From Treponema sp. Marseille-Q4130 (lineage in GTDB: Bacteria; Spirochaetota; Spirochaetia; Treponematales; Treponemataceae), in assembly GCF_014334325.1 (NCBI RefSeq), contig NZ_JACSET010000003.1, positions 186,001-250,000 on the forward strand: 64,000 nucleotides of DNA. The letters are read 5' to 3'. Shown one piece after another: positions 1-64,000 of the stretch. The translations under genes were made by a program, and so were the position numbers. The notes below the pieces were generated by a model, which did no database searches, had not been told where the DNA came from, and saw only the letters and a program-made list of their open reading frames with translations. How positions within the stretch are numbered: position 1 is the first letter of the stretch; the number at the start of each line of letters is the position of its first letter.

Positions 1-1
1 A

Positions 2-1846
2 ACAATGCTGAACCTTGCCATTGATCGTCATTTTGAAAAAGAATACGACAACTTTTGCGGAGATGTAAAAAAAATAAAAACGCTTTCGCTTTTTTTCATT
101 GATTCGATTCAATCTTTTAGGGATGACGGATTTTTACGGCAGGAGTTTGAGCGTCTTTTAAAGGAAAAACTGAACGCTCTAATTGAAAAATATCAAAAAT
201 CGGAACGACGGGAAGAAAGAGAATATGCGGATTATCTTTCATTTTCTCTTGCAAATTTAAAGAAAACGATTGCAGGTTATTTTTCCGAAGACAACAACAC
301 CGACAGCGACGAAGTTCGGGAAGAAGTTGATAAAGTCTTGCGGCAAAAAGATGAAGTTATCAAAATCAAAAAAGAAAACGGCGAATGGGAGCCGACGCGG
401 TTTATTTTTTCAAAATGGACGCTCAAAGAAGGCTGGGACAATCCCAATATTTTTGTCATTGCAAAACTGCGTTCAAGCGGCAGCGAAACGAGCAAACTGC
501 AGGAAGTCGGGCGAGGTTTGCGTCTGCCTGTTGACGAACTCGGCGAGCGACAGAGCGAAAGGCAATTTTATCTGCGGTATATAATCGACTATTCGGAAAA
601 AGACTTTGCTGAAAAATTGCTTTCGGAAATCAACTTCGGAGCAGAGGTAGAATTTAAAATTACAAAATCATTCCTTGAAGAATACGCAAAGAAAAAGCAG
701 ATTGATATTAAGGCTTTTTTTAAGGATTTGATTGTAAAAGATTATATCGATCCGGAAACTCACGAGCCGATTTCGGACAATCTTTCCGCATTCAAGGAAA
801 ATTATCCTGATTTGTTCATCGCATTGAATGAAGGAAAAATCGTCAACGTAAATGCATCGGGCGGAAAATTCGGCGAAAAGGTGAAAATCCGCAAAGAAAA
901 CTACGACAAACTTGCCTCCCTTTGGCGCAGCATAAATCAAAAATTCTATCTTCATATAGATTCTACAAAAGAAGAAGACTTAAAAGCAATGCTCTTTGAG
1001 ATGCTAAAAAAAGGAATCGACGCATCTTCAAATATTTCAACTTCAATACGACAAACGACAAAAAGCGATGACGGCAGCGTAAAGTTCACGAGCGAAATAG
1101 GTTCGGCATTTTCACTAAAAAAAGAGATGCCGTATTCGGATTTCTTAAAAAAAGCGCAAAACGAAACGAATATTCCGATCACGCTTTTGCATGAAGTTTT
1201 TTGTGAATATTTTAAGGAATATCCGCTGCCTGAAAAATTCTTCAGCAAGCAGACTTTGCGGTGTTTAATCGAAGGCTATCGAGACTGGTATATAAAGACC
1301 TTTGCCGAAAAATATTCTTATGAAAAAGTAAACGCGCCCGTAACGGATCTGCTGTGTGATGAAAATAATGCCGTAAAAGAATACGTTGTCCGCAATGACA
1401 TAGGCGTTTTGAACTGCAAAGAAACTCCGCTTGAAAATTATCTTTATGATTCGTGCGTTTATGATTCCGATTTGGAACGAAGCAATATTACGCACGACAT
1501 AAAATCAAATATTGCATCGGTTGAAGTGTACGGGAAGATTCCGCGCAGGACGGTACGAATTCCGACGTATGCGGACGGCACGTACAGTCCGGATTTTATG
1601 TACGTTATTAATAGGAAAAACGGCAAACAACAATTAAATCTTGTCGTTGAAACAAAGGATAAAACCAAAGATCATATTGATCCGGAAGAAAGACGAAAAA
1701 TCACCGCGGCAAAAAAATTATTTGAAAAATTACATCAAGAAGTATCGGACGTATATTATCGCCCTCAAATTTCAAAACAGGACATGACGGAAATAATCGA
1801 AAGCGTTGTAAAAGGCGATGATATAAACAACGATTTGTATTTGTGA
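2..1846 (+). CDS. res: Type III restriction enzyme Res subunit, C-terminal part (cut by window edge)
   Basis: The reading frame is open to the left edge, so this is the 3' part of a longer gene; Res subunits are usually 850-1000 residues and about 613 are visible. Near residue 165 is EVGRGLRLPVDELGER, the superfamily 2 helicase motif VI (Q/ExxGRGLR) of the ATP-driven translocase. Toward the C-terminus YSPDFMYVIN followed by VVETKDK gives the D...ExK pattern of the PD-(D/E)XK endonuclease domain. Res works with a Mod methyltransferase to cut DNA next to unmethylated asymmetric sites; mod would be expected upstream, outside the window. AT content is higher than in the genes to the right, which fits a transferred defence island. 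Family assignment is firm; specificity cannot be read. Confidence 0.88.
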   Translation, partial: TMLNLAIDRHFEKEYDNFCGDVKKIKTLSLFFIDSIQSFRDDGFLRQEFERLLKEKLNALIEKYQKSERREEREYADYLSFSLANLKKTIAGYFSEDNNTDSDEVREEVDKVLRQKDEVIKIKKENGEWEPTRFIFSKWTLKEGWDNPNIFVIAKLRSSGSETSKLQEVGRGLRLPVDELGERQSERQFYLRYIIDYSEKDFAEKLLSEINFGAEVEFKITKSFLEEYAKKKQIDIKAFFKDLIVKDYIDPETHEPISDNLSAFKENYPDLFIALNEGKIVNVNASGGKFGEKVKIRKENYDKLASLWRSINQKFYLHIDSTKEEDLKAMLFEMLKKGIDASSNISTSIRQTTKSDDGSVKFTSEIGSAFSLKKEMPYSDFLKKAQNETNIPITLLHEVFCEYFKEYPLPEKFFSKQTLRCLIEGYRDWYIKTFAEKYSYEKVNAPVTDLLCDENNAVKEYVVRNDIGVLNCKETPLENYLYDSCVYDSDLERSNITHDIKSNIASVEVYGKIPRRTVRIPTYADGTYSPDFMYVINRKNGKQQLNLVVETKDKTKDHIDPEERRKITAAKKLFEKLHQEVSDVYYRPQISKQDMTEIIESVVKGDDINNDLYL

Positions 1847-1940
1847 AAAAAGAAACTGGACACCCTTAAAAACATATTTGATTTCTTTTTTATACGTTGA
1901 TATAATTTTCATACCGACATCAAAAAAGAAATACAAAAAA

Positions 1941-2213
1941 ATGCGATTACGGGATCTGACGATATACGCAAAAGAAAAATATCACATTGTCGAACAGCGC
2001 GGATTTACGATCGTGCTCGCAAGCGATTTGCCGGCGGCACAGGCGGAATATCACGCATCGACGATTCCGTTTTCAAAGGCGTCTTCTTTGCAGCCCTCTT
2101 CAATGCCTAAAAAAATCTGCAAAAAGATGAAGCTCTACCAATACGGTGACGGTTCGTTCCGTCAAAAATGCCGAAATTTCTACTCGGCAAGCCGACGAGG
2201 GCAAACCGCATAA
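1941..2213 (+). pseudogene. Decayed small gene (possible MmcQ/YjbR- or TfoX-like N-terminus)
   Basis: A frame begins with MRLRDLTIYAKEKYHI, which resembles the start of small treponemal MmcQ/YjbR- or TfoX-like proteins, but after about 40 residues it loses protein-like composition. Near 2060 a neighbouring frame reads on as DDSVFKGVFFAALFNA and then stops, which suggests a frameshift. The rest of the 535-bp gap between the restriction gene and the DUF3737 gene shows no other convincing coding sequence. I read this as a remnant; family identity is a weak guess from memory of the N-terminal motif. Confidence 0.25.
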
Positions 2214-2380
2214 TTCGGAAAATAAATAATCTTAATTTTTCGTTTTACAAACTCTAAATTCGGATAGGCTTATATTTTCGCTGTTCGATCTAAGAAGCAT
2301 TTCCGTGCCGCAGTGATGTCGGGTTTGCTCTTTCATTTGTATTTCAGTATATTTTATACGTATTTACACAAGGAATTGGA

Positions 2381-3229
2381 ATGAAAGAAATCAAGCAGGA
2401 GTTTTTGACTGGTGAACGCGCACTGTTCCAAGCGCAGGATATGAAAATCATCGATACGATTTTTGCCGACGGTGAATCGCCGCTGAAGCACGCGTCGGAC
2501 ATCGAACTTGACGGCTGTATGTTCAAATGGAAATATCCGCTGTGGTACAGTACAAACATTACAGTGAAAAACAGCACGTGGTTTGAAATGGGGCGCGCGG
2601 GTGTATGGTATACGGATAACGTCAGCGTCGAAAACAGCGTCATCGAAGCGCCGAAAAATTTCCGCAGGTGCCGGAACGTGCGCCTTGCAAACGTCGATAT
2701 GCCGAACGCGGCCGAAACGTTTTGGTCGTGCGACGGCGCCGTATTTGAAAATGTCAGAGTAAGAGGCGACTACTTTGCGATGAACAGTCGAAACATGAAA
2801 ATAAACAATTTTATTTTGGACGGCAACTATCCCTTCGACGGCGCGGAAAATATCGAAATCGATAATTCGAAACTCATTTCAAAAGACGCGTTATGGAATG
2901 CCGAAAATATAGTCGTTCGCAATTCGTTTATTTCGGGAGAATATCTCGGTTGGAATTCGAAAAATCTGACCTTTGAAAACTGCACGATCGAAAGTTTACA
3001 GGGTATGTGCTATATCGACAACCTCGTCATGAAAAATTGCAAGCTCATCAATACGACGCTCGCTTTCGAATATTCTTCAGTCGATGCCGACATAACGAAC
3101 ACGATAGACAGCGTGTTTAATCCTTCAAGCGGCACGATACGCGCCGAACGCATCGCAAAGCTCATCGTCGAAAAAGATAAAGTCGATCCCGCGAAAACGA
3201 AAATCGTGTGCAGGGATATTGTGAATTAA
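2381..3229 (+). CDS. DUF3737 family right-handed beta-helix protein
   Basis: A 282-residue cytoplasmic-looking protein without signal peptide. It is built of repeating beta-helix rungs with recurrent N-x-x-[IV]-x-N-S and W/F positions, for example ITVKNSTWFE, NVSVENSVIE, KINNFILDG and IEIDNSKLIS. Both length and sequence fit the DUF3737 family, whose members fold like pectate-lyase or polygalacturonase beta-helices but have no established activity. The ATG follows AAGGAAT at good spacing. It stands alone between the restriction gene and a convergent EamA gene, so context gives no function. Confidence 0.85.
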   Translation: MKEIKQEFLTGERALFQAQDMKIIDTIFADGESPLKHASDIELDGCMFKWKYPLWYSTNITVKNSTWFEMGRAGVWYTDNVSVENSVIEAPKNFRRCRNVRLANVDMPNAAETFWSCDGAVFENVRVRGDYFAMNSRNMKINNFILDGNYPFDGAENIEIDNSKLISKDALWNAENIVVRNSFISGEYLGWNSKNLTFENCTIESLQGMCYIDNLVMKNCKLINTTLAFEYSSVDADITNTIDSVFNPSSGTIRAERIAKLIVEKDKVDPAKTKIVCRDIVN

Positions 3230-3274
3230 AAGCGTCGCTCAACCGGCGCGTCATTTTCGATCCCGCACACGATT

Positions 3275-3688
3275 TTACAGCACCATGACGAGAGTTCCCG
3301 CCGTGAGGAGGAGTGCGCCGACGAGCGATTTTACCGAAACCTTTTCGTGCAGGAAAATAAAAGCGAGAGCGAGCGTGATCACGACGCTCATCTTATCGAC
3401 GGGAACGACCTTCGATGCGTCTCCCGTCTGCAGCGCGCGGTAATAGCAAAGCCACGATGCGCCGGTAGCGAGTCCCGACAGAATTAAAAAAATCCAGCTC
3501 TTTTTTGGAATCGCCGTGATGCCGCCCTGCTCGTGCGTAACGAAAACCATGAGCCACGCCATCGCGAGCACGACAAAGGTTCGGATTGCGGTTGCAAGAT
3601 TCGAGTTCACTCCTTCGATTCCGATTTTCGCGAGGATCGAAGTGAGCGCGGCGAACACTGCGGAACAGACGGCAAAGGGCAGCCACAT
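3275..3688 (-). CDS. Half-size EamA-family membrane transporter
   Basis: 137 residues, about five hydrophobic segments, with one EamA (drug/metabolite transporter) repeat instead of the usual two. Typical signatures are the N-terminal AALTSILAKIGIEGV, the middle SGLATGASWLCYYRAL and the C-terminal VLHEKVS-type turn (here FLHEKVSVKSLVGALLLTAG). Such single-repeat proteins of about 140 residues probably act as dimers, like the EmrE class. ATG at 3688 follows GGAGG. Substrate unknown. It converges on the DUF3737 gene and lies downstream of the aminopeptidase on the opposite side of a 90-bp spacer. Confidence 0.85.
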   Translation of the reverse strand: MWLPFAVCSAVFAALTSILAKIGIEGVNSNLATAIRTFVVLAMAWLMVFVTHEQGGITAIPKKSWIFLILSGLATGASWLCYYRALQTGDASKVVPVDKMSVVITLALAFIFLHEKVSVKSLVGALLLTAGTLVMVL

Positions 3689-3778
3689 AGCACGCCTCCG
3701 TGCAACTATATTGATTGAACGGCGGGTTTTTAAAGCGGCTCGTGTTCCGCCGCTTAAAACTCGACATTCGACCTATTA

Positions 3779-5143
3779 TTATTTTTCGAGCGATAAAAAT
3801 ATTTTATAGCAATTATACGCCGTACAGATGTCTTCTTTATTTGTCAATTCCCACGGCGCGTGCATGCTTAAAACCGAAACACCCGCGTCGAGTACGTCCA
3901 TGCCGTACTTTGCCGCAAGATAGGCGATCGTACCGCCGCCGCCCTGATCGACTTTTCCGAGTTCGGCCATTTGAAACGGGATATTGTTTTTTTCCATAAG
4001 CGCGCGGACTTTTGCGATGAATTCGGGATTCGCGTCGCTTGCGGAATATTTGCCGCGGCTTCCGGTGTATTTATTAAAAACGATCCCACCGCCGAGGAAC
4101 GACGAATTGTCTTTGTCGTAGAGATTGCCGTTCATCGGATCGAAAGCGGCGTTCACGTCGCTTGAAAGCATCGCGGAATTTGCAAGGCAGCGCCTGAGCG
4201 TCAGATCGCTGTAACCGCCGCTCATACGCGAAATGATTTCGGCGACCGCATTTTCGAGCAAGTGCGAGCCCATGCCCGTAGCTCCTACACTGCCGATCTC
4301 TTCTTTGTCGACGCAGAGGCAGCAGTTCGTGCGCGTCTTTGCCGTGCTGTCGAAGAGCGCCTGTACCGATGTGAATGCGCATGCGCGGTCGTCCTGTCCG
4401 TACGCGAGGATGAGCGATCGATCGATGCCGCAGTCGCGCGACAAGCCTGCCGGAACGATTTCAAGTTCGGCGGATGCGAAATCGTCTTCATCGATATCGT
4501 ATTTCGATTTTAATAATTTTAAAACGGCTTTCTTATATTTTTCTTTATCCTTTGAAGATTTTTCATCGTCTTGTTTTTTTTGTTTGTCTTTTTTTTGCGG
4601 AATGCCGGAACTCAAAATGAGGTCGAGGTTTTCGCCGGGGATAAAGTCGGACGCTTTTTCTTTCATCTGCTCCTGCGCGAGGTGCGGCAAAATATCGGAC
4701 ACGCAAAATACCGGATCGTCTGCAGCTTCGCCGATCGTCACGTTGATAACGCTGCCGTCGGTTTTGCATACGACGCCGTGGATCGCAAGCGGCAGCGTTA
4801 CCCACTGATATTTTTTTATACCGCCGTAATAGTGCGTATTCAAATATACGATACAGTCTTTTTCGTAAACGGGATTTTGCTTTACGTCGAGGCGCGGCGA
4901 ATCGATATGCGCGCCGAGGATATTCATACCGTCTTCAAGACTGCCCGTTCCGATCTCGAACAGGGCGACGGTTTTGTGCATTTTTTGCACGTAAACCTTA
5001 TCGCCCGCTTTCAGCGTTTTATATTTTGTGATATCTTTATAACCGCGCTTTTCCGCCGCTTGGATGATTTCGGCTGTACACTCGCGTTCGGTTTTTCCGG
5101 CGTCCAAAAATTTTTTGTAATCGTTAATAAATTTTTCGTTCAT
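3779..5143 (-). CDS. M18 family aminopeptidase
   Basis: 454 residues, normal for M18 (aspartyl aminopeptidase / aminopeptidase I) enzymes, which remove N-terminal residues with two metal ions and assemble into large tetrahedral dodecamers in the cytoplasm. Visible ligand motifs are GAHIDSPRLDVK (His and Asp), KEEIGSVGATGMGS (catalytic Glu pair) and SMHAPWELTNKED (C-terminal His). A Lys/Asp-rich insert (KKDKQKKQDDEKSSKDKEK) near residues 190-210 is longer than usual and probably a flexible loop. The ATG follows GAGGAGC. No signal peptide, so it acts in the cytoplasm, probably in peptide turnover. Confidence 0.93.
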   Translation of the reverse strand: MNEKFINDYKKFLDAGKTERECTAEIIQAAEKRGYKDITKYKTLKAGDKVYVQKMHKTVALFEIGTGSLEDGMNILGAHIDSPRLDVKQNPVYEKDCIVYLNTHYYGGIKKYQWVTLPLAIHGVVCKTDGSVINVTIGEAADDPVFCVSDILPHLAQEQMKEKASDFIPGENLDLILSSGIPQKKDKQKKQDDEKSSKDKEKYKKAVLKLLKSKYDIDEDDFASAELEIVPAGLSRDCGIDRSLILAYGQDDRACAFTSVQALFDSTAKTRTNCCLCVDKEEIGSVGATGMGSHLLENAVAEIISRMSGGYSDLTLRRCLANSAMLSSDVNAAFDPMNGNLYDKDNSSFLGGGIVFNKYTGSRGKYSASDANPEFIAKVRALMEKNNIPFQMAELGKVDQGGGGTIAYLAAKYGMDVLDAGVSVLSMHAPWELTNKEDICTAYNCYKIFLSLEK

Positions 5144-5188
5144 ACTATGCTCCTCATTATATGCGTACTTATAAAAACCTGATCGATA

Positions 5189-5650
5189 TTATTTAAAACA
5201 TACGTCGACTTCAAAGGGACCGTATTGCGTCGCAAACGGAATACCGACGATCGGATAATTTTTCGGCCACGAAAGCGTGTGATCTTTCCCCGCTACGACA
5301 ACGGGCGGCGATACTCGTATGTCTCTGTTTTTGATTTCCGAAATCGCGTTCCCGGCAATGATATTCGTAAATTCGCTTACGAGCTGCTTTGCGAGTTCTT
5401 CCCGCTCCGATGCCACAACGATCTCTATGCCCGAACGGTCGAGCATTTTATCCGCAAGGATTTTATGCAGACGAAACGCGACGACGCCGTTGCAGTCGCC
5501 GGTAAGACCGAGCAGCCCGGAAATTTCCCACGCATGGCCGGCATTCGGGTCGAGCAGGTACGGATCTTTATGCTGCGGCGGCATATCGAACATATTTTTA
5601 AATGCATTTTCACACGATACTAAAAACGGATTAATAATTTTTACGTCCAT
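5189..5650 (-). CDS. cheX: Chemotaxis protein CheX (CheY-P phosphatase)
   Basis: 153 residues from ATG 5650 (a TTG seven codons upstream is possible but less likely). It starts MDVKIINPFLVSCENAF and contains the CheC/CheX-type signature ELAKQLVSEFTNIIAGNA, where the conserved E...N pair forms the phosphatase site acting on phosphorylated CheY. Spirochaetes use CheX as their main CheY-P phosphatase to control reversal of the periplasmic flagella. It is not next to cheA/cheY here. The gene has a 45-bp spacer from the aminopeptidase downstream and a terminator upstream that isolates it from carB. Confidence 0.85.
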   Translation of the reverse strand: MDVKIINPFLVSCENAFKNMFDMPPQHKDPYLLDPNAGHAWEISGLLGLTGDCNGVVAFRLHKILADKMLDRSGIEIVVASEREELAKQLVSEFTNIIAGNAISEIKNRDIRVSPPVVVAGKDHTLSWPKNYPIVGIPFATQYGPFEVDVCFK

Positions 5651-5770
5651 TTCGTATTCAGTATATCGCAATGTAAAATTTGGGGCAAGGCAAAAAAATC
5701 GATTGTAGAAATTCGTATCCGCGATAGTGTAGAGAACGTATGCTGCCTTTTCGAGAAAAATCCGTTGCAG

Positions 5771-5809
5771 AAAAAAAACCGCGAGGTTTAAACGCGCCGC
5801 GGTTTTTTA
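5771..5809. terminator. Bidirectional rho-independent terminator
   Basis: The inverted repeat AAAACCGCG / CGCGGTTTT is flanked by A runs on one side and T runs on the other, so it can stop transcription from either direction. It lies just after the end of the carB-dapF fusion on the minus strand. Confidence 0.8.
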
Positions 5810-5867
5810 TTGTGCGGCAATCACCTTTTTAGGACAACATATCCGATGCTTTTTTCAGGTATACCGA

Positions 5868-8800
5868 TTAAATCTCGATTTCGCCTTCGTAAACCGTGTC
5901 GCTCTGTCCGGTCAAATAGACGGTATCGCCTGTGTACTTCACGATGAGCGTGCCGCCTTTCACTTGCACGGTGATGTTTTCATCCATCGGACAATAGCCG
6001 TTCAGCACGGCGGCTATCGCGGCCGCACATGCGCCGGTACCGCAGGCGGGCGTTTCTCCGTTGCCCCGCTCCCACGTCCGCATCTTCAATTCGTTCCGGC
6101 CGACAACGCGCACGAACTCCGTATTCGTCCGATTCGGAAAAGCGGCGTTGTTTTCAAAGAGCGGCCCGATTTTTTCGACATCGACTTTATCGACAAAGCC
6201 GCAAAATACGACGCAGTGCGGCGTGCCGACGGAAAGGCACGTAACATCGTATTTCGTACCGTCTACGGTAAGCGGCACATTGACGATCGCTTTTTGAGGA
6301 AGCCGAGCGGCAAGCGATTCGCTCGAAGTCGGAACGGGCGAAAGCGTCGTCGGAAGAGATGCTGCATCGAAAAGCGGGCGCCCCATGTCGACGGTAACGG
6401 AAGAAACTTTTCCGTCGAGTTTATACAGCACAAGCGACTTCGTACCGCTCGCCGTATCGATCGAAAGAGACGCAGTCGGAGATGCCGCATCTCCGCGGTC
6501 TTTTACGCCGTTGATATTGTTGTCGTACAGATATTTTGCGACGGCGCGGATCGCGTTTCCCGCCAAGCGTCCTTCGCTTCCGTCCTGATTGAAAAACTGC
6601 ATATACGCGTCCGCTTTGTTCGAATCTTTGACGAGCACGAGCGAATCGGCGCCGATTTCCATGCGGCGGTTGCACAGGCGGACGGCAAGCCCCGCAGGAT
6701 TCGATACCGCCTGCTTCCTCGCATCGATGAGGATAAAATCGTTTCCCGTACTCTGCATTTTACAAAAGCGCAGTTTTTCTTTCGATTCGCGCAGCGCATT
6801 GATATCGACGAGTTCGACGTTTTCCGCATTGTAATGGCTCATGAGACAGTTCGCGATCGCGTTCGCCGTATCGATCGCGGTAAGGCAGGGTATGTCGCGC
6901 TCTACGGCGTGCCGCCGCATACGTACGCTGTCGGCATGCGGATCGCGTCCCTTCGTGCTCGTCGAAATCACGTAGTCGATTTTACCGGTATCGAGGAGCG
7001 TCAAAAGATTGTCGTCGGGATTTTCGTGGATTTTGTTTACGACCGTCACTTCCATGCCGAAGTCTTTAATAACGCCCGCCGTACCTTCGGTCGCGTACAG
7101 CGTAAATCCCATATCGTAAAATTTCCGCGCGAGGTCGGGGATTTCAAACTGATCGGTTTTACGCACCGTAAACAAAACGCCGCCGCTTCTTTTCATACGG
7201 TAGCCCGCGCCGATGAGCCCCTTAAAAATCGCTTCTTCCATCGTCGAGGCAAGGCCGAGCACTTCACCGGTCGATTTCATTTCCGGTCCCAAATGCGTAT
7301 CGACGTCCATGAGTTTTTCAAAACTGAACACCGGCACTTTTACGGCGAAGTACGGCGAAATACGGTAAAGCCCCGTACCGTAGCCGAAAGTTTTTACTTT
7401 TTCGCCGAGCATCGCTCGCACTGCAAGTTCGACCATCGGTACGCCCGTCACTTTGCTGATATAGGGCACCGTGCGGCTCGAACGCGGATTGACTTCAATC
7501 ACATAGAGATCGTTGTTGTAGATGAGATATTGAATATTGACAAGCCCTTTCGTGCCGAGCGCAAGCGCGAGTTCGCGCGACTGCTTGATAATTTTTTGCC
7601 GGAGGATATCGTTGAGATTCCACGACGGGTACACGGCGATCGAATCGCCGGAATGAATGCCCGCACGTTCGATGTGCTCCATGATACCCGGAATCAAAAT
7701 GTCTTTGCCGTCGCAGATCGCATCGACTTCAAGTTCGGTACCGCCCATGTATTTGTCGATGAGCACCGGATTTTCGATGCCCTGCGAAAGGATGATACCC
7801 ATGTATTCGCGCACATCGGCGTCTCCCCACGCGATGATCATATTTTGTCCGCCGAGCACGTAAGAAGGCCTGAGCAAAATCGGATAGCCGATGCGCTGTG
7901 CGGACGCGATCGCTTCTTCCGTCGTCAAAACCGTTTCCCCTGCGGGTTTATTGATACCGAGTTTGACGCAAAGCGCTTCAAATTTTTCGCGGTCTTCCGC
8001 GATGTCGATCGATTCGGCGCTCGTGCCGAGAATTTTTATGCCCTGTTCATCGAGAAATTTTGTTAATTTTATCGCCGTCTGTCCTCCGAAAGCGACGACG
8101 ACACCAATCGGTTTTTCCGTATTGATGACGCTCATCACGTCTTCCGGCGTAAGCGGTTCGAAGTACAGGCGGTCGGACGTATCGAAATCGGTTGAAACCG
8201 TTTCGGGATTGTTGTTGATCGTCACGACATCGTAGCCGAGTTTTTTCAGCGACCATACGCACTGCACCGACGCATAATCGAATTCGATTCCCTGACCGAT
8301 GCGGATCGGACCCGAACCGAGCACGATGATCGTACCTTTTTTGCTTTTCGATTTTGCATGTTCGGCGAGAAAATCCGCCGCTTCGTTTTCCTCATAGTAG
8401 CCGCCGTAAAAATACGGCGTTTCCGCGCTGAACTCACCGGTGCAGGTATCGACCATTTTATACGTCGCGGGAATGTGCGCGAGCTTACCCTGCTTTACGA
8501 GCGCGGCGGCGTTTTTCGCTTCTTTAATAATTCCCGAGCCGCCCGGGATCGCAACTCCGCTCAACTCGGTGATCGTTTTATCGGGGAAGCCGTCTTTTTT
8601 CGCTTCAAGATACAAAAGAGGCGAAAGCTGTTGCTTGCCGGTTTTTATCGATGCGAGTTCGAGTTCACGGAACGCGATATGCTGCAGTTTTGCCAAAAAC
8701 CATATATCGATTTTCGTAATTTTATTAATTTCGTCGATCGACATGATGCCGCGCACGAGCGCTTCGTAGATCGCAAAAATCCTGCGGTCGGTACATTCGC

Positions 8801-10076
8801 CGACGCGCTCTTTGATGCGTTCATCGCTTTCGTTCACAAACTGTTTTAAGCGCATCGAATCCGTTCCGATTTCAGCGCCGCGTACGGCTTTCATAATCGC
8901 TTCTTCAAACGTGCGCCCGATCGACATCACTTCGCCCGTCGCTTTCATCTGCGTGCCGAGCGTGCGCTTTGCGTATACGAATTTATCGAACGGAAATTTC
9001 GGCATCTTTACGACGACATAATCGACGACGGGTTCGAAATACGCCGACGTTTTTTTCGTCACGAAGTTCGGGATTTCGTCGAGGTTATAGCCGATCGCGA
9101 TGAGCGTTGCGACGCGCGCAATCGGATAGCCCGTCGCTTTCGATGCGAGCGCCGACGAACGGGATACGCGCGGATTCACTTCGATGACCGCATATTCGGA
9201 AGTCGAAGGATGCAGAGCAAACTGGACGTTACAGCCGCCTTCCATGCCGAGCGAACCGACGATATTGAAAGAAGCCGAACGCAACATTTGATATTCTTTA
9301 TCGGAAAGCGTCATCGTCGGAGCGACGACGATCGAGTCGCCGGTATGGATACCGACGGGATCGACGTTTTCCATAGAGCACACGGTGATCGCGTTACCGC
9401 TGTGATCGCGCACGACTTCGAATTCGATTTCCTTCCAGCCGGCGATACATTTTTCCACGAGGATCTGATGAATGGGCGAACGGTGCAGCCCGTTTTGCGC
9501 AATCTCTTCGAGCTCGCTCTTCGTTTCCGCAATGCCGCCGCCCGTGCCGCCGAGCGTAAATGCGGGGCGCACGATGACGGGATATCCGATTTCATGTTCG
9601 GCAAAATCGACGGCGTCCTCAAGCGTCGTTACGACTTTTGACGGAATGCACGGCTCGCCGATGGACAGCATCGTGTCTTTGAAAATCTGCCGGTCTTCCG
9701 CTTTATCGATCGTATCCGGCCGCGCACCTAAAAGCTGCACTCCGTGACTTTTCAAAAAGCCCGATTTGGCAAGCTCCATGCTCAGCGTGAGGCCTGTTTG
9801 CCCGCCGAGTGTCGAAAGCAAACTGTCGGGCTTTTCCTTTTCGATAATCCGCCGGATCGTTTCGGGAATAAGCGGTTCTATATACACCGCGTCCGCCATG
9901 GAGCGGTCGGTCATGAGAGTTGCGGGATTCGAATTGACGAGGACGACGCTCAAGCCCTGCTCTTTGAGCGCTTTGCACGCTTGCGTGCCCGCGTAATCGA
10001 ATTCGGCGGCCTGCCCGATGACGATCGGCCCCGAACCGATAACCATAACTTTACGAATCGATGTATTTAACGGCAT
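5868..10076 (-). CDS. carB: Carbamoyl-phosphate synthase large chain fused to a DapF-like domain
   Basis: 1402 residues; CarB alone is about 1070. Residues 1-1100 are a full CarB: two ATP-grasp halves (GSGPIVIGQAAEFDYAGTQ near residue 13 and GSGPIRIGQGIEFDYASVQ near residue 600), an oligomerisation region and the MGS-like regulatory domain. It makes carbamoyl phosphate from glutamine-derived ammonia, bicarbonate and ATP for pyrimidine and arginine synthesis. From residue about 1102 a complete diaminopimelate-epimerase-like domain follows in frame (KMQSTGNDFILID...). Its second catalytic cysteine is present (GNGETPACGTGACA, Cys1345), but the first site reads EGRLAGNAIR, with Ala1172 (codon GCG) where active DapF has Cys. 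No carA lies beside it. ATG 10076 has a good GGGAGGA site. The fusion and the Cys-to-Ala change are read directly; loss of epimerase activity is inferred. Confidence 0.95.
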   Translation of the reverse strand: MPLNTSIRKVMVIGSGPIVIGQAAEFDYAGTQACKALKEQGLSVVLVNSNPATLMTDRSMADAVYIEPLIPETIRRIIEKEKPDSLLSTLGGQTGLTLSMELAKSGFLKSHGVQLLGARPDTIDKAEDRQIFKDTMLSIGEPCIPSKVVTTLEDAVDFAEHEIGYPVIVRPAFTLGGTGGGIAETKSELEEIAQNGLHRSPIHQILVEKCIAGWKEIEFEVVRDHSGNAITVCSMENVDPVGIHTGDSIVVAPTMTLSDKEYQMLRSASFNIVGSLGMEGGCNVQFALHPSTSEYAVIEVNPRVSRSSALASKATGYPIARVATLIAIGYNLDEIPNFVTKKTSAYFEPVVDYVVVKMPKFPFDKFVYAKRTLGTQMKATGEVMSIGRTFEEAIMKAVRGAEIGTDSMRLKQFVNESDERIKERVGECTDRRIFAIYEALVRGIMSIDEINKITKIDIWFLAKLQHIAFRELELASIKTGKQQLSPLLYLEAKKDGFPDKTITELSGVAIPGGSGIIKEAKNAAALVKQGKLAHIPATYKMVDTCTGEFSAETPYFYGGYYEENEAADFLAEHAKSKSKKGTIIVLGSGPIRIGQGIEFDYASVQCVWSLKKLGYDVVTINNNPETVSTDFDTSDRLYFEPLTPEDVMSVINTEKPIGVVVAFGGQTAIKLTKFLDEQGIKILGTSAESIDIAEDREKFEALCVKLGINKPAGETVLTTEEAIASAQRIGYPILLRPSYVLGGQNMIIAWGDADVREYMGIILSQGIENPVLIDKYMGGTELEVDAICDGKDILIPGIMEHIERAGIHSGDSIAVYPSWNLNDILRQKIIKQSRELALALGTKGLVNIQYLIYNNDLYVIEVNPRSSRTVPYISKVTGVPMVELAVRAMLGEKVKTFGYGTGLYRISPYFAVKVPVFSFEKLMDVDTHLGPEMKSTGEVLGLASTMEEAIFKGLIGAGYRMKRSGGVLFTVRKTDQFEIPDLARKFYDMGFTLYATEGTAGVIKDFGMEVTVVNKIHENPDDNLLTLLDTGKIDYVISTSTKGRDPHADSVRMRRHAVERDIPCLTAIDTANAIANCLMSHYNAENVELVDINALRESKEKLRFCKMQSTGNDFILIDARKQAVSNPAGLAVRLCNRRMEIGADSLVLVKDSNKADAYMQFFNQDGSEGRLAGNAIRAVAKYLYDNNINGVKDRGDAASPTASLSIDTASGTKSLVLYKLDGKVSSVTVDMGRPLFDAASLPTTLSPVPTSSESLAARLPQKAIVNVPLTVDGTKYDVTCLSVGTPHCVVFCGFVDKVDVEKIGPLFENNAAFPNRTNTEFVRVVGRNELKMRTWERGNGETPACGTGACAAAIAAVLNGYCPMDENITVQVKGGTLIVKYTGDTVYLTGQSDTVYEGEIEI

Positions 10077-10258
10077 AGGGCATCCTCCCGATCATCGGCA
10101 CATCTTCGTGCACTTTGAAATACTGCCTGAGAGGCACCGGTGATTTTAAATGATTTGATTTTTTGTAGGAACGCCGTTTTTGCACGGCCGTCTTTGAGCG
10201 CTTTTCGAACAGCGTCAGCGGTAGCCGCATCGCCTGAAAAGAATGCATCGTTATTCAT
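10067..10258 (-). CDS. Possible 63-residue leader ORF upstream of carB
   Basis: A short frame (MNNDAFFSGDAATADAVRK...) ends 10 bp inside the start of carB, which would allow translational coupling. Composition is plausible for the first 40 residues and poor afterwards. No family recognised; it may be a leader peptide, a remnant or chance. Confidence 0.25.
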   Translation of the reverse strand: MNNDAFFSGDAATADAVRKALKDGRAKTAFLQKIKSFKITGASQAVFQSARRCADDREDALCR

Positions 10259-10291
10259 CTTAAAATGTAATTATATATTTTTATAAAAAAA

Positions 10292-10587
10292 ATGCATACC
10301 CCCCCCCGATGGATGGACGTGTGAACGTGATTGACAGCGATGAACTTAATGAACATGAATCAAAAGAACCGGTTGAAGAAACTGCGAATGATGAAACCGC
10401 TGTAGATGAGCCGAAGAATTTTCCCGTTATTTTTTCCGTACACAAAGCCGTCGAAATATGGTATACTGGTTTTACGGATCACATCCGTAATATTAAAGGG
10501 GCGTTGCAATATGGATATAAAAATCATCACTGTCAGCAGGCAGTTCGGTTCGGGCGGTCGCATCATCGCAAAAGATGTCGCGGATAA
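10292..10587 (+). CDS. Possible short acidic ORF starting in a nine-C tract
   Basis: The frame begins ATG CAT ACC CCC CCC CCG ATG at 10292 or at ATG 10309 and encodes an acidic low-complexity stretch (NEHESKEPVEETANDETAV) before running into the promoter and start of the next gene. Codon choice over 10310-10430 looks coding, the rest does not. It could be a remnant or a phase-variable leader, since the run of nine C (10299-10307) lies just after the first ATG. The remainder of the 435-bp gap between carB and the kinase holds an AT-rich stretch (10260-10290) and nothing else recognisable. Confidence 0.25.
10462..10489 (+). promoter_or_regulatory. Promoter -10 box and 5' hairpin before the kinase-like gene
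   Basis: TATACT at 10462-10467 is followed at the expected transcription start by the perfect inverted repeat TACGGAT-CAC-ATCCGTA (10473-10489). The repeat would be either an operator over the start site or a hairpin at the very 5' end of the mRNA. No clear -35 box. Confidence 0.45.
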
Positions 10588-11512
10588 ACTCGGCTGGAAA
10601 TTTTACGATCGGGAAATCATAGAAAAGATTGCGGAAAAAAGCGGGCTCGCAAAGGAATTTATCGAAGAGCGCGGCGAATACGCGTCTGCAGGACAAAACC
10701 TCGTGTACAGCGCACCGGCGGGTTTCGGCGGATTTTCTACGGGGCAGTCGGTGTTCGATAAACTGTATGTGATGCAGTACAATATCATCCGTGAAATTTC
10801 GGAAGAAGGACCGTGTGTCATTGTCGGGCGTTGCGCCGATTACGTGCTGCGGGACAGAACGGACTGCTTCCATGTCTTCATCTACGCGGATATGGATTTT
10901 CGCATCGCGCGCGCAGGGGGCATCTATAAAGTCGATGCGCCGAATGTGGAACGCTATCTGCTCGACCGTGACAAAAAGCGGAAACTTTATTACAAATACA
11001 ATACCGACCGCGTTTGGGGCGAAGTAAAGAATTACGACTTGTGTCTCAAAAGCAGTGCGATCGGACTGGACACGTGCGCTGCGATGATCTGTGATGCGGC
11101 GCAGCACAAAACCGTCGGCCCCGTGCGAAAGTCGATTGCGTCTGCGGAAAAGGCGATGACGGCAGCTGCAAAAAAAATCGCAACGGGTTTGAAAAAATCG
11201 CCGGCGGCAACCGCCACCAAAAATATCGCGGACGATATAAAAGCGGCGGCTCCGAAGGCGGCAAAAAAAATCGCGGAAGAAGTCAAAAAGACCGCTCCTG
11301 AAGCCGTGCATAAAATCACTGCGGAAGTAAAAAAATCGTCGGCGGTTGCCGGAAAGACGGTTGCCGCCGCTGCAAAAAAGATTGCGGCAAACGTAAAAAA
11401 ATCCGCGCCGAAAGCGGAAAAAGAGGCAGCCGAAGCTGCGAAAAAAATCGCGTCGGGTGTAAAAAAAGCGGTATCGTCACGCACGGCAAAGGCGAAAAAA
11501 AAGACCGACTGA
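10511..11512 (+). CDS. Cytidylate-kinase-like protein with histone-H1-like C-terminal tail
   Basis: 333 residues from ATG 10511 (preceded by AAAGGGG). Residues 1-205 are a cytidylate-kinase-2-type P-loop domain: TVSRQFGSGGRIIAKDVADKLG is the Walker A region, followed by WKFYDREIIEKIA and VIVGRCADYVL. This family is common in anaerobes; substrates are mostly untested. Residues from about 205 on are almost entirely Lys, Ala, Pro and Val in repeats such as AAKKIA..VKKSAPKA, close to eukaryotic histone H1 tails and bacterial H1-like nucleoid proteins. The tail should be disordered, strongly basic and able to bind nucleic acid. The kinase assignment is firm; the role of the tail is inference. Confidence 0.85.
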   Translation: MDIKIITVSRQFGSGGRIIAKDVADKLGWKFYDREIIEKIAEKSGLAKEFIEERGEYASAGQNLVYSAPAGFGGFSTGQSVFDKLYVMQYNIIREISEEGPCVIVGRCADYVLRDRTDCFHVFIYADMDFRIARAGGIYKVDAPNVERYLLDRDKKRKLYYKYNTDRVWGEVKNYDLCLKSSAIGLDTCAAMICDAAQHKTVGPVRKSIASAEKAMTAAAKKIATGLKKSPAATATKNIADDIKAAAPKAAKKIAEEVKKTAPEAVHKITAEVKKSSAVAGKTVAAAAKKIAANVKKSAPKAEKEAAEAAKKIASGVKKAVSSRTAKAKKKTD

Positions 11513-11558
11513 AAGCGCCGCTTGAACAGCGCAAGAATGCTGCAAACAATGCAGCAAT

Positions 11559-11876
11559 ATGAAAACGAGGAAATACCGCGGTGAACGAAAAAGGCGATGC
11601 GTTGCAAAAATTCGACGTTCCGAAATATATAAGATATTTGAGCGTGATTTACTTTTCGTTTTATATATCATCGGGCTTCCGAGCGGGATGCGCTCATATA
11701 CGGCATATATGGGATCGGCACGCGGCACAACCGTATCGCCCGTGTTGTGTTTTATAGCGCACTTCATGGGCACTTTCCAATATTTTGTTAAACTGTTTGT
11801 CGTTACGCTGATCGCTTTTTTTATTTTTAATAATTTTAAAATCGTGTACGGAGCCGTAAAAAAGCTGTTGAGATAA
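11559..11876 (+). pseudogene. Small membrane-protein gene, probably frameshifted
   Basis: The frame from 11559 ends with a convincing membrane segment (YFVKLFVVTLIAFFIFNNFKI). A better start is GTG 11581, which has GAGGA upstream and reads MNEKGDALQKFDVPKYIRYL in another frame before failing, so the intact protein probably changes frame near 11640. No family recognised. A 7-bp hairpin (TGCTGCA-aacaa-TGCAGCA, 11538-11556) lies just upstream. Confidence 0.35.
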
Positions 11877-11922
11877 TCAACAACCCCGACGTGGTATGTG
11901 AGATAACCGTCCGCACGAATAA
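11875..11922 (+). repeat. Interspersed repeat, CAACAACCCCG...GCACGAATA family, copy 1
   Basis: About 48 bp sharing the blocks AATCAACAACCCCGACG, TATGTGAGATAA and TCCGCACGAATA with copies at 42279 and 45912. All three lie in or at the edge of intergenic DNA. This one overlaps the end of the frameshifted membrane-protein frame. Confidence 0.6.
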
Positions 11923-11969
11923 CGAGGGCGGCAAAGGTACAATGTATTTTTCTCAAGTTTAGGAGCATT

Positions 11970-12512
11970 ATGATATACACGGCATTTTATTCGTCGCCGC
12001 TCGGCGATATGCTCTTGGCGCAAAAGGACGGAGCGCTCGTCGGACTGTGGTTCGAAGGGCAAAAATATTACGGCGCGGCGATTTCGGAGGCGGTGCCGAA
12101 AGACGATGATAAAACATCGGTCAAAGTAAAACGTTGGCTCGATCGGTATTTTGCGGGGCAAAAACCGGATGCGGCGGAACTCGCGCTCGCTCCGGCAGGA
12201 AGCGATTTTCGGCAGGCGGTGTGGGCCGTTCTCCGAGAGATTCCGTACGGTAAAACCATTTCCTACGGCGACATCGCCCGAACGCTTGCAAAACGCAAAG
12301 GGTTTGAACAGGTATCGGCGCGCGCGGTCGGAGGAGCGGTTGCGCATAATCCCGTTTCCGTAATCATTCCGTGTCACAGAGTCGTCGGATCGGACGGAAA
12401 GCTGACCGGTTATGCCGGCGGTATCGATAAAAAAATAAAACTTCTTGAGCTGGAAGGTGTCGATATGGCGATGTTTAAAGATGTCCGACGCGCTTCCAAG
12501 GGAGCAGTATGA
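11970..12512 (+). CDS. ogt: Methylated-DNA--protein-cysteine methyltransferase
   Basis: 180 residues. It contains the active-site motif IIPCHRVVGSDGKLTGYAGG, in which the Cys accepts the alkyl group from O6-alkylguanine in a suicide reaction, and the helix-turn-helix region PYGKTISYGDIARTLAK. It repairs alkylated DNA in the cytoplasm. ATG 11970 follows TTAGGAGC. The stop overlaps the first possible ATG of the next frame, but a 28-bp hairpin follows, so coupling is doubtful. Confidence 0.95.
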   Translation: MIYTAFYSSPLGDMLLAQKDGALVGLWFEGQKYYGAAISEAVPKDDDKTSVKVKRWLDRYFAGQKPDAAELALAPAGSDFRQAVWAVLREIPYGKTISYGDIARTLAKRKGFEQVSARAVGGAVAHNPVSVIIPCHRVVGSDGKLTGYAGGIDKKIKLLELEGVDMAMFKDVRRASKGAV

Positions 12513-12552
12513 AACAAAGCGACAGAAGACGATATGCGTTTTTAAGAGGATC

Positions 12553-12580
12553 AATTTCGAGTTTTCTAAAACTCGAAATT
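12553..12580. terminator. Perfect 13-bp-stem hairpin after ogt
   Basis: AATTTCGAGTTTT / AAAACTCGAAATT with a two-base loop, followed by TTTTCC. It resembles a terminator and shares the CGAGTTTT/AAAACTCG core of the third hairpin of the repeat at 18.1 and 61 kb. The following 165 bp up to the hydrolase start show nothing recognisable. Confidence 0.55.
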
Positions 12581-12745
12581 TTCCATCCGTTTCGTTCACC
12601 TACTGAGTGGCGAGTTTTGAAGATAAATAAAATGATGCAGAGGCGAGGTTCCGGCCGTGTGCCGTTTCGAGCGTTAAGCTTACGGAAGCCAGCCTTAAAA
12701 GCTCGACCGCGGCTAAGCGGACGGGTTCTCGCCGAAAGCAGACCT

Positions 12746-13819
12746 TTGTTTCGACAGTATTTTCAAAACCCGACATTCGTTTTAATAATTATTAATTTCA
12801 TGTTTGCCGCGGCCGCTTTTTGCAGCGACAATTCGCCCTGTACCGCACACGATGTGCCGCCGCGTTACCGCGAAGAAATGCGCGCGTTTATAAAAAAAAT
12901 ATCCGCCTATGCAAAGGCGCAGAACCCGCACTTTGTCGTCATTCCGCAAAACGGGCAGACGGTCGCGTGGGACAGCGATGTCCCAACCGACGAAAACGGC
13001 GTGCCGCTTACGGAAGCCGATACTTCGTACATGGATGCGATCGACGGATGCGGCCGCGAAGATACGTTTTACGGCGAAAGGGGAGCGGGCAAAGCGACAT
13101 CTTCGAGGGCGTCCGCATATTTTGTCGGTACGTGCAAAAAATTTTCGGAAAAAGGTAAGACCGTCTTTTCGATCGATTACTGTTCTTCCCGAGCCGCGAT
13201 CGCCGACTCGTACGCGAAAAACGCCGCGGCGGGCTTTATCGGTTTTGCCGCGCCCGACAGAAATCTCGCCCTTATCCCGGAACAAAGCGGATACGGGCGA
13301 GAGTATTATCCGTACCGTAAAAATCGAAACGACGTGACGAAACTTTCCGACGCGAAAAATTTTTTATTTTTGCTCGGCATGTCTTCAGGCGACGCGGACG
13401 GAAGTGCGCTCATCGAAAAAATACGGGCGACGGATTACGACGCCGTGATCATGGACGCCTTTGTAGACGGCGGCGATGTGCCGTTTTCCCGTGCGGCTGT
13501 CGAATCGATTAAGAAAAAAGCTTCCGGAGGAGCGCGCTTTGTCATCGCATATATGAGTATCGGCGAAGCGGAAGACTATCGCCGGTATTGGGATGAGCGC
13601 TGGGTACGTGGAAAAAAATTGACAAAAAATGCGCCCGCGTGGCTCGATAAATTGAATCCCGATTGGAAAGGAAATTATAAAGTGCGATACTGGAATGAAG
13701 ATTGGCAAAATATCATCTGCGGCGGCAAGGATTCGTATATTCAAAAAATTATCGATGCGGGATTCGACGGCGTTTACCTCGACATCGTCGATGCATACGA
13801 ATATTTCGAAGAGCGGTAA
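12746..13819 (+). CDS. MJ1477/TM1410 family putative glycoside hydrolase, lipoprotein
   Basis: The C-terminal half matches the TM1410/GH114-like barrel: ARNFLFLL-type start (DAKNFLFLLGM), YDAVIMDAF, RFVIAYMSIGEAEDYR, KVRYWNEDWQ and IDAGFDGVYLDIVDAYEYFE. The conserved acidic residues are present. Relatives of GH114 cleave alpha-1,4-galactosaminan; the true substrate here is unknown. An N-terminal signal with a lipobox-like AAAAFC near 12800-12840 predicts a lipoprotein. The start is uncertain: the frame is open back to ATG 12509, but that would prepend about 80 unlikely basic residues containing the ogt hairpin. I chose TTG 12746, just before the hydrophobic segment. Confidence 0.8.
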   Translation: MFRQYFQNPTFVLIIINFMFAAAAFCSDNSPCTAHDVPPRYREEMRAFIKKISAYAKAQNPHFVVIPQNGQTVAWDSDVPTDENGVPLTEADTSYMDAIDGCGREDTFYGERGAGKATSSRASAYFVGTCKKFSEKGKTVFSIDYCSSRAAIADSYAKNAAAGFIGFAAPDRNLALIPEQSGYGREYYPYRKNRNDVTKLSDAKNFLFLLGMSSGDADGSALIEKIRATDYDAVIMDAFVDGGDVPFSRAAVESIKKKASGGARFVIAYMSIGEAEDYRRYWDERWVRGKKLTKNAPAWLDKLNPDWKGNYKVRYWNEDWQNIICGGKDSYIQKIIDAGFDGVYLDIVDAYEYFEER

Positions 13820-13837
13820 ACCGCATCTTACAAGGAG

Positions 13838-14053
13838 TTGTCTACGGATATCGAAACCGAAAAGCGCATCGTTGCGCTCGAAACGAAACTTGCCTATCTC
13901 GAAGATTTTGTAAATCAGCTGCAGGGCGTTTCCGTCGTTCACACGAAATCGATCGACGGGATTACGGCGCAGTGCAAAGCGATGTCGGAAAAACTGCGCG
14001 AATTGGCCGATGCGGCGGAAGAAATTCCCAACCGCATACCGCCGCATTATTAA
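13838..14053 (+). CDS. slyX: SlyX family coiled-coil protein
   Basis: 71 residues with the SlyX pattern: IVALETKLAYLEDFVNQLQ heptads, then a short variable part ending PNRIPPHY (SlyX proteins end in PPHY). Function of SlyX is unknown. The only fitting start is TTG 13838, directly abutting AAGGAG with no spacer, which is unusual and suggests weak or atypical initiation. Confidence 0.8.
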   Translation: MSTDIETEKRIVALETKLAYLEDFVNQLQGVSVVHTKSIDGITAQCKAMSEKLRELADAAEEIPNRIPPHY

Positions 14054-14061
14054 TTAATAAT
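14046..14061. repeat. AT-rich palindrome ATTATTAATTAATAAT
   Basis: A 16-bp perfect palindrome covering the slyX stop codon and ending just before the next ATG. An 18-bp version covers the fabG-like stop at 19841-19858, and related tracts occur at 12782, 15008, 16592, 34685 and 42829. Confidence 0.55.
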
Positions 14062-14062
14062 T

Positions 14063-15019
14063 ATGGAAAAGCCGAGCACACAATACAAGCGCAAACATAA
14101 AATCGATTTCGGACGCGAGAGAATCGATGTCCTCTATGAAGACGCGTACATCGCTGTCATACATAAACCGTCGGGCATGCTTTCCGTTCCGTATCCGGGC
14201 AGCAAAGCTCGGACGGCGCTCGACGTGCTCTGCCGCATCATGAGGAGCAGGGGCACGTATTCGCAGCGGCATCGTCCCTTCGTCGTACACCGCCTCGACC
14301 GCGACACGTCCGGCGTCATGCTCTTTGCGCTGAGCGAGCAGGTACAGCGCTCGCTTATGCGTTCTTGGCAAAAAGTCGTCAGTAAGCGGATATATCGCGC
14401 CGTTGCCGAAAATCCGAAAGGGCATGCGCTTCCCGATTTCGGCGTCATTGACGCGCCTCTTGCGTACAACGCGTACAATATCGGCTTCGTTCCGAAAGCG
14501 GACGATAAGCCTTCCGACAAAGCGTACCGGATAAAACGATTCGATAAAAATAAAACGACTTATACGAAGCATTTGGATTTTTCCGGCGGAAAGGCGAAGT
14601 TTAAAACGGTCGAAGCGCGTACACGCTATCGCATCGTAGAGCGAGGGCAAACGCATACGCTTTTCGAGCTCGACCTCGATACCGGCAAAAAAAATCAAAT
14701 ACGCGCGCACCTCGCGTCGAAAGGCTATCCGATTGCGGGAGATGAAACGCACCGCGCTCGTACCGATCCGTTTTGCCGCCTTGCGCTTCACGCGCGTACT
14801 ATCGAATTCATCCATCCCGCAACGCACAAAACCGTACGCTTCGAAGTTCTCGAACCCGAAGCTTGGCTCGAATATGTCCGGCGCGGCGATAAAAAGCCTG
14901 AGCTTCCGGTATGGCGAAAGGAAAGAGAAATGCGCGGCAGACCGGCTCTGCCGCGCGATTTTGCCGCTTCGCAAGACGGCGGCAGGGGCGGTGCAGTACA
15001 TGAAAAAAATAATAATTAA
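14063..15019 (+). CDS. RluA-family pseudouridine synthase
   Basis: 318 residues without an S4 domain. The catalytic motif VVHRLDRDTSGVMLFAL (near residue 75) holds the conserved Asp that isomerises uridine to pseudouridine in rRNA or tRNA. The KNQIRAHLASKGYPIAGD region and the C-terminal LHARTIEFIHP are also typical. It starts 10 bp after slyX without a visible Shine-Dalgarno site, within the AT palindrome. The end overlaps the following gene by 20 bp, so slyX, this gene and the peptidase are probably one transcript. Confidence 0.92.
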   Translation: MEKPSTQYKRKHKIDFGRERIDVLYEDAYIAVIHKPSGMLSVPYPGSKARTALDVLCRIMRSRGTYSQRHRPFVVHRLDRDTSGVMLFALSEQVQRSLMRSWQKVVSKRIYRAVAENPKGHALPDFGVIDAPLAYNAYNIGFVPKADDKPSDKAYRIKRFDKNKTTYTKHLDFSGGKAKFKTVEARTRYRIVERGQTHTLFELDLDTGKKNQIRAHLASKGYPIAGDETHRARTDPFCRLALHARTIEFIHPATHKTVRFEVLEPEAWLEYVRRGDKKPELPVWRKEREMRGRPALPRDFAASQDGGRGGAVHEKNNN

Positions 15020-18017
15020 TTTTTTTATCGTCTCGATTTTCGTATCGCTTTCGCTCAGCGCCGCAGACGGTGTCATGTGGGGCGAAAAAGATATCCGCGT
15101 CGTAAAGACGCAGTGGTTCGATATCATCTATGCTCCGGATTCCGCTGAAAGCGCCGAACATCTCGCGCGTCATGCGGATGCGATATACGAAGACGTGTGC
15201 GCGTATCTTGAAACCGAGCAATGGAAGCGCTTTCCCGTCGTCATAACGCCTGCGCAGGACGAATTCAACGCATACTATTCGCCTGCGTGCTACGATACGA
15301 TCGTTATGTACGATACGCCGGTGACGAAAAAGATCGCCGTCGCATCGGACGATTTTTTGTCGACGTTCCGACACGAGCTCACGCACGCCGTTTCGTACAA
15401 TATGAAAAATGCGTTTTGGCGCGGAGTCGGCGCGGTCTTCGGCGACATCGTGAATCCTGCATACCTGTTTATCACGCGGTCGCGGACTGAAGGCGTTGCC
15501 GTCGCATCGGAAAGTGCCGGCGGTGAAGGACGCTTGAACGACCCGTACAGCGCGCAAACGGTGCGGCAGGCAAAGATCGAAGGCTCTTTTCCGTCGCATG
15601 CCGATATCTACGGTTCGCGCGATATCTATCCGTACGATACGAATTATCATTTCGGTGCAGCGTTTGAAAATTGGATTCAAAAAACGTACGGTATGAAAAA
15701 CTACGCGCGGTTTTTATATAAGTGCGTCAACTTTCAAACGGTACACGCATCCGCCGCGTTCAAATCGGTGTACGGAATTTCCGTCAAAGAAGCGTGGAAA
15801 CATTTTTACGATTCGGTTGCCGTGCCCGCTTCCGCTGCGCAATATCCCGACCCGCTTGTCAAAGGCTCATGCAAGGATTATTTTTCCGGTACCGATAAAC
15901 GCTCGAAAGAAAACGCGCGCGCCTCACGATATGCGTCGTTCGTTTCGTGCAGCTCAGGCTTCGGCTTTACCGACGACGCAACCGGAAGTTTTTATTTTTC
16001 AAAATGGGATGCCGAACGGAAAGGCTACGATCGCGCAAAAAAAATATGTACCGTTAAAAACCTGCGTCACACATCTCTTTCGACTGACGGCGAATATGCG
16101 GCCTTCAGCGTGATGGGCGAAAGGCATGCCGTTCCGAAAAGCGAAGTGCATATCTTTAACATGAAAAACCGCTCGCGCTATACGATAAGCGAAACGGGTC
16201 TGCGCGATGCAGCCGTCGTTTTATGGAACGGCGCATATTATCTCGCGGCGGTAAAAACGAAGTCGCAGCAAAGCACGCTCACTGTCTACAAACTCGACAA
16301 AAGCGCGGACGGCAAAGTGCGCGGCGCTTCGCTTATCGCATCCCGTCCCCTCGCTCGGGGAGATGTCGCATTTACGCCGAAGGACGCAGGCGGCGGTGAG
16401 ATCGTATACGTATGCAAAAGCGGTATGAAATGGTCGATTCGATTGTATTCGATTGCGGACGGTACGGAAAAGGTATACGATGCGCCGTACGATCGCATGG
16501 TTATCGGCGACGTCTCGCTTGCAAACACGGGTAACGCTGAAAAAGTATTTACGTTTTCGTGGGCTGCCGAAGATACGATGCCGCGCTTCGGAAAATTAAT
16601 AATTAATAATTTTGATGATGGCCGAGCGGATTCCGCCGTAATGCTTTTGCAGACGGACGATGTATCCGGCGGCGTATACGATCCCGTCATGCTGCAAAAC
16701 GGCAGTATCGCATATACGGGGCATTTTTTTCGTGACAATCGCCTCTTGACTGCGGAAAACGACAGTATGGCAATGCGGGAAATCGCGCTCGACACAAAAC
16801 GCGAAAGGATTGAAAAGTCCGATACAGACAAAGCGCGATCGGCGGAAGCTGCCGACAATGTGCGAAGCGGAGAGGAGGCGGCCGGCAATCGAGACGTGCA
16901 AGCGATTTTTACCCGCTCGAAAAAATACAATCCGTTTGATTGTTATAAACGCGGCATCTTTTTGCCGGTCGGCATCGCATCGACATACGCGCAGAACACC
17001 GGCGGCAATATCACCGGCAGAATTTTGCCGCTGGGTTTCACTTACGCGTCCAATAATCCGTGGTCGTCGAAAATCGCAATCGCGAGCGGCGGCTACAGTA
17101 TTCTTTCAAACAGCGGATCGATCGAAACGCGCTTCCAAAGCGGAACGGCGACTTCGCTTTTCAAATATTCGTTCAGCAATCAAATCGAATTCGACCGTCG
17201 CGGATTTAAGCAGACGGCTCACACGGTGAATCTTTCGTCGACGATCCCCGTCGGAAACCTATCTCGCCTCACTTTCGAAAACGCTGCAAATATATTGTTC
17301 GGAAGGCAAAACCGCACGGAATTTCCGAAAGGTTTCACATCGCTTTTCGGCGCGCTCGAAGATGACGACGCTTTACCGATGTTTATCGCAATTAATAAAT
17401 TATCCGTCGGCTATTCGAATATTCATAAAACCGGTGCGGGCGTATACGAGAAAGCGGGCTTTGCCGCAGGCGCATCATATATTGCCGAATACGAATCCGA
17501 GCAGGGAACACCTTTTTCGCAGGATAACGTATATCAAAACATTTCCGTCAATGCCGCTCTGCGTTCGCCGCGTCTTTTGCCGTATGCGTGCCGCTGTGAT
17601 TATACGTATAATTTTCCGTTTGCGCTCGGCACACAGCTTTTTCCGAGCAGATCGACTTTTATTAAAAATAGTGTCGAGTTTATTTTGTTTGCAGGCGAAG
17701 TACAAAAAGCGATCCCGCTTTTCTACGTAAACCGCTGGGCACTGCGTGCATCGTATACCGGTCGTTTCGATTATACGGGCGGCACATCGTGGGATTTTTT
17801 TGATACGCCGCATCTTGTACGAAATCTTTTTTCGGGCGAAATGCGCTATTGCGATTCGGCCGTGCTGTCCGCGTCGCTGACCTTTACACCGAACTTCGGC
17901 GCCGCAGCAACGCCGCTTTTGACATCGACCCTGCGCGCGGGTTTGCGTTATGTCATCCGTGAAACTAAAAAGCAAAATTATTTTGCATTCGAATTCGGCT
18001 GGAATCTTGCTTATTAA
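15000..18017 (+). CDS. Large secreted zinc metallopeptidase (HELTH) with probable outer-membrane C-terminus
   Basis: 1005 residues starting MKKIIINFFIVSIFVSLSLSAADG, a clear signal peptide cleaved near residue 23. Around residue 120 is FRHELTHAVSYN, the HExxH zinc site, followed by RTEGVAVASE with the third ligand Glu, a peptidase-MA-like gluzincin arrangement. The middle (about residues 290-640) has repeated short beta segments suggesting a propeller. The last 300 residues alternate aromatic and polar residues and end FAFEFGWNLAY, like an outer-membrane beta-barrel strand with a terminal aromatic. It probably acts at the cell envelope. An AATTAATAATTAATAATT tract lies inside the gene at 16594. 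Confidence 0.8.
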   Translation: MKKIIINFFIVSIFVSLSLSAADGVMWGEKDIRVVKTQWFDIIYAPDSAESAEHLARHADAIYEDVCAYLETEQWKRFPVVITPAQDEFNAYYSPACYDTIVMYDTPVTKKIAVASDDFLSTFRHELTHAVSYNMKNAFWRGVGAVFGDIVNPAYLFITRSRTEGVAVASESAGGEGRLNDPYSAQTVRQAKIEGSFPSHADIYGSRDIYPYDTNYHFGAAFENWIQKTYGMKNYARFLYKCVNFQTVHASAAFKSVYGISVKEAWKHFYDSVAVPASAAQYPDPLVKGSCKDYFSGTDKRSKENARASRYASFVSCSSGFGFTDDATGSFYFSKWDAERKGYDRAKKICTVKNLRHTSLSTDGEYAAFSVMGERHAVPKSEVHIFNMKNRSRYTISETGLRDAAVVLWNGAYYLAAVKTKSQQSTLTVYKLDKSADGKVRGASLIASRPLARGDVAFTPKDAGGGEIVYVCKSGMKWSIRLYSIADGTEKVYDAPYDRMVIGDVSLANTGNAEKVFTFSWAAEDTMPRFGKLIINNFDDGRADSAVMLLQTDDVSGGVYDPVMLQNGSIAYTGHFFRDNRLLTAENDSMAMREIALDTKRERIEKSDTDKARSAEAADNVRSGEEAAGNRDVQAIFTRSKKYNPFDCYKRGIFLPVGIASTYAQNTGGNITGRILPLGFTYASNNPWSSKIAIASGGYSILSNSGSIETRFQSGTATSLFKYSFSNQIEFDRRGFKQTAHTVNLSSTIPVGNLSRLTFENAANILFGRQNRTEFPKGFTSLFGALEDDDALPMFIAINKLSVGYSNIHKTGAGVYEKAGFAAGASYIAEYESEQGTPFSQDNVYQNISVNAALRSPRLLPYACRCDYTYNFPFALGTQLFPSRSTFIKNSVEFILFAGEVQKAIPLFYVNRWALRASYTGRFDYTGGTSWDFFDTPHLVRNLFSGEMRYCDSAVLSASLTFTPNFGAAATPLLTSTLRAGLRYVIRETKKQNYFAFEFGWNLAY

Positions 18018-18029
18018 ACGAATAAGGGC

Positions 18030-18064
18030 GCGGGGAAAAGAAACCGTCGGTGTCGTTTCCCCGC
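18030..18064 (+). terminator. Hairpin terminator after the metallopeptidase
   Basis: GCGGGGAAA / TTTCCCCGC with a 17-base loop, 12 bp after the stop codon. There is no long T tract. Confidence 0.6.
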
Positions 18065-18095
18065 AAACCTCTGCATGTTCTTTTATTGTCCATAA

Positions 18096-18231
18096 AATTC
18101 AACAGTCGAACAAAATATCAATTTTGGAGACTGTTGAATTAGTGCGCGCAAGCGCACATGTATATCCGCGAGTTTTCCGAAGGGAAACTCGAAGTTAAAT
18201 TGAACGGCGCTATTTCAGACGTTCAATTTAA
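18096..18231 (+). repeat. Four-hairpin structured repeat, copy R1
   Basis: Four successive hairpins: AATTCAACAGTC/GACTGTTGAATT (12 bp, with an inner CAAAAT-atca-ATTTTG), GTGCGC-GCAA-GCGCAC (18142-18157), CGAGTTT...AAACTCG (18169-18191) and TTAAATTGAACG/CGTTCAATTTAA (18195-18231). The last stem supplies the final codons and stop of the ketosynthase gene on the other strand. Copies R2-R4 lie at 60.9-61.3 kb. Confidence 0.85.
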
Positions 18232-19491
18232 ACCTTCGATCTTTTTAAACACGAGCGATGTGTTGACGCCGCCGAACGCGAAGTTGTTCGACATAACACA
18301 GTCGCACGAGATTTCACGCCCCGCACCTTTGATATAGTCGAGAGGCGCACATTCTGGATCGTCGTTTGTAAGATTGCAGTTCGGATGGAACCAGCCTTCG
18401 TTCATCATATTGATCGTAAGCCACGCTTCAACGCAGCCGCACGCGCCGAGCGTATGACCGATAAAGCTCTTCGTCGAAGAGATCGGCACCGCGCGTTTGA
18501 ACACCGAATACACAGCCTGCGATTCCGATATGTCGCCGTGGCTCGTCGCCGTGCCGTGCGCGTTGATATAAGCGATTTTGCTTTCGTCGATACCCGCGTC
18601 TTCAAGCGCCATCGAAAGCGCAAGCGCCTGCGTCGCAGCGTTCGGGCTTGTGATGTGCGTGCCGTCCGCGTTCGTCGCAAAGCCCGCGACTTCCGCATAC
18701 ATTTTCGCACCGCGCTTTACGGCGTGTTCCATATCTTCCAAAATCAGCGTACCCGCTCCTTCGCCGATAACAAGGCCGTCTCTGTCTTTGTCAAAGGGCT
18801 TCGGAGTCGCTTCGGGAGTTTTATTGAGGATGCTCGTAGCGCCGAGCGTATCGAAAATCGCAGCGTCGGGAGGAGAAAGCTCTTCCGCACCGCCCGCGAT
18901 CATGATTTCCGCCCTGCCGTCTTCGATCGCTTCGTACGCATAGCCGATCGCCTGACTTCCCGACGTACACGCGGTATCGGTTACGATGATGCGTCCGCGT
19001 ATTTGATAATAGACGCTCAAATTGCACGCGTTCGTCTGCGGCATCGCTTTGATATAGGTTTGCGAATCGAGCTTCGACGTGTCGCCCGTTTCCATCATGT
19101 CGGCGATATCCATAATCGCGTCCATGCTTCCCATGCACGTGCCGTATGAAATGCCGGTGCGGCCGCTCTTCAATTCGTCGATGACGTCTCCGTCGTCTTT
19201 TAACAATCCCGCCATTTTAAGCGCGTCTTCGGTCGATACGAGCGACAAGAGCGCGACGCGTCCCATGCCGCGAATCTTTTTCCGCGGAAACGACGGAAGC
19301 GCTTCTTCATACGGGCACGCAAGGCGCGTGTTCATCTTTTCGTAGCGTTCCCAATCGCTCATATATTTGATGCAGTTTTTGCCGGACTGCAGTTTTGCAA
19401 AAGCCGTCTGCCAGTCGCGGCCGAGAGCGGTCAGCATACCGCCACCCGTTACGACGACCCGCCGCTTTCCGTTCGGTTTTGTATACGTCAT
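18223..19491 (-). CDS. Beta-ketoacyl-ACP synthase (APE-type, last gene of the operon)
   Basis: 422 residues from ATG 19491 (GAGGT seven bases upstream). FabF-type thiolase fold with the complete Cys-His-His triad: VTDTACTSGSQ, NAHGTATSHGD and FIGHTLGACG. It condenses malonyl-ACP with a growing acyl-ACP. Position after KS, dehydratase and ketoreductase corresponds to apeR in proteobacterial aryl-polyene clusters. The last residues and stop codon come from the structured repeat at 18195-18231, so the original C-terminus may have been altered slightly. Confidence 0.92.
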   Translation of the reverse strand: MTYTKPNGKRRVVVTGGGMLTALGRDWQTAFAKLQSGKNCIKYMSDWERYEKMNTRLACPYEEALPSFPRKKIRGMGRVALLSLVSTEDALKMAGLLKDDGDVIDELKSGRTGISYGTCMGSMDAIMDIADMMETGDTSKLDSQTYIKAMPQTNACNLSVYYQIRGRIIVTDTACTSGSQAIGYAYEAIEDGRAEIMIAGGAEELSPPDAAIFDTLGATSILNKTPEATPKPFDKDRDGLVIGEGAGTLILEDMEHAVKRGAKMYAEVAGFATNADGTHITSPNAATQALALSMALEDAGIDESKIAYINAHGTATSHGDISESQAVYSVFKRAVPISSTKSFIGHTLGACGCVEAWLTINMMNEGWFHPNCNLTNDDPECAPLDYIKGAGREISCDCVMSNNFAFGGVNTSLVFKKIEGLN

Positions 19492-19856
19492 AGTTAACCT
19501 CGCTTGTAATTTTAGCATAAATACGTACGCGTATCAACGAAAAGTCAGGGCAGGGCAACCGCACCGGACGCCATATTCTCTAAAAAACAGCACGTACCGC
19601 AAAAAAAGCGGCTGCACTCCCGGCAACAGCCCTGCCGTTCGCCGCGGCAGACCGTAATCGGAATCGGACTGCGCGAATTTTTTCCAAAAAAATTCGCTTG
19701 CCATCGGTCTGAGCGGCTCGGCGGCAGTTCCGCTGCCTCGCGTTCCGCCTTTTTATTTACTTATACGTTCTTTTTCCGTACATACATTTCCGGTACGGTT
19801 GTCCTGCAAAAGCTGCACACGCAACAATTATACGACACTGAATTATTAATTAATAA
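19492..19856. other. 365-bp gene-free spacer inside the biosynthetic operon
   Basis: No credible gene. It holds a hairpin GCGAATTTTTT / AAAAAAATTCGC (19673-19697) and a GC-rich block at about 19614-19652 (cggcaacagccctgccgt...) that recurs with differences at 45994-46031. The long spacer is unusual between two genes otherwise expected in one operon. Confidence 0.6.
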
Positions 19857-19858
19857 TT
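19841..19858. repeat. AT-rich palindrome AATTATTAATTAATAATT
   Basis: An 18-bp perfect palindrome overlapping the stop codon of the ketoreductase gene, related to the one at 14046. Confidence 0.6.
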
Positions 19859-20597
19859 AATGGATGCCGCCGTCGACGGCGATCACTTGCCGCGTGATAT
19901 ACGATGCGCTCTCCGACAGCAAAAACACCGCGAGAGAGGCGACTTCTTCGGGCTTTCCCGCCCTCGCCATCGGAATGGTCTGCATGATGATCTTTTTCGC
20001 TTCTTCGTTGATCGCGGCCGTCATATCCGTTTCGATAACGCCGGGAGCGATCGTGTTTACGGTGATGTGACGGCTCGCAAGTTCGACCGCAAGCGCTTTT
20101 GCCGCTCCGATGATCCCCGCCTTCGACGCGCTGTAATTCGTCTGTCCGCGGTTTCCCATGATGCCGCTCACCGACGACACGGCGATGATACGTCCTTTCT
20201 TTTTGCGCGCCATCGGCATGACAAGGGGCTGGATCACATTGAAAAAGCTGTCGAGATTCGTGCGGATAACCGCGTCCCAATCCTCTCCGGTCAATCCGAC
20301 GAAAGTGTTGTCCCTCGTGATACCCGCATTGCTCACCACACCCCACAGCGCTCCGTGTTTTTCAGTGAGCGTGTCGAGCTTCGCCTTGCAGTCCGCTCTG
20401 TCGGCGACGTTGAACTGTACGAGCTCGCCTTCTCCGCCGGAAGCCGTAATCAGCGAAAGGGTTTCTTCAGCTTTTTCTTTTCCGTGATTGTAGTGGCAAA
20501 TAACATAGTAGTCGGCTTTCGCCGCTTCAACTGCGATCGCGCGCCCGATCCCGCCCGACGCTCCGGTAACGATTATTTTTTTCGCTTCATCCGCCAT
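19857..20597 (-). CDS. 3-oxoacyl-ACP reductase (FabG-like, APE-type)
   Basis: 246 residues, a classical short-chain dehydrogenase. It has NADPH-binding TGASGGIGRAIA near residue 11, NAG at residue 91, catalytic Ser in VSSVSGIMG, and YSASKAG with Tyr and Lys; it ends IAVDGGIH. It reduces beta-ketoacyl-ACP, the second step of each polyene extension cycle. Gene order matches apeQ. ATG 20597 follows CAGGAG. Confidence 0.93.
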   Translation of the reverse strand: MADEAKKIIVTGASGGIGRAIAVEAAKADYYVICHYNHGKEKAEETLSLITASGGEGELVQFNVADRADCKAKLDTLTEKHGALWGVVSNAGITRDNTFVGLTGEDWDAVIRTNLDSFFNVIQPLVMPMARKKKGRIIAVSSVSGIMGNRGQTNYSASKAGIIGAAKALAVELASRHITVNTIAPGVIETDMTAAINEEAKKIIMQTIPMARAGKPEEVASLAVFLLSESASYITRQVIAVDGGIH

Positions 20598-20651
20598 AAA
20601 AAACTCCTGATTCGATTTTTACCGCACCGCTTGCGGCAAATCGTTTATCGG

Positions 20652-21155
20652 TTATTCGTCTTTAAATAAATTCATAATATCTTCCGTTTCCATAACGGTT
20701 ATCGTCGATGAAACGGCAGGTGCCCCGTCCGATGCCGATGCAAAAAGTTCGCAGTTATAGCTGTACGTCATTTCGGCGCGGTAGTCTTCTTTTATCTTCA
20801 TCACGATAGTCGTGCCGCTTTTCAGATACGGAACGGCCGCTTTGAATTTGCTGACGCTTAAAATAAAACCGGGACGAGGATAACGGCCGAGCGCTTTATT
20901 CGTGATGCCCGTCAGCGCCGAAATGCCCTGCGCCATAAATTCGAAGCCCGCCCATGTCGGCACGCCGTCGGATGCGGCTTCGTAAAAGATGCACTCCGGC
21001 GTAATATCGTATTCGCTCGTAATCGTATGCGCTTCCGTGTCGTGCTGCGTTACGCGGCTGAGCAAAAACATCTTTCCCTTGTGCGGCAAGAGATCGATCA
21101 GCACGTCGCGCTCGATGCGCTGCGGCAAATTTTCACGTATCGTTTCGCTTTCCAT
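20652..21155 (-). CDS. Hotdog-fold 3-hydroxyacyl-ACP dehydratase (ApeP-like)
   Basis: 167 residues with the ApeP-type start IDLLPHKGKMFLLSRV and the helix GVPTWAGFEFMAQGISAL, in which the Glu matches the catalytic acid. It should dehydrate 3-hydroxyacyl-ACP to the enoyl form without later reduction, giving conjugated double bonds. It lies 62 bp downstream of the second ketosynthase in the apeP position. ATG 21155 follows CAGGAG. Confidence 0.85.
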   Translation of the reverse strand: MESETIRENLPQRIERDVLIDLLPHKGKMFLLSRVTQHDTEAHTITSEYDITPECIFYEAASDGVPTWAGFEFMAQGISALTGITNKALGRYPRPGFILSVSKFKAAVPYLKSGTTIVMKIKEDYRAEMTYSYNCELFASASDGAPAVSSTITVMETEDIMNLFKDE

Positions 21156-21216
21156 AGTTCTCCTGTTTTTCTATCCGTACACGCTGCACTGTGCGATCGC
21201 GGTTCACCGGACACAA

Positions 21217-22425
21217 TCACGTCAAACCCAGCACCAGGCTCGCATTCGCACCGCCGAACGCAAAGGAATTCGACATACAGATTTTTACACGCCCGGTCCG
21301 CTTTGCACCGACGGCACCCGCAATATTCAAAGGCGGCAGATCCGGATCGTACTCGCCGTCCCATACGTGTTTTGGCAGTGCGATATCGTTTCCGGTTTTT
21401 TCCGCGTTTTGAACCAATGCAGTATAGCATATTGCAGCTTCCAATGCACCCGCCGCACCGAGCGTATGCCCCGTAAGCGGTTTCGTAGAACCGACGGGAA
21501 CGGTATGATCGGCAAACACTTCGGCGACGGCTTTCGCTTCCATCGCGTCGTTGAATTTCGTACCCGTTCCGTGCAGATTGATATAATCGATTTGATCGGG
21601 CATGAGTTTCGCACGGGCAAGCGCCGCTTTCATTGCACGCGCGGCTCCCGCACCGGAAGGATCGGGGGACGTCATGTGATAGGCGTCCGCGCTTTCTCCC
21701 CAGCCGAAAAGCCGCACAAGTGCGCCGTATTTCGGAGCATCCCTCGTCATAACGAAAAACGCCGCCCCTTCTCCAAGCGTGATGCCTTTCCGGTTTGCGC
21801 TGAGCGGATTCGTTATCTCCGGCGAAACGGCTTCGAGCGAATCGAAACCGAGAAGCACCGTATCGGATGCGACATCGACACCGCCTGCGATCACCGCGTC
21901 CGCAAGTCCGCTTTTTAACAATTCCGCAGCTTTGATAATCGCACCGGCGCTCGACGAACACGCAGTGCTGAAAGCAAGCGAGGGTCCGCGTATGCCGTAC
22001 TTTTCCGCCACGTAAGTCGCCGCATAATCGGCGCCCTGCACTTCAAGCGTATACCCTGCGGGAAAGACTCCGTCCGCGATAAAAGCCGCGTGAGCGGGAA
22101 GCGAAAGTTCCGTACCGTTGTCGCACGAACCGACACAAACGGCAACACGGGAGGGACCGTACGCCGAAAGCGCGCCCAAGATTTCCCTCTCGATTTGAAC
22201 GAGCGCCGCATCTTCGAGACGGATACATCGCATATCGAAGCGTGCCGCCGTTTTGCGCAAGACCCCGTCGTCCGCCCGACCGACAAAAAATTCTTTGCCG
22301 GAAAGAGCGCGTAGTTTTTTTATGCCCGATCGATCGCCTGCAACACACGAGCGCCACAATTCATCGACCGAAGAACCCGCCGCACACACGACGCCGGGCT
22401 TTGAAAGATACACCGGATCCGTCAC
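21217..22425 (-). CDS. Beta-ketoacyl-ACP synthase (APE-type)
   Basis: 402 residues, shorter and more divergent than FabF but with an intact triad: FSTACSSSAGA (Cys), NLHGTGTKFND (His) and LTGHTLGAAGA (His). It starts with GTG 22425, overlapping the lipoprotein stop by GTGA and preceded by GGAGG, so translation is coupled. The order lipoprotein-KS-dehydratase-reductase-KS matches apeN-apeO-apeP-apeQ-apeR. Confidence 0.92.
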   Translation of the reverse strand: MTDPVYLSKPGVVCAAGSSVDELWRSCVAGDRSGIKKLRALSGKEFFVGRADDGVLRKTAARFDMRCIRLEDAALVQIEREILGALSAYGPSRVAVCVGSCDNGTELSLPAHAAFIADGVFPAGYTLEVQGADYAATYVAEKYGIRGPSLAFSTACSSSAGAIIKAAELLKSGLADAVIAGGVDVASDTVLLGFDSLEAVSPEITNPLSANRKGITLGEGAAFFVMTRDAPKYGALVRLFGWGESADAYHMTSPDPSGAGAARAMKAALARAKLMPDQIDYINLHGTGTKFNDAMEAKAVAEVFADHTVPVGSTKPLTGHTLGAAGALEAAICYTALVQNAEKTGNDIALPKHVWDGEYDPDLPPLNIAGAVGAKRTGRVKICMSNSFAFGGANASLVLGLT

Positions 22426-23078
22426 AACGCCTCCGTGAGATGATATTCATAGCCGCGGAGATGGTTGATGATGCTCACCGAAGAAGATGTAATCGATATC
22501 TCTTCGATGCATTTTTTGCCGCTCATAATCCTGCGCAATTCCATGCCGTCGTCCTTCGTAACGGTAAGATCAAGCCCCGCACGGTGCAGCGACCCTGCGA
22601 CCGCATCCGCATCGTAATAGGCGAATTGAATATCCGCGACGATATACTGCGCTTTGAGAGAGGCCGGCAGCACCGCCGACGCAAGCGAAAGTTCATTGCC
22701 CGTATACGTGAGCGTACCCATATCCGAACCGAAATCATTCAGCAGATTAATAAAAATACCGCCTTCGTTCGCCTGTATAAACGCCTGCATATAAAAGGAC
22801 GAAGTGCCGAAACTGCCGGTAAACATATACAGAGCATCGATCGGCGAGACCATATCTTCGGGCGGAAGCAGATCGACGACGCGCGTATTCGTAACGTGCA
22901 CCGGATAACGCATAGAACGCCCTTTTACCGCAGCGCAGGAAGCGAAGATCGCAAGCAGCAATAGCGCAGACACGAGGCGCAGCGCATTTTTGAAAATGGG
23001 CGCATGCCTACACGATCGTCCGGCAGCGAGCACATCGAAACGCGATGTTTCGGCCGTGCGCATTTTTTGCGTAATCAT
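22422..23078 (-). CDS. DUF3261 lipoprotein of aryl-polyene clusters (ApeN-like)
   Basis: 218 residues. A hydrophobic segment ends in the lipobox LAIFASC, predicting a lipoprotein. The rest (QYIVADIQFAYYDADAVA..., INHLRGYEYHL) matches DUF3261, a family found almost only in aryl-polyene clusters and thought to help place the product in the outer membrane. The start is uncertain: ATG 23078 lies at the predicted transcription start (leaderless), ATG 23063 is an alternative, and the segment before the signal is unusually long. Confidence 0.75.
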   Translation of the reverse strand: MITQKMRTAETSRFDVLAAGRSCRHAPIFKNALRLVSALLLLAIFASCAAVKGRSMRYPVHVTNTRVVDLLPPEDMVSPIDALYMFTGSFGTSSFYMQAFIQANEGGIFINLLNDFGSDMGTLTYTGNELSLASAVLPASLKAQYIVADIQFAYYDADAVAGSLHRAGLDLTVTKDDGMELRRIMSGKKCIEEISITSSSVSIINHLRGYEYHLTEAL

Positions 23079-23084
23079 GCGCTC

Positions 23085-23113
23085 ATTGTAAATTGTATGG
23101 CGCGCTTTGTCAA
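23085..23113 (-). promoter_or_regulatory. Consensus promoter for the detached half of the APE operon
   Basis: On the minus strand TTGACA (23113-23108), a 17-base spacer and TACAAT (23090-23085), placing the start of transcription at the first ATG of the lipoprotein gene. It lies exactly where the operon was separated from its upstream half. Confidence 0.7.
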
Positions 23114-23209
23114 ACTCGCAGGAGGGAAGCTGAGGAAGGAAGCAAGGCGCAGCGGCGGGGCGGAAGATAGGGCACAGTCAAAAGGCGGGGAAAATTATCG
23201 CCGTCAGCT

Positions 23210-23890
23210 TCACGCCGTTATTATTCTTAAAATCCCGTCTTTTAATTCCTGCTTTTTTGCGGGCGTAAGTCCGCTTTTGTCGTGCAAGTCGAGCGTGTCG
23301 GCAAGGCGCATCGGATTTTTTTTGCACACGAAAATAACGTCGGCAACCGAAAGCGCTTCTTCGATGTCGTGCGTAACGAATAAAATCGTATTGTTTTCTT
23401 TTTGATGGATCGCAAGCAAATCGGCAATCATCTTATGCCTGATGCCGTAGTCGAGCGACTTGAACGGTTCGTCCATAAGCAAAAGCTCACTGCCGTAATA
23501 AAGAGCGCGCGCAATCGAACAGCGCTGCTTCATACCGCCGCTCAGTTCGTCAGGGTAATAGCGCTCGAATCCGGTAAGGCCCGCCATATCGATAAAGCGC
23601 TGCACTTCTTTATCATCGCCTTCGGGATTTACCGATTTGATATTTTGCGCGACGGTCAGCCAAGGAAGAATCCTGTCTTCCTGAAACACATAGCCGATTT
23701 TTTTCCCGCCCGTTTGCAACGAGCCTTCAAAATTCGTATCGAGACCCGCGACGATATTGAGCAGCGTCGACTTTCCACAGCCGGAAGGCCCGACGATAAC
23801 TGCGATGTCGCCGCCGCGCACAAAAAAAGAAAGACGGTCGATAACCGTTTTGCCGTTGTAGATTTTTTTAAGATTGTTTACGCTGAGCAT
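23210..23890 (-). CDS. ABC transporter ATP-binding protein (nitrate/sulfonate/taurine type)
   Basis: 226 residues from ATG 23890 (GAAGGAAC upstream), starting inside the permease gene. Walker A GPSGCGKSTLLN, signature ELSGGMKQRCSIARAL, Walker B LLLMDEPFKSLDY and the H-loop FVTHDIEEA are all present. It powers the adjacent permease; the SsuB/TauB/NrtD group is the closest. Last gene of a three-gene operon on the minus strand. Confidence 0.92.
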   Translation of the reverse strand: MLSVNNLKKIYNGKTVIDRLSFFVRGGDIAVIVGPSGCGKSTLLNIVAGLDTNFEGSLQTGGKKIGYVFQEDRILPWLTVAQNIKSVNPEGDDKEVQRFIDMAGLTGFERYYPDELSGGMKQRCSIARALYYGSELLLMDEPFKSLDYGIRHKMIADLLAIHQKENNTILFVTHDIEEALSVADVIFVCKKNPMRLADTLDLHDKSGLTPAKKQELKDGILRIITA

Positions 23891-24626
23891 ATTTTTGTTC
23901 CTTCGGCACAAACAGCAGGGCGACGGCGGCTTCCAGCACATAGTACATGCACACCGACACGACCGTCCACGCGATAATTGTTTCCGGTTCGATGTTCAAA
24001 CGCGCGTTCACAATTTGCCCGCCGATGCCGGAAGACGTCGTCAGCACTTCGCCCATGACGACCGTTTTGGACGCCGTACCCAAGGCGATCCGCAAGCCCG
24101 AATAAAACTGCGGCTTTACGGACGGCCACGTGATTAAAAAAAAGCGCTGCTTTTTCGTATATTTGAACACGGTTCCCATCTCAAGCAGCTTTCGGTCTAC
24201 GTGCAAAACCGCATCCTGCACCGAAATCGCGATGATCGGAAAAATCGCAACCGCGACGATAAGGACGGCGGGCTTTCCGTTAAAACCGAACCAGATGATC
24301 GCAAGCACGAGCAGCGCAACGGGCGGCACAACCTGCAGCACGCCGAGAACCGGTTTGCACAGTTCCCGGCACGTTTTGCACACGCCGCACACATAGCCGA
24401 CGAGGCAGCCCGCCGCAACGCCGAAAAAAAGCCCAGCGGCAAGCCTGCCCAAAGTTTTTGCCGCTTCGTGCAAAAGATCGGGAGCGGACAAAATGCGCGC
24501 AAGTATTTTACCGACGGCCGGAATCGGCGGCACTACAAGCGGCGGGTACGCCAAAGAGAGTACCCGCCACAGTGCAAGCATGGCGAGCGCCGCTATGCAG
24601 TTATTTTTTATAGAGGATTTTTTCAT
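23868..24626 (-). CDS. ABC transporter permease (SsuC/TauC type)
   Basis: 252 residues from ATG 24626, which overlaps the end of the binding-protein gene. About six membrane helices and the cytoplasmic EAA loop region (EMGTVFKYTKKQRFFLITWPS) that contacts the ATPase. It belongs to the BPD_transp_1 family for nitrate, sulfonate, taurine or pyrimidine precursors; the substrate is not decidable. Confidence 0.9.
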   Translation of the reverse strand: MKKSSIKNNCIAALAMLALWRVLSLAYPPLVVPPIPAVGKILARILSAPDLLHEAAKTLGRLAAGLFFGVAAGCLVGYVCGVCKTCRELCKPVLGVLQVVPPVALLVLAIIWFGFNGKPAVLIVAVAIFPIIAISVQDAVLHVDRKLLEMGTVFKYTKKQRFFLITWPSVKPQFYSGLRIALGTASKTVVMGEVLTTSSGIGGQIVNARLNIEPETIIAWTVVSVCMYYVLEAAVALLFVPKEQKYAQRKQS

Positions 24627-25551
24627 CGGGAACTTTTCCGCCGATCGTCGCCGGATCAAAATCGACTAAAAGCTGCCAAAACTGCTGCAAGTCGGCTTTC
24701 GCATCGTATGCGTTTTTATAGATAAGTCCCATGCGCGGAATCGCTTTTTGCACAACCTGCGCTTTCATGCCGAGCTTGGAATCGGCAAGAGCTGCCGCCT
24801 TGTCGGGATTTTGCAGCACCCAGTTCAGCGCCTTTTCGTATTCCGCTTCAAAGCGTGCGACAAGTTCGGCATTGTCTTTTATGAATTTCGATTTTGCGCC
24901 GAAGCCCGCATTCGGAATAATCGTGTTGTCGTCGGTAACTTTTTTCCATTCTTCTTCGAACGAAAACGCGACACGCGCATTTTTATTCTGCATTAAAATC
25001 GCCGTAACCTGCGGCTCGATCATCGTCGCATATTGAATTTTTCCGGCGGCCATCATCTGCGCAATTTCCGGACGCGAAGAGTAGATAATCGTTACGTCTT
25101 TTTTCGGCGTAAGTCCGGCTTTTTTCATAAAAAACTGCGTGATAACGTCGGGCGGAGAAGACTGCAGCGGGACATACACGGTCTTCCCTTTTAAATCCGA
25201 CCAGTTTTTAAGCGCGGGATCGGTCGTCAAAAAATACGAAACGCCCCACGTGTCCACGTTCGTCAGCGTTACGGGAACGCCCTTGTTGTACAGCTTTGCG
25301 ATGACCGTCAGCGGAAACGCAAACATATCGAAATCGCCGCTCTGCACCATCGCGATAAGTTTTTCCGGCGCATCCCAAATCGTATATTCGATTTTGACGT
25401 TTTCGCCGAGCGCATTCGATTCGATCATGCGCAAAACGGGCAAAGCGGGCGGCGCTTTCGGCATGCCGATGCGGATCACCTGTTCCTTTGCAAAGGCGGC
25501 ACAGTTCAGCGCAATAAACAGCGCGGCCGCGACAGACAGTATTTTTTTCAT
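24601..25551 (-). CDS. ABC transporter substrate-binding protein (NMT1/SsuA-like)
   Basis: 316 residues with signal peptide MKKILSVAAALFIALNCAAFA. The class matches NMT1/SsuA/ThiY-like proteins (IRIGMPKAPPALPVLRM, GDFDMFAFPLTV, DLKGKTVYVPLQSSPPD). It captures a small organic solute in the periplasm for the downstream permease and ATPase. It is transcribed away from the crp-like gene from a shared intergenic region carrying a GTTGC-N4-GCAAC palindrome. Confidence 0.9.
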   Translation of the reverse strand: MKKILSVAAALFIALNCAAFAKEQVIRIGMPKAPPALPVLRMIESNALGENVKIEYTIWDAPEKLIAMVQSGDFDMFAFPLTVIAKLYNKGVPVTLTNVDTWGVSYFLTTDPALKNWSDLKGKTVYVPLQSSPPDVITQFFMKKAGLTPKKDVTIIYSSRPEIAQMMAAGKIQYATMIEPQVTAILMQNKNARVAFSFEEEWKKVTDDNTIIPNAGFGAKSKFIKDNAELVARFEAEYEKALNWVLQNPDKAAALADSKLGMKAQVVQKAIPRMGLIYKNAYDAKADLQQFWQLLVDFDPATIGGKVPDEKILYKK

Positions 25552-25570
25552 CTCTGATACCTCCGGATGA

Positions 25571-25601
25571 TTGACACTGTCTAAAAGTTAGCATAAACTA
25601 A
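25571..25601 (+). promoter_or_regulatory. Promoter of the crp-like gene with overlapping inverted repeat
   Basis: TTGACA (25571-25576), 17-base spacer, TAAACT (25594-25599). The -10 is covered by TTAGC-ATAA-ACTAA (25588-25601). The same arrangement recurs at 28060-28090 before the RND gene. Confidence 0.55.
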
Positions 25602-25612
25602 TAAAAAATTCC

Positions 25613-25626
25613 GTTGCCGCTGCAAC
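25613..25626. promoter_or_regulatory. Candidate Crp/Fnr operator 1
   Basis: GTTGC-CGCT-GCAAC, a perfect 5-4-5 inverted repeat in the intergenic region between the ABC operon and the crp-like gene, just downstream of the latter's promoter. A second copy lies at 26374. Confidence 0.6.
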
Positions 25627-25639
25627 AAACGGGGAAAAA

Positions 25640-26302
25640 ATGCTGAATTTTTATACGTCGTTTTTGGCGCGAACGGCGGTATTCAAAGGGATTCCCGCCA
25701 AAGACATAGACAAAGCGATCGCCTGCCTGCGCGGATTTTACCGTTCCTTCGAGTGCGGGCAGGAAATATACCGTTCCGGCGACATCGTCTCTCATGCGGG
25801 AATCGTCGTCGACGGGTGCGTTCACGCCGAACAAATCGGTGTAGACGGAAAAACCGTGCTGCTCAAAGAAATCGGACGAGGAGAATCTTTCGGAGAAGCG
25901 CTGTGCTGCCTCAGACAGGTGAACCCGTTTTTGCGCATTATCAGCGCGGAAAAGACGAAGGTTCTGTTCATTCAGCTTCCCTCGGAAGACGGTACAAATC
26001 GGTGCGGCTGTCCCTACCGCATAATCGTGCTCGAAAATCTGTTGCGCGAAATGGCACTCAATATTCAGCATCTCAACATGAAGATTCAGCTTTTGGCGCA
26101 GCCGACGCTCCGCGACAAACTTTTGTTTTATCTGCGTCTTACGCAAAACACGCTGCACCGCAATTCATTTACGCTGCCGTTTACGCGCGAAAAACTCGCA
26201 CAGTTCATATCGGCGGACAGGAGCGCCGTCTCTCGCGAATTGAGCCGCATGAAGGACGAAGGAATTATTCAAATTGAAGGGAAAACGATAACGCTGAAGT
26301 AA
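25640..26302 (+). CDS. Crp/Fnr family transcriptional regulator
   Basis: 220 residues: N-terminal cyclic-nucleotide-binding-like barrel (about 15-115; SGDIVSHAGIVVDGCV, GESFGEALC), dimer helix, and C-terminal winged helix TREKLAQFISADRSAVSRELSRMKDEGIIQ. The clustered cysteines of oxygen-sensing Fnr are not at the N-terminus; there are scattered ones (ALCCLR, RCGCPY). The effector is unknown. It is flanked by two identical-type palindromes, so it probably regulates the divergent ABC operon, itself and the bicupin gene. Confidence 0.9.
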   Translation: MLNFYTSFLARTAVFKGIPAKDIDKAIACLRGFYRSFECGQEIYRSGDIVSHAGIVVDGCVHAEQIGVDGKTVLLKEIGRGESFGEALCCLRQVNPFLRIISAEKTKVLFIQLPSEDGTNRCGCPYRIIVLENLLREMALNIQHLNMKIQLLAQPTLRDKLLFYLRLTQNTLHRNSFTLPFTREKLAQFISADRSAVSRELSRMKDEGIIQIEGKTITLK

Positions 26303-26373
26303 GCTTACCGCATCGTCGGAAATCGCTTTATCGACCGACATACGAAACGGATGAAAAAAAATTCCGTAATTTT

Positions 26374-26387
26374 GTTGCCGGAGCAAC
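26374..26387. promoter_or_regulatory. Candidate Crp/Fnr operator 2
   Basis: GTTGC-CGGA-GCAAC, 56 bp upstream of the bicupin start. It shares both half-sites and the first two spacer bases with the site at 25613. Confidence 0.6.
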
Positions 26388-26442
26388 GGATTCCGTATCG
26401 GATTTACAGTATGTTAGTTACAGGTAATTTACGGAGGCCGAT

Positions 26443-27096
26443 ATGCTGAAAAGCAAACATATATTTTCCATCGCAAAAGACAATGCACCGGTAGAAGGGT
26501 GTACGGTTTCGGAAAAGGTGCTGGAAGGCAATGCGTGCAGCATGAGCGTTTTTTCGATTGCTGCGGGCACAAACATCAGCCCCGAAAGCTACGACTATCC
26601 GAAAATTTGGAAGATCGAAGAAGGCGGCGCCGAAGTGCTGTATTTGACGGCGGAAAAGCCGCAACTTAGGCGCGGCGATATTTTTATCGTACCGCAAAAC
26701 ATTCCCGTCGGCATACGAAGCAAAACGGGATGCATATATTCGGAAATACTTTTTGATAAGGAGTGTATTATGAACGACATTTTAAAGAGCGCGAAAGTTT
26801 TCGCATTAAAAGAGCTTCTCCCTTATAAAGACGGGAAGATCGTAAACATGGACCTCGTCGACAGCGACAAAACCAAATTCGTGATTATGGCTTTCGACGC
26901 GGGAACGGGATTGTCCGAACATTCCGCCCCCGGAGATGCGATCATATTCTGTCTCGACGGCGAAGGCATTATCGGATATGAAGGAAAAGAGTACCGCATT
27001 CACGAAGGCGAAAATTTCAAGTTCGATAAAAACGGCAAGCACTACGTCAAAGCGGAAGGCAAATTCAAAATGGCTTTGCTGCTCGTCCGCGACTAA
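26443..27096 (+). CDS. Bicupin protein
   Basis: 217 residues with two cupin-like halves. The first (about 1-100) includes RRGDIFIVPQNIPVGI; the second (about 120-217) includes APGDAIIFCLDGEGIIGYEGKEYRIHEGE. The metal-binding His of the first cupin motif are mostly replaced (SEHSAPGD keeps one), so it may bind a small ligand rather than catalyse. ATG 26443 follows ACGGAGG. It lies downstream of the second Crp-type operator and so is a likely member of that regulon. Confidence 0.8.
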   Translation: MLKSKHIFSIAKDNAPVEGCTVSEKVLEGNACSMSVFSIAAGTNISPESYDYPKIWKIEEGGAEVLYLTAEKPQLRRGDIFIVPQNIPVGIRSKTGCIYSEILFDKECIMNDILKSAKVFALKELLPYKDGKIVNMDLVDSDKTKFVIMAFDAGTGLSEHSAPGDAIIFCLDGEGIIGYEGKEYRIHEGENFKFDKNGKHYVKAEGKFKMALLLVRD

Positions 27097-27215
27097 TTGC
27101 AGTTTACACCCCAGAGATGTATAGCGTACAGCTGACTTACTTTTAAACTCGGCGATCTGTCAAAAAAAACCGATTGCTCTTGCGGCAGCTGTACGCGCAG
27201 AAAAAAGGAGGCAGT

Positions 27216-27983
27216 ATGTACGGTGAAGCGGGGCATATATTTTTGGCAAGGCTGGGCAAAACGACGCTGCGTCCCGGAGGAATCGATGCGACCGCATGGC
27301 TCATCGAACAGGCAAATATAAAAAGCGATACGAAAATTCTTGAAGTCGCGTGTAATATGGGAAGGACGATGATTCAGCTGTCGAAAAAATTCGGCTGCAA
27401 AATCACCGGCGTGGATCTCGATAAAGACGCGCTTAAAAAAGCGGAAGCAAACATTAAGAAAAATCATCTTGAGGATAAGCTGACGCTGATTCACGGAGAT
27501 GCGCTCGCATTGCCGTTCGACGATGCAAGTTTCGACATCGTTGTCAACGAAGCGATGCTGACGATGCTTGTCGGCGATAAAAAAGACAAAGCGCTCAAAG
27601 AATATTTCCGCGTACTCAAGCCCGGCGGACTGCTTTTGACGCATGACGTTGCCTTCAGAACATCCGATCCCGCCGTACAAAGAGAGCTTCGTACCGGATT
27701 GAGCAAAGCGATAAACGTCAGCGTCGAACCGCTCGATGCCGCCGGCTGGGAAGCGCTCTTTTGCAAAAACGGATTTTCCGTTATGCAAAAATGCGGAGAT
27801 ATGACGTTGATGAGCCCGCGCGGCATGATCCATGACGAAGGCTTTACGAACGCGCTTCGAATTGTGCGAAACGCGATGAAAAAAGAAAACAAAGCGATGT
27901 TCAAACAAATGTTCCGCTTTTTCAACGGACACAAAAAAGAACTCGCCTACATTTGCAGTGTCGGGATAAAGCCGAACGATTAA
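27216..27983 (+). CDS. Class I SAM-dependent methyltransferase
   Basis: 255 residues from ATG 27216 (AAAAAAGGAGG upstream). Motif I ILEVACNMGRTMIQL, acidic residue in ITGVDLDKDAL, motif II/III region HGDALALPFDDASFD and LKPGGLLLTHD identify a UbiE/Methyltransf_11-type enzyme. The substrate is unknown. It follows the bicupin by 120 bp and may share its regulation. Confidence 0.9.
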   Translation: MYGEAGHIFLARLGKTTLRPGGIDATAWLIEQANIKSDTKILEVACNMGRTMIQLSKKFGCKITGVDLDKDALKKAEANIKKNHLEDKLTLIHGDALALPFDDASFDIVVNEAMLTMLVGDKKDKALKEYFRVLKPGGLLLTHDVAFRTSDPAVQRELRTGLSKAINVSVEPLDAAGWEALFCKNGFSVMQKCGDMTLMSPRGMIHDEGFTNALRIVRNAMKKENKAMFKQMFRFFNGHKKELAYICSVGIKPND

Positions 27984-28059
27984 ATCCGAAAGAGTGGAAA
28001 CAGCGGCAAACATTCCCGATTTTACTCCGCCCTTGCTCCATCGACAATTTCACTTATTA

Positions 28060-28090
28060 TTGACACGCCTTGTAAATTAGCGTAAGCTAA
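28060..28090 (+). promoter_or_regulatory. Promoter of the RND gene with overlapping inverted repeat
   Basis: TTGACA (28060-28065), 17-base spacer, TAAGCT at the -10 position, covered by the perfect repeat TTAGC-GTAA-GCTAA (28077-28090). It has the same layout as the crp-like promoter at 25571. Confidence 0.55.
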
Positions 28091-28193
28091 CACCCGTATA
28101 TATCGTACGATTTTACGATCCGATATACCGCGCACATGTATTAAACCGATTTGAAATTCGCAGATTTGCGTACGGTTTAATCGAGGAGCATAT

Positions 28194-30584
28194 ATGAAAG
28201 TTCTGGAAATAAACAAAGCGTTCCGAAAATTCGGAGAAATCCAAGTAAAATTTCGATGGCTTTTTTTACTCGCAATGTTCGTCATTACCGCGGTCGGGCT
28301 TTCTGGTTTGCGAAAATTCGTCGCTGAAGATCTGCAGGAAGACTGGTTCGGCGACAAAGAAAAAATCAAACTCGCAACCGATCGCTTTGAAGAAACCTTC
28401 GGCAACGAAGACGTCATCACGGTTTTGGTGCAAACGAAGGACGTATTCGATTCCGACGTGCTCAACATGATCGACCGGCTCGGAAACGAAATGATGGAAA
28501 CGATTCCCTACGCGCGCGATGTTATGTCCGTCGTCGAAGTTTCGGTCGCGAAAGGTACCGACGACGGTATGCAGGTTGTCACACCGTTCGAAGACGGCAT
28601 ACCCGACACGCACACTGCCGAAGGCAAAGCGGAAATGGAATCGATCAAAAAATTTCTACTCTCGCGCGAAGCGATTGCAAACAAACTCGTCTCCGAAGAT
28701 GCGACCGAAACTTGGGTCATCCTCTATCTGTACGGTTACGGCGAAGAAGACAATAAAGCGCGCACCGGCATGTATAAAGCGGGACGAGCCGCACACAAAC
28801 TGCTCGAAGACCCGAAGTGGCAAAGCGACAAATGGAATCTTATCTGTGCGGGCACTCCGTACACGGAGTGCGAAGAATCCGACGTCATGCGAAAAGAAAT
28901 GTCGCGCAACCTTATAAGCGGCTTTATCGCGATGATCATCTGTTTGATTTTATTCGTGCGCTCGCTGCGCGGTCTCATCGTCCCGCTTTTTTCGACGGTG
29001 GGCGGCATCGGCGTCGTGTTCGGTTTTATGTCATACTTCGGCATCGTAGCCGATCAAAATATGATGACGATTCCGATCTTGCTCGGCATGGCGCTGTCGG
29101 TCGGCTATTCGATCCACTACATCAATTCGTTTAAACTGCATTTCAGACAGACGGGTATTCGAAAAGAATCGGTTATCATGTCGGTCGAAGAAACCGGCTG
29201 GCCGCTTTTCTTTACCGCGCTCACGACGATCGCATCCCTCATCTCTTTCGCCCTCGTCGACATCGGTCCGCTCAAATGGCTCGGCTTGACATCGTCGGCA
29301 ACCGTTTTGGTCGTATTCCTCTACGCGATCATCCTGATCCCCGTACTGCTTTCGTTCGGCAAAGACAAAAAAAAGGAAGAAAGCGCAACGGTGCAAAAAA
29401 TGACGAAAGCCGACCTCGCGTTCGAATCGTTCGGAAAACGCGTGTTGAAACACAGCAAAGCCGTCCTCATCGTCGGCTTCGCGATGATCGTCGTCTTTAT
29501 TCCGGGAATTTTTAAAATCCGCGTAACGCTCGACTATATCGAAATGCTCGGATTAAAGATCCCGTACATCGCTCGCTTGGCAAAACTGCAGGACACGCAG
29601 CTCGGCTCGGTGTATTCGTATAAAATATTAATCGAATATCCCGACGTCGATGAATTCAAAAAACCGGAACGCATGTTCGCACTCGAAAAGCTCGAAAACA
29701 CGCTCGGCAATTTAAGTTTGACGAGAAAATCGAACGGGAAGCCGCGCGTCAAATCGGTACTCGATATCGTAAAAGAAACGAACCGCATGCTGAACGGCGA
29801 CGATCCGGCGTATTATTCGATCCCCGACGACGAAGACCTTTTGACACAGGAACTCTTCCTGTACGAAATAACCGGCGGCTCTCGGCTCTACGATTGGCTC
29901 AACGCCGATTACAACATGGCATACGTCAATGTCAACCTCGCGACATACGACAGCAGTCAAATCGCGTCGAACATCGCGGATGCGGAAAAAGCCGCCGAAG
30001 AACTTTTTCCCGGAGCCGAAGTTTCCGCCATCGGAGCGGTCGCCGAGTTTGCCGAAATGAACGGAAAAATCGTACGCGGAGAATTGAAATCGTTTGCAGG
30101 TTCATTCATCATGATCGCCGCAATGCTCATCCTCGTGTTTATGAGCATTCGGACGGGACTCATCGGAATGATCCCGAACATCACACCGGTCATCATCCTT
30201 GCCGGCATCATGGGCTATTTCCGCTTCCAGCTCGATATGATGACGATGACGATCATGCCGATGATACTCGGCATCGCCGTCGACGATACGATCCACTTTA
30301 TCAATCACGTCAAATATTATTACGAAGTGCACGGAAATTACAAAGATGCGATTTTGCGCACATATCTTGAAATCGGAAAGACGATGTGTATGACAACGGT
30401 AATCATCTGCGCCATGTTCCTCATCTACGCGTTCAGCCCGATGAACACGATGCATCGCATAGGAATGCTTTCGATCATCGGTTTGACGACGGCTTTGGCT
30501 GCGGACTACCTTATGACGCCTGTGCTCATCTACGTGACGAAGCCGTTCGGAAAAGAGTTCGACGGGATCGAGCGAAAGCGCTGA
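28194..30584 (+). CDS. RND/MMPL superfamily exporter
   Basis: 796 residues in two repeats. Each has one membrane helix (near residues 22-42 and 425-445), a large extracytoplasmic loop and a bundle of five helices (about 240-395 and 640-775). Conserved charged and polar positions include GMALSVGYSIHYINSFK and MILGIAVDDTIHFINHVK. It probably moves hydrophobic molecules out of the inner membrane. A strong ribosome site (GAGGAG) and its own regulated promoter lie upstream. It is paralogous in architecture to the operon exporter at 31749, but on the other strand and inside the block that splits the operon. Confidence 0.9.
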   Translation: MKVLEINKAFRKFGEIQVKFRWLFLLAMFVITAVGLSGLRKFVAEDLQEDWFGDKEKIKLATDRFEETFGNEDVITVLVQTKDVFDSDVLNMIDRLGNEMMETIPYARDVMSVVEVSVAKGTDDGMQVVTPFEDGIPDTHTAEGKAEMESIKKFLLSREAIANKLVSEDATETWVILYLYGYGEEDNKARTGMYKAGRAAHKLLEDPKWQSDKWNLICAGTPYTECEESDVMRKEMSRNLISGFIAMIICLILFVRSLRGLIVPLFSTVGGIGVVFGFMSYFGIVADQNMMTIPILLGMALSVGYSIHYINSFKLHFRQTGIRKESVIMSVEETGWPLFFTALTTIASLISFALVDIGPLKWLGLTSSATVLVVFLYAIILIPVLLSFGKDKKKEESATVQKMTKADLAFESFGKRVLKHSKAVLIVGFAMIVVFIPGIFKIRVTLDYIEMLGLKIPYIARLAKLQDTQLGSVYSYKILIEYPDVDEFKKPERMFALEKLENTLGNLSLTRKSNGKPRVKSVLDIVKETNRMLNGDDPAYYSIPDDEDLLTQELFLYEITGGSRLYDWLNADYNMAYVNVNLATYDSSQIASNIADAEKAAEELFPGAEVSAIGAVAEFAEMNGKIVRGELKSFAGSFIMIAAMLILVFMSIRTGLIGMIPNITPVIILAGIMGYFRFQLDMMTMTIMPMILGIAVDDTIHFINHVKYYYEVHGNYKDAILRTYLEIGKTMCMTTVIICAMFLIYAFSPMNTMHRIGMLSIIGLTTALAADYLMTPVLIYVTKPFGKEFDGIERKR

Positions 30585-30597
30585 TCGACAATCGACG

Positions 30598-30627
30598 CAA
30601 ACGCCCCGCAGTTTTGCGGAGCGTTTG
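30598..30627 (+). terminator. Terminator after the RND gene
   Basis: CAAACGC-CCCGC-agtttt-GCGG-AGCGTTTG hairpin starting 14 bp after the stop. Confidence 0.7.
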
Positions 30628-30688
30628 TATACAGCGGAAAACCATTGGTATAACTTGATACGTTACGCGTTATTAAATATAATCAATT

Positions 30689-30967
30689 ATGATTAAATCA
30701 TGGCGGCATAAGGGTCTTAAAGATTTTTTCGAAACCGGGAATAAAGCGGGAATTATTCCTGAACATGCTTCCAAACTGGGACGAATTTTAGACCGTCTGG
30801 ATTCAAGTATAAATCCGCAGGATATGAACTTACCGGGATATAGACTTCATCAATTACAAGGGCGGAAAAAAGGAATGTGGTCGGTAACAGTAAACGGAAA
30901 CTGGCGCGTTACTTTTTATTTTGAGGGACAAGATGCATTTCTTGTCGATTATCAGGATTACCATTAA
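30689..30967 (+). CDS. higB: HigB/RelE-type toxin
   Basis: 92 residues matching the HigB mRNA interferase: KGLKDFFETGNKAGI at the start, LPGYRLHQLQGRKKGMWSVTVNGNWRVTF in the centre (basic catalytic patch) and VDYQDYH at the end. It cleaves mRNA on the ribosome unless bound by its antitoxin. The antitoxin gene starts 8 bp downstream, the usual HigBA order. Confidence 0.93.
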   Translation: MIKSWRHKGLKDFFETGNKAGIIPEHASKLGRILDRLDSSINPQDMNLPGYRLHQLQGRKKGMWSVTVNGNWRVTFYFEGQDAFLVDYQDYH

Positions 30968-30975
30968 GGATAACT

Positions 30976-31257
30976 ATGGCTAGAAAACCGACTCATCCGG
31001 GCGAAGTATTCTTAAAAGATGTTCTTGAACCGTTGGGAATAACCATCACCGATGCGGCAGAAATGCTTGGGGTTACAAGAAAAACTCTCTCGGAATTTGT
31101 AAATGAAAAATCCGCGTTAAGTCCGGAAATGGCAATTAGGATTGCTAAAGCAACGGCTACAACACCGGAAAGCTGGATGGCAATGCAAATGAAACTTACG
31201 TTATGGCTTGCGATGCAAAACGCGCCGAAAAATGTAAAAGTCGCCTGCTTCGGGTAG
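30976..31257 (+). CDS. higA: HigA antitoxin
   Basis: 93 residues. It starts RKPTHPGEVFLKDVLEPLGIT, then an XRE-type helix-turn-helix (DAAEMLGVTRKTLSEFVN) and the family end ESWMAMQMKLTLWLA. It neutralises HigB and represses the operon. AAGGATAACT precedes the ATG. Confidence 0.93.
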   Translation: MARKPTHPGEVFLKDVLEPLGITITDAAEMLGVTRKTLSEFVNEKSALSPEMAIRIAKATATTPESWMAMQMKLTLWLAMQNAPKNVKVACFG

Positions 31258-31277
31258 AGGACTAATATTCCGATTCG

Positions 31278-31571
31278 TTACATCGTTTTTGCTATCGGTG
31301 TAGGCGTGAGTGTATAGCCGATAGCATGAAGAATGTTAAACACCGTTGAAAAAGCGGGGTTCGCTTCGGGGGCAAGTGCCTTGTAAAGCCCGTCTCTTGT
31401 AATGCCCGCTTCCTTTGCCGTCTCTGTCATCCCTCTTGCCCTTGCCACCGCGTTTATTGCACGGAGCAATTCCTCTTGTGTGCCGTCCTTTGCAACAAGT
31501 TCAAGATAGCCTTTTTGTAATTCTTCGGTATCAAGATATTCTGCCATATCAAATTCAGTCAATTTTTCCAT
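31278..31571 (-). CDS. Addiction-module antidote (HigA2-like DNA-binding protein)
   Basis: 97 residues: FDMAEYLDTEELQKGYLE and AINAVARARGMTETAKEAGITRDGLYKAL, typical of the putative addiction module antidote family whose partner is a Gp49/HigB-like toxin. Its partner toxin gene upstream is broken (31555-31748), so this is an orphan antitoxin. It converges on higA with only 20 bp between stops. Confidence 0.87.
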   Translation of the reverse strand: MEKLTEFDMAEYLDTEELQKGYLELVAKDGTQEELLRAINAVARARGMTETAKEAGITRDGLYKALAPEANPAFSTVFNILHAIGYTLTPTPIAKTM

Positions 31572-31748
31572 AATCGATACCCCCGGCCATTTTCTTGGCG
31601 GTCTTTATATCCTCATCTTGTGTTGATTTATCACCACCCACAAGAAGAAATAATCAATGAGATTGCCTCTATCCTTTATAACGGCAATTAGAATTTTAGC
31701 GGTACCCGAATTCGGTGTACGATACCGACGCGCTTCATAAATCGCCCC
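31555..31748 (-). pseudogene. Truncated and frameshifted Gp49/RelE-like toxin remnant
   Basis: On the minus strand one frame reads EARRYRTPNSGTAKILIAVI and continues to about 31650, then a neighbouring frame carries LVGGDKSTQDEDIKTAKKMA to a stop at 31555. The latter is the C-terminal signature of the toxin family paired with the 31278 antidote. The stop overlaps the antitoxin start, as in intact modules. The N-terminal part is missing: the similarity begins right after the stop codon of the MMPL exporter. Confidence 0.7.
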
Positions 31749-34106
31749 CTACAACACCGTACACAAAAACGCCGTCGTCAATCCTAAAAAGATCGAAAGA
31801 CCGAGCATGTGTACCGGCACGAAGGAACTGAGCGCGAGTGCACCGAAGGAAACGGCGGTCGTCAAAAACGACAGCAAAATCGCAAAAGGTTCGAGGCGAG
31901 CGTTCACCGTCGTATCGCTGCGCTTTTCATTTTCGACCATATAGATCACGTAGTCGAGACCGAGACCGAACACCAAAATCATACCGGTGATCGAAAAAAA
32001 TTCGAGCGCTATGCCGCGCGCCGAAAATATCGATGCGATGACGAGCACGATGAGCAGCGGGATAGATGCGATCTTCAGCGTGTGCCGCCAATTATAAAAA
32101 ATCTTCAGCACGATGACGATGACGACGTATGCGATTGCAAACAGCGTCAAAATCGTCTTTGTCAAACGATCCAAATCGCGTCCGATGTCTTTGATTTTAT
32201 TTTCAAAATAGACGTTCGGATTTTCCGCCGCGATCCGTATATACGCCGCTTCGTCGGTGATCGAAATGGGAAGCACGATGGAATAGTACCGCCCGTCAAT
32301 TTCGCCGAGCCATGCGGACGATATCGCTTTTTTGAGGTACGACGGGATATCGCCGTCGGGAGTGATGTACTTTGCTGCGTCCGCGTCGTACGATGCCTGC
32401 AGCTCCGACGCAAGCGACGCATTATAGCCGAGCATTTCGTATTGGACGGGTGCGAGCGGTAAAAGATTTCCCGCCGTTTCGTACGATTTTTTTTGCTTTG
32501 CAAGGGATGGGATATACTGCGACGTTGCGATAAAACCGCCGAGCGCTTTACCTTCGTTGACTTCCGACAGACGCTTGCAGAGCGCTTCTTCTTCTTCGAG
32601 CGTTTTTTCAACCGTGTCTCCGGCTATGATAAACCAGCCGGTCGGATTGTAGTTGAGCACTTTATACGAAATGACCGCATCTTCGCGGACACGTCCGGTC
32701 GCTTCGTATAAGGTGTTGACGTCGTTTTTTATTTTAATATTTTTACGGTTGACGAAAAGCGTCGTAAGCGTTACGGCAAAAATCGAAACTACTGCAATTC
32801 TGCCGATTTTCTTTTTGTCATACCACTTAGGCGCGGCAAGCGCATCGATGAGCGGGATCGCGCGCTTGGTATCTGCCGGCATCGCAAGCAGAGGATACAC
32901 GCTTACGACGGTTAAAAACGCGCTGAAAATGCCGGTAAGCGAAAATACCGCCATCTGCTTGAGCAATCCGAACGGCGCAAATACGAGAATAAAATAGCAG
33001 AGTTCGGTGGAGATGAGCGACAGTAAAAGACCGGTCATCAAATGACGGCGGATCTCCGCACCGCTTGCGAGCATCCTGTTCGCTTTCCAGTGGATGAAAA
33101 AGTGCAGACTGTAATCGATACACGAGCCGATGAGCGATGTGCCGAACACGAGCGTCAGTATGTGGATCTGACCGAAGCATGTATACGTCATCGCAAATGC
33201 CGCCGCGATCGAAAGTAAAATCGATGCGATGGACAAAACGAGCGGCAGCGGATTTTTAAACACGATCAGCAGTAAAATAATAATGCCGAGCAGCGTTACG
33301 GTCGAAATGATCGAAATCTCTCTGCTCGCCGACGTCGAACTTTTGTGACTGTGAAAGGGAGTACCCGAATACACAAAACGCACGCCGTCTTTTTCGAGCG
33401 GTTCGCACACGTCGTAAATCTGCACGACGGCGTTCGACTTGCTTGCAAGCGCCGCCCCTTCTTTGCTTAAAATGCCCTGAACCATCACATACCAGCTGCC
33501 GTCGTATTGGGCAGCGAGCACACCGTCTTTCGGCGACATGGACGTACCGGAATTTTGCAGCGATGCGAGGTAGTACTGCAATACGTATTCGTCGAGCATA
33601 AACGGATCGTCTTCCAGTTTGTCGAGCGAAGAAAAGGTAAAGGCGCCGTAGGCTTTTGCAAGCGCATTTTCCGCAAAGCTTTCCGCGCCGCCCGGAGATG
33701 AAAGCGTTTCGACAGCTTCATCGTCGAGCAGATTCCAGCGATACCGGTGCACAAAGTCCATCACGCTTTGGAGCATCGCTTCATCGGAATACAGCGACAC
33801 CGATTTAAAACGCGGACTGTCTTTCAATTCACTGTAGACGGTTTCCGCGACGGACTTCGCCGTATCGAAATCTTTATGCGACACGAGGATAAATACGTTT
33901 TGCCCCGTCATTTCGGTAAGGCGTTCGTCGGCGACACCCATCGCTTTGCCGATGTCCGGCTTCGGCAGCATATTAAAAAGATCGGCGTCGAGGTTTACCG
34001 TACCCGCGCGTGCAATGATAAAAAGACAAGGGACGAGGACGAGCGCGTGGAAAACAAGCCATGCAAATGCAAATGTTTTATTTTGCGGTAAAGACGGCTT
34101 TTTCAT
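31749..34106 (-). CDS. MMPL-family exporter of the APE operon (ApeM-like), C-terminus clipped
   Basis: 785 residues with the two-repeat RND/MMPL plan: helix 1 FAFAWLVFHALVLVPCLFII, a loop of about 200 residues, five helices with TSLIGSCIDYSLHFFIHWK, then the second half with GLGLDYVIYMVENEK. In aryl-polyene clusters this protein moves the product out of the inner membrane, together with the LolA-like protein. The start overlaps the LolA-like gene by 29 bp. The protein ends LGLSIFLGLTTAFLCTVL and stops where relatives continue about 10-25 residues (compare GLTTALAADYLMTPVLIYV in the gene at 28194), at the junction with the toxin remnant. Confidence 0.88.
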   Translation of the reverse strand: MKKPSLPQNKTFAFAWLVFHALVLVPCLFIIARAGTVNLDADLFNMLPKPDIGKAMGVADERLTEMTGQNVFILVSHKDFDTAKSVAETVYSELKDSPRFKSVSLYSDEAMLQSVMDFVHRYRWNLLDDEAVETLSSPGGAESFAENALAKAYGAFTFSSLDKLEDDPFMLDEYVLQYYLASLQNSGTSMSPKDGVLAAQYDGSWYVMVQGILSKEGAALASKSNAVVQIYDVCEPLEKDGVRFVYSGTPFHSHKSSTSASREISIISTVTLLGIIILLLIVFKNPLPLVLSIASILLSIAAAFAMTYTCFGQIHILTLVFGTSLIGSCIDYSLHFFIHWKANRMLASGAEIRRHLMTGLLLSLISTELCYFILVFAPFGLLKQMAVFSLTGIFSAFLTVVSVYPLLAMPADTKRAIPLIDALAAPKWYDKKKIGRIAVVSIFAVTLTTLFVNRKNIKIKNDVNTLYEATGRVREDAVISYKVLNYNPTGWFIIAGDTVEKTLEEEEALCKRLSEVNEGKALGGFIATSQYIPSLAKQKKSYETAGNLLPLAPVQYEMLGYNASLASELQASYDADAAKYITPDGDIPSYLKKAISSAWLGEIDGRYYSIVLPISITDEAAYIRIAAENPNVYFENKIKDIGRDLDRLTKTILTLFAIAYVVIVIVLKIFYNWRHTLKIASIPLLIVLVIASIFSARGIALEFFSITGMILVFGLGLDYVIYMVENEKRSDTTVNARLEPFAILLSFLTTAVSFGALALSSFVPVHMLGLSIFLGLTTAFLCTVL

Positions 34107-34707
34107 CTGCTGAAAGCTCCTTCGGATACTTTTGATTCGAAAACGTATAGGTGACGGTATCGCCGCCCGCTTCGGTCATAACGATCGTATCGAATTCGGC
34201 ACCGCCGGACGCGCCCGTTCCGCCGAGTGCGAGCGTTTTCATCACGGCGGCGACGGTCTTATCTTTCGGAGTAAGAACGGCATTCCATCTGTTTCCGTCG
34301 GAAGAAAAAGCGACCGAAAAATTTTCGTACAGTTTTTTCACATTGCCGGAAAAAATCGAAGAGAGCGTCGTCGAAATGCTCGTAAAGATTTGATTGTTCG
34401 ACGCGTCGATGACGGTCTTCTTGCCGTCGGGCGTCGTCTGAATGACGCTCGTCAATCCCACGACGAGCGACGACGGAAAGGGTTTCAGCGTTTTCCACAT
34501 AATGCCGTCGAGGCTGAATATAAAGGTCCCGCTCGACGTGAGCGATCGGTTTACTTTTGAAATCGTGCGCACCTGCGTAAAATTCCCGGTCGTATTCGGA
34601 TGGCGCGCGAGGTCGGCGCACACGGCATCGAATGTCGCATCCGCCGCAAAGAGCGGCATCGCCGCAAAAGCAAGAACACATATAAAATTAACAATTATCT
34701 TTTTCAT
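34078..34707 (-). CDS. LolA-like outer-membrane carrier protein (ApeL-like)
   Basis: 209 residues from ATG 34707 (GCGGAGG upstream). Signal peptide MKKIIVNFICVLAFAAMPLFA, then NFTQVRTISKVNRSLTSSGTFIF and DGIMWKTLKPFPS, the LolA-like half-barrel pattern. LolA proteins ferry lipoproteins; in APE clusters the homologue is thought to carry the lipid-linked polyene across the periplasm. Operon position matches apeL. Confidence 0.88.
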   Translation of the reverse strand: MKKIIVNFICVLAFAAMPLFAADATFDAVCADLARHPNTTGNFTQVRTISKVNRSLTSSGTFIFSLDGIMWKTLKPFPSSLVVGLTSVIQTTPDGKKTVIDASNNQIFTSISTTLSSIFSGNVKKLYENFSVAFSSDGNRWNAVLTPKDKTVAAVMKTLALGGTGASGGAEFDTIVMTEAGGDTVTYTFSNQKYPKELSADEKAVFTAK

Positions 34708-34738
34708 GCAATACCTCCGCAAGCGCCATTCGACGCCG

Positions 34739-35164
34739 TTATTTTTTTAACAATTTTTCAACGCGGGTTATCAATTTTTCGGGACACACGAAACACGTTT
34801 CGCCCGTTTGCAACTTTACCGCCATCTGCGTGCTTTCCGCCTTTGTCGCAAGGACGCCGGTCTTCGCGTCGTAAATCTCGTAACGTATTTTAAGACGATT
34901 TTCGTATTCAATCAATGATGCTTTGATTCTCGCCTCGTCTCCGAAAGCAAGAGAACGCACGTATTTTATCTTCAGCTCCGCGACTGGAAACGCGTAGCCG
35001 TCTTCGACCATCTGCAGATAGCCGTAGCCGATTTTATCGAGCAGCGCGCATCTGCCGCGTTCGATGAATTTTACGTAATTTCCGTGCCACGCGACGCGCA
35101 TCGAATCGACGTCGTAAAATTCGACTTTAAATGTCATCTCTTCCGAAACGAGCGAACCGTTCAT
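34739..35164 (-). CDS. 4-hydroxybenzoyl-CoA-thioesterase-type hotdog thioesterase (ApeK-like)
   Basis: 141 residues. YDVDSMRVAWHGNYVKFIERGRCAL carries the conserved Asp (D of YDVD) and WHGNYVKFIE helix of this thioesterase group. It would release or edit acyl chains on ACP. It begins 1 bp after the acyltransferase stop, so the two are coupled. Corresponds to apeK. Confidence 0.88.
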   Translation of the reverse strand: MNGSLVSEEMTFKVEFYDVDSMRVAWHGNYVKFIERGRCALLDKIGYGYLQMVEDGYAFPVAELKIKYVRSLAFGDEARIKASLIEYENRLKIRYEIYDAKTGVLATKAESTQMAVKLQTGETCFVCPEKLITRVEKLLKK

Positions 35165-35165
35165 A

Positions 35166-36164
35166 TCATGCTTCCTTGCGATTTTCGTTTTCCGTCCAAA
35201 AATTAAAAAAATTATACCACTGCAAAGGATACATTATGCAATACTGTTCCAAGAGAGCGACGTATTCGCGGCACAAGCGCCTGATCCGCGCCTCCCGTTC
35301 GGCGCGCGGACAATCGAATGCTATGCCCGTTTTATGTACGTGCATCGAATAGCGCGGAGTGAGCATGAGCGTCTTTTCGCGGAGCGCAAAGACGAAATAC
35401 GTCGGCGCTTTTAAAAGCGCTGCAAGCAAAAAAGCGCCGTACGAAAACCGCGCAGGCTTCCCGAGAAAGTTTTCGATTATCGCCCTGTCCGCAGTATTGA
35501 ACGACGTGCGGTCTGCGGCGATGACGACGAGGCCGCCTTCGTCGATTCTGTCCATCAACAGCGAAATCGTTCCCGCGTTGATTTCATCGGCGTTTATTAT
35601 ATTGAGCTGCACGTGCGGATTGATCGATTTTATCGTATTGTTGAATTTTTTCGTCGTATTCAAATTCAAAATCGCCGTAACGGGAACATAGTGCGACACG
35701 CCCGTACGTCCGTATTCTGCAAGGCTCCTGAGCATTTCGATGTTGCCCAAATGCGAACCGATGAGCAGCGCGCCTCTTTTTCGATCGAGCTGATCGATCA
35801 GCGATTTAACGTCGTCTTTTTGGAGCGCGATTTTATTAAAATCGATTTTACCGCACCATCCTTCGATCTTTTCGATGATGCACAGCGCAAACGAAACGAT
35901 GTGCCTATAGACGTAGGGCCGCTTTATGCAATCACCCCTGTCCGCAGTATATCGCAGCAACCGGTTTTGATATGCGCGCGATTCGTCTCGGGCGCGCTTC
36001 GAACACGCAAAATAAAAAAACGAAATGGGAAAAGCGAGCAAACCGATAAACCACAAAGGCAGGTGCGAAATGAGCCACACGGTAAATTCGATCGGGCGGC
36101 TGCTCGACACTTCTTCCCGTTTTTGTGTCCAGTGCTTATCCGCGCTTTCCGCAGGTTCAGCCAT
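35166..36164 (-). CDS. LpxL/HtrB-like lipid acyltransferase
   Basis: 332 residues of the lysophospholipid acyltransferase group that acylates lipid A: one N-terminal membrane helix (WFIGLLAFPISFFYFA), then GALLIGSHLGNIEMLRSLA with the catalytic H-x4-E, and MDRIDEGGLVVIAADRTS. In APE clusters this activity (often fused to a glycosyltransferase) attaches the polyene to a glycolipid anchor. It overlaps the glycosyltransferase gene by 8 bp, consistent with a split version of the bifunctional protein. Confidence 0.9.
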   Translation of the reverse strand: MAEPAESADKHWTQKREEVSSSRPIEFTVWLISHLPLWFIGLLAFPISFFYFACSKRARDESRAYQNRLLRYTADRGDCIKRPYVYRHIVSFALCIIEKIEGWCGKIDFNKIALQKDDVKSLIDQLDRKRGALLIGSHLGNIEMLRSLAEYGRTGVSHYVPVTAILNLNTTKKFNNTIKSINPHVQLNIINADEINAGTISLLMDRIDEGGLVVIAADRTSFNTADRAIIENFLGKPARFSYGAFLLAALLKAPTYFVFALREKTLMLTPRYSMHVHKTGIAFDCPRAEREARIRRLCREYVALLEQYCIMYPLQWYNFFNFWTENENRKEA

Positions 36165-36960
36165 AAGCCCTTCTTCTGCAAATAGCGCGGAACGTCAGAA
36201 CCGGCAAGCGCACGATCATACCCAAAAACAATTTCGTAAACGACAGCGATATGCGGATATTGTCGCGCACCATGCGGAAATTCGAAATGCCGTCTGCGGG
36301 GTAAGTCACGCGCACCGGATAGGATTTTATATGCACGCCGCTCCATACGAAGTGTACGAGGATGTCCGCGTCGTATCCCATGCGCGCATCGACGCACGCG
36401 CGGTGAGTGAGCAGGCGGCAATACGGCGCTACCGGATAGATTCGAAACCCGCACATGGCGTCGACGATTTCATCGCTCAGAGACACAAAGCGTGCCCAGC
36501 GGTTTGAAATCTCTCTGCCTTTTTTGCGCGAGGCCGGCACCGACTCGTCGAATACGGGTGTACCGCAGATAAGGCAAGAGGGATTTTCTTCCGCCGCTTC
36601 GATAAAAAAAGAAGCGCGCGACGCGTCATGCTGTCCGTCCGAATCGATTTGAAAGACGTGCGTCAAACCGAGCTCGTGCGCTTTTAAAACGCCGCTCGTC
36701 ATCGCTTTGCCTTTGCCGCCGTTTTTTTTCCGTTCGACAAGTACGGCAAGCGGGCACGAATCGACCGCCGCGCGGATCTGCATTTTATTCGCCGCATCGT
36801 TGCCGTCGTCCACGACGATGATCGGCCGTCCGTATACGGCAAGAGAGCGGATAACGGAGCCGACCGTCGAACCGTGATTATACACGGGGATGACAAAACC
36901 GAGCTCTATCGGAGCTTTTTGCGCCTTATCGTTTTGCGCAGCGTTTTGCATCGCACCCAT
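36157..36960 (-). CDS. Family 2 glycosyltransferase (dolichyl-phosphate-mannose-synthase-like)
   Basis: 267 residues, GT-A fold: LGFVIPVYNHGSTVGSVIRSL, IIVVDDGNDA (nucleotide-sugar Asp), GGKGKAMTSGVLKA and QIDSDGQHD (the DxD-type metal site). A hydrophobic C-terminus suggests membrane association. It probably builds the glycan or head group to which the polyene is attached. ATG 36960 or 36951 are both possible; neither has a strong ribosome site. Confidence 0.9.
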   Translation of the reverse strand: MGAMQNAAQNDKAQKAPIELGFVIPVYNHGSTVGSVIRSLAVYGRPIIVVDDGNDAANKMQIRAAVDSCPLAVLVERKKNGGKGKAMTSGVLKAHELGLTHVFQIDSDGQHDASRASFFIEAAEENPSCLICGTPVFDESVPASRKKGREISNRWARFVSLSDEIVDAMCGFRIYPVAPYCRLLTHRACVDARMGYDADILVHFVWSGVHIKSYPVRVTYPADGISNFRMVRDNIRISLSFTKLFLGMIVRLPVLTFRAICRRRAYG

Positions 36961-36963
36961 AGA

Positions 36964-37329
36964 CTACACCGCAGCGACGAAGATTCCCGACGAATACGCT
37001 TTATCGGATTTTTTTGCATCCCGGAGCAAAAACGACATCGATTTTTTTTCGCGATTGAAATCAAGCTTTAAGCGGACGAGCGTGTCGGGTCTGATCGGCG
37101 CGGAAAATTTAATGCGTTTGATTTCCGGCACATAGCGCTGCGTACCGAAATATTTTTTTGAAAACCGCGTTATAATTTCGAACTGTGCGACGGCCGGGAG
37201 CAGTTTAAACTCCGGAAAATGCCCGTCGAAAAAATCGCTCGAAGCAGGAATAAAAAATTCGATCTCTGCGGAATCTCCGCTCTGCGAAAGAACCTTTTCA
37301 TCGACGATATCGTGCAGATTTTCACTCAT
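36964..37329 (-). CDS. Short hotdog dehydratase (ApeI-like)
   Basis: 121 residues from ATG 37329 (GGGGG ten bases upstream; an ATG at 37338 is too close to it). It contains FFDGHFPEFKLLPAVAQFEII, a FabZ/FabA-like catalytic His in GHFP, with Pro-Ala in place of the usual Pro-Gly. It is the second dehydratase of the operon and matches apeI in position between the ligase and the glycosyl/acyltransferase genes. Confidence 0.85.
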   Translation of the reverse strand: MSENLHDIVDEKVLSQSGDSAEIEFFIPASSDFFDGHFPEFKLLPAVAQFEIITRFSKKYFGTQRYVPEIKRIKFSAPIRPDTLVRLKLDFNREKKSMSFLLRDAKKSDKAYSSGIFVAAV

Positions 37330-37404
37330 GGTTATCATGCCCCCTTTTCATATACGCCGCCGCGCCGTATTCCGCCCGCACGGCATCACGCCTCCGTACC
37401 GTTT

Positions 37405-39432
37405 TTATCGTACGGCCGCATCCGACGCATCGCGCGTTGCAAACAAAGCTGCGATATCTTCCTTGTGCTTTTTACCCTGCACGTCGCACGGAAGAGAGGC
37501 GACATAGCGCCAGCGTTTCGGAATAACGACGTTTTCAAAATAATTCATAAGATAGTCGTGAAAGAATTTATTAATCGTCAATTTTTTTTCGTTTTGAAAT
37601 TTCCGTTTGCCGTCAGCATTGAGTACGAGCGCGGCCGCAAGATACTGGCGCACGTCTTCGAGCGCGACGACTTTTACGTCGGAAACGAAGCCGCTCTGCA
37701 AAAGCCTGTTTTCGACTTCCGTCATCGAAATGCGTTTTTCCTCTATCTTTACGATCGAGTCGGCCCTGCCTTTCATGACGAATCTGCCGTCGGGGAGAAG
37801 ATCCGCCAAATCGGCGGTCGCAAAGCCTTTCGGGTCTTTGATATACGGAGAGACGATGACAAGACAGCCGTCTTCCCCTTTCCAAATCTTCGCGTTGTCG
37901 AACGGCGTCCACGCAAGTCCGTCCTTCGTCTGCTGCCGATACGCGATGCCGCTCGTCTCCGTCGAACCGTACACTTCAAGCGGACAAAAACCGAATACGG
38001 CTTCCGTCTTTTCGGCAAGCTCTTTCGAAACGGCTCCCCCGCTTGTAAAGATAAAGCAATCGTCGAGCGGCAGTTTCCGCTCCGTTTCAACGGTGCGCTT
38101 TAAAAACGCGGGCGTCGCGATGATCATGTAGGATTCGTCGGACAGCGTTTCGAATTCTTCGGGATATTCGATGCGCGTACGGCGGAAGGGAACGCCGTAG
38201 CCGAAGGGGAGCGCGATGCCGAACAAAAAACCGTAGATGTGGTGCTGGCTCACCGTCGTAACGAGTTTTCGCTTTGCGAATTCCGCGCCCCACTTCGAAA
38301 AGACGAACGCGTTGTCGAGTTCGAATTCGGTCATGCGCTGGCGGACGCCTTTGGGCTTTCCGGTACTGCCCGATGTGTAGAGCAAAATATCCGTATCGTC
38401 CGCGACGATTTTCGGAAGCGAACGCATATCGCTTTCGGACGGAAAAGCAGCCTTTTCGACGACATCGGGAATAAAAATCGAATCGGCAATATCGCGGTCG
38501 GTTAAAAATTCGACGCCGTCCGTTTTGATTTCCGCGATGAATTCGCGCGTAACGTTTTGCGTCAAAAGTACCGTTTTTTTGCACTGCAAAAGCGCAATGA
38601 ACGCGCACAGAAAATACCAATAATCTTCGCAGTGGAGAATATATTTTTGTGCGGATTTTTCGGAAATGAATTTTCGAAGCTTTGCCGAATCGGAAAGAAA
38701 ATCACGCCACGTTTTATACACGCCGTCCGACCACTTCCGTTCGTAACAGACGATAAAATCGTCAGGGCGGGAACCCGCCGTAAATGTGCTGATCGTATGT
38801 GCTTTCGGCATTTTTTTTTGTACCCGCCTTCTGATAATAAATTCAACGGCAAACATACAGCCCATGAGCACGTATGAAATGCCGCCGTTGTATATCGACC
38901 ACACCGTATCGGAGCAAAAAAACGCCGTAAATGCCGACACACTTCCGTTGCAGATAAAAAAGACGCACCACGCGACGGTCACTTTGCGGCAGTACCGCTC
39001 TATCGAGCTTTCCGCTGCAGAGCCGCGTATCGTTTTATCCTGCAGACACGCAAACCTGAAAATGATGTTCGGCGGCAAAAAAAGCGTGCTGCCGAAAACG
39101 GCGAGTAGCGTTGCGCTGATCGTTACCGAATACAATTTTAAAAATACGGTCCGATTCGTAAAAAAACAAAAAAGACCTGCTGCAAGAAAAAGCACGGACT
39201 GCGCAAGCGGCTTCCAATCGAAAGACCGCTTTACGCTTTTTACCGTTTCATTTTCTTTTACGTTCGTCCTCTGCGACCGCCCCGTCGCGCTCAAAAAAAA
39301 CGCGAAGGCGAGGGCGACGATACACAGCGATAAAATCCTGACCGGAAGTTTTAATACGACAAGGAACGCAAAGACGAGGACGGGATAAAGCGCCGCAACC
39401 GCATAAAAAAAAACCTTAACAAATTTTTTCAT
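37405..39432 (-). CDS. COG4648-type membrane domain fused to an AMP-ligase (acyl-activating enzyme)
   Basis: 675 residues from ATG 39432. Residues 1-205 form a membrane domain with about five helices like the separate COG4648 protein of APE clusters. Residues 210-675 are an ANL-superfamily ligase: LLYTSGSTGKPKGV (P-loop, 352-363), the EVYGSTETSGIAYRQ adenylate site, and DGRFVMKGRADSIVKIEEKRI with the C-terminal hinge and Lys region. The ligase should activate an aromatic or acyl starter acid and load it onto an ACP. In proteobacteria apeG and apeH are adjacent genes; here they are one protein, which would hold starter loading at the membrane. Confidence 0.9.
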   Translation of the reverse strand: MKKFVKVFFYAVAALYPVLVFAFLVVLKLPVRILSLCIVALAFAFFLSATGRSQRTNVKENETVKSVKRSFDWKPLAQSVLFLAAGLFCFFTNRTVFLKLYSVTISATLLAVFGSTLFLPPNIIFRFACLQDKTIRGSAAESSIERYCRKVTVAWCVFFICNGSVSAFTAFFCSDTVWSIYNGGISYVLMGCMFAVEFIIRRRVQKKMPKAHTISTFTAGSRPDDFIVCYERKWSDGVYKTWRDFLSDSAKLRKFISEKSAQKYILHCEDYWYFLCAFIALLQCKKTVLLTQNVTREFIAEIKTDGVEFLTDRDIADSIFIPDVVEKAAFPSESDMRSLPKIVADDTDILLYTSGSTGKPKGVRQRMTEFELDNAFVFSKWGAEFAKRKLVTTVSQHHIYGFLFGIALPFGYGVPFRRTRIEYPEEFETLSDESYMIIATPAFLKRTVETERKLPLDDCFIFTSGGAVSKELAEKTEAVFGFCPLEVYGSTETSGIAYRQQTKDGLAWTPFDNAKIWKGEDGCLVIVSPYIKDPKGFATADLADLLPDGRFVMKGRADSIVKIEEKRISMTEVENRLLQSGFVSDVKVVALEDVRQYLAAALVLNADGKRKFQNEKKLTINKFFHDYLMNYFENVVIPKRWRYVASLPCDVQGKKHKEDIAALFATRDASDAAVR

Positions 39433-39499
39433 CAATCGGAAACGACATCGATAAAAAAAAGAAGCGGCCGGCTGCACGAGCTGCCGCGTTCATTTTTTA

Positions 39500-39748
39500 T
39501 TAAGCCTGCTGCGTATACGGATACAATGCGTCGACGACATCCTGCATCGTCTTTACCGTTTTGAAAATCGCAGGGTCGACTTTTCCGGGAATAAAATCCT
39601 TCATCTTTACGATCAAGTCGATCGAATCGATGGAGTCAAGTTCAAGGTCATCGGCAAGCTTTGCCGTGGGAGTGATTTTATCCTCTTCGATTTCAAATTC
39701 TTTTGAAAGAATCGCTTTCAGTTTGTCGAAAATCTCTTCTTTAGTCAT
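39500..39748 (-). CDS. Acyl carrier protein, first of two (promoter-distal)
   Basis: 82 residues from ATG 39748 (GAGGAA upstream). ELDSIDSIDLIVKMKDF is the helix II region; the Ser of DSIDSID is the 4'-phosphopantetheine site. It is acidic and all-helical. Tandem ACPs at the head of the operon are a hallmark of aryl-polyene clusters (apeE/apeF). Confidence 0.92.
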   Translation of the reverse strand: MTKEEIFDKLKAILSKEFEIEEDKITPTAKLADDLELDSIDSIDLIVKMKDFIPGKVDPAIFKTVKTMQDVVDALYPYTQQA

Positions 39749-39760
39749 ATACAATTCCTC

Positions 39761-40018
39761 TTACGCCTTTTCGGCTGCAATATATTCAGCTAATGCATCG
39801 ACCGATGCAAAGTGCTTTTTATTATCAGCGCTTTCGGCTGAAAGCTTTACGCCGAATTTTTTCTTCAACGCCACACCCAATTCAAGAGCATCGATTGAAT
39901 CAAGCCCCAAGCCCGTTCCGAAAAGCGGTTCGGCGTCGACGATGTCTTCCGGCTTTACGTCTTCCAGCTGCAACGACGATACAATCACTTCTTTGATCTG
40001 TCGCTTTAAACCATCCAT
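39761..40018 (-). CDS. Acyl carrier protein, second of two (promoter-proximal)
   Basis: 85 residues; GLGLDSIDALELGVALKKKFG carries the phosphopantetheine Ser (DSIDALEL). First gene of the operon. The AT-rich region upstream (40040-40075, minus strand, including TATATTAT) is the probable promoter; it is divergent from the serine-protease gene. Confidence 0.92.
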   Translation of the reverse strand: MDGLKRQIKEVIVSSLQLEDVKPEDIVDAEPLFGTGLGLDSIDALELGVALKKKFGVKLSAESADNKKHFASVDALAEYIAAEKA

Positions 40019-40112
40019 ACGGCTTTTTAAACCCCGTCCTTACAATATAATATATCGAATAATTATAAACAAATGTATAAAAAAAGCAATATGTGCATTT
40101 GACTGTGCACGC

Positions 40113-40141
40113 TGGAAATATTCGGGGAAGCGTGTTACAAT
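40113..40141 (+). promoter_or_regulatory. Probable leaderless promoter of the serine protease gene
   Basis: TGGAAA (40113-40118), 17-base spacer, TACAAT (40136-40141), only six bases before ATG 40148, so the mRNA would begin at or next to the start codon. No ribosome site is visible. Confidence 0.45.
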
Positions 40142-40147
40142 CGCCTT

Positions 40148-42166
40148 ATGAAAAACACACGAAAACTCTGTTTTGCCCTTGTCGTTTGGGCGTGCGCGTT
40201 TGTTTCGGTTTACGCGCAGACTATTTTGGAAAGCACCGTTTTGCAAAAAGTGCAGGCGGCGGTATTTGAAGTTGTCGTCGAAAAACCGGCGGAGGGAAAT
40301 CTCACATACGAAAAAAAACTTCCGCTTGAGCGCATTCCTTTTGCGATCCGCAACGATGCGTACTTGCCGATCGGTACGGCGTTTTTGATGAACGACGGAA
40401 AATTTTATTCTGCGGCGCACGTATTTTCGCTGTACAAAGAAACGCTGTACACGAATTATTTTTTGCGCGGCAAAGACGGTAAAACATGGAAGATTTCGTC
40501 GGTTACGAAATTTGCGACCGACCGCGATTTTATCTGTTTCGATGTAGAAAATTTTACTGCGGATAAAAGCAAGGGACTTTCCGTCGCGCCCGATGCGGCG
40601 TTGAACTCGACCGTGTTTTCTGTGGGCAACGCGCTCGGCGAGGGTATCGTCATCAGAAACGGTGTGCTCACGAGCCGTACGCCCGAACAGGAAAACGGCG
40701 CATGGCAGTGGCTCCGCTTTTCGGCGGCCGCAAGCCCGGGAAATTCCGGCGGACCGCTTATCACGGAAAAAGGCGACGTCCTCGGTATTATCGCAATGAA
40801 AAGCCAAAACGAAAATTTAAACTACGCGCTGCCCTTTGCGGAAACGAAAAACGTCGCCGACAACACGGGTATCGTACACATTCCGTTTTACTATCGGCTG
40901 CCGACGATTTTGACGGAACGCTTTTATCATGTTTTCGATGAAAAGCTTTCGTTGCCGCAAAATCTCGGATCGCTCCGCGCGGAGATCACGTCGCGCAACA
41001 GAAACAATACCGACAAGCTCGTACACGACTTGGGCGAACGCTTTGCGCCCGACGCGAACGAAGGCTTTGCCCGAGCTGCCGGGGCCGCGGAAATGCTTTC
41101 GAATTCGTATATGGTCGGCTTTCCGTACACGATTTATCTGTCGGATGCGGGCAAGTGGGATTACGCGAAGCCGAAAGAAATTTCGACGCATCAGCTGGGT
41201 GACAACGGTTTTGTCAACTTCGGCGCCATGCTCGGTTATACGTTCGCTTATGTCGTAAAGCCCGAATCGGTCGCGCTGAAAGACCTCATCGCCTCTCCGA
41301 AAACGTACGTCGACTACATTCTCTCGGCGAGTAAAATCACGCGGAACGTTGCCGGCGAAAATATCGCGATCACATCCCTCGGCGATCCGTGTAAATCCGA
41401 CAAGCACATCGATCGCTTCGGACGCACGTGGCTTATCAATTATTGGGAACTCCCCTTCGTCGATTATATGGCGATCGCGTACGCGCTTCCGATGCCGGAC
41501 GGCGTGTACGTTATGCTTAAATTCGATTCGTATGGCGACGTTTTAAACGGGCACCGGCAGGATATGGCCTTTATCGCCGACTACGCGTATCCGTCGTATT
41601 CGGCGGAATTGAAACAGTGGAAAGAATATCTTGCGCTCTCCGAAGCGGAAGTCGGAAAACGCGATCCCGTTATCGCTTCCGTTTCGCTCGATTATTCCAA
41701 AAAACACATCGCCCTGAAAACCGGCGCCTATTCCGTCGATCTGCCGTCTTCGATTTTGTCGTCGGCGGACGATACGACGTTCGGTCTTTCGATCGGCTAT
41801 GCGTTCAAAGACGGTAAACTCGTGCAGGAAGAAAGGGCGTTGAGCCTTGATACGAATAAGCGCGCGGAAAATTACCGCTTTTTGTTTATTTCCAAACAGC
41901 CCAAGCCGGATGCAAGCGCGCTCAAAAATACGGCGGAAAGCTGGGGACAAAAATGCGACGGTATTGCACCTTATGACGGAAAGCCGTACGACAGTGAACA
42001 ATACACGATGATCGATAAAATTATCTACCCGGACGGCATCAGCTACAAAACCCGCAGCGATGCCGACTGCATCTATATTCTCGGCGGAGGATTAAGCGGT
42101 CAGGGAAAAAAGAACGAAGCGCTGCGCTTTATCGCGGCTGCGGAAAAGGCTGTCCGAGTACGGTAA
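40148..42166 (+). CDS. Secreted trypsin-like (S1C/HtrA-type) serine protease without PDZ
   Basis: 672 residues. Signal peptide MKNTRKLCFALVVWACAFVSVYA. The catalytic triad is visible as YSAAHVFSL (His), DRDFICFDVE (Asp) and SPGNSGGPLI (Ser) in the first 220 residues. The remaining 450 residues contain no PDZ motif that I recognise and may be a substrate or anchoring domain peculiar to treponemes. It acts in the periplasm or outside. It is transcribed divergently from the APE operon. Confidence 0.85.
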   Translation: MKNTRKLCFALVVWACAFVSVYAQTILESTVLQKVQAAVFEVVVEKPAEGNLTYEKKLPLERIPFAIRNDAYLPIGTAFLMNDGKFYSAAHVFSLYKETLYTNYFLRGKDGKTWKISSVTKFATDRDFICFDVENFTADKSKGLSVAPDAALNSTVFSVGNALGEGIVIRNGVLTSRTPEQENGAWQWLRFSAAASPGNSGGPLITEKGDVLGIIAMKSQNENLNYALPFAETKNVADNTGIVHIPFYYRLPTILTERFYHVFDEKLSLPQNLGSLRAEITSRNRNNTDKLVHDLGERFAPDANEGFARAAGAAEMLSNSYMVGFPYTIYLSDAGKWDYAKPKEISTHQLGDNGFVNFGAMLGYTFAYVVKPESVALKDLIASPKTYVDYILSASKITRNVAGENIAITSLGDPCKSDKHIDRFGRTWLINYWELPFVDYMAIAYALPMPDGVYVMLKFDSYGDVLNGHRQDMAFIADYAYPSYSAELKQWKEYLALSEAEVGKRDPVIASVSLDYSKKHIALKTGAYSVDLPSSILSSADDTTFGLSIGYAFKDGKLVQEERALSLDTNKRAENYRFLFISKQPKPDASALKNTAESWGQKCDGIAPYDGKPYDSEQYTMIDKIIYPDGISYKTRSDADCIYILGGGLSGQGKKNEALRFIAAAEKAVRVR

Positions 42167-42176
42167 GAGTTTTAAC

Positions 42177-42216
42177 AACGTGCAGATTATTCCGGGAACG
42201 GATCGATCTGCACGTT
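42177..42216 (+). terminator. Terminator after the serine protease
   Basis: AACGTGCAGAT / ATCTGCACGTT, an 11-bp perfect stem with an 18-base loop, 10 bp after the stop. Confidence 0.65.
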
Positions 42217-42278
42217 TCAGCCGGGATACCTAAAACTCGAAATTGAGGCTATTTAGAAATTAAGTCTATTCAATCGAT

Positions 42279-42323
42279 ACAACAATCCCGCCGCTTTATG
42301 TGAGATAATTCTTCGCACGAATA
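42279..42323 (+). repeat. Interspersed repeat, CAACAACCCCG...GCACGAATA family, copy 2
   Basis: Carries ACAACAATCCCGCCG, TATGTGAGATAA and TTCGCACGAATA, in the spacer between the serine protease and the small partner of the P-type ATPase. Confidence 0.6.
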
Positions 42324-42389
42324 CAATTGAGAACCTTTAAATAGCAGTTTTTAGAAGCAACTTTGAAAAGGCGATTCTGCGGCGGATAT

Positions 42390-42710
42390 TTATGCGCTCC
42401 CGCTCCACGAATCGACAATCGATTTGATCTGCGCTATATCGGATAGGATATCGCCGCGATTTTTTTCGGAATAAGAGGCGAGTTTTTGCCGGAGCTTTTT
42501 TAAAACGGGAACCAGCGTTTGCAGGCGTTCGAGCGGCACACCCTCAGGATCGTATGTGATAAGCATGCTGCCCGTTTTTTCGTTGTACTTCGGATCGGCT
42601 GCGGGGCAAATCGAGTGTAATACGGCGAGGGCGGCCGACCGTATCGCTTCGTCGCGGAGAGCGGGATCGCGCAAACGCAGCCTGCCCGGAAAATAATTGA
42701 TCTGCATCAT
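42390..42710 (-). CDS. Small HMA-like partner of the P-type ATPase
   Basis: 106 residues. INYFPGRLRLRDPALRDEAIR and KTGSMLITYDPEGV parallel the N-terminal domain of the upstream ATPase (HSLPGRIRIRYD, ITGSFLIRYDE). It thus looks like a free copy of that ferredoxin-fold domain without the CxxC metal site. Its start overlaps the ATPase stop (ATGA), so the two are translated together. A role in metal handover or regulation is inference. Confidence 0.75.
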   Translation of the reverse strand: MMQINYFPGRLRLRDPALRDEAIRSAALAVLHSICPAADPKYNEKTGSMLITYDPEGVPLERLQTLVPVLKKLRQKLASYSEKNRGDILSDIAQIKSIVDSWSGSA

Positions 42711-44803
42711 TCTTTTTTCAATAACGGCTGCATCGCCCGCACGGCAAATGCGATCGTCGACGAATTGTGCAAAACGGCTGCGAGGGACGGCGAAATAAAG
42801 CCGAACAAACCCGCGGCTATCAAGGCGGAATTAACAATTATTATATTTTTATTGTTGCCGTCGATTTTTTTCATCAAACGTTGTCCCATAATACGCGTTT
42901 TCAGCAGCGCCGCAAGTCCGTCGCCCGACGGCAGCACGATGTCCGCCGTCTCTCCGGTGATTTCCGCGCAGTCGCCCATGGCAACTCCGGTATTCGCAGC
43001 GGCGAGTGCAGGGGCATCGTTTATACCGTCGCCGATCATGATGACGGTGTGCCCTTCCCGCTTTTGTTTTTCGATGTATGCGACTTTGTCTTCCGGCAGC
43101 GCGTGCGCAATATAGTGATCGATGCCCGTAAGCTCCGCGGCAGTCTTCGCCGCACCCGCATCGTCGCCCGTTATCATCGTACAGTTGACGATGCCCGTAC
43201 CGTGCAGGCGGCGGACGATCTCTTTCGCGTCGGCTCTCACGGGATCGGTGATCGCAAAAGCGGCGAGCAGCCCTTTTCCTTCGGCGAGGTACAAAAGCGA
43301 TTCGCCCCGATCGAGCGCGTCTTTGGCGATCGCATCGAGATGTTCCGGACGCAGTACCTTTTCGTCTTCAAAGATAAAATGCCTGCTGCCGATTGAAAGG
43401 CGTTTACCGTTCAGTGTCGTTACGATGCCGTGTGCGACGATGTATTCGACTTTTGCGTGGCGTTCGGGATGCTTGAGTCCTTTATCAACGGCAGCCTGTA
43501 CGATCGCATGCGCGACGGGATGCGTAAAATGTTCTTCCAAACAGGCGGCCGTCGCAAGCATCTCATCTTCGCTCTCTTTACCGAATACGATGATGCGTGA
43601 AAGCTTCGGTTCGGCTGCCGTAAGAGTGCCGGTTTTGTCGAACACGACGGTGTCGGCGCGGGATGCGTCTTCGAGAAATTTTCCGCCTTTGACAAGGATG
43701 CCGTGCTCGGCCGCTTCTTTCATCGCGCTCAATACCGCAAGAGGAGCTGCGAGCTTCATCGCGCACGAGTAATCGACCATAAGCGTCGACAGCACCTTTG
43801 TCATATTTCCGGTAAAAATAAAAGTCAAAAGCGAAAGCAAAAAATTATATTTGACAAGCTGATCGGCAAGGTGCTCCGAACGTACTTGCGACGAAACTTT
43901 CAGCTGCTGCGACGAATCGATCATTGCGAGGATATTCTGCACTTTCGTCTGACTGCCCGTCGCGCGTACGAGCACGAACAGCTCTCCTTCCTGCACGATC
44001 GTTCCGGCAAACACGCTGTGTCCTTTTCGCTTTTCGACGGCGAGCGGCTCTCCGGTGATCGACGCCTGATTGACAAGCGCTTCGCCTTTGACGACTTCGC
44101 CGTCCGCCGGAATGAGCGAACCCGTGCGCACCGCGACGATGTCGCCTTTTTTCAGCGTATACAGAGGAACCTTGCGTTCGGTATCCCCTTCGACGAGCTG
44201 CACTTGATCGTTTTCGGAAAACAGCGTCGACGCCAGATCTTCATAGGATTTCTTTTTCGTGTATTCTTCGATCGTTTCGCCGATATCGAGCAAAAAATTG
44301 ATATTCGACGCGGTCGTCATATCGCCCGTCACGGCGGCTGCCGTAATGGCCGTCGCATCGAGAATGTCGGCGCAGAACACTCGCCCGGAAAAAATCCGTT
44401 TGCCGCCTTTTAAAACCCGCGGCGCAATCGAAGTGAACTGCAAGATCAATCGTAGCGGCGGAGGTAAAAGTCGTTTTGCATAGTGCCATGCCGCCATCGA
44501 GATGAGCGATCCCAAGAGGCTCGTCTGTTTCGTGGGGAGTGCAACGGAGGCAAGCATATCGTCGTCGTTGAGATATTTGTCGGAAAGAGCGGCAAACAGC
44601 GCTTTGATGCTTTGTTCGGATTGTTTCGTTTCGTCGTAACGGATAAGGAATGAACCCGTGATGTGATTGACCGTTACCTGGTTCATCCCTTCTTGAACGG
44701 ACAACAAATTCTGCGCCAGAACAGCCTGACGCAGATTCACTTCAGATTTGTCGTACCGTATTCGGATGCGCCCCGGAAGAGAATGTTTTATATAAAAATT
44801 CAT
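42707..44803 (-). CDS. Heavy-metal translocating P1B-type ATPase
   Basis: 698 residues. An N-terminal HMA-like domain without CxxC (1-80) is followed by membrane helices, the actuator motif TGEPLAVEK, the phosphorylation site VFDKTGTLTAAEP and the hinge GDGINDAPALAAANTGVAMG. The ion-path helix reads DYSCAMKLAAPLAV: SC-A-x-K-L in place of the CPC of copper/zinc pumps. This fits the HMA2-domain subgroup of uncertain metal specificity. It probably exports a transition metal. It forms an operon with a small membrane-anchored protein upstream and the free HMA-like protein downstream. Confidence 0.9.
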   Translation of the reverse strand: MNFYIKHSLPGRIRIRYDKSEVNLRQAVLAQNLLSVQEGMNQVTVNHITGSFLIRYDETKQSEQSIKALFAALSDKYLNDDDMLASVALPTKQTSLLGSLISMAAWHYAKRLLPPPLRLILQFTSIAPRVLKGGKRIFSGRVFCADILDATAITAAAVTGDMTTASNINFLLDIGETIEEYTKKKSYEDLASTLFSENDQVQLVEGDTERKVPLYTLKKGDIVAVRTGSLIPADGEVVKGEALVNQASITGEPLAVEKRKGHSVFAGTIVQEGELFVLVRATGSQTKVQNILAMIDSSQQLKVSSQVRSEHLADQLVKYNFLLSLLTFIFTGNMTKVLSTLMVDYSCAMKLAAPLAVLSAMKEAAEHGILVKGGKFLEDASRADTVVFDKTGTLTAAEPKLSRIIVFGKESEDEMLATAACLEEHFTHPVAHAIVQAAVDKGLKHPERHAKVEYIVAHGIVTTLNGKRLSIGSRHFIFEDEKVLRPEHLDAIAKDALDRGESLLYLAEGKGLLAAFAITDPVRADAKEIVRRLHGTGIVNCTMITGDDAGAAKTAAELTGIDHYIAHALPEDKVAYIEKQKREGHTVIMIGDGINDAPALAAANTGVAMGDCAEITGETADIVLPSGDGLAALLKTRIMGQRLMKKIDGNNKNIIIVNSALIAAGLFGFISPSLAAVLHNSSTIAFAVRAMQPLLKKE

Positions 44804-44812
44804 AAAGTATGA

Positions 44813-45034
44813 TTATGCTTTTGCAGCGGTCTCTTTTTTGTGTTTCGCTTCGGCATCCGCATCTTCGGCGTCTTCTTTTACCGATTCAAAAAAAGCGGAA
44901 GCGTCATCTTTGAGCTGCAAGCCGGCGACCATCAGTTTGGAACAGCCTTTGCGGAAAGCATCCGTTTTGATAAGCGACACCGCTGCCGCACCGACAATCG
45001 CACCCAGTAAAAATTTTTTCATCCCGTCTGACAT
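44813..45034 (-). CDS. Small YtxH-like membrane-anchored protein
   Basis: 73 residues from ATG 45034 (CAGGAG upstream). One hydrophobic segment near the N-terminus (KKFLLGAIVGAAAVSLI) is followed by an acidic and Lys/Ala-rich helix (FFESVKEDAEDADAEAKH). Such small proteins often precede P1B ATPases of this subgroup in Firmicutes and spirochaetes; the function is unknown. It starts the ATPase operon, 9 bp upstream. Confidence 0.75.
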   Translation of the reverse strand: MSDGMKKFLLGAIVGAAAVSLIKTDAFRKGCSKLMVAGLQLKDDASAFFESVKEDAEDADAEAKHKKETAAKA

Positions 45035-45133
45035 CGTATTCTCCTGCCGAAACCCGCCGGCTTTCATTTGTATTGAGTTTTATAATGTATGTATATGATA
45101 CCGCTACGAGTGGGAAAATGCAAGAGTAAATAA

Positions 45134-45322
45134 TTCCGAGCAGTGCGCAGGAATTATTTACGTCTCCTATAAAAGAAAAACGGCTCGGCCGTTTTTCAAC
45201 TCACGACTTCCTCGAGTGATTCCGAGCAGTGCGGAGGATTTTTTCGCGTCTCCTATAAAAGAAAAACGTGTTGAGCGTTTTTCGCCTCTCGACTTCCTCG
45301 AGGGATTCCGAGCACGGAGATC
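45134..45322. repeat. Tandem 86-bp repeats with terminator-like hairpins
   Basis: Units start TTCCGAGCAGTGCG at 45134 and 45220; a partial third starts at 45306. Each full unit contains CTCCTATAAAA and a hairpin GAAAAACG-N7-CGTTTTTC, then GACTTCCTCGAG. The following 45325-45400 has degenerate TAATGGGTAAT-like repeats. No gene lies between 45035 and 45586. Confidence 0.85.
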
Positions 45323-45452
45323 AATTTTTAATGGGTAATGGGTGTTTTCTAATGGGTAATTGTTAATGTGTAATGGATAATTTCGGTAATGAAGCGGTAT
45401 TGATTTTTCCATTTCAATAAGGACGCGAGGCGGCATCCGTGCCGTACATTGA

Positions 45453-45545
45453 GCGAAGTTCCCCGCGCAACTTGCAACGAGCACGAAGTGCGAAGTTCCC
45501 CGCGCGACTTGCAACGAGCACGGAGTGCGAAGTTCCCCGCGCAGG
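45453..45545. repeat. Tandem 37-bp repeats
   Basis: The unit GCGAAGTTCCCCGCGC followed by acttgcaacgagcacgaagt starts at 45453, 45490 and (partial) 45527. There are no unique spacers, so it is not CRISPR. It ends about 40 bp from the SemiSWEET gene's stop. Confidence 0.85.
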
Positions 45546-45586
45546 AATCGCTTTCAGACTTACAGACCTATCCCCTGCCGGTTTGA

Positions 45587-45844
45587 TTAAAAGGCAGCAA
45601 TTGTTGCAATTAGTCCGAAGATAACGCCGGGCAAATTTGCCGCCGATAAAGGATAGTCGCGTTTCTCTTTTAAAAGTCCGTAAGCTGTCCATATAGTGCA
45701 GTTGACCGCGGCAGCTAAAGGTTGTATAAACGGCGTTTTGTGTCCGTGAACGTCGCCCCATATTTGGGGAATGTATGATACATACATAAACACTGAAAGT
45801 ACCGTTCCGATCCAGCCCAAAATTTTCAATTTTTTTTCGCTCAT
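45587..45844 (-). CDS. SemiSWEET sugar transporter
   Basis: 85 residues from ATG 45844 (GGGGAACAAG upstream). Three membrane helices with the PQ-loop motif MYVSYIPQIWGDVHGHKTPF and the second conserved stretch AAVNCTIWTAYGLLKEKRDY. SemiSWEETs form dimers that let sugars diffuse across the membrane. Isolated between repeat-rich intergenic DNA on both sides. Confidence 0.92.
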   Translation of the reverse strand: MSEKKLKILGWIGTVLSVFMYVSYIPQIWGDVHGHKTPFIQPLAAAVNCTIWTAYGLLKEKRDYPLSAANLPGVIFGLIATIAAF

Positions 45845-45911
45845 CTTGTTCCCCTTGCGGATCCTGAGCCCGCATATATGCGCCACTATATCGTAATTGT
45901 AAAAAAGGCAC

Positions 45912-45963
45912 AATCAACAACCCCGACGCAGAGTGACGGGGTATGAAATCTTCCGCACGAATA
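45912..45963 (+). repeat. Interspersed repeat, CAACAACCCCG...GCACGAATA family, copy 3
   Basis: AATCAACAACCCCGACG, then a CCCCG/CGGGG hairpin-forming insert, then TCTTCCGCACGAATA. Lies in the spacer between the SemiSWEET gene and the iron transporter. Confidence 0.6.
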
Positions 45964-46117
45964 AATCGCGTTATCGTTTCGATTCGCACAGGTCGTACTC
46001 CGGCAGCGGTCCTGCCGTTTGCCGCGGGACCTTTATCATTTGCTGAATTCGCGGTTTAAAAAACGGTTTTTTCAGCCGATTCCCGGAATTTACACTGGCA
46101 AAATCTACGATATGATT

Positions 46118-46170
46118 TATACTATACGCACAATCAAAAAAACTGTCCGAAAATCGAAGCTTTTGGACAG
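46118..46170 (+). promoter_or_regulatory. -10 box and 5' UTR inverted repeat before the iron-type ABC operon
   Basis: TATACT (46118-46123) has no clear -35. The interrupted inverted repeat CTGTCC-g-AAAA ... TTTT-GGACAG (46143-46170) lies in the leader. A strong AGAAGGAGAATGAT ribosome site precedes ATG 46201. The rest of the 356-bp spacer holds repeat copy 3 and a GC-rich block (45994-46031) related to 19614-19652. Confidence 0.45.
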
Positions 46171-46200
46171 CCACATCGATTGTATTAGAAGGAGAATGAT

Positions 46201-47232
46201 ATGCACAAGCGAATCGCAGCCGTATCGGCGGCAATCCTATTGATCGCGGGAATAATCTCGTGTTCGAAAAAAAGCGCGGAATCCTCCGGGAAAGCGACAT
46301 CTTCGTCGCAGTCCGGATCGGTCATGTTGTATTCGTCGCTGAAAGAAGCGCAGCTCATCGCGGTAAAAGAAGGGTTTACAAAAAAATACCCGAATATCGT
46401 TATGGATTATTATGCTGCGGGAACGAGCAAAGTCGCGACGAAGATGGCTGCCGAAAAGCAGTCGGGGCAAATCGCCTGCGATTTGGTATGGGTCGGCGAT
46501 CCGTCGAACTATATTACATTCAAAGAGCAGGGCATCCTCGAAGCCTATGCGTCTCCCGAAGCCGCTCACGTCGACGCGTTGTATAAAGATCCCGAAAATT
46601 ATTATTGCGGCGGACGCATGGTCGTCATGGGTTTCGCATACAATACGAATACGGTAAAACCGGAACAGGCGCCGAAAACGTGGAACGATCTGCTCGATCC
46701 GTTTTATAAAAATCAAATCGTTATGACCGATCCCGGCGAATCGGGAACGACGTTTTACGCGGTCGCGGGTTTGCTCGCCGACGCGAAATACGGCGAAGCT
46801 TATTTTAAAAAATTAAAAGCGGCGGGCACCGAACTTGAAAGCGGTACGACGTCGACGCATACGAAAGTCGCTGCGAGCGCATATAAAGTGTGTATCGCCG
46901 TCGACTACGTTACGCAGACGCTCGAAAGCGACGGTTCTCCGATCAAATTCGTGTATCCCGAAACCGATCTCGTCGCCATTTCAAGTCCGATCGCGCTCAT
47001 TAAAAATTCCGCGAATCAGGAAAACGGCAAACTTTTGTACGATTACATCCTGTCGGAAGAAGGTCAGAAGATTTTGAGCGAACACGGCTGTGCGTCGATC
47101 AGAGACGACGTTCAAAAAGAGGGCAGTCTCTCTCCGTCGGAAATCGCCAAGCGCGCTATGAAAATCGACGACGCGGAAATTGCAAAGCACAGCGGCGATG
47201 TTCTCGCCGTCTTCGATAAAATCTTCAAATAA
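46201..47232 (+). CDS. Iron(III)-type ABC transporter substrate-binding lipoprotein
   Basis: 343 residues; lipoprotein signal MHKRIAAVSAAILLIAGIISC (Cys21). FbpA/FutA/AfuA-like class II fold: VMLYSSLKEAQLIAVKEGF, CDLVWVGDPSNYITFKEQG, MVVMGFAYNTN and GESGTTFYAVAGL. The family binds ferric iron or, in some members, phosphonates, thiamine or spermidine; iron is the most likely. First gene of a four-gene operon. Confidence 0.9.
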   Translation: MHKRIAAVSAAILLIAGIISCSKKSAESSGKATSSSQSGSVMLYSSLKEAQLIAVKEGFTKKYPNIVMDYYAAGTSKVATKMAAEKQSGQIACDLVWVGDPSNYITFKEQGILEAYASPEAAHVDALYKDPENYYCGGRMVVMGFAYNTNTVKPEQAPKTWNDLLDPFYKNQIVMTDPGESGTTFYAVAGLLADAKYGEAYFKKLKAAGTELESGTTSTHTKVAASAYKVCIAVDYVTQTLESDGSPIKFVYPETDLVAISSPIALIKNSANQENGKLLYDYILSEEGQKILSEHGCASIRDDVQKEGSLSPSEIAKRAMKIDDAEIAKHSGDVLAVFDKIFK

Positions 47233-47310
47233 AAATTGCACGGCGGCGTTGCTCGTTATCGCGGCCGCCGCCGTATGCTGCGGTTTTCCATAAACCGATT
47301 CGGTACGTAT

Positions 47311-48420
47311 ATGGCTCAGATAAAATTCGATTCCGTTACATTCAGATACGGAGGGCACACGATATTCGAGGATTTTTCGCTCACGGTGGACGAAAGTCAA
47401 ATCCTCGGCGTCGTCGGTCCGTCCGGCTGCGGCAAAACGACGCTCATCCGCTGTCTCTGCGGATTTATTAAACCTGAAAAGGGCGAAATCTATATCGGCG
47501 ACACATGTGTGTTCAGCGCAAAAAAGCGCATCAACGTTGCGCCCGAAAAACGCAATATCGGCGTCGTCTTTCAGGATTACGCGGTGTGGCCGCATATGAC
47601 GGTGTGGGAAAACGTCGTCTATCCGATGAAAAAGAAAAAGATGCCGAAAGACGAAATACAAAAAAAAGCGGAGTTCGCGCTTTCTCAAGTACGGATGGAA
47701 AAATATAAAAATCACTTGCCGTCTCAGCTGTCGGGCGGGCAGCAGCAGCGCGTTGCGATCGCGCGTTCTCTCGTGTCGTCGGACGACGTTATCGTACTCG
47801 ACGAGCCGATCACGAACCTCGACGCAAAGCTCCGCGAAGAGATGCTCGTCGAAATACGGCAGATCCAGCGGACGGTCGGTACGACGATTTTATATATAAC
47901 GCACGATCAGCAGGCGGCTTTGCAGCTCTGCGATAAAATCGCGGTGATGGATCCCTCCGGTGCTTTAAGCCAAATCGGCACCGACGAAGAGATCCTGCTC
48001 ACCCCCGCCGATAAATTCGTCTTTACGTTTATCGGCGTATCGAATTTTATTCCGGTAAAGAAAAAATCAGACGGTATGTATTTCGATCTGAACGGCAAAG
48101 AGATACGCTACGCCGATGTCCCCGAATCCGCTTTGCCGTCCGATGTGACGAACGGCGAATACGATATGGGCATCCGTCCGTCCGACATCGTTTTCGACGA
48201 CGCTTCTCCCGTGCGCGGCACCGTAAAGAGTTCGAGTTTTCTCGGAAGCGAAAGCACCTACTTCGTCGATTTCGAAGGCAAGGAAATACGCGTCGAACAG
48301 GGTACGCTCGACATGCTCAATTCCCGCGAATATGTGCCCGGCGACGTTGCGGGGCTGAAGTTCATCAATCCGAAATACTATGCGCGGGAAAAAACCGCCC
48401 GGGCGGCGGAGGCTGTATGA
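47311..48420 (+). CDS. Iron-type ABC transporter ATP-binding protein 1
   Basis: 369 residues from ATG 47311 (weak ribosome site; earlier starts are possible but give non-conserved sequence). Walker A GPSGCGKTTLIR, signature QLSGGQQQRVAIARSL, Walker B VIVLDEPITNLDA, then a C-terminal TOBE/OB regulatory domain (about 240-369). It ends by ATGA overlap with the permease gene. Confidence 0.92.
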   Translation: MAQIKFDSVTFRYGGHTIFEDFSLTVDESQILGVVGPSGCGKTTLIRCLCGFIKPEKGEIYIGDTCVFSAKKRINVAPEKRNIGVVFQDYAVWPHMTVWENVVYPMKKKKMPKDEIQKKAEFALSQVRMEKYKNHLPSQLSGGQQQRVAIARSLVSSDDVIVLDEPITNLDAKLREEMLVEIRQIQRTVGTTILYITHDQQAALQLCDKIAVMDPSGALSQIGTDEEILLTPADKFVFTFIGVSNFIPVKKKSDGMYFDLNGKEIRYADVPESALPSDVTNGEYDMGIRPSDIVFDDASPVRGTVKSSSFLGSESTYFVDFEGKEIRVEQGTLDMLNSREYVPGDVAGLKFINPKYYAREKTARAAEAV

Positions 48421-50144
48421 TGTTTAAAAACCGCAATACCGATTTGGCAAAGCTCGACGGCAAACGTTTTGCCTTGAATCTCGACGGTGTCATGACGGCG
48501 CTCAGCTTTGTGATTTTGTTTATCGTTGTCATCATTCCGATCTTTATGATCATCTACAACGCGTTTTTTTACGAACACCGATTCGACTTGGGTTTGTTTG
48601 CACGCGTCATCGGCAACAAAGACAATATCGGCGCCATGTGGAATACGATCGTCATCGCGTTTTGGGTGACGGTGCTCGGTACGATCGTGGGGCTTTTTTA
48701 CGCGTGGCTGCTCGGCAGAAGCGACATCCCGCTCAAAGGCCTCATGCGCAGCCTCTTTACGATCCCGTATATGTTTCCGCCGTTTTTCGGAGCGATGGCG
48801 TGGGACTTGATGCTTTCCGCTCGCGGCGGCTATATCAACAATTGGATCATGGCGACTTTCCATTTGCAAAAGGCGCCCGTCAACATCAATTCGGTGTGGG
48901 GTATCATATTCGTCGAAGTGTCGTATTATTTTCCGTTCGTGTTTATGCAGGTCGTCAGCGCGCTTGAACGCATGGATCCGACGCTTGAAGAATCCGCGCG
49001 CATCGCCGGTGCAAAGCAGGGCTACGTTATCAGAAGGATTACGCTTCCGCTCGTGCTGCCTGCCATATCGTCGGGTGCGCTGCTCATCCTCATTTCATCG
49101 CTCGCGCATTTCGGCGTTCCGTCGATTCTCGGATTTTCGCAAAATATCTATACGCTGCCGACGAAGATTTATCAATTGATAAACCGTGCGGCCGGCGATT
49201 TCAACGGCATCCGCGAAGGGGCGGCTCTTTCGGTTTTGCTCGTCATCGTCGTGTCGATCGCTCTCGTTATTCAAAAGCTCGTGCTGCGCTCGGGCAGTTA
49301 CGATATCATCAAAGGAAAGAGCATGCGCCCGACGCTGATCAAATTGCGCCACGGAAAATATCCGCTGCTGGTTATCGCATTTTTGTCACTCATCGTCATC
49401 GTGCTCGTACCGCTCGTCATGATTTTCCTCGTCGGATTTTTGAAAGCGTACGGACTGCCGCTTACGTTTGCAAACTTTACGTTTAAAAATTATGCGAACA
49501 TATTGTTCGGCAATAAAATGGTAACGGATTCGATCCGCAATTCGCTGTTTCTTTCCGTTTCCGCCGGCGTGTTGAGTATGTTCCTCGGCGTTATGATCGC
49601 GTACGTTGTCAACAAAATCAAACCGAAGGGCAAGGGCATTTTGGAAATCGTTTCGGTACTTCCGTATTCGATTCCGGGAACGGTACTCGCCATCGGCGTT
49701 ATCCTCGCGTGGTCGGGCGTCATCTTCCATATCAATTTATACAATACGATTTGGATCATCCTCATCGCGTACATCGCGCGTTATCTGTCGTTTTCGATGA
49801 AGTCCGCGTCCGCGTCTCTGCAGCAAGTGCATCCGTCTCTCGAAGATGCCGCGCGTTCGTGCGGGGCGTCTCACAGCGAAGCGCTCAAAGACATAACGCT
49901 GCCTCTTATCCGGCCGGCGATGGTGTCGGGATTTTTCCTGATCTTTTTGCCCGCCATGCGCGAACTCACCACATCGGTGCTGCTCTACGGTCCGTATACG
50001 CGGACGCTCGGGGTGGCGATTTACTCGCTGCGCAGCGACGGTTATATCCAGAGAGCTTCCGCGCTCGCTTCGGTAGCCATCATATTGATCATCGTGTGCA
50101 ATACGATCGTCACGCAGATCACAAAAGAGAGAAAAGGAAGGTAG
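48417..50144 (+). CDS. Iron-type ABC transporter permease, fused double domain
   Basis: 575 residues with two BPD_transp_1 halves of about six helices each, the FbpB layout. The EAA-type coupling motifs are ESARIAGAKQGYVIRRITLPL in the first half and EDAARSCGASHSEALKDITLP in the second. It forms the whole membrane channel alone. Overlaps the first ATPase gene and is followed by the second after 4 bp. Confidence 0.92.
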   Translation: MMFKNRNTDLAKLDGKRFALNLDGVMTALSFVILFIVVIIPIFMIIYNAFFYEHRFDLGLFARVIGNKDNIGAMWNTIVIAFWVTVLGTIVGLFYAWLLGRSDIPLKGLMRSLFTIPYMFPPFFGAMAWDLMLSARGGYINNWIMATFHLQKAPVNINSVWGIIFVEVSYYFPFVFMQVVSALERMDPTLEESARIAGAKQGYVIRRITLPLVLPAISSGALLILISSLAHFGVPSILGFSQNIYTLPTKIYQLINRAAGDFNGIREGAALSVLLVIVVSIALVIQKLVLRSGSYDIIKGKSMRPTLIKLRHGKYPLLVIAFLSLIVIVLVPLVMIFLVGFLKAYGLPLTFANFTFKNYANILFGNKMVTDSIRNSLFLSVSAGVLSMFLGVMIAYVVNKIKPKGKGILEIVSVLPYSIPGTVLAIGVILAWSGVIFHINLYNTIWIILIAYIARYLSFSMKSASASLQQVHPSLEDAARSCGASHSEALKDITLPLIRPAMVSGFFLIFLPAMRELTTSVLLYGPYTRTLGVAIYSLRSDGYIQRASALASVAIILIIVCNTIVTQITKERKGR

Positions 50145-50148
50145 AGCC

Positions 50149-51258
50149 GTGGCTCAAGTCGTATTAAAACACGTTACGAAAAAATTCGAAGAAAAATCGA
50201 TAGAGTCGGTTGTCGCGGTAGACGACTTCAATCTCGAAATTGAAGAGGGCGAATGCTTTTCGTTTCTCGGCCCGTCGGGCTGCGGTAAAACGACGACGCT
50301 CCGCATGATCGCGGGCTTCGAAGATTTAACCGAAGGCGAAATTCATTTATGCGGGCGGCCGGTGTCGGTCAAAAGCAAAAACTTGTACGTGCCGCCGGAA
50401 GAACGCGGATTGGGTATGGTGTTTCAAGCGTTCGCGGTGTGGCCGCACATGAACATTTTCGAAAACGTCGCGCTGCCGCTCAAAGTGCAAAAAGTCGCAC
50501 GGAACGAAATCAAAGAGCGGGTTGCCGCAGCTCTTTCGTATACGAATTTGGACGGATTGGAATCGCTCTATCCGGGAAATCTTTCCGGCGGACAGCAGCA
50601 GCGCATCGCTCTTGCGCGCGCGATCGTGACGAATCCGAAAGTCATGCTGCTCGACGAACCGCTTTCGAATCTCGATCCGAAACTTCGCGAGTCGATGCGT
50701 TTCGAAATCAAAGAACTGCAGAAAAAATTCAATTTTACGATCATCTTCGTCACGCACGATCAGTCCGAAGCGATGGCACTGTCCGACCGCATGATGGTCA
50801 TGGACATGGGAAAGATCGTCCAAATCGATACGCCGCGCAATCTTTACAACAAACCGGTGAACAGATTCGTGCACAGCTTTTTGGGAAAATCGACCTTTGT
50901 CAAAGTCGAAATCAAAGACGGCAAAGCGTATCCCGACGGCGATTATTCGCAGGCCATTCCGTGCCGGCTTCCCGACGACGCGTCGAACGGGGAAAAGCGT
51001 TTTATGGCGGCGCGCCCGAATGCGATCAATCTGAATAAATCGGTCGGATATAAAACGAAAATCGAAAAGCGCGTGTTCCTCACCGATTGCACCGAATACT
51101 ACGTAAAAGTCGGCGGACAGATGCTCCTCGTGCAGACGCCGCACCGCGTCGTATTCAGACAGGGAGAGGAGTGCCGCGTCGATTTGGTCGGCGTCATGTG
51201 GTATAAAGACGACGATAAAAACTCCGAAGAAGAGCGCGCCCGTCGCCAACTCGTCTAA
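50149..51258 (+). CDS. Iron-type ABC transporter ATP-binding protein 2
   Basis: 369 residues from GTG 50149 with GGAAGG upstream. Walker A GPSGCGKTTTLRMI, signature NLSGGQQQRIALARAI, Walker B VMLLDEPLSNLDP, C-terminal OB-like domain. It is a paralogue of the ATPase at 47311 in the same operon, so the two may form a heterodimer. The last codons and stop lie in the 81-bp direct repeat that brackets the next gene. Confidence 0.92.
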   Translation: MAQVVLKHVTKKFEEKSIESVVAVDDFNLEIEEGECFSFLGPSGCGKTTTLRMIAGFEDLTEGEIHLCGRPVSVKSKNLYVPPEERGLGMVFQAFAVWPHMNIFENVALPLKVQKVARNEIKERVAAALSYTNLDGLESLYPGNLSGGQQQRIALARAIVTNPKVMLLDEPLSNLDPKLRESMRFEIKELQKKFNFTIIFVTHDQSEAMALSDRMMVMDMGKIVQIDTPRNLYNKPVNRFVHSFLGKSTFVKVEIKDGKAYPDGDYSQAIPCRLPDDASNGEKRFMAARPNAINLNKSVGYKTKIEKRVFLTDCTEYYVKVGGQMLLVQTPHRVVFRQGEECRVDLVGVMWYKDDDKNSEEERARRQLV

Positions 51259-51314
51259 TTGCGCGGAGTGCTTGCGTAAAGCTTATGCGCAAAGCGCTTC
51301 CGACGGCACAGTGC
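51234..51314 (+). repeat. 81-bp direct repeat, left copy
   Basis: Runs from the last codons of the second ATPase gene (gcgcgcccgtcgccaactcg) to GACGGCACAGTGC. The right copy at 52199-52279 has only four mismatches. It contains the internal inverted repeats TTGCG...CGCAA and GCGC-aaa-GCGC-like sequence. Confidence 0.9.
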
Positions 51315-51328
51315 ATTTGCATCCAAGT

Positions 51329-52105
51329 TTACAGCTTTTCCACTTCCGCTTCGCTGAGGCCGGTCATTGCGCAAATTTCCGCCACTTGATAATTGTGAGC
51401 GCGCATCAACTTTGCCGTTTCAATGGCTTTTTGATATGAACCTTCGGCAAAGCCTTTATCCCGGGCATCCATTTCAAACCCCGACATAAAGCGGTATTCC
51501 TGCCGTGCCTGTTCACTTTTTTTTACAGTTTGTATCATCGTTTCTATCCTCCCTGTATATTCCGTATTTGCGGCTCCTGTCTTGAGATATTCCAAAAAAC
51601 CTTTGAGCTCCGCATCCTTGGTTTTATTAAAAGCTTCCGCGTTTATTATAATCTTTTTTGTACCGTCTTGTAAGGGCGTTTGCCGGTTTTCAATGCAGAT
51701 GTTTTCAAAGGTGTAAAGCGGCCGGCCTTTGCCGAGTGCATCGAAAAGGCAGACGAAAATAATGTAGCAGTCGTTTAAGGCTTTGTAATGCGTTCCCTTG
51801 TCCAAGAATGCTATGTCAATCGCTGCTTGATAGTATCGCATACGTTTCGGGATATTGTGTTCGTTCGATACCTGCATTTCGATATCGTAAGATTTGCCCG
51901 CTTCGTCTTTTACAAGTAAGTCGAGGCGTACCGACTTTGCTGCAACGCCGGTCGCTACGGTGTTTTGTGGCGACAGGTAGGCAATCTTCCCGATCTCATT
52001 TGCCAAGACCATTTCGAGGAATTCTTTACAAATACCTTCATCCTGCATGATTTTACAGAACATAAAATCGTCGGCGATAGTCAGATCGTCAAAACTTTTG
52101 TGCAT
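51329..52105 (-). CDS. Rpn-family recombination-promoting nuclease / PD-(D/E)XK transposase-like protein
   Basis: 258 residues. The start DDLTIADDFMFCKIMQDEGI and the nuclease core VRLDLLVKDEAGKSYDIEMQV (Asp, then Glu-x-Gln of the PD-(D/E)XK fold) are typical, as are IPKRMRYYQAAIDIAFLDKG and the C-terminal AEICAMTGLSEAEVEKL. These proteins (Rpn; PF12784-like) nick DNA and raise recombination and are often scattered in multiple genomic copies. The gene sits between two 81-bp direct repeats, so it looks inserted or duplicated as a unit. Confidence 0.88.
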   Translation of the reverse strand: MHKSFDDLTIADDFMFCKIMQDEGICKEFLEMVLANEIGKIAYLSPQNTVATGVAAKSVRLDLLVKDEAGKSYDIEMQVSNEHNIPKRMRYYQAAIDIAFLDKGTHYKALNDCYIIFVCLFDALGKGRPLYTFENICIENRQTPLQDGTKKIIINAEAFNKTKDAELKGFLEYLKTGAANTEYTGRIETMIQTVKKSEQARQEYRFMSGFEMDARDKGFAEGSYQKAIETAKLMRAHNYQVAEICAMTGLSEAEVEKL

Positions 52106-52198
52106 AAATGACCTCCGTTATATATATCGCGAAGATATTGCGATTTCGGAGTTTTTTGTAAAATGTAAGTTTCCTGTGCCGTACGCTCGTTGCAAGCT

Positions 52199-52279
52199 GC
52201 GCGCCCGTCGCCAATTCGTATAATTGCGCGGAGTGCTTGCGTAAAGTTTATGCGCAAAGCGCTCCCGACGGCACAGTGC
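52199..52279 (+). repeat. 81-bp direct repeat, right copy
   Basis: 95% identical to 51234-51314 and 965 bp downstream of it. It includes the copied 3' end of the ATPase gene (cgcccgtcgccaattcg) without the rest of that gene. Confidence 0.9.
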
Positions 52280-52352
52280 CGGATGCGGGACTCGAGTGCT
52301 GAAAAAGCGGCGCATTTGTGCTATACTTATTAAAAGCAGGTTTTTGCTTTCG

Positions 52353-54626
52353 ATGAGTATGAAAAGTTCTACTTCGTATTACGCGGCATTTACGTGGCTG
52401 TTTCACTTTCTCACTGCAGCTCTGTCCTTTGTCGTCGTCGTCGCGATTTTGAGCGCGGCGCACGAAAAAATGGTACTGCGCGCCATTTCCAATATGACCG
52501 GCGAACTCGTGCAGTATGCCGACAGCACGGCAAAACAAGTGCACACGATGCTGACCGCCTGCACATATCAGAACTTTTACAATCCCCAAGTAACGAAACT
52601 GCGCACACAGGCCGACGTTTCCAATTTTGACGCGATACTCGCGATCAGGGTATTGAATTCGTTTACGAGCTCGAACGGCTTTATCGATTCGGTGTACGTG
52701 TACAACGCTCGCCGCGCATACGTCTATTCGACAAAGGAAACGGGTTCCGATACGTGCGGCGATTTTCCCGACAGGGGGGCCGTCGAATTGCTGACCTCAA
52801 AGGACGCGAGTTATCCGTATTTGATTTGGAGGGGCGATGTGTATTCGCTTATCATTTCGGAAACGGACGCCCGTGGCGTATGCACGAATGCGATGATGGT
52901 CAATTTCGACGCAAAAGAATTTAATAAATTGTATTTTCAATTTCCGTACGACAACTGCGTGCTCTACCGCCTCGATACCGATGAAATCGTGTTTCCCGAT
53001 GTCGTTTCCGAAAATACGGCTTCCTGCGATTTTTCGGCGATACGGAACGCTTCGGCACTTTCGGGCTACATAACGGTAAAACCGCGCGCATCGGGGTATG
53101 CGGCGGGAAAGAAGGTGAGAGACACATCGTTTATCTATTCGTATCTTGCAGACCCGCAGCTCTACTATATACGCTGCATCGACGCCGACAGGCTTTCGTA
53201 CGAACTCGAAAGTTTTCGGACGACCGCCGTACAGGTTGCCGCGATTATCCTCATAAGCTGGCTTTTCGTTTCGCTGCTCATATTGATACGCTTTTACGTT
53301 CCGCTCAAAAAAGTTGTTAATTTTTTTGCCGTACAAACAGGGCAGAACGTTTCCGGTGAAGATGCGGTTTTTAATAATATCGATCAGTATCTTCAAAAAG
53401 AGCTCGTAAGCAAAGAAGCATCCGCTTCCATATTAAAGCGGGAATATCTGAAACAGCTGCTTACCTCTCCCGCTCCGGACGATGTCGATTTGCAAACGGC
53501 TTTCGGCGGCTGTGAAACCGAGCTCGATACATCGCATCCGCTGTACATCGTTTTAACCGCGTCCGAACTTTTGCCGGGTGTCGAACGAACGGCAGCGCAA
53601 CCGGCATCGGCGGCGGCAGAAAAATCCGCCGCCGAATCTGTAAAATGTGCGCCGGCGGAAACCGCGCGGCAAGGGGATGCTCCGTGTGCGGCGGAACGCG
53701 TTGCCGTCGACGATCTCTTTGCGTTTATCGTTCAGTTTTCGAGCGAAGAAAAAGCGTCCGCATATTTTGAGCGCATCGCGGGGAACAAAAAAGCCTTTGC
53801 GGTTATTTCCGAAAAAATCTGCGGCGCGTGCGATATGTACCGTTCTTTTACACGACTTCGGGAATTGTATGCGGCGCGCATCTTTTACCGCGAAAAAGGG
53901 GCGGCGTATGAGCGTTATATCGATACGCGGAAAAGCGGCATGCGCTATCCGGAAGCGATCGAAGCGAAATTGATGCAGGCGCTCCGGGCCGGTAACCGTG
54001 CGGCGGCGGAAGCCTCTTACGGCGATACGGTACGCGAACTCTGCGAATACCGATACGCCGCGATCGTGTTTAATTTGAAGCGCCTTTATGTAAACCTTAC
54101 GGCCGCGTTGGACGGTACGCCCTCCGCCGAAAAAGAGGAACGGTTGTACGACAGCGCCGACCGCATCGCGCTCGTCATCGAACAGGCGAAAGATATTTCG
54201 GACATAGATGCGGAGTATTATGCGCTTATGGAAAAGATCTGTGCGCAGAGCGAAGAGCAGCATAAGCAAAAGCAAAAGAAAACGGCCGAACGGATCAAAC
54301 GGATCGTCGACGAGCAATTGTACGATGCACAGCTTTCTTCAAAGGCGATCGCGGACAGTCTCGGCTTGTCCGATACCTATGTTTCGAAATTGTTTAAAGC
54401 GTCGGAAAATATTTCGATCGCAAATTATATCAATGAAGCGCGGATGGCGCATGCAAAGCGGCTTTTGCTGGAAACCGATTTGACGATAAAAGAGATCGCC
54501 GAGCGGATCGGCATATCGAACAGTCAATATTTTTACGTGCTGTTTCGAAAATATTTCGGCGCGTCTCCCGCGCAGTTCAGGATGCGGCCGGAGCAGCTGA
54601 CGGAAAAAGCCTATGGCGACGATTAA
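52353..54626 (+). CDS. Membrane-anchored AraC-family regulator with extracytoplasmic sensor (YesN-like)
   Basis: 757 residues from ATG 52353 (TATACT -10 at 52323). Membrane helix 1 near residues 12-32 (FLTAALSFVVVVAILSAA) is followed by an extracytoplasmic sensor of about 260 residues, probably double-Cache-like. Helix 2 (QVAAIILISWLFVSLLILI) comes next, then a cytoplasmic linker with an Ala/Glu-rich insert. The C-terminal AraC double helix-turn-helix includes LSSKAIADSLGLSDTYVSKLF and LTIKEIAERIGISNSQYFYVL. It likely senses an external carbohydrate and activates the transporter genes downstream. Its end overlaps the next gene by 14 bp. Confidence 0.9.
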   Translation: MSMKSSTSYYAAFTWLFHFLTAALSFVVVVAILSAAHEKMVLRAISNMTGELVQYADSTAKQVHTMLTACTYQNFYNPQVTKLRTQADVSNFDAILAIRVLNSFTSSNGFIDSVYVYNARRAYVYSTKETGSDTCGDFPDRGAVELLTSKDASYPYLIWRGDVYSLIISETDARGVCTNAMMVNFDAKEFNKLYFQFPYDNCVLYRLDTDEIVFPDVVSENTASCDFSAIRNASALSGYITVKPRASGYAAGKKVRDTSFIYSYLADPQLYYIRCIDADRLSYELESFRTTAVQVAAIILISWLFVSLLILIRFYVPLKKVVNFFAVQTGQNVSGEDAVFNNIDQYLQKELVSKEASASILKREYLKQLLTSPAPDDVDLQTAFGGCETELDTSHPLYIVLTASELLPGVERTAAQPASAAAEKSAAESVKCAPAETARQGDAPCAAERVAVDDLFAFIVQFSSEEKASAYFERIAGNKKAFAVISEKICGACDMYRSFTRLRELYAARIFYREKGAAYERYIDTRKSGMRYPEAIEAKLMQALRAGNRAAAEASYGDTVRELCEYRYAAIVFNLKRLYVNLTAALDGTPSAEKEERLYDSADRIALVIEQAKDISDIDAEYYALMEKICAQSEEQHKQKQKKTAERIKRIVDEQLYDAQLSSKAIADSLGLSDTYVSKLFKASENISIANYINEARMAHAKRLLLETDLTIKEIAERIGISNSQYFYVLFRKYFGASPAQFRMRPEQLTEKAYGDD

Positions 54627-56781
54627 AGACATTGCAAATCTTGCAGGTGTTTCTCACGGAACCGTTTCGAACGTGCTCAATAAAAAAGGAAACGTCAGCG
54701 TACAAAAAATCAATCTCGTCGAAAATGCCGTACGGCAGCTGGGGTTTAAACCCAATGCGCAGGCGAAGCAGCTGAAACAGGGAAAGACGAACAGAGTCGC
54801 AATCATCGTACCGAAGCTGCATATAAAACGATACGGAGATCTGTATGCGGGCGTCGCCTTTGTACTGAACGATTCCGATTACGATCTTACGATTTACAGT
54901 ACCGACGATTCCGGCGAAAAGGAAACGAGGCTCGTCGATACGATATGCGCGGAAAATCCGAGCGCGCTCATCGTCATAAGCGCTTCCCTGCAGCGTATTG
55001 CACGGTATAAAGATTCGATGCTTTTTTATGTGGAACGCCGCGTGTCCGATCCCGACGCGTTTTTTTACGCTTTCGATTTTGAGCGTGCGGGTACGGAGCT
55101 TGCCGAAAGCGCCGTAAAAAACGGACGGCGGAAGGTTGCCGTGTTTTGCGGCCCGGCACGATACAGCTGCAACGAAGACTTCGTCCGCGGCTGTATTTCG
55201 GTTTTAAAAAATGCCGGCTGCCGCTGTTCGGTTTTTTATTCGGAAGAGTCGATGTGCGCGAATACGGCGTTTGCGATCGTATCGGATGATGCCGCGTTCG
55301 ATGCCGTACTTGTTTTCGGACATGAAAACGAAGAATATGTGAAAACCGCTCATGCGTATTACAATCCCGCTTCTCCTTTGCAAATTTTTACCGTAACAAA
55401 TAAATCGATGATGCACGGATTCGGGGCAGTATTGTATGAATTGAATTATAAATATCTCGGCTGCCGAATCGCACAGCGCATTTTGCATAAAACATCGGAG
55501 ACGGAAAAAGAATGTATCTTTCCCGCCGACGGCTTTTTGAATTCGAGCGAACCGACCCGCCGCATCGCAAAGCGCGAGCAGATCAATTTGCTTACGTTGA
55601 ACAGTCCTACGGCCTATGCGCTGAAAGCTCTCGCTCCGTCTTTTGCCGCGAAAACGGGTATCGCGCTGAAAATCATCACAATGCCGTACGACGAATTGTA
55701 CAAAGCGGCAGCGGAGAGCAAAGACAGCAAAGCGTACGATTTGATACGGCTCGATATGATGTGGCTGACCGAAATCGGCGGAGCGATTTTTTTGCCGATC
55801 GATCTCGAAACCGATCCCTATAAAACGATCTCCGAATCTTTTTCGACGAAAATTCCGCGCGATTATTATTATTCGGAAAATAAAATCGTCGCCTTACCCT
55901 TCGATATAAGCGTGCAGATGCTGTATTATCGGAAAGATCTCTTTGAAGACAGCCTCATACGCCGCTCTTTTTTTGAAGCGACGAAGCGGCAGCTCACCCT
56001 TCCGAAAACCTATGCCGAATACGATGAGATCGCGTCGTTTTTTACGAAAACGCGGAATGAAAAATCTCCCACCGATTACGGCACGTCGTTAGTGATCGGT
56101 TCGTCGGCAACTGCGGCTTGCGAATTTTTGCCGCGCTACCGTTCATACGGCGGCCGCTTTTACGACGATGCGGGCCGCATAAACGTTACCGATCCGCTTT
56201 TCCGTAAAGCGTTGATCGAGCACATAAAAAGCGCTGAGTGCATTCCGAAGCATACGCTGAACTGGTGGTCGGAAGCGATGAGCGAATTCGCGTCGGGAAG
56301 CACGGCTATGACCGTCGTCTTTTGCAATTATGCGTCCGCAATCATGCACTATAAAAATTCCGAATTTGTCAATAAAATCGGTTTTTCGCAAGTACCCGGC
56401 GGCTTTCCGCTTTTGGGCGGAGGCAGCATCGGCATTTCCAAAAATACCGCGAAGCTCGACGCTGTCCGCGAATTTTTTTTATGGCTGTACTCCGATCACA
56501 CTGCTTCGATGATTTCGTATCTCGGCGGCTATATCAACAATAAAAAATTATTGTCCGATATCGATATTTTGAGTTTGTATCCGTGGATAGCGGGGGTCGA
56601 CGCGGCGATGGCCGACGGACGGCGCCACGACGAAGTGCCGAACGCCGCATTTAACGAATATCGATTTGAAAAGATACTCGGCTCGTCCATCCGTTCGGCG
56701 CTGTTCGGTATTTTGGACGTCGATTCCGCGATCGCCGAAGCGCAAAAAAATCTCGATGCCGCATTTAATCGACCGAAATAG
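54613..56781 (+). CDS. LacI-family repressor fused to an ABC-type solute-binding domain
   Basis: 722 residues, about twice a normal LacI protein. Residues 1-56 are the LacI DNA-binding region (IKDIANLAGVSHGTVSNVLN plus hinge). Residues 60-320 are the usual periplasmic-binding-like core (VAIIVPKLHIKRYGDLYAGV). From 323 to the end is a second ligand-binding unit of the family 1 extracellular solute-binding class: YDLIRLDMMWLTEIGGAIFLP, IVALPFDISVQMLYYRKDLF, MTVVFCNYASAI and GFSQVPGGFPLLGGGSIGISK. There is no signal peptide or membrane helix, so the solute-binding unit works in the cytoplasm as an extra sensor. It lies just upstream of a binding protein of the same class. Confidence 0.9.
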   Translation: MATIKDIANLAGVSHGTVSNVLNKKGNVSVQKINLVENAVRQLGFKPNAQAKQLKQGKTNRVAIIVPKLHIKRYGDLYAGVAFVLNDSDYDLTIYSTDDSGEKETRLVDTICAENPSALIVISASLQRIARYKDSMLFYVERRVSDPDAFFYAFDFERAGTELAESAVKNGRRKVAVFCGPARYSCNEDFVRGCISVLKNAGCRCSVFYSEESMCANTAFAIVSDDAAFDAVLVFGHENEEYVKTAHAYYNPASPLQIFTVTNKSMMHGFGAVLYELNYKYLGCRIAQRILHKTSETEKECIFPADGFLNSSEPTRRIAKREQINLLTLNSPTAYALKALAPSFAAKTGIALKIITMPYDELYKAAAESKDSKAYDLIRLDMMWLTEIGGAIFLPIDLETDPYKTISESFSTKIPRDYYYSENKIVALPFDISVQMLYYRKDLFEDSLIRRSFFEATKRQLTLPKTYAEYDEIASFFTKTRNEKSPTDYGTSLVIGSSATAACEFLPRYRSYGGRFYDDAGRINVTDPLFRKALIEHIKSAECIPKHTLNWWSEAMSEFASGSTAMTVVFCNYASAIMHYKNSEFVNKIGFSQVPGGFPLLGGGSIGISKNTAKLDAVREFFLWLYSDHTASMISYLGGYINNKKLLSDIDILSLYPWIAGVDAAMADGRRHDEVPNAAFNEYRFEKILGSSIRSALFGILDVDSAIAEAQKNLDAAFNRPK

Positions 56782-56924
56782 CAAAAATGTCAGCTGATAT
56801 TTTCCAAGCTCGGCATTCGAGCAAAAATTGAGATATTTTGGCTGCGGTCATGGCAAAAATTCTAGAAATACTATACAAATGTATTAAAATCTAAAAAAAA
56901 CAAGGATTTTGTAAAAAAAATAAT

Positions 56925-56953
56925 TTGACACGTACCAATTCATGGTATATACT
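56925..56953 (+). promoter_or_regulatory. Consensus promoter with operator-like repeat for the sugar transporter
   Basis: TTGACA (56925-56930), 17-base spacer, TATACT (56948-56953). The spacer contains TACCA-ATTCA-TGGTA (56933-56947), a position where a repressor would block polymerase; the fused LacI regulator is the obvious candidate. Confidence 0.7.
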
Positions 56954-57036
56954 TTATATAATACGGCATTGCAGAAAATGCAGGTTTTCGAAGCTGCCGT
57001 ATCGGTGCGCGTATCGCACTATCTGCAGGAGGACGT

Positions 57037-58359
57037 ATGAAAAAATTGTTGGCAGCCGCTTTGGCTGTATTCTGTCTGGTCGGCTCGATGTCGTTCGCAC
57101 TCGGGACCGGCGATTCGGCCGAGGGAAAAAATATCGAGATGACCTTTTTCTTTCCGGTCAATGTCGGCGGAGCCGTTACGAAATTCGTCGATAAAATTTG
57201 CAACGATTGGAACGAACTGCATCCCGAAGCGATCGTAAAACCCGTCTATACCGGCAACTACGACGATACCGTCGTGAAAATTCAAACTGCTGTGCAGGGC
57301 AAAAATCCTCCCGATCTGTTTATCAGCCTTGCAACGCAGCGCTATTCTATGTGGGTACAAAATGCCGTTATCGCTCTCGACGATTTGATCGCTGCCGACG
57401 GAGCGGCGGGCAAAGCGTATATTGACGATTTCCTTTCCGGATTTATGGAAGACTCCTACGTCGAAGGAAAAATCGTGAGTATCCCGTTTCAGCGGAGTAC
57501 CGAAATCATGTTCTACAACAAGGATGCATTTAAAGAAGTCGGACTCGATCCTGAAAAGCCGCCGAAGACGTGGACGGAACTGGCGAACTATGCGCAAAAA
57601 TTAACAAAAGTCGGAAGCGACGGACAGGTTGCACGCTACGGAGTCGGCATTGCGCTCAACAGCGGCAGCGCACAGTGGCAATTTACGGGATTCTGTTTGC
57701 AGAATTCGAAAGACGGAGCAAACCTCATGAGCGCAGACGGTAAACACGCTCTGTTCGATACTCCGGAAAATGTCGAAGCGCTGCAGTTCTGGTGCGATCT
57801 GCAAAATAAATATAAATGCATGCAGTCTGGTATTGTTCAGTGGACGGATTTGCCGGGACAATTTTTGAGCGGCAAAGTCGCGATGATTTATCATACGACG
57901 GGAAATCTCGGAAACATCAGCAAAAATGCGACGTTCAATTACGGAGTTTGCTTCCTTCCGGGTAACAAGCGTCAAGCAGCTCCTACGGGCGGCGGAAATT
58001 TTTATATTTCAAAGGGTATTTCAAAAGAGCGCCAAAAAGCCGCATGGGAATTTATTAAATTCGCAACGGCTCCCGAACGCGCGGCTCAGTGGAGCGTCGA
58101 CACGGGATATGTCGTAACGAGAAAATCTGCGCTCAATACGCAGCAGATAAAAGATTACTATGCGAAACTTCCGCAAGCGCGCGTTGCATACGATCAGATT
58201 CCCATCAGTAAACCGGAACTGACTACATATAACTCGACGAAATCGTGGAGAATTCTTAACGATGCGATTCAAAGCGCAATCACCGGAGAAAAGACGCCGG
58301 CAAAAGCGCTCGCCGATGCGCAGAAAGACGCCGATGCCGATCTGAAGCGGTTTTGGTAA
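57037..58359 (+). CDS. Carbohydrate ABC transporter substrate-binding protein (UgpB-like)
   Basis: 440 residues with signal peptide MKKLLAAALAVFCLVGSMSFA. Family 1 solute-binding protein: VKIQTAVQGKNPPDLFISLA, IPFQRSTEIMFYNKDAFKEVG, GQFLSGKVAMIYHTTGNLG and PTGGGNFYISKGISKERQKAAWEFIKF. Closest in character to glycerol-3-phosphate or oligosaccharide binders. ATG 57037 follows GCAGGAGG. A long hairpin follows the gene, probably stabilising its mRNA relative to the permeases. Confidence 0.92.
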   Translation: MKKLLAAALAVFCLVGSMSFALGTGDSAEGKNIEMTFFFPVNVGGAVTKFVDKICNDWNELHPEAIVKPVYTGNYDDTVVKIQTAVQGKNPPDLFISLATQRYSMWVQNAVIALDDLIAADGAAGKAYIDDFLSGFMEDSYVEGKIVSIPFQRSTEIMFYNKDAFKEVGLDPEKPPKTWTELANYAQKLTKVGSDGQVARYGVGIALNSGSAQWQFTGFCLQNSKDGANLMSADGKHALFDTPENVEALQFWCDLQNKYKCMQSGIVQWTDLPGQFLSGKVAMIYHTTGNLGNISKNATFNYGVCFLPGNKRQAAPTGGGNFYISKGISKERQKAAWEFIKFATAPERAAQWSVDTGYVVTRKSALNTQQIKDYYAKLPQARVAYDQIPISKPELTTYNSTKSWRILNDAIQSAITGEKTPAKALADAQKDADADLKRFW

Positions 58360-58382
58360 ACGGCTGGAATTATAAAATGTGC

Positions 58383-58427
58383 GGGGCTGTCCTTGCTGAA
58401 GTTTTGAATAACTCTCGGGACAGCCCC
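58383..58427 (+). terminator. Intra-operon hairpin
   Basis: GGGGCTGTCC / GGACAGCCCC, a perfect 10-bp stem with a 25-base loop, between the binding-protein and permease genes. There is no T run directly after it; likely a partial terminator or RNA-protecting hairpin that lowers permease expression. Confidence 0.6.
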
Positions 58428-58445
58428 TTGTTGTAGGGAATAACT

Positions 58446-59345
58446 ATGGAATTGCAAAAAAGAAAATACAGACGGATGAACGATGCGGTAAAAGGCTGGC
58501 TCATGCTTGCTCCGACGTTGTTCTTTATGTTTATATTTACCGTCTGGCCCATACTGAAAAGCGCCTATCTCGGATTGACGGCGTTCGAAATCGGTATGCC
58601 GAAGCCGCAGTTTATCGGACTGCATAATTATATCGAATTCGCGAAGAGCGAACTGTTTTGGAAAGTCATGCGCAATACGCTGTACTTTTCCGTGTTGACC
58701 GTTGTGCCGGCTTTTATCATCGGACTTATGCTTGCCATGCTTGTCAATAAAAAGAATATGAAATTTATCGGCTTTTTTCGTACGTCGTTTTTTTATCCCG
58801 TCGTTATGCCGATGATAGCGATTGCGAGTATTTGGCTTTTCATCTATATGCCCGAAACGGGAATGTTCGATCAACTGCTTACCGGAATCGGTTTGAAACC
58901 GCTCGGCGTTCTCTCCGATAAAAAAACGGTACTGCCGGCAATGGCTTTTATGTACGTATGGCGTGAAGCCGGGTATCTGATGATATTTTTTCTTTCCGGT
59001 TTGCAAAATCTCGATAAAGAATTATATGAAGCGGCGATACTTGACGGTTCGCCTGCATTCTATACGTTCAGAAAGATTACGCTGCCGCTGCTTGCACCGA
59101 CAACCTTGTTTGTCACGATCACCGCGTTGACCGACAGTTTGAAGCTCGTCGATCACGTTGTTATTATGACGGAAGGCGCGCCGAACAATGCGAGTACATT
59201 GCTGCTCTATTATATTTATCAGCAAGGATTTATTTTCTTCGACCAGGCAAAAGCGTCCGCGCTTACCGTCATCATGCTGGTGATAATGCTGATTATATCT
59301 ATGGGACAATTTGTTAACAGCGACAAACGCATTTATTATAATTGA
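58446..59345 (+). CDS. Carbohydrate ABC transporter permease (UgpA/MalF type)
   Basis: 299 residues, six membrane helices, starting KGWLMLAPTLFFMFIFTVWP. The EAA motif is LYEAAILDGSPAFYTFRKITLPLL. It pairs with the next permease. Its stop overlaps the possible early start of the next frame. Confidence 0.92.
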   Translation: MELQKRKYRRMNDAVKGWLMLAPTLFFMFIFTVWPILKSAYLGLTAFEIGMPKPQFIGLHNYIEFAKSELFWKVMRNTLYFSVLTVVPAFIIGLMLAMLVNKKNMKFIGFFRTSFFYPVVMPMIAIASIWLFIYMPETGMFDQLLTGIGLKPLGVLSDKKTVLPAMAFMYVWREAGYLMIFFLSGLQNLDKELYEAAILDGSPAFYTFRKITLPLLAPTTLFVTITALTDSLKLVDHVVIMTEGAPNNASTLLLYYIYQQGFIFFDQAKASALTVIMLVIMLIISMGQFVNSDKRIYYN

Positions 59346-59362
59346 AAAGGTTTGAGGAATAT

Positions 59363-60181
59363 ATGCATAACGAAGAAAAAGTAAAAACCGTTTATTATGT
59401 TATTTGCGCCGTTATGGCCGTCTTTTTTCTCGTTCCGTTCGTGTGGATGGTGCTGACCGCTTTTACGAAAGCGACATTCGTAATGAAAATTTTTCCGCAC
59501 AGCGATTGGACGCTTGCAAACATTGCATACGTATGGAAGCAAGTACCGTTCCCGACGTATTATAAAAATACGATAACGATTGTTGTCTGCACATACCTCA
59601 TTCAATTTATTACGATCACATTTGCAGCGTATGCGCTTGCGTGCTTAAAATTTAAAGGTAAAAGATTCGTTTTTCTTATTATCTTTATTCAAATGATTAT
59701 CCCGAACGATATTTTGATCATGCCGAACTTTATGACCGTTTCGGATTTGCATTTGGGCGATACGAAACTCGCAATCATGATTCCCTTTCTCGGAAGCGCG
59801 ATGGGAACGTTTTTACTTCGTCAGCATTTTAAAACGATACCTTCGGCGTTGAGCGACGCTGCGACGATCGACGGATGCAATACGCTGCAGATAATCCGGC
59901 ACGTTTATATTCCGAATGCGCGGACGGCGTATATTTCGTTCGGACTGATTTCGGTCAGTTATCATTGGAATAATTTTTTGTGGCCGCTCATCGTTACGAA
60001 TTCGGTCGAAAACAGAACGCTTACCGTCGGGCTCGCGCTGTTCGCAAAAAGTAAAGAAGCTGTATTGCAGTGGACAAACGTATGCGCCGCGACGTTTATC
60101 ATAAGCATACCGCTCGTAGTTTTGTTCTTTGTTTTCCAGAAAAAATTTATTGAAAGCTTCGTTGCTTCGGGAATAAAATAA
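59363..60181 (+). CDS. Carbohydrate ABC transporter permease (UgpE/MalG type)
   Basis: 272 residues from ATG 59363 (TTGAGGAATAT upstream), six helices, EAA motif ALSDAATIDGCNTLQIIRHVYIPN. No ATPase gene lies in the locus, so a shared MsmK/UgpC-type ATPase encoded elsewhere is expected. Stop and next start overlap by one base (TAATG). Confidence 0.92.
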   Translation: MHNEEKVKTVYYVICAVMAVFFLVPFVWMVLTAFTKATFVMKIFPHSDWTLANIAYVWKQVPFPTYYKNTITIVVCTYLIQFITITFAAYALACLKFKGKRFVFLIIFIQMIIPNDILIMPNFMTVSDLHLGDTKLAIMIPFLGSAMGTFLLRQHFKTIPSALSDAATIDGCNTLQIIRHVYIPNARTAYISFGLISVSYHWNNFLWPLIVTNSVENRTLTVGLALFAKSKEAVLQWTNVCAATFIISIPLVVLFFVFQKKFIESFVASGIK

Positions 60182-60882
60182 TGGCAAAAAGAAACGTACT
60201 TCATTTTACAGGCATCGGTTCGGCATTCAATGCGTCGTTCGGAAACACAAATGCTTATTTTATAGACGGTACGACGCTTTTCATGTTCGACTGCGGCGAA
60301 AGCGTATACGCCCGTATGCTGAAGCTTTTGCAATCAAAGCGTATTCGACGGGTGATAATAATAATTACGCATCTTCACAGCGATCATATCGGGAGCTTGG
60401 GAACGATCCTTTCGTTTTGCAGTCACGTGGTGCCGAAGCCGGTGGACATATTTTATCCGACGCGGGCGATAGAGCGATTTTTAAAATGTATCGGCATAAG
60501 CGGCGATAAGTATACGCATCATCTTTCGGTACCGGAAGATTGGAACTTGTCCATCACCCCTTACCGCGTCGTTCATTCCGATATGATTGCGTGCTTCGGT
60601 TACGAAGTTTCGTTTAAAGGCGCGAGCTTTTATTACAGCGGTGACGCGCACGATATTCCCGATCCCGTGCTCAAAAAATTTCTCGATAATAAAATCGATC
60701 TTTTGTTTCACGAAGCGACGATCGATACCGCCGCGGCGGGGCATTGCAGCTATACGACGCTCGAACGGAAAATCCCCGTGTCGGAACGGAAACGCGTGTA
60801 TTGTATGCATCTCGGAAGCGAAAAGCTTGCCGCGCTTTTGATAAAAAAGGGCTTTCAAATTCCGAAAATCGAAGTGCCGTAA
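60181..60882 (+). CDS. Metallo-beta-lactamase-fold hydrolase (RNase Z/phosphodiesterase-like)
   Basis: 233 residues. ITHLHSDHIGSLG is the HxHxDH metal motif; YYSGDAHD and a late MHLGS give the further Asp and His ligands. The fold resembles RNase Z and PhnP-like phosphodiesterases. Coupling to the transport operon by a one-base overlap suggests it acts on the imported compound, for example a phosphodiester or lactone form of a sugar; that is inference. Confidence 0.85.
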   Translation: MAKRNVLHFTGIGSAFNASFGNTNAYFIDGTTLFMFDCGESVYARMLKLLQSKRIRRVIIIITHLHSDHIGSLGTILSFCSHVVPKPVDIFYPTRAIERFLKCIGISGDKYTHHLSVPEDWNLSITPYRVVHSDMIACFGYEVSFKGASFYYSGDAHDIPDPVLKKFLDNKIDLLFHEATIDTAAAGHCSYTTLERKIPVSERKRVYCMHLGSEKLAALLIKKGFQIPKIEVP

Positions 60883-60902
60883 TTTACGGAAACGTTCCTT
60901 AA

Positions 60903-61036
60903 AATTGCACAGCGAGTAAATCTTCGGATTTAGGAGCCGTGCAATTCGTGCGCGCAAGCGCACACGTACATCCGCGAGTTTTCGAAAGAAAACTCGAAAT
61001 TAAATTGAACGGCGCCATTTCACAAGTTCAATTTAA
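60903..61036 (+). repeat. Four-hairpin structured repeat, copy R2
   Basis: AATTGCAC/GTGCAATT outer stem with an inner AAATC-TTCG-GATTT (a C(UUCG)G tetraloop hairpin, 60918-60931), then GTGCGC-GCAA-GCGCAC (60948-60963), CGAGTTTTC-GAAA-GAAAACTCG, and TTAAATTGAAC/GTTCAATTTAA. Lies after the hydrolase gene; the whole 500-bp gap to 61386 is repeat copies plus a promoter. Confidence 0.85.
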
Positions 61037-61048
61037 ACCGTTCCTTAA

Positions 61049-61183
61049 AATTCAACAGTCGAACAAAATATCAATTTTGGAGAATGTTGAATTCGTGCGC
61101 GGAAGCGCACACGTACATCCGCGAGTTTTCGGAAGAAAACTCGAAATTAAATTGAACGGCGCTATCTCAGACGTTCAATTTAA
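61049..61183 (+). repeat. Four-hairpin structured repeat, copy R3
   Basis: AATTCAACA/TGTTGAATT outer stem as in R1, then GTGCGC-GGAA-GCGCAC (61095-61110), CGAGTTTTC-GGAA-GAAAACTCG and TTAAATTGAACG/CGTTCAATTTAA. Confidence 0.85.
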
Positions 61184-61194
61184 ACCTTCCTTAA

Positions 61195-61255
61195 AATTAT
61201 ACAGCGAGTAAATCTTCGGATTTAGGAGCTGGGCAATTCGTGCGCGAGAGCGCAC
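61195..61255 (+). repeat. Structured repeat, partial copy R4
   Basis: Keeps the AAATC-TTCG-GATTT hairpin (61210-61223) and GTGCGC-GAGA-GCGCAC (61240-61255), then stops before the third and fourth stems. Confidence 0.75.
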
Positions 61256-61347
61256 CGTTTGTCCGATTTTCTCTCTCGGTATAAAAAAAGTAAAAACGGC
61301 GGTAACTTTCAGCTATAGCGGATTGTATCGCTAGCTGTCGCCGGGCG

Positions 61348-61377
61348 TTGACGCGCGCCGGAGGAGAGGCGTATACT
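61348..61377 (+). promoter_or_regulatory. Probable leaderless promoter of the MmcQ/YjbR gene
   Basis: TTGACG (61348-61353), 18-base spacer, TATACT (61372-61377), eight bases before ATG 61386. No ribosome site fits between. Confidence 0.55.
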
Positions 61378-61385
61378 GACTTTGC

Positions 61386-62102
61386 ATGACGATCGAAGAA
61401 GAAATCTTTGCGCGCTCGATACCCGATTTTTCAAAACTTGTGAAATTCGGTTTTATTAAAAACGGCTCGAAGTATTCGTTTTCCGGAAAATTTTTAAACG
61501 GCGATTTTACGGCCGACGTCGTTGTCACAGGCGGCGGGGATGTCAGCGCTTCGGTATTCGACGTACAGGCGGGCGAACGCTATCTTCCGCTCAGGGCGAA
61601 AAGCCGGCAAAGTGCGTTCGTAAACGAAGTGCGCGAAAGTTACCGAGCGTTTTTGAGGGAAATTAAAAACGCGTGCTTTATGCCGCAGCCGTTTTTGACG
61701 GATCAGGCGAACCGGATCGCGCGCGAAGCGGAAAAGCTTTTCGGTGATAAAATCGATTTTCCGTTTTCGACCGCTCCCGACTACGGCGTATTCAGAAATC
61801 CCGAAAACCGCAAATGGTACGGAATCATTATGAATATACCGAAAAGCAAAATCGAAAAGTCGGGGCGCGCTGCCTCTCTTTCGGCAGACGCTGCGATCGT
61901 CGAAATAATCAACGTAAAAATCGATCCTGAAAAAAGTATCGAGCTGAAAAAGCGGCGCGGTTTTTACGATGCGTATCACATGAGCAAAAAAAATTGGATA
62001 ACGATTGCGCTCGCCGGCAGCGTTTCCGACGGCCTTATCTTCGATTTATTAAAAAAGAGCCGTGCGCTCGTGTCGCCCCGCCCTTGTCGTACGCGCTCAT
62101 AA
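61386..62102 (+). CDS. MmcQ/YjbR family protein
   Basis: 238 residues in two parts. The N-terminal part (1-90; RSIPDFSKLVKFGFIKNGSKY, ADVVVTGGGDVSASVFD) is followed by a C-terminal MmcQ/YjbR domain (about 120-225; PDYGVFRNPENRKWYGIIMNI and KKNWITIALAGS). The double-wing DNA-binding-like fold is known but the function is not. The two-part form is common in spirochaetes and clostridia. Confidence 0.85.
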   Translation: MTIEEEIFARSIPDFSKLVKFGFIKNGSKYSFSGKFLNGDFTADVVVTGGGDVSASVFDVQAGERYLPLRAKSRQSAFVNEVRESYRAFLREIKNACFMPQPFLTDQANRIAREAEKLFGDKIDFPFSTAPDYGVFRNPENRKWYGIIMNIPKSKIEKSGRAASLSADAAIVEIINVKIDPEKSIELKKRRGFYDAYHMSKKNWITIALAGSVSDGLIFDLLKKSRALVSPRPCRTRS

Positions 62103-62113
62103 ATACGTATATT
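62084..62113 (+). promoter_or_regulatory. Possible promoter of the thioredoxin-reductase-like gene
   Basis: TTGTCG (62084-62089), 18-base spacer, TATATT (62108-62113), six bases before ATG 62120; another leaderless-type arrangement. It overlaps the end of the preceding gene. Confidence 0.35.
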
Positions 62114-62119
62114 TAAAGC

Positions 62120-62986
62120 ATGGAACGATACGACATCGCGATAATCGGGACGGGGCCGGCAGGTTTGTCCGCCGCGCTCACCGCAAAAATTCGCAATAAA
62201 AATTTCGTACTTTTGGGCAGCAAGCGTTTAAGCGAAAAAATCGAAAAAGCGCATACGGTACAAAATTATCTCGGTTTGCCGAATATTACCGGAAGCGATA
62301 TGCAAAAGGCGTTTTATGCCCATCTCGATGCGATGGGGATCGAGATTACGGAAGCTCGCGTGCAGGCGGTATATCCGATGGGCACTTATTTCGGCTTACA
62401 GACGTCGATCGGTATGCTCGAAGCGGATGCCCTTATTTTGGCGACGGGCGTCGTCGCAGCAAAACCCTATCCGGGAGAGGAGCGCTTTCTCGGCAAAGGC
62501 GTAAGCTACTGTGCCACCTGCGATGCGCCGCTGTATAAAAATAAAACAGTTGCCGTCATCGCGTTCGGCACGAATGAAGAGAGCGAAGCGAATTTCCTCG
62601 CCGACCTTGCGGCGAAAACGTATTATGTTCCGATGTACAAAGGAGATGTGCGCGTGTCGGATAAAATCGAAATCGTGCGCGAAGTGCCGAAATCGATTGA
62701 AGGCGATACCTCCGTGCAAGCGTTGGTAACCGACGCGGGAAAGATCCGCACGGACGGCGTCTTTATTTTGCGCGAAGCGATTTCTCCGAGCCGGCTCGTA
62801 TCGGGCATCGAAGTCGACAACAACCACGTGCGCGTAAACCGCCGCATGGAAACGAGCGTCGCCGACTGCTTTGCGTGCGGCGATCTTGTCGGTCCGCCGT
62901 ATCAGTACAGCAAGTCGGCGGGCGAGGGGACGATCGCAGCTCTTTCTGCGGTAAGCTATCTCGATGCGAAAAAAAGGGGCGCGTAA
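62120..62986 (+). CDS. Thioredoxin-reductase-like flavoprotein lacking NADPH motifs
   Basis: 288 residues. FAD site IIGTGPAGLSAALTA at the N-terminus, redox pair SYCATCDAP (Cys-Ala-Thr-Cys) near residue 135, and ADCFACGDLVGPPYQ at the second FAD contact. Where TrxB has the NADPH Rossmann motif GGGDSA the sequence reads AFGTNEESEANFL, and the HRRxxxR phosphate-binding stretch is replaced by YVPMYKGDVR. This resembles the divergent or ferredoxin-dependent flavin thioredoxin reductases. No thioredoxin gene is adjacent. Confidence 0.85.
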   Translation: MERYDIAIIGTGPAGLSAALTAKIRNKNFVLLGSKRLSEKIEKAHTVQNYLGLPNITGSDMQKAFYAHLDAMGIEITEARVQAVYPMGTYFGLQTSIGMLEADALILATGVVAAKPYPGEERFLGKGVSYCATCDAPLYKNKTVAVIAFGTNEESEANFLADLAAKTYYVPMYKGDVRVSDKIEIVREVPKSIEGDTSVQALVTDAGKIRTDGVFILREAISPSRLVSGIEVDNNHVRVNRRMETSVADCFACGDLVGPPYQYSKSAGEGTIAALSAVSYLDAKKRGA

Positions 62987-63088
62987 ATCGTACTGTTTTT
63001 CGACGCGGATTTCGATATATATCGGCTGTTCGGGAAAATGAAATTAAAAAATATTTTTAATTACAGAGAGGCGATATGACCTCTGCGA

Positions 63089-64000
63089 CTATTCGGTACG
63101 GGACGTGAACGGGGACGATATTCCGCTCGATTCCCGCACGATCATCGACGGTGCGTACACGGTGCCCGTTTGCACATCTTTTTTCGAGATGATGTCGAGG
63201 AGTTTTTCCGCAGCGGTTTCTCCGATCCGGGATGCGTTTTGCGAAACTGTCGTCAACGCGACTTTGCACAGTTTTGCGAGCTTTATGTCGTCGTAACCGA
63301 TGACGGAAACCTGTTCGGGGATCCGTATGCCGCTTTCGATCAGTTTGTGCAGCGCTCCGATCGCAACGTTGTCGTTCGTGATAAAGAGCGCGGTTTTTAC
63401 CGTATCGATGCGATTCTTTTTTATTAAAATCGGAACGAGATTTTCTCCGTTTTCAAATGTACTTATGTGTTCATAACGGACGGCGCGCTTCGATTTCAGC
63501 GCGGCAAGGCAGCCGTTTACTCTGTCCGTAATCGTTTGGTGTTCGAAGCCCGATACGACGATGTACTGCTTTACGCCGAGTGTGTTCATGTATTCGCCTG
63601 CGAGTGCGCCTCCTGCAAAATTGTCGGATGCGACGTAGGGGCATCGGTGCGAATCCGGGATGCAGTTGAATACGACGAGCGGTATCTTCGCTTTTAACAG
63701 CATATTGATGCTTTTGCTCGAACTCGAAAGCGGGGCGAGCAGCACGCCGTCCGCACGTTTGCTTATGAGCGAGCGTATCTGCGCGCTCTCTTTTTCGGCG
63801 ATCCATTGTGACGAATGGATTTCGAGCGAATATCCGTGTGCGGAAAGTACGCGGTCGACTCCTTCGAGAATTTCGACGAAAAAGAAATTCGCCATTTCGT
63901 TGATGACGATGCCCACGGTTTTTGTCGGCGTACCGCTGAGGTTTTGTGCGATCGTACTCGGCACGTAATTTTTTTTGCGGATGACGCGCTGTACTTTTTC
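63089..64000 (-). CDS. LacI-family transcriptional regulator, C-terminal part (cut by window edge)
   Basis: About 303 residues are visible; the frame is open to the right edge, so the first 30 or so residues of the DNA-binding domain are missing. The end of that domain (VQRVIRKKNYVPSTIAQNLSG) and the ligand core (VGIVINEMANFFFVEILEGV, ADGVLLAPLSS, ISVIGYDDIKLA-type end) are clear. It probably controls a sugar operon outside the window. Converges with the thioredoxin-reductase-like gene across a 102-bp spacer in which I see no strong terminator. Confidence 0.9.
   Translation of the reverse strand, partial: EKVQRVIRKKNYVPSTIAQNLSGTPTKTVGIVINEMANFFFVEILEGVDRVLSAHGYSLEIHSSQWIAEKESAQIRSLISKRADGVLLAPLSSSSKSINMLLKAKIPLVVFNCIPDSHRCPYVASDNFAGGALAGEYMNTLGVKQYIVVSGFEHQTITDRVNGCLAALKSKRAVRYEHISTFENGENLVPILIKKNRIDTVKTALFITNDNVAIGALHKLIESGIRIPEQVSVIGYDDIKLAKLCKVALTTVSQNASRIGETAAEKLLDIISKKDVQTGTVYAPSMIVRESSGISSPFTSRTE

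Follow-up and report, generated by a model that had tools for sequence, protein, structure and literature searches.

Structured repeat units in the window

The stretch of DNA analyzed here, 64,000 nucleotides from Treponema sp. Marseille-Q4130 (hereafter the window and the source genome, respectively), carries four copies, R1 to R4, of a hairpin-bearing repeat. An earlier note on this DNA, prepared from the letters alone, had placed three complete units and one partial unit here, and all four were found at those locations with their hairpins arranged in series (Table 1). R1 sits between the 3' ends of two convergent ORFs; a ketoacyl-synthase-like ORF, as judged by eye (window 18223-19518, minus strand), has its last codons and stop supplied by the H4 end of R1. 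R2, R3 and R4 form an array; the ORFs behind it, at window 61386-62102 and 62120-62986, are plus-strand ORFs and so have the less common orientation, and the second of them resembles by eye a thioredoxin-reductase-type flavoprotein. At the R1 site the genome G148 carries two units; at the R2-R4 site the comparison shows a single unit, with an H1 and an H4 of different type.

Table 1. Positions of repeat units, their component hairpins, their ends and their Rfam matches in the window
Feature	Positions	Strand	Description
R1	18096..18231	+	complete unit, H1-H2-H3-H4; match to our covariance model, 156.9 bits
R1 hairpin 1	18096..18140	+	type A, with an outer stem, an internal loop and an inner stem closed by ATCA
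R1 hairpin 2	18142..18157	+	GTGCGC-GCAA-GCGCAC
R1 hairpin 3	18169..18191	+	
R1 hairpin 4	18195..18231	+	variable stem round conserved loop GCGC.ATTTCAG
R2	60903..61036	+	complete unit; type B H1 closed by a C(TTCG)G loop, H2 GCAA, H3 GAAA
R3	61049..61183	+	complete unit; H1 type A, H2 GGAA, H3 GGAA
R4	61195..61255	+	partial unit: only H1 type B and H2 (GAGA)
R2 outer end	60893..60906	.	minus strand reads AATTTTAAGGAACG
Junction R2-R3	61039..61052	.	minus strand reads AATTTTAAGGAACG
Junction R3-R4	61185..61198	.	minus strand reads AATTTTAAGGAAGG
Rfam TD-1 (RF03155), R1	18091..18200	-	66.9 bits, above gathering score 64.5
Rfam TD-1, R3	61044..61152	-	60.1 bits, below gathering score
Rfam TD-2 (RF03162), R1	18142..18237	+	37.7 bits, below gathering score 48.7

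The loop sequences were likewise as claimed: the second loops of R1 to R4 read GCAA, GCAA, GGAA and GAGA, and R2 and R3 have the third loops GAAA and GGAA; the third loop of R1 is no plain tetraloop. R1 to R3 are much more stable than shuffled sequence on either strand (z against dinucleotide shuffles, plus/minus: R1 -8.7/-6.7, R2 -5.7/-5.2, R3 -6.3/-5.2; 0 of 200 shuffles as good), and the partial R4 moderately so (-2.8/-3.5; 1 of 200 as good). Because R1 to R4 beat their shuffles on both strands, folding energy cannot pick the strand.

Correspondence to Rfam families

The same note knew of no described element with this plan, a claim that has to be withdrawn, since the Rfam family TD-1 matches R1 above its cut-off. 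TD-1 gave no match up to E = 1 on R2 and R4, and TD-2, on the plus strand, scored R1 at 37.7 bits, R3 at 36.6 and R2 at 31.9, all below its gathering score of 48.7. Across the genus, TD-1 was found above cut-off in 15 of 146 genomes and at E <= 1e-5 in 52 of them; in the source genome each of the TD-1 matches listed (12 of 21) is opposite in strand to a match of the covariance model described below, 11 to matches of its first search and one to a match of the later run. Rfam holds two families in clan CL00124, typed Cis-reg (TD-1) and sRNA (TD-2); in the present case both match the same four-hairpin unit, each on a different strand. Judged from their alignment to the unit, they look like overlapping halves of a single element, TD-1 representing the H3'-H1' part and TD-2 the H2-H4 part; the TD-1 consensus, as displayed, has a further likeness to the element in its AGGA end, which resembles a Shine-Dalgarno (SD) sequence. 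If this is true, Rfam would have assigned different functions to opposite-strand parts of one mobile element, and the annotation of both families would need revision. Mobility is not mentioned in the Rfam fields examined for either family. The two families reportedly originate from a 2017 paper. A search of one paper collection for literature on TD-1, TD-2 or SD-targeted repeats in Treponema found none; a word search of PMC2864571 gave no mention of the element, and the accessible portions of PMC8040213 and PMC1590033 contain nothing on it.

Distribution and architecture of the repeat

A covariance model built from 33 source-genome copies returned 94 matches in the source genome, with 150 of the 1892 first-look candidates scored. 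Across the genus it matched 63 of 146 genomes, source genome included, beside which an earlier DNA screen (3 of 39 genomes) was insensitive. A later cmsearch run gave 82 matches rather than 94, some abutting units being lost, so that units per array are counted too low. Named records containing the core pattern include T. socranskii, T. parvum, a metagenome-assembled genome (MAG) of T. brennaborense and other Treponema MAGs. Two copies (L115:1990-2143 and L115:6260-6413) lie within a separate dispersed GC-rich repeat, which also occurs, free of the element, at several places in stretches of the genome G135.

The unit is about 136 nt long and is made up of four hairpins. H1 has an inner stem and an internal loop rich in purines; H2 has the stem GTGCGC/GCGCAC and H3 the stem GAGTTTT/AAAACTC; in H4 the stem varies and the loop is kept (mostly GCG...ATTTCAG). 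At least four sequence types of H1 (A-D) can be distinguished, and nested hairpins are sometimes present in H2 and H3. Such modules were noted at L037, L039, L029 and L117:2031-2255: a nested hairpin module (CTCGCAAC..) lies within H2 of some copies, and a module of about 65-70 nt lies within H3 of many D-type copies, G135 being without the latter at the L117:2031 site.

In the alignment of the 33 source-genome copies the structure is satisfied in 92.6% of cells. Covariation among these copies bore the structure out on most measures, the score of 0.307 exceeding both shuffled controls (0.121; 0 of 500 as high) and slid structures (at most 0.077), and did not do so for further pair types, of which there were 44 against 45.2 in shuffles, no excess; the structure so tested came from one of the 33 rows. 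Loops were counted over the 156 distinct copies among 163 aligned, and only where the stem was sound (148 for H1 inner, 149 for H2 and 133 for H3). The stable C(UUCG)G loop to which the earlier note had drawn attention is real in R2 and R4; in the family at large TTCG accounts for only 12 of 148 H1 inner loops and falls within a wider NNCR class (134 of 148: TTCA 43, ATCA 36, GTCA 17, TTCG 12, and others).

Loop conservation and the question of strand

The proposal that selection acts on the plus-strand RNA came with a test of its own, namely whether the second loop would prove random in a large set of copies. Over the 149 copies with a sound second stem it is non-random: 104 have tetraloops, and these are GNRA in 62 cases on the plus strand and in none on the minus strand (alignment-based counts, superseding a first extraction with 52 of 104). 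All eight GNRA types are present. Since the stem GTGCGC/GCGCAC is identical on both strands, the H2 loop provides a clean strand test. Position 3 of the G..A loops of H2 is a purine in 62 of 64 and a pyrimidine in the other two. Stable DNA loops follow a GNNA rule and are not known to prefer a purine at position 3, and set beside that rule the preference seen here would favor RNA. Tetraloops of H3 show a similar lean, with GNRA in 38 of 64 on the plus strand and in 3 on the minus strand.

The bias is unevenly distributed among copies. GNRA occupies H2 in 13 of 30 D-type and 29 of 49 other source-genome copies and in 20 of 70 foreign copies; it is present in 4 of 13 named T. socranskii copies and fails in T. 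parvum (1 of 15) and in the genome G064 (0 of 12), where the commonest loop is TCTTT. Non-canonical cells in the stems number 139 G-U to 118 A-C overall, with a G-U excess in stems 2-4 and none in stem 1 (H1 outer 46:75, H1 inner 9:8, H2 18:13, H3 23:9, H4 43:13), these being counts of non-independent cells in alignments fitted to the plus-strand model. Much of the A-C excess comes from three outer stem-1 positions, the terminal pair and two beside the internal loop, which may be misaligned.

Filled and empty sites with duplicated targets

An exact duplication with an exact empty partner was found at three genes, all with D-type units, the duplicated SD-containing targets being 5-7 nt long. 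Upstream of an FlgG-like gene, the genome G123 has an empty site reading CAATAAGAGAGGATATTTATG, and the source genome reads CAATAAGAGAGGA, the element, and GAGAGGATATTTATG, with the target GAGAGGA duplicated; a unit is present here in 5 of 18 genomes (the source genome, G148, G135, T. parvum and G064). Upstream of TpiA, G123 is empty with CTACAGGAGTTTTTATGG, and the source genome has CTACAGGAG, the element, and AGGAGTTTTTATGG, duplicating AGGAG. This site is filled in 4 of 18 genomes, namely the source genome, G148, G135 (an altered unit) and G103, in which a different unit is flanked by copies of TAGGAGTTAT. Upstream of a CdaA-like gene, both G123 and G148 are empty with GTAACGGAGGATTA, and the source genome, alone among 10 genomes, carries a unit, reading GTAACGGAGGAT, the element, and GGAGGATTA, with GGAGGAT occurring twice.

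Other sites were compared as well. Before the CdaA-like gene G135 has a 3' remnant of the element. In front of the source genome's second RPE-like gene (L246), GTTTTTAT stands directly before TGGAGGAAATATG and looks like a 3'-end remnant; the RPE-like site yielded no clean pair of filled and empty states. A sugar-kinase-like gene has a non-D unit upstream in the source genome and none in G135. Compared with G064, T. parvum carries an additional unit, which lies between two copies of AGGAAGG. In these comparisons 18 of the 20 G135 stretches were picked round known G135 matches, which favors filled sites, and the L026/L122 and L115 pairs are related rather than strictly orthologous sites.

Direct repeats in the flanks averaged 7.4 within copies versus 5.3 between copies (57 copies; 0 of 2000 permutations), a difference that is inflated by arrays and by stretches of the element that fall inside the flank windows, with element ends set by pattern. 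It was seen in the D type (7.0 versus 5.3; 25 copies, some cut short at the 5' end) and in the others (7.8 versus 6.1; 32 copies) alike, with 0 of 2000 permutations in each; the test covered the 57 of 82 copies that have both end patterns. Duplication lengths are variable. The D-type ends, ATGATAAAAAG.. and ..GTTTTTAT, are by eye weakly inverted with respect to each other; a MITE would share terminal inverted repeats with an autonomous transposon, and the search for such a partner covered Y1 and RAYT transposases. Taken at the level of sequence, the pattern expected of a mobile element with target-site duplication appears at the FlgG-like, TpiA and CdaA-like sites and at the extra T. parvum unit, and the genome comparison supports movement of copies.

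Genomic context and siting at SD sequences

None of 141 arrays, drawn from five sets that have orthologous sites in common, lies within a gene. Read along the minus strand of these arrays, the next gene has sense orientation in 89 cases (antisense in 46) and the previous gene in 99 (antisense in 35). In 45 of the 141 a sense start codon follows H1' within 40 nt; in 3 a start codon faces the opposite end. This orientation bias is significant on both sides in the source genome (p = 0.006 and 3e-5) and on one side in G064 (0.012); for G135, for T. parvum and for the named T. socranskii loci neither side reaches significance.

Siting at ribosome-binding sequences is concentrated in one subfamily. 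Of the 31 D-type copies of the source genome, 27 are followed by an SD-like motif, a start codon and an ORF of 60 codons or more, as are 10 of 51 non-D copies and 759 of 20,000 random positions (3.8%), scored with home-made gene calls and with a D label that is a pattern made after seeing the copies and differing slightly between analyses; at least two of the ten non-D cases (L018:2880 and L040) look spurious by eye. The window copies R1-R4 have no obvious SD, the ORFs round R2-R4 lying on the plus strand, and many copies follow stop codons or fall between convergent genes. The genes downstream are diverse: 20 of 32 listed were scanned and 19 had Pfam matches, ranging over PNPase, TpiA, aldolase, Hsp20, diadenylate cyclase, flagellar proteins, permeases and subtilase.

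Alternative functions and candidate mobilizing enzymes

Two readings would give the unit a role as RNA. The minus strand could act as a cis-regulatory leader controlling translation of the gene behind it, as the Rfam label of TD-1 implies; it folds stably, and position before start codons divides the subfamilies (27 of 31 D-type and 10 of 51 other copies), the D-type copies ending in sense orientation at an SD and start codon. Against such a leader stand the 20 scanned downstream proteins (of 32 listed), which have no common pathway, the close relatives that lack a unit at the same gene, the many copies located after stop codons or between convergent genes, and the conservation of loops on the opposite, plus strand. 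We regard this reading as possible but rather unlikely, noting that it and mobility are not mutually exclusive. Alternatively, the plus strand could be the functional structured RNA, an sRNA or antisense RNA, which was the view of the earlier note and corresponds to the label of TD-2. It draws on the H2 loops (62 of 104 are GNRA on the plus strand and none on the minus strand; a purine is the third base of 62 of 64 G..A loops), on the purine-rich internal loop of stem 1, and on the excess of G-U over A-C, 93 to 43, in inner stem 1 and stems 2-4; it is opposed by the contrary lean of the outer pairs of stem 1 (46 to 75), by the failure of GNRA in T. parvum and G064, and by neighboring genes that mostly run the opposite way, on the minus strand. 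The strand argument was half right, and we think a plus-strand functional RNA unlikely.

Two further readings seem to us quite improbable. Clusters of hairpins have been proposed as transcription terminators in genomes including T. denticola, according to the accessible part of PMC8355165, and in 20 of 78 source-genome arrays H4' is preceded, at a distance of 40 nt or less, by a sense stop codon; against this, the D type, in the same orientation, lies directly before start codons. The remaining reading makes the unit a REP/BIME-like passenger of RAYT or IS200/IS605-type Y1 transposases, a mobilizer first suggested when, in a screen of 39 genomes, the three that gave DNA matches showed Y1 domains. 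Intergenic hairpins with GGAG-like flanks and no long terminal inverted repeats accord with it, as does one RAYT-like gene of the genome G010 that has a unit in its leader (L082:5492-5658, 61 bits), between AGGAGG and GGGAGG; this may be an ordinary SD insertion or hint at a link. At the remaining 7 of the 8 RAYT loci inspected the model had no match. Of 21 element-bearing genomes 5 have RAYT matches, the source genome having none, and Y1 domains occur in 5 of 18; among the 14 genomes with at least 20 model matches, 10 are without a RAYT match and 8 without a Y1 domain, and the Y1 match of the source genome is partial. Y1 transposition, moreover, is not known to make a target duplication, which also counts against this candidate. 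The partial gene in the source genome, the surroundings of the loci and the wider screens led us largely to reject it, and the RAYT and Y1 screens of element-bearing genomes identified no mobilizing enzyme.

Discussion

Viewed together with the observed copy number and structure, the pairs of filled and empty sites, the duplicated targets at three genes and the placement of the D subfamily at SDs, the repeat is in our judgment probably a non-coding, modular hairpin element that has been mobile in Treponema and inserts in fixed orientation at AGGAG-like targets, duplicating them. In the mechanism we propose, insertion would take place in one orientation relative to a purine-rich target resembling AGGAG, GGAGG or AAGGAA, often an SD site, and would duplicate about 5-10 nt of it, to give on the minus strand the order target, H4', H3', H2', H1', target copy. 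Because that order ends in a copy of the target, the gene behind an insertion would keep an SD; because a target stands at each end of the element, further insertions would give head-to-tail arrays such as R2-R4. Re-targeting of the element's own ends would account for arrays of unlike units, for example R2 and R3. We infer that repeated insertion builds arrays in general and that the A-C subfamilies move as D does. Our guess is that the GNRA loops of the plus strand may serve a single-stranded stage, as RNA or DNA, of the mobile form.

The hairpin element itself, a repeat of oral treponemes, is already in Rfam, where it figures only as two separate fragments, and what is new is its probable mobility into ribosome-binding sites. 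Whether this amounts to a new class of mobile element, characterized by an SD-site target, a duplication that spares translation, growth into arrays, and a structured single strand bearing GNRA loops opposite the mRNA, we put forward as a tentative suggestion, on balance somewhat doubtful. Were it true, targeting and restoring the SD would represent an unusual, low-damage manner of spreading through operons, and would place portable structured leaders before housekeeping genes. The filled and empty pairs make both mobility and effects on translation directly testable.

Among known systems, the REP/BIME sequences associated with RAYT are likewise intergenic hairpin repeats with GGAG-like flanks; the present element differs from them in its target duplications and in that only 5 of 21 genomes bearing it have RAYT matches. 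The BOX elements of Streptococcus pneumoniae differ in being composed of boxA, boxB and boxC with terminal inverted repeats, and SD siting is absent from the accessible part of their description; they are likewise modular, structured interspersed repeats, with variable tandem modules and with target duplications (PMC3049150).
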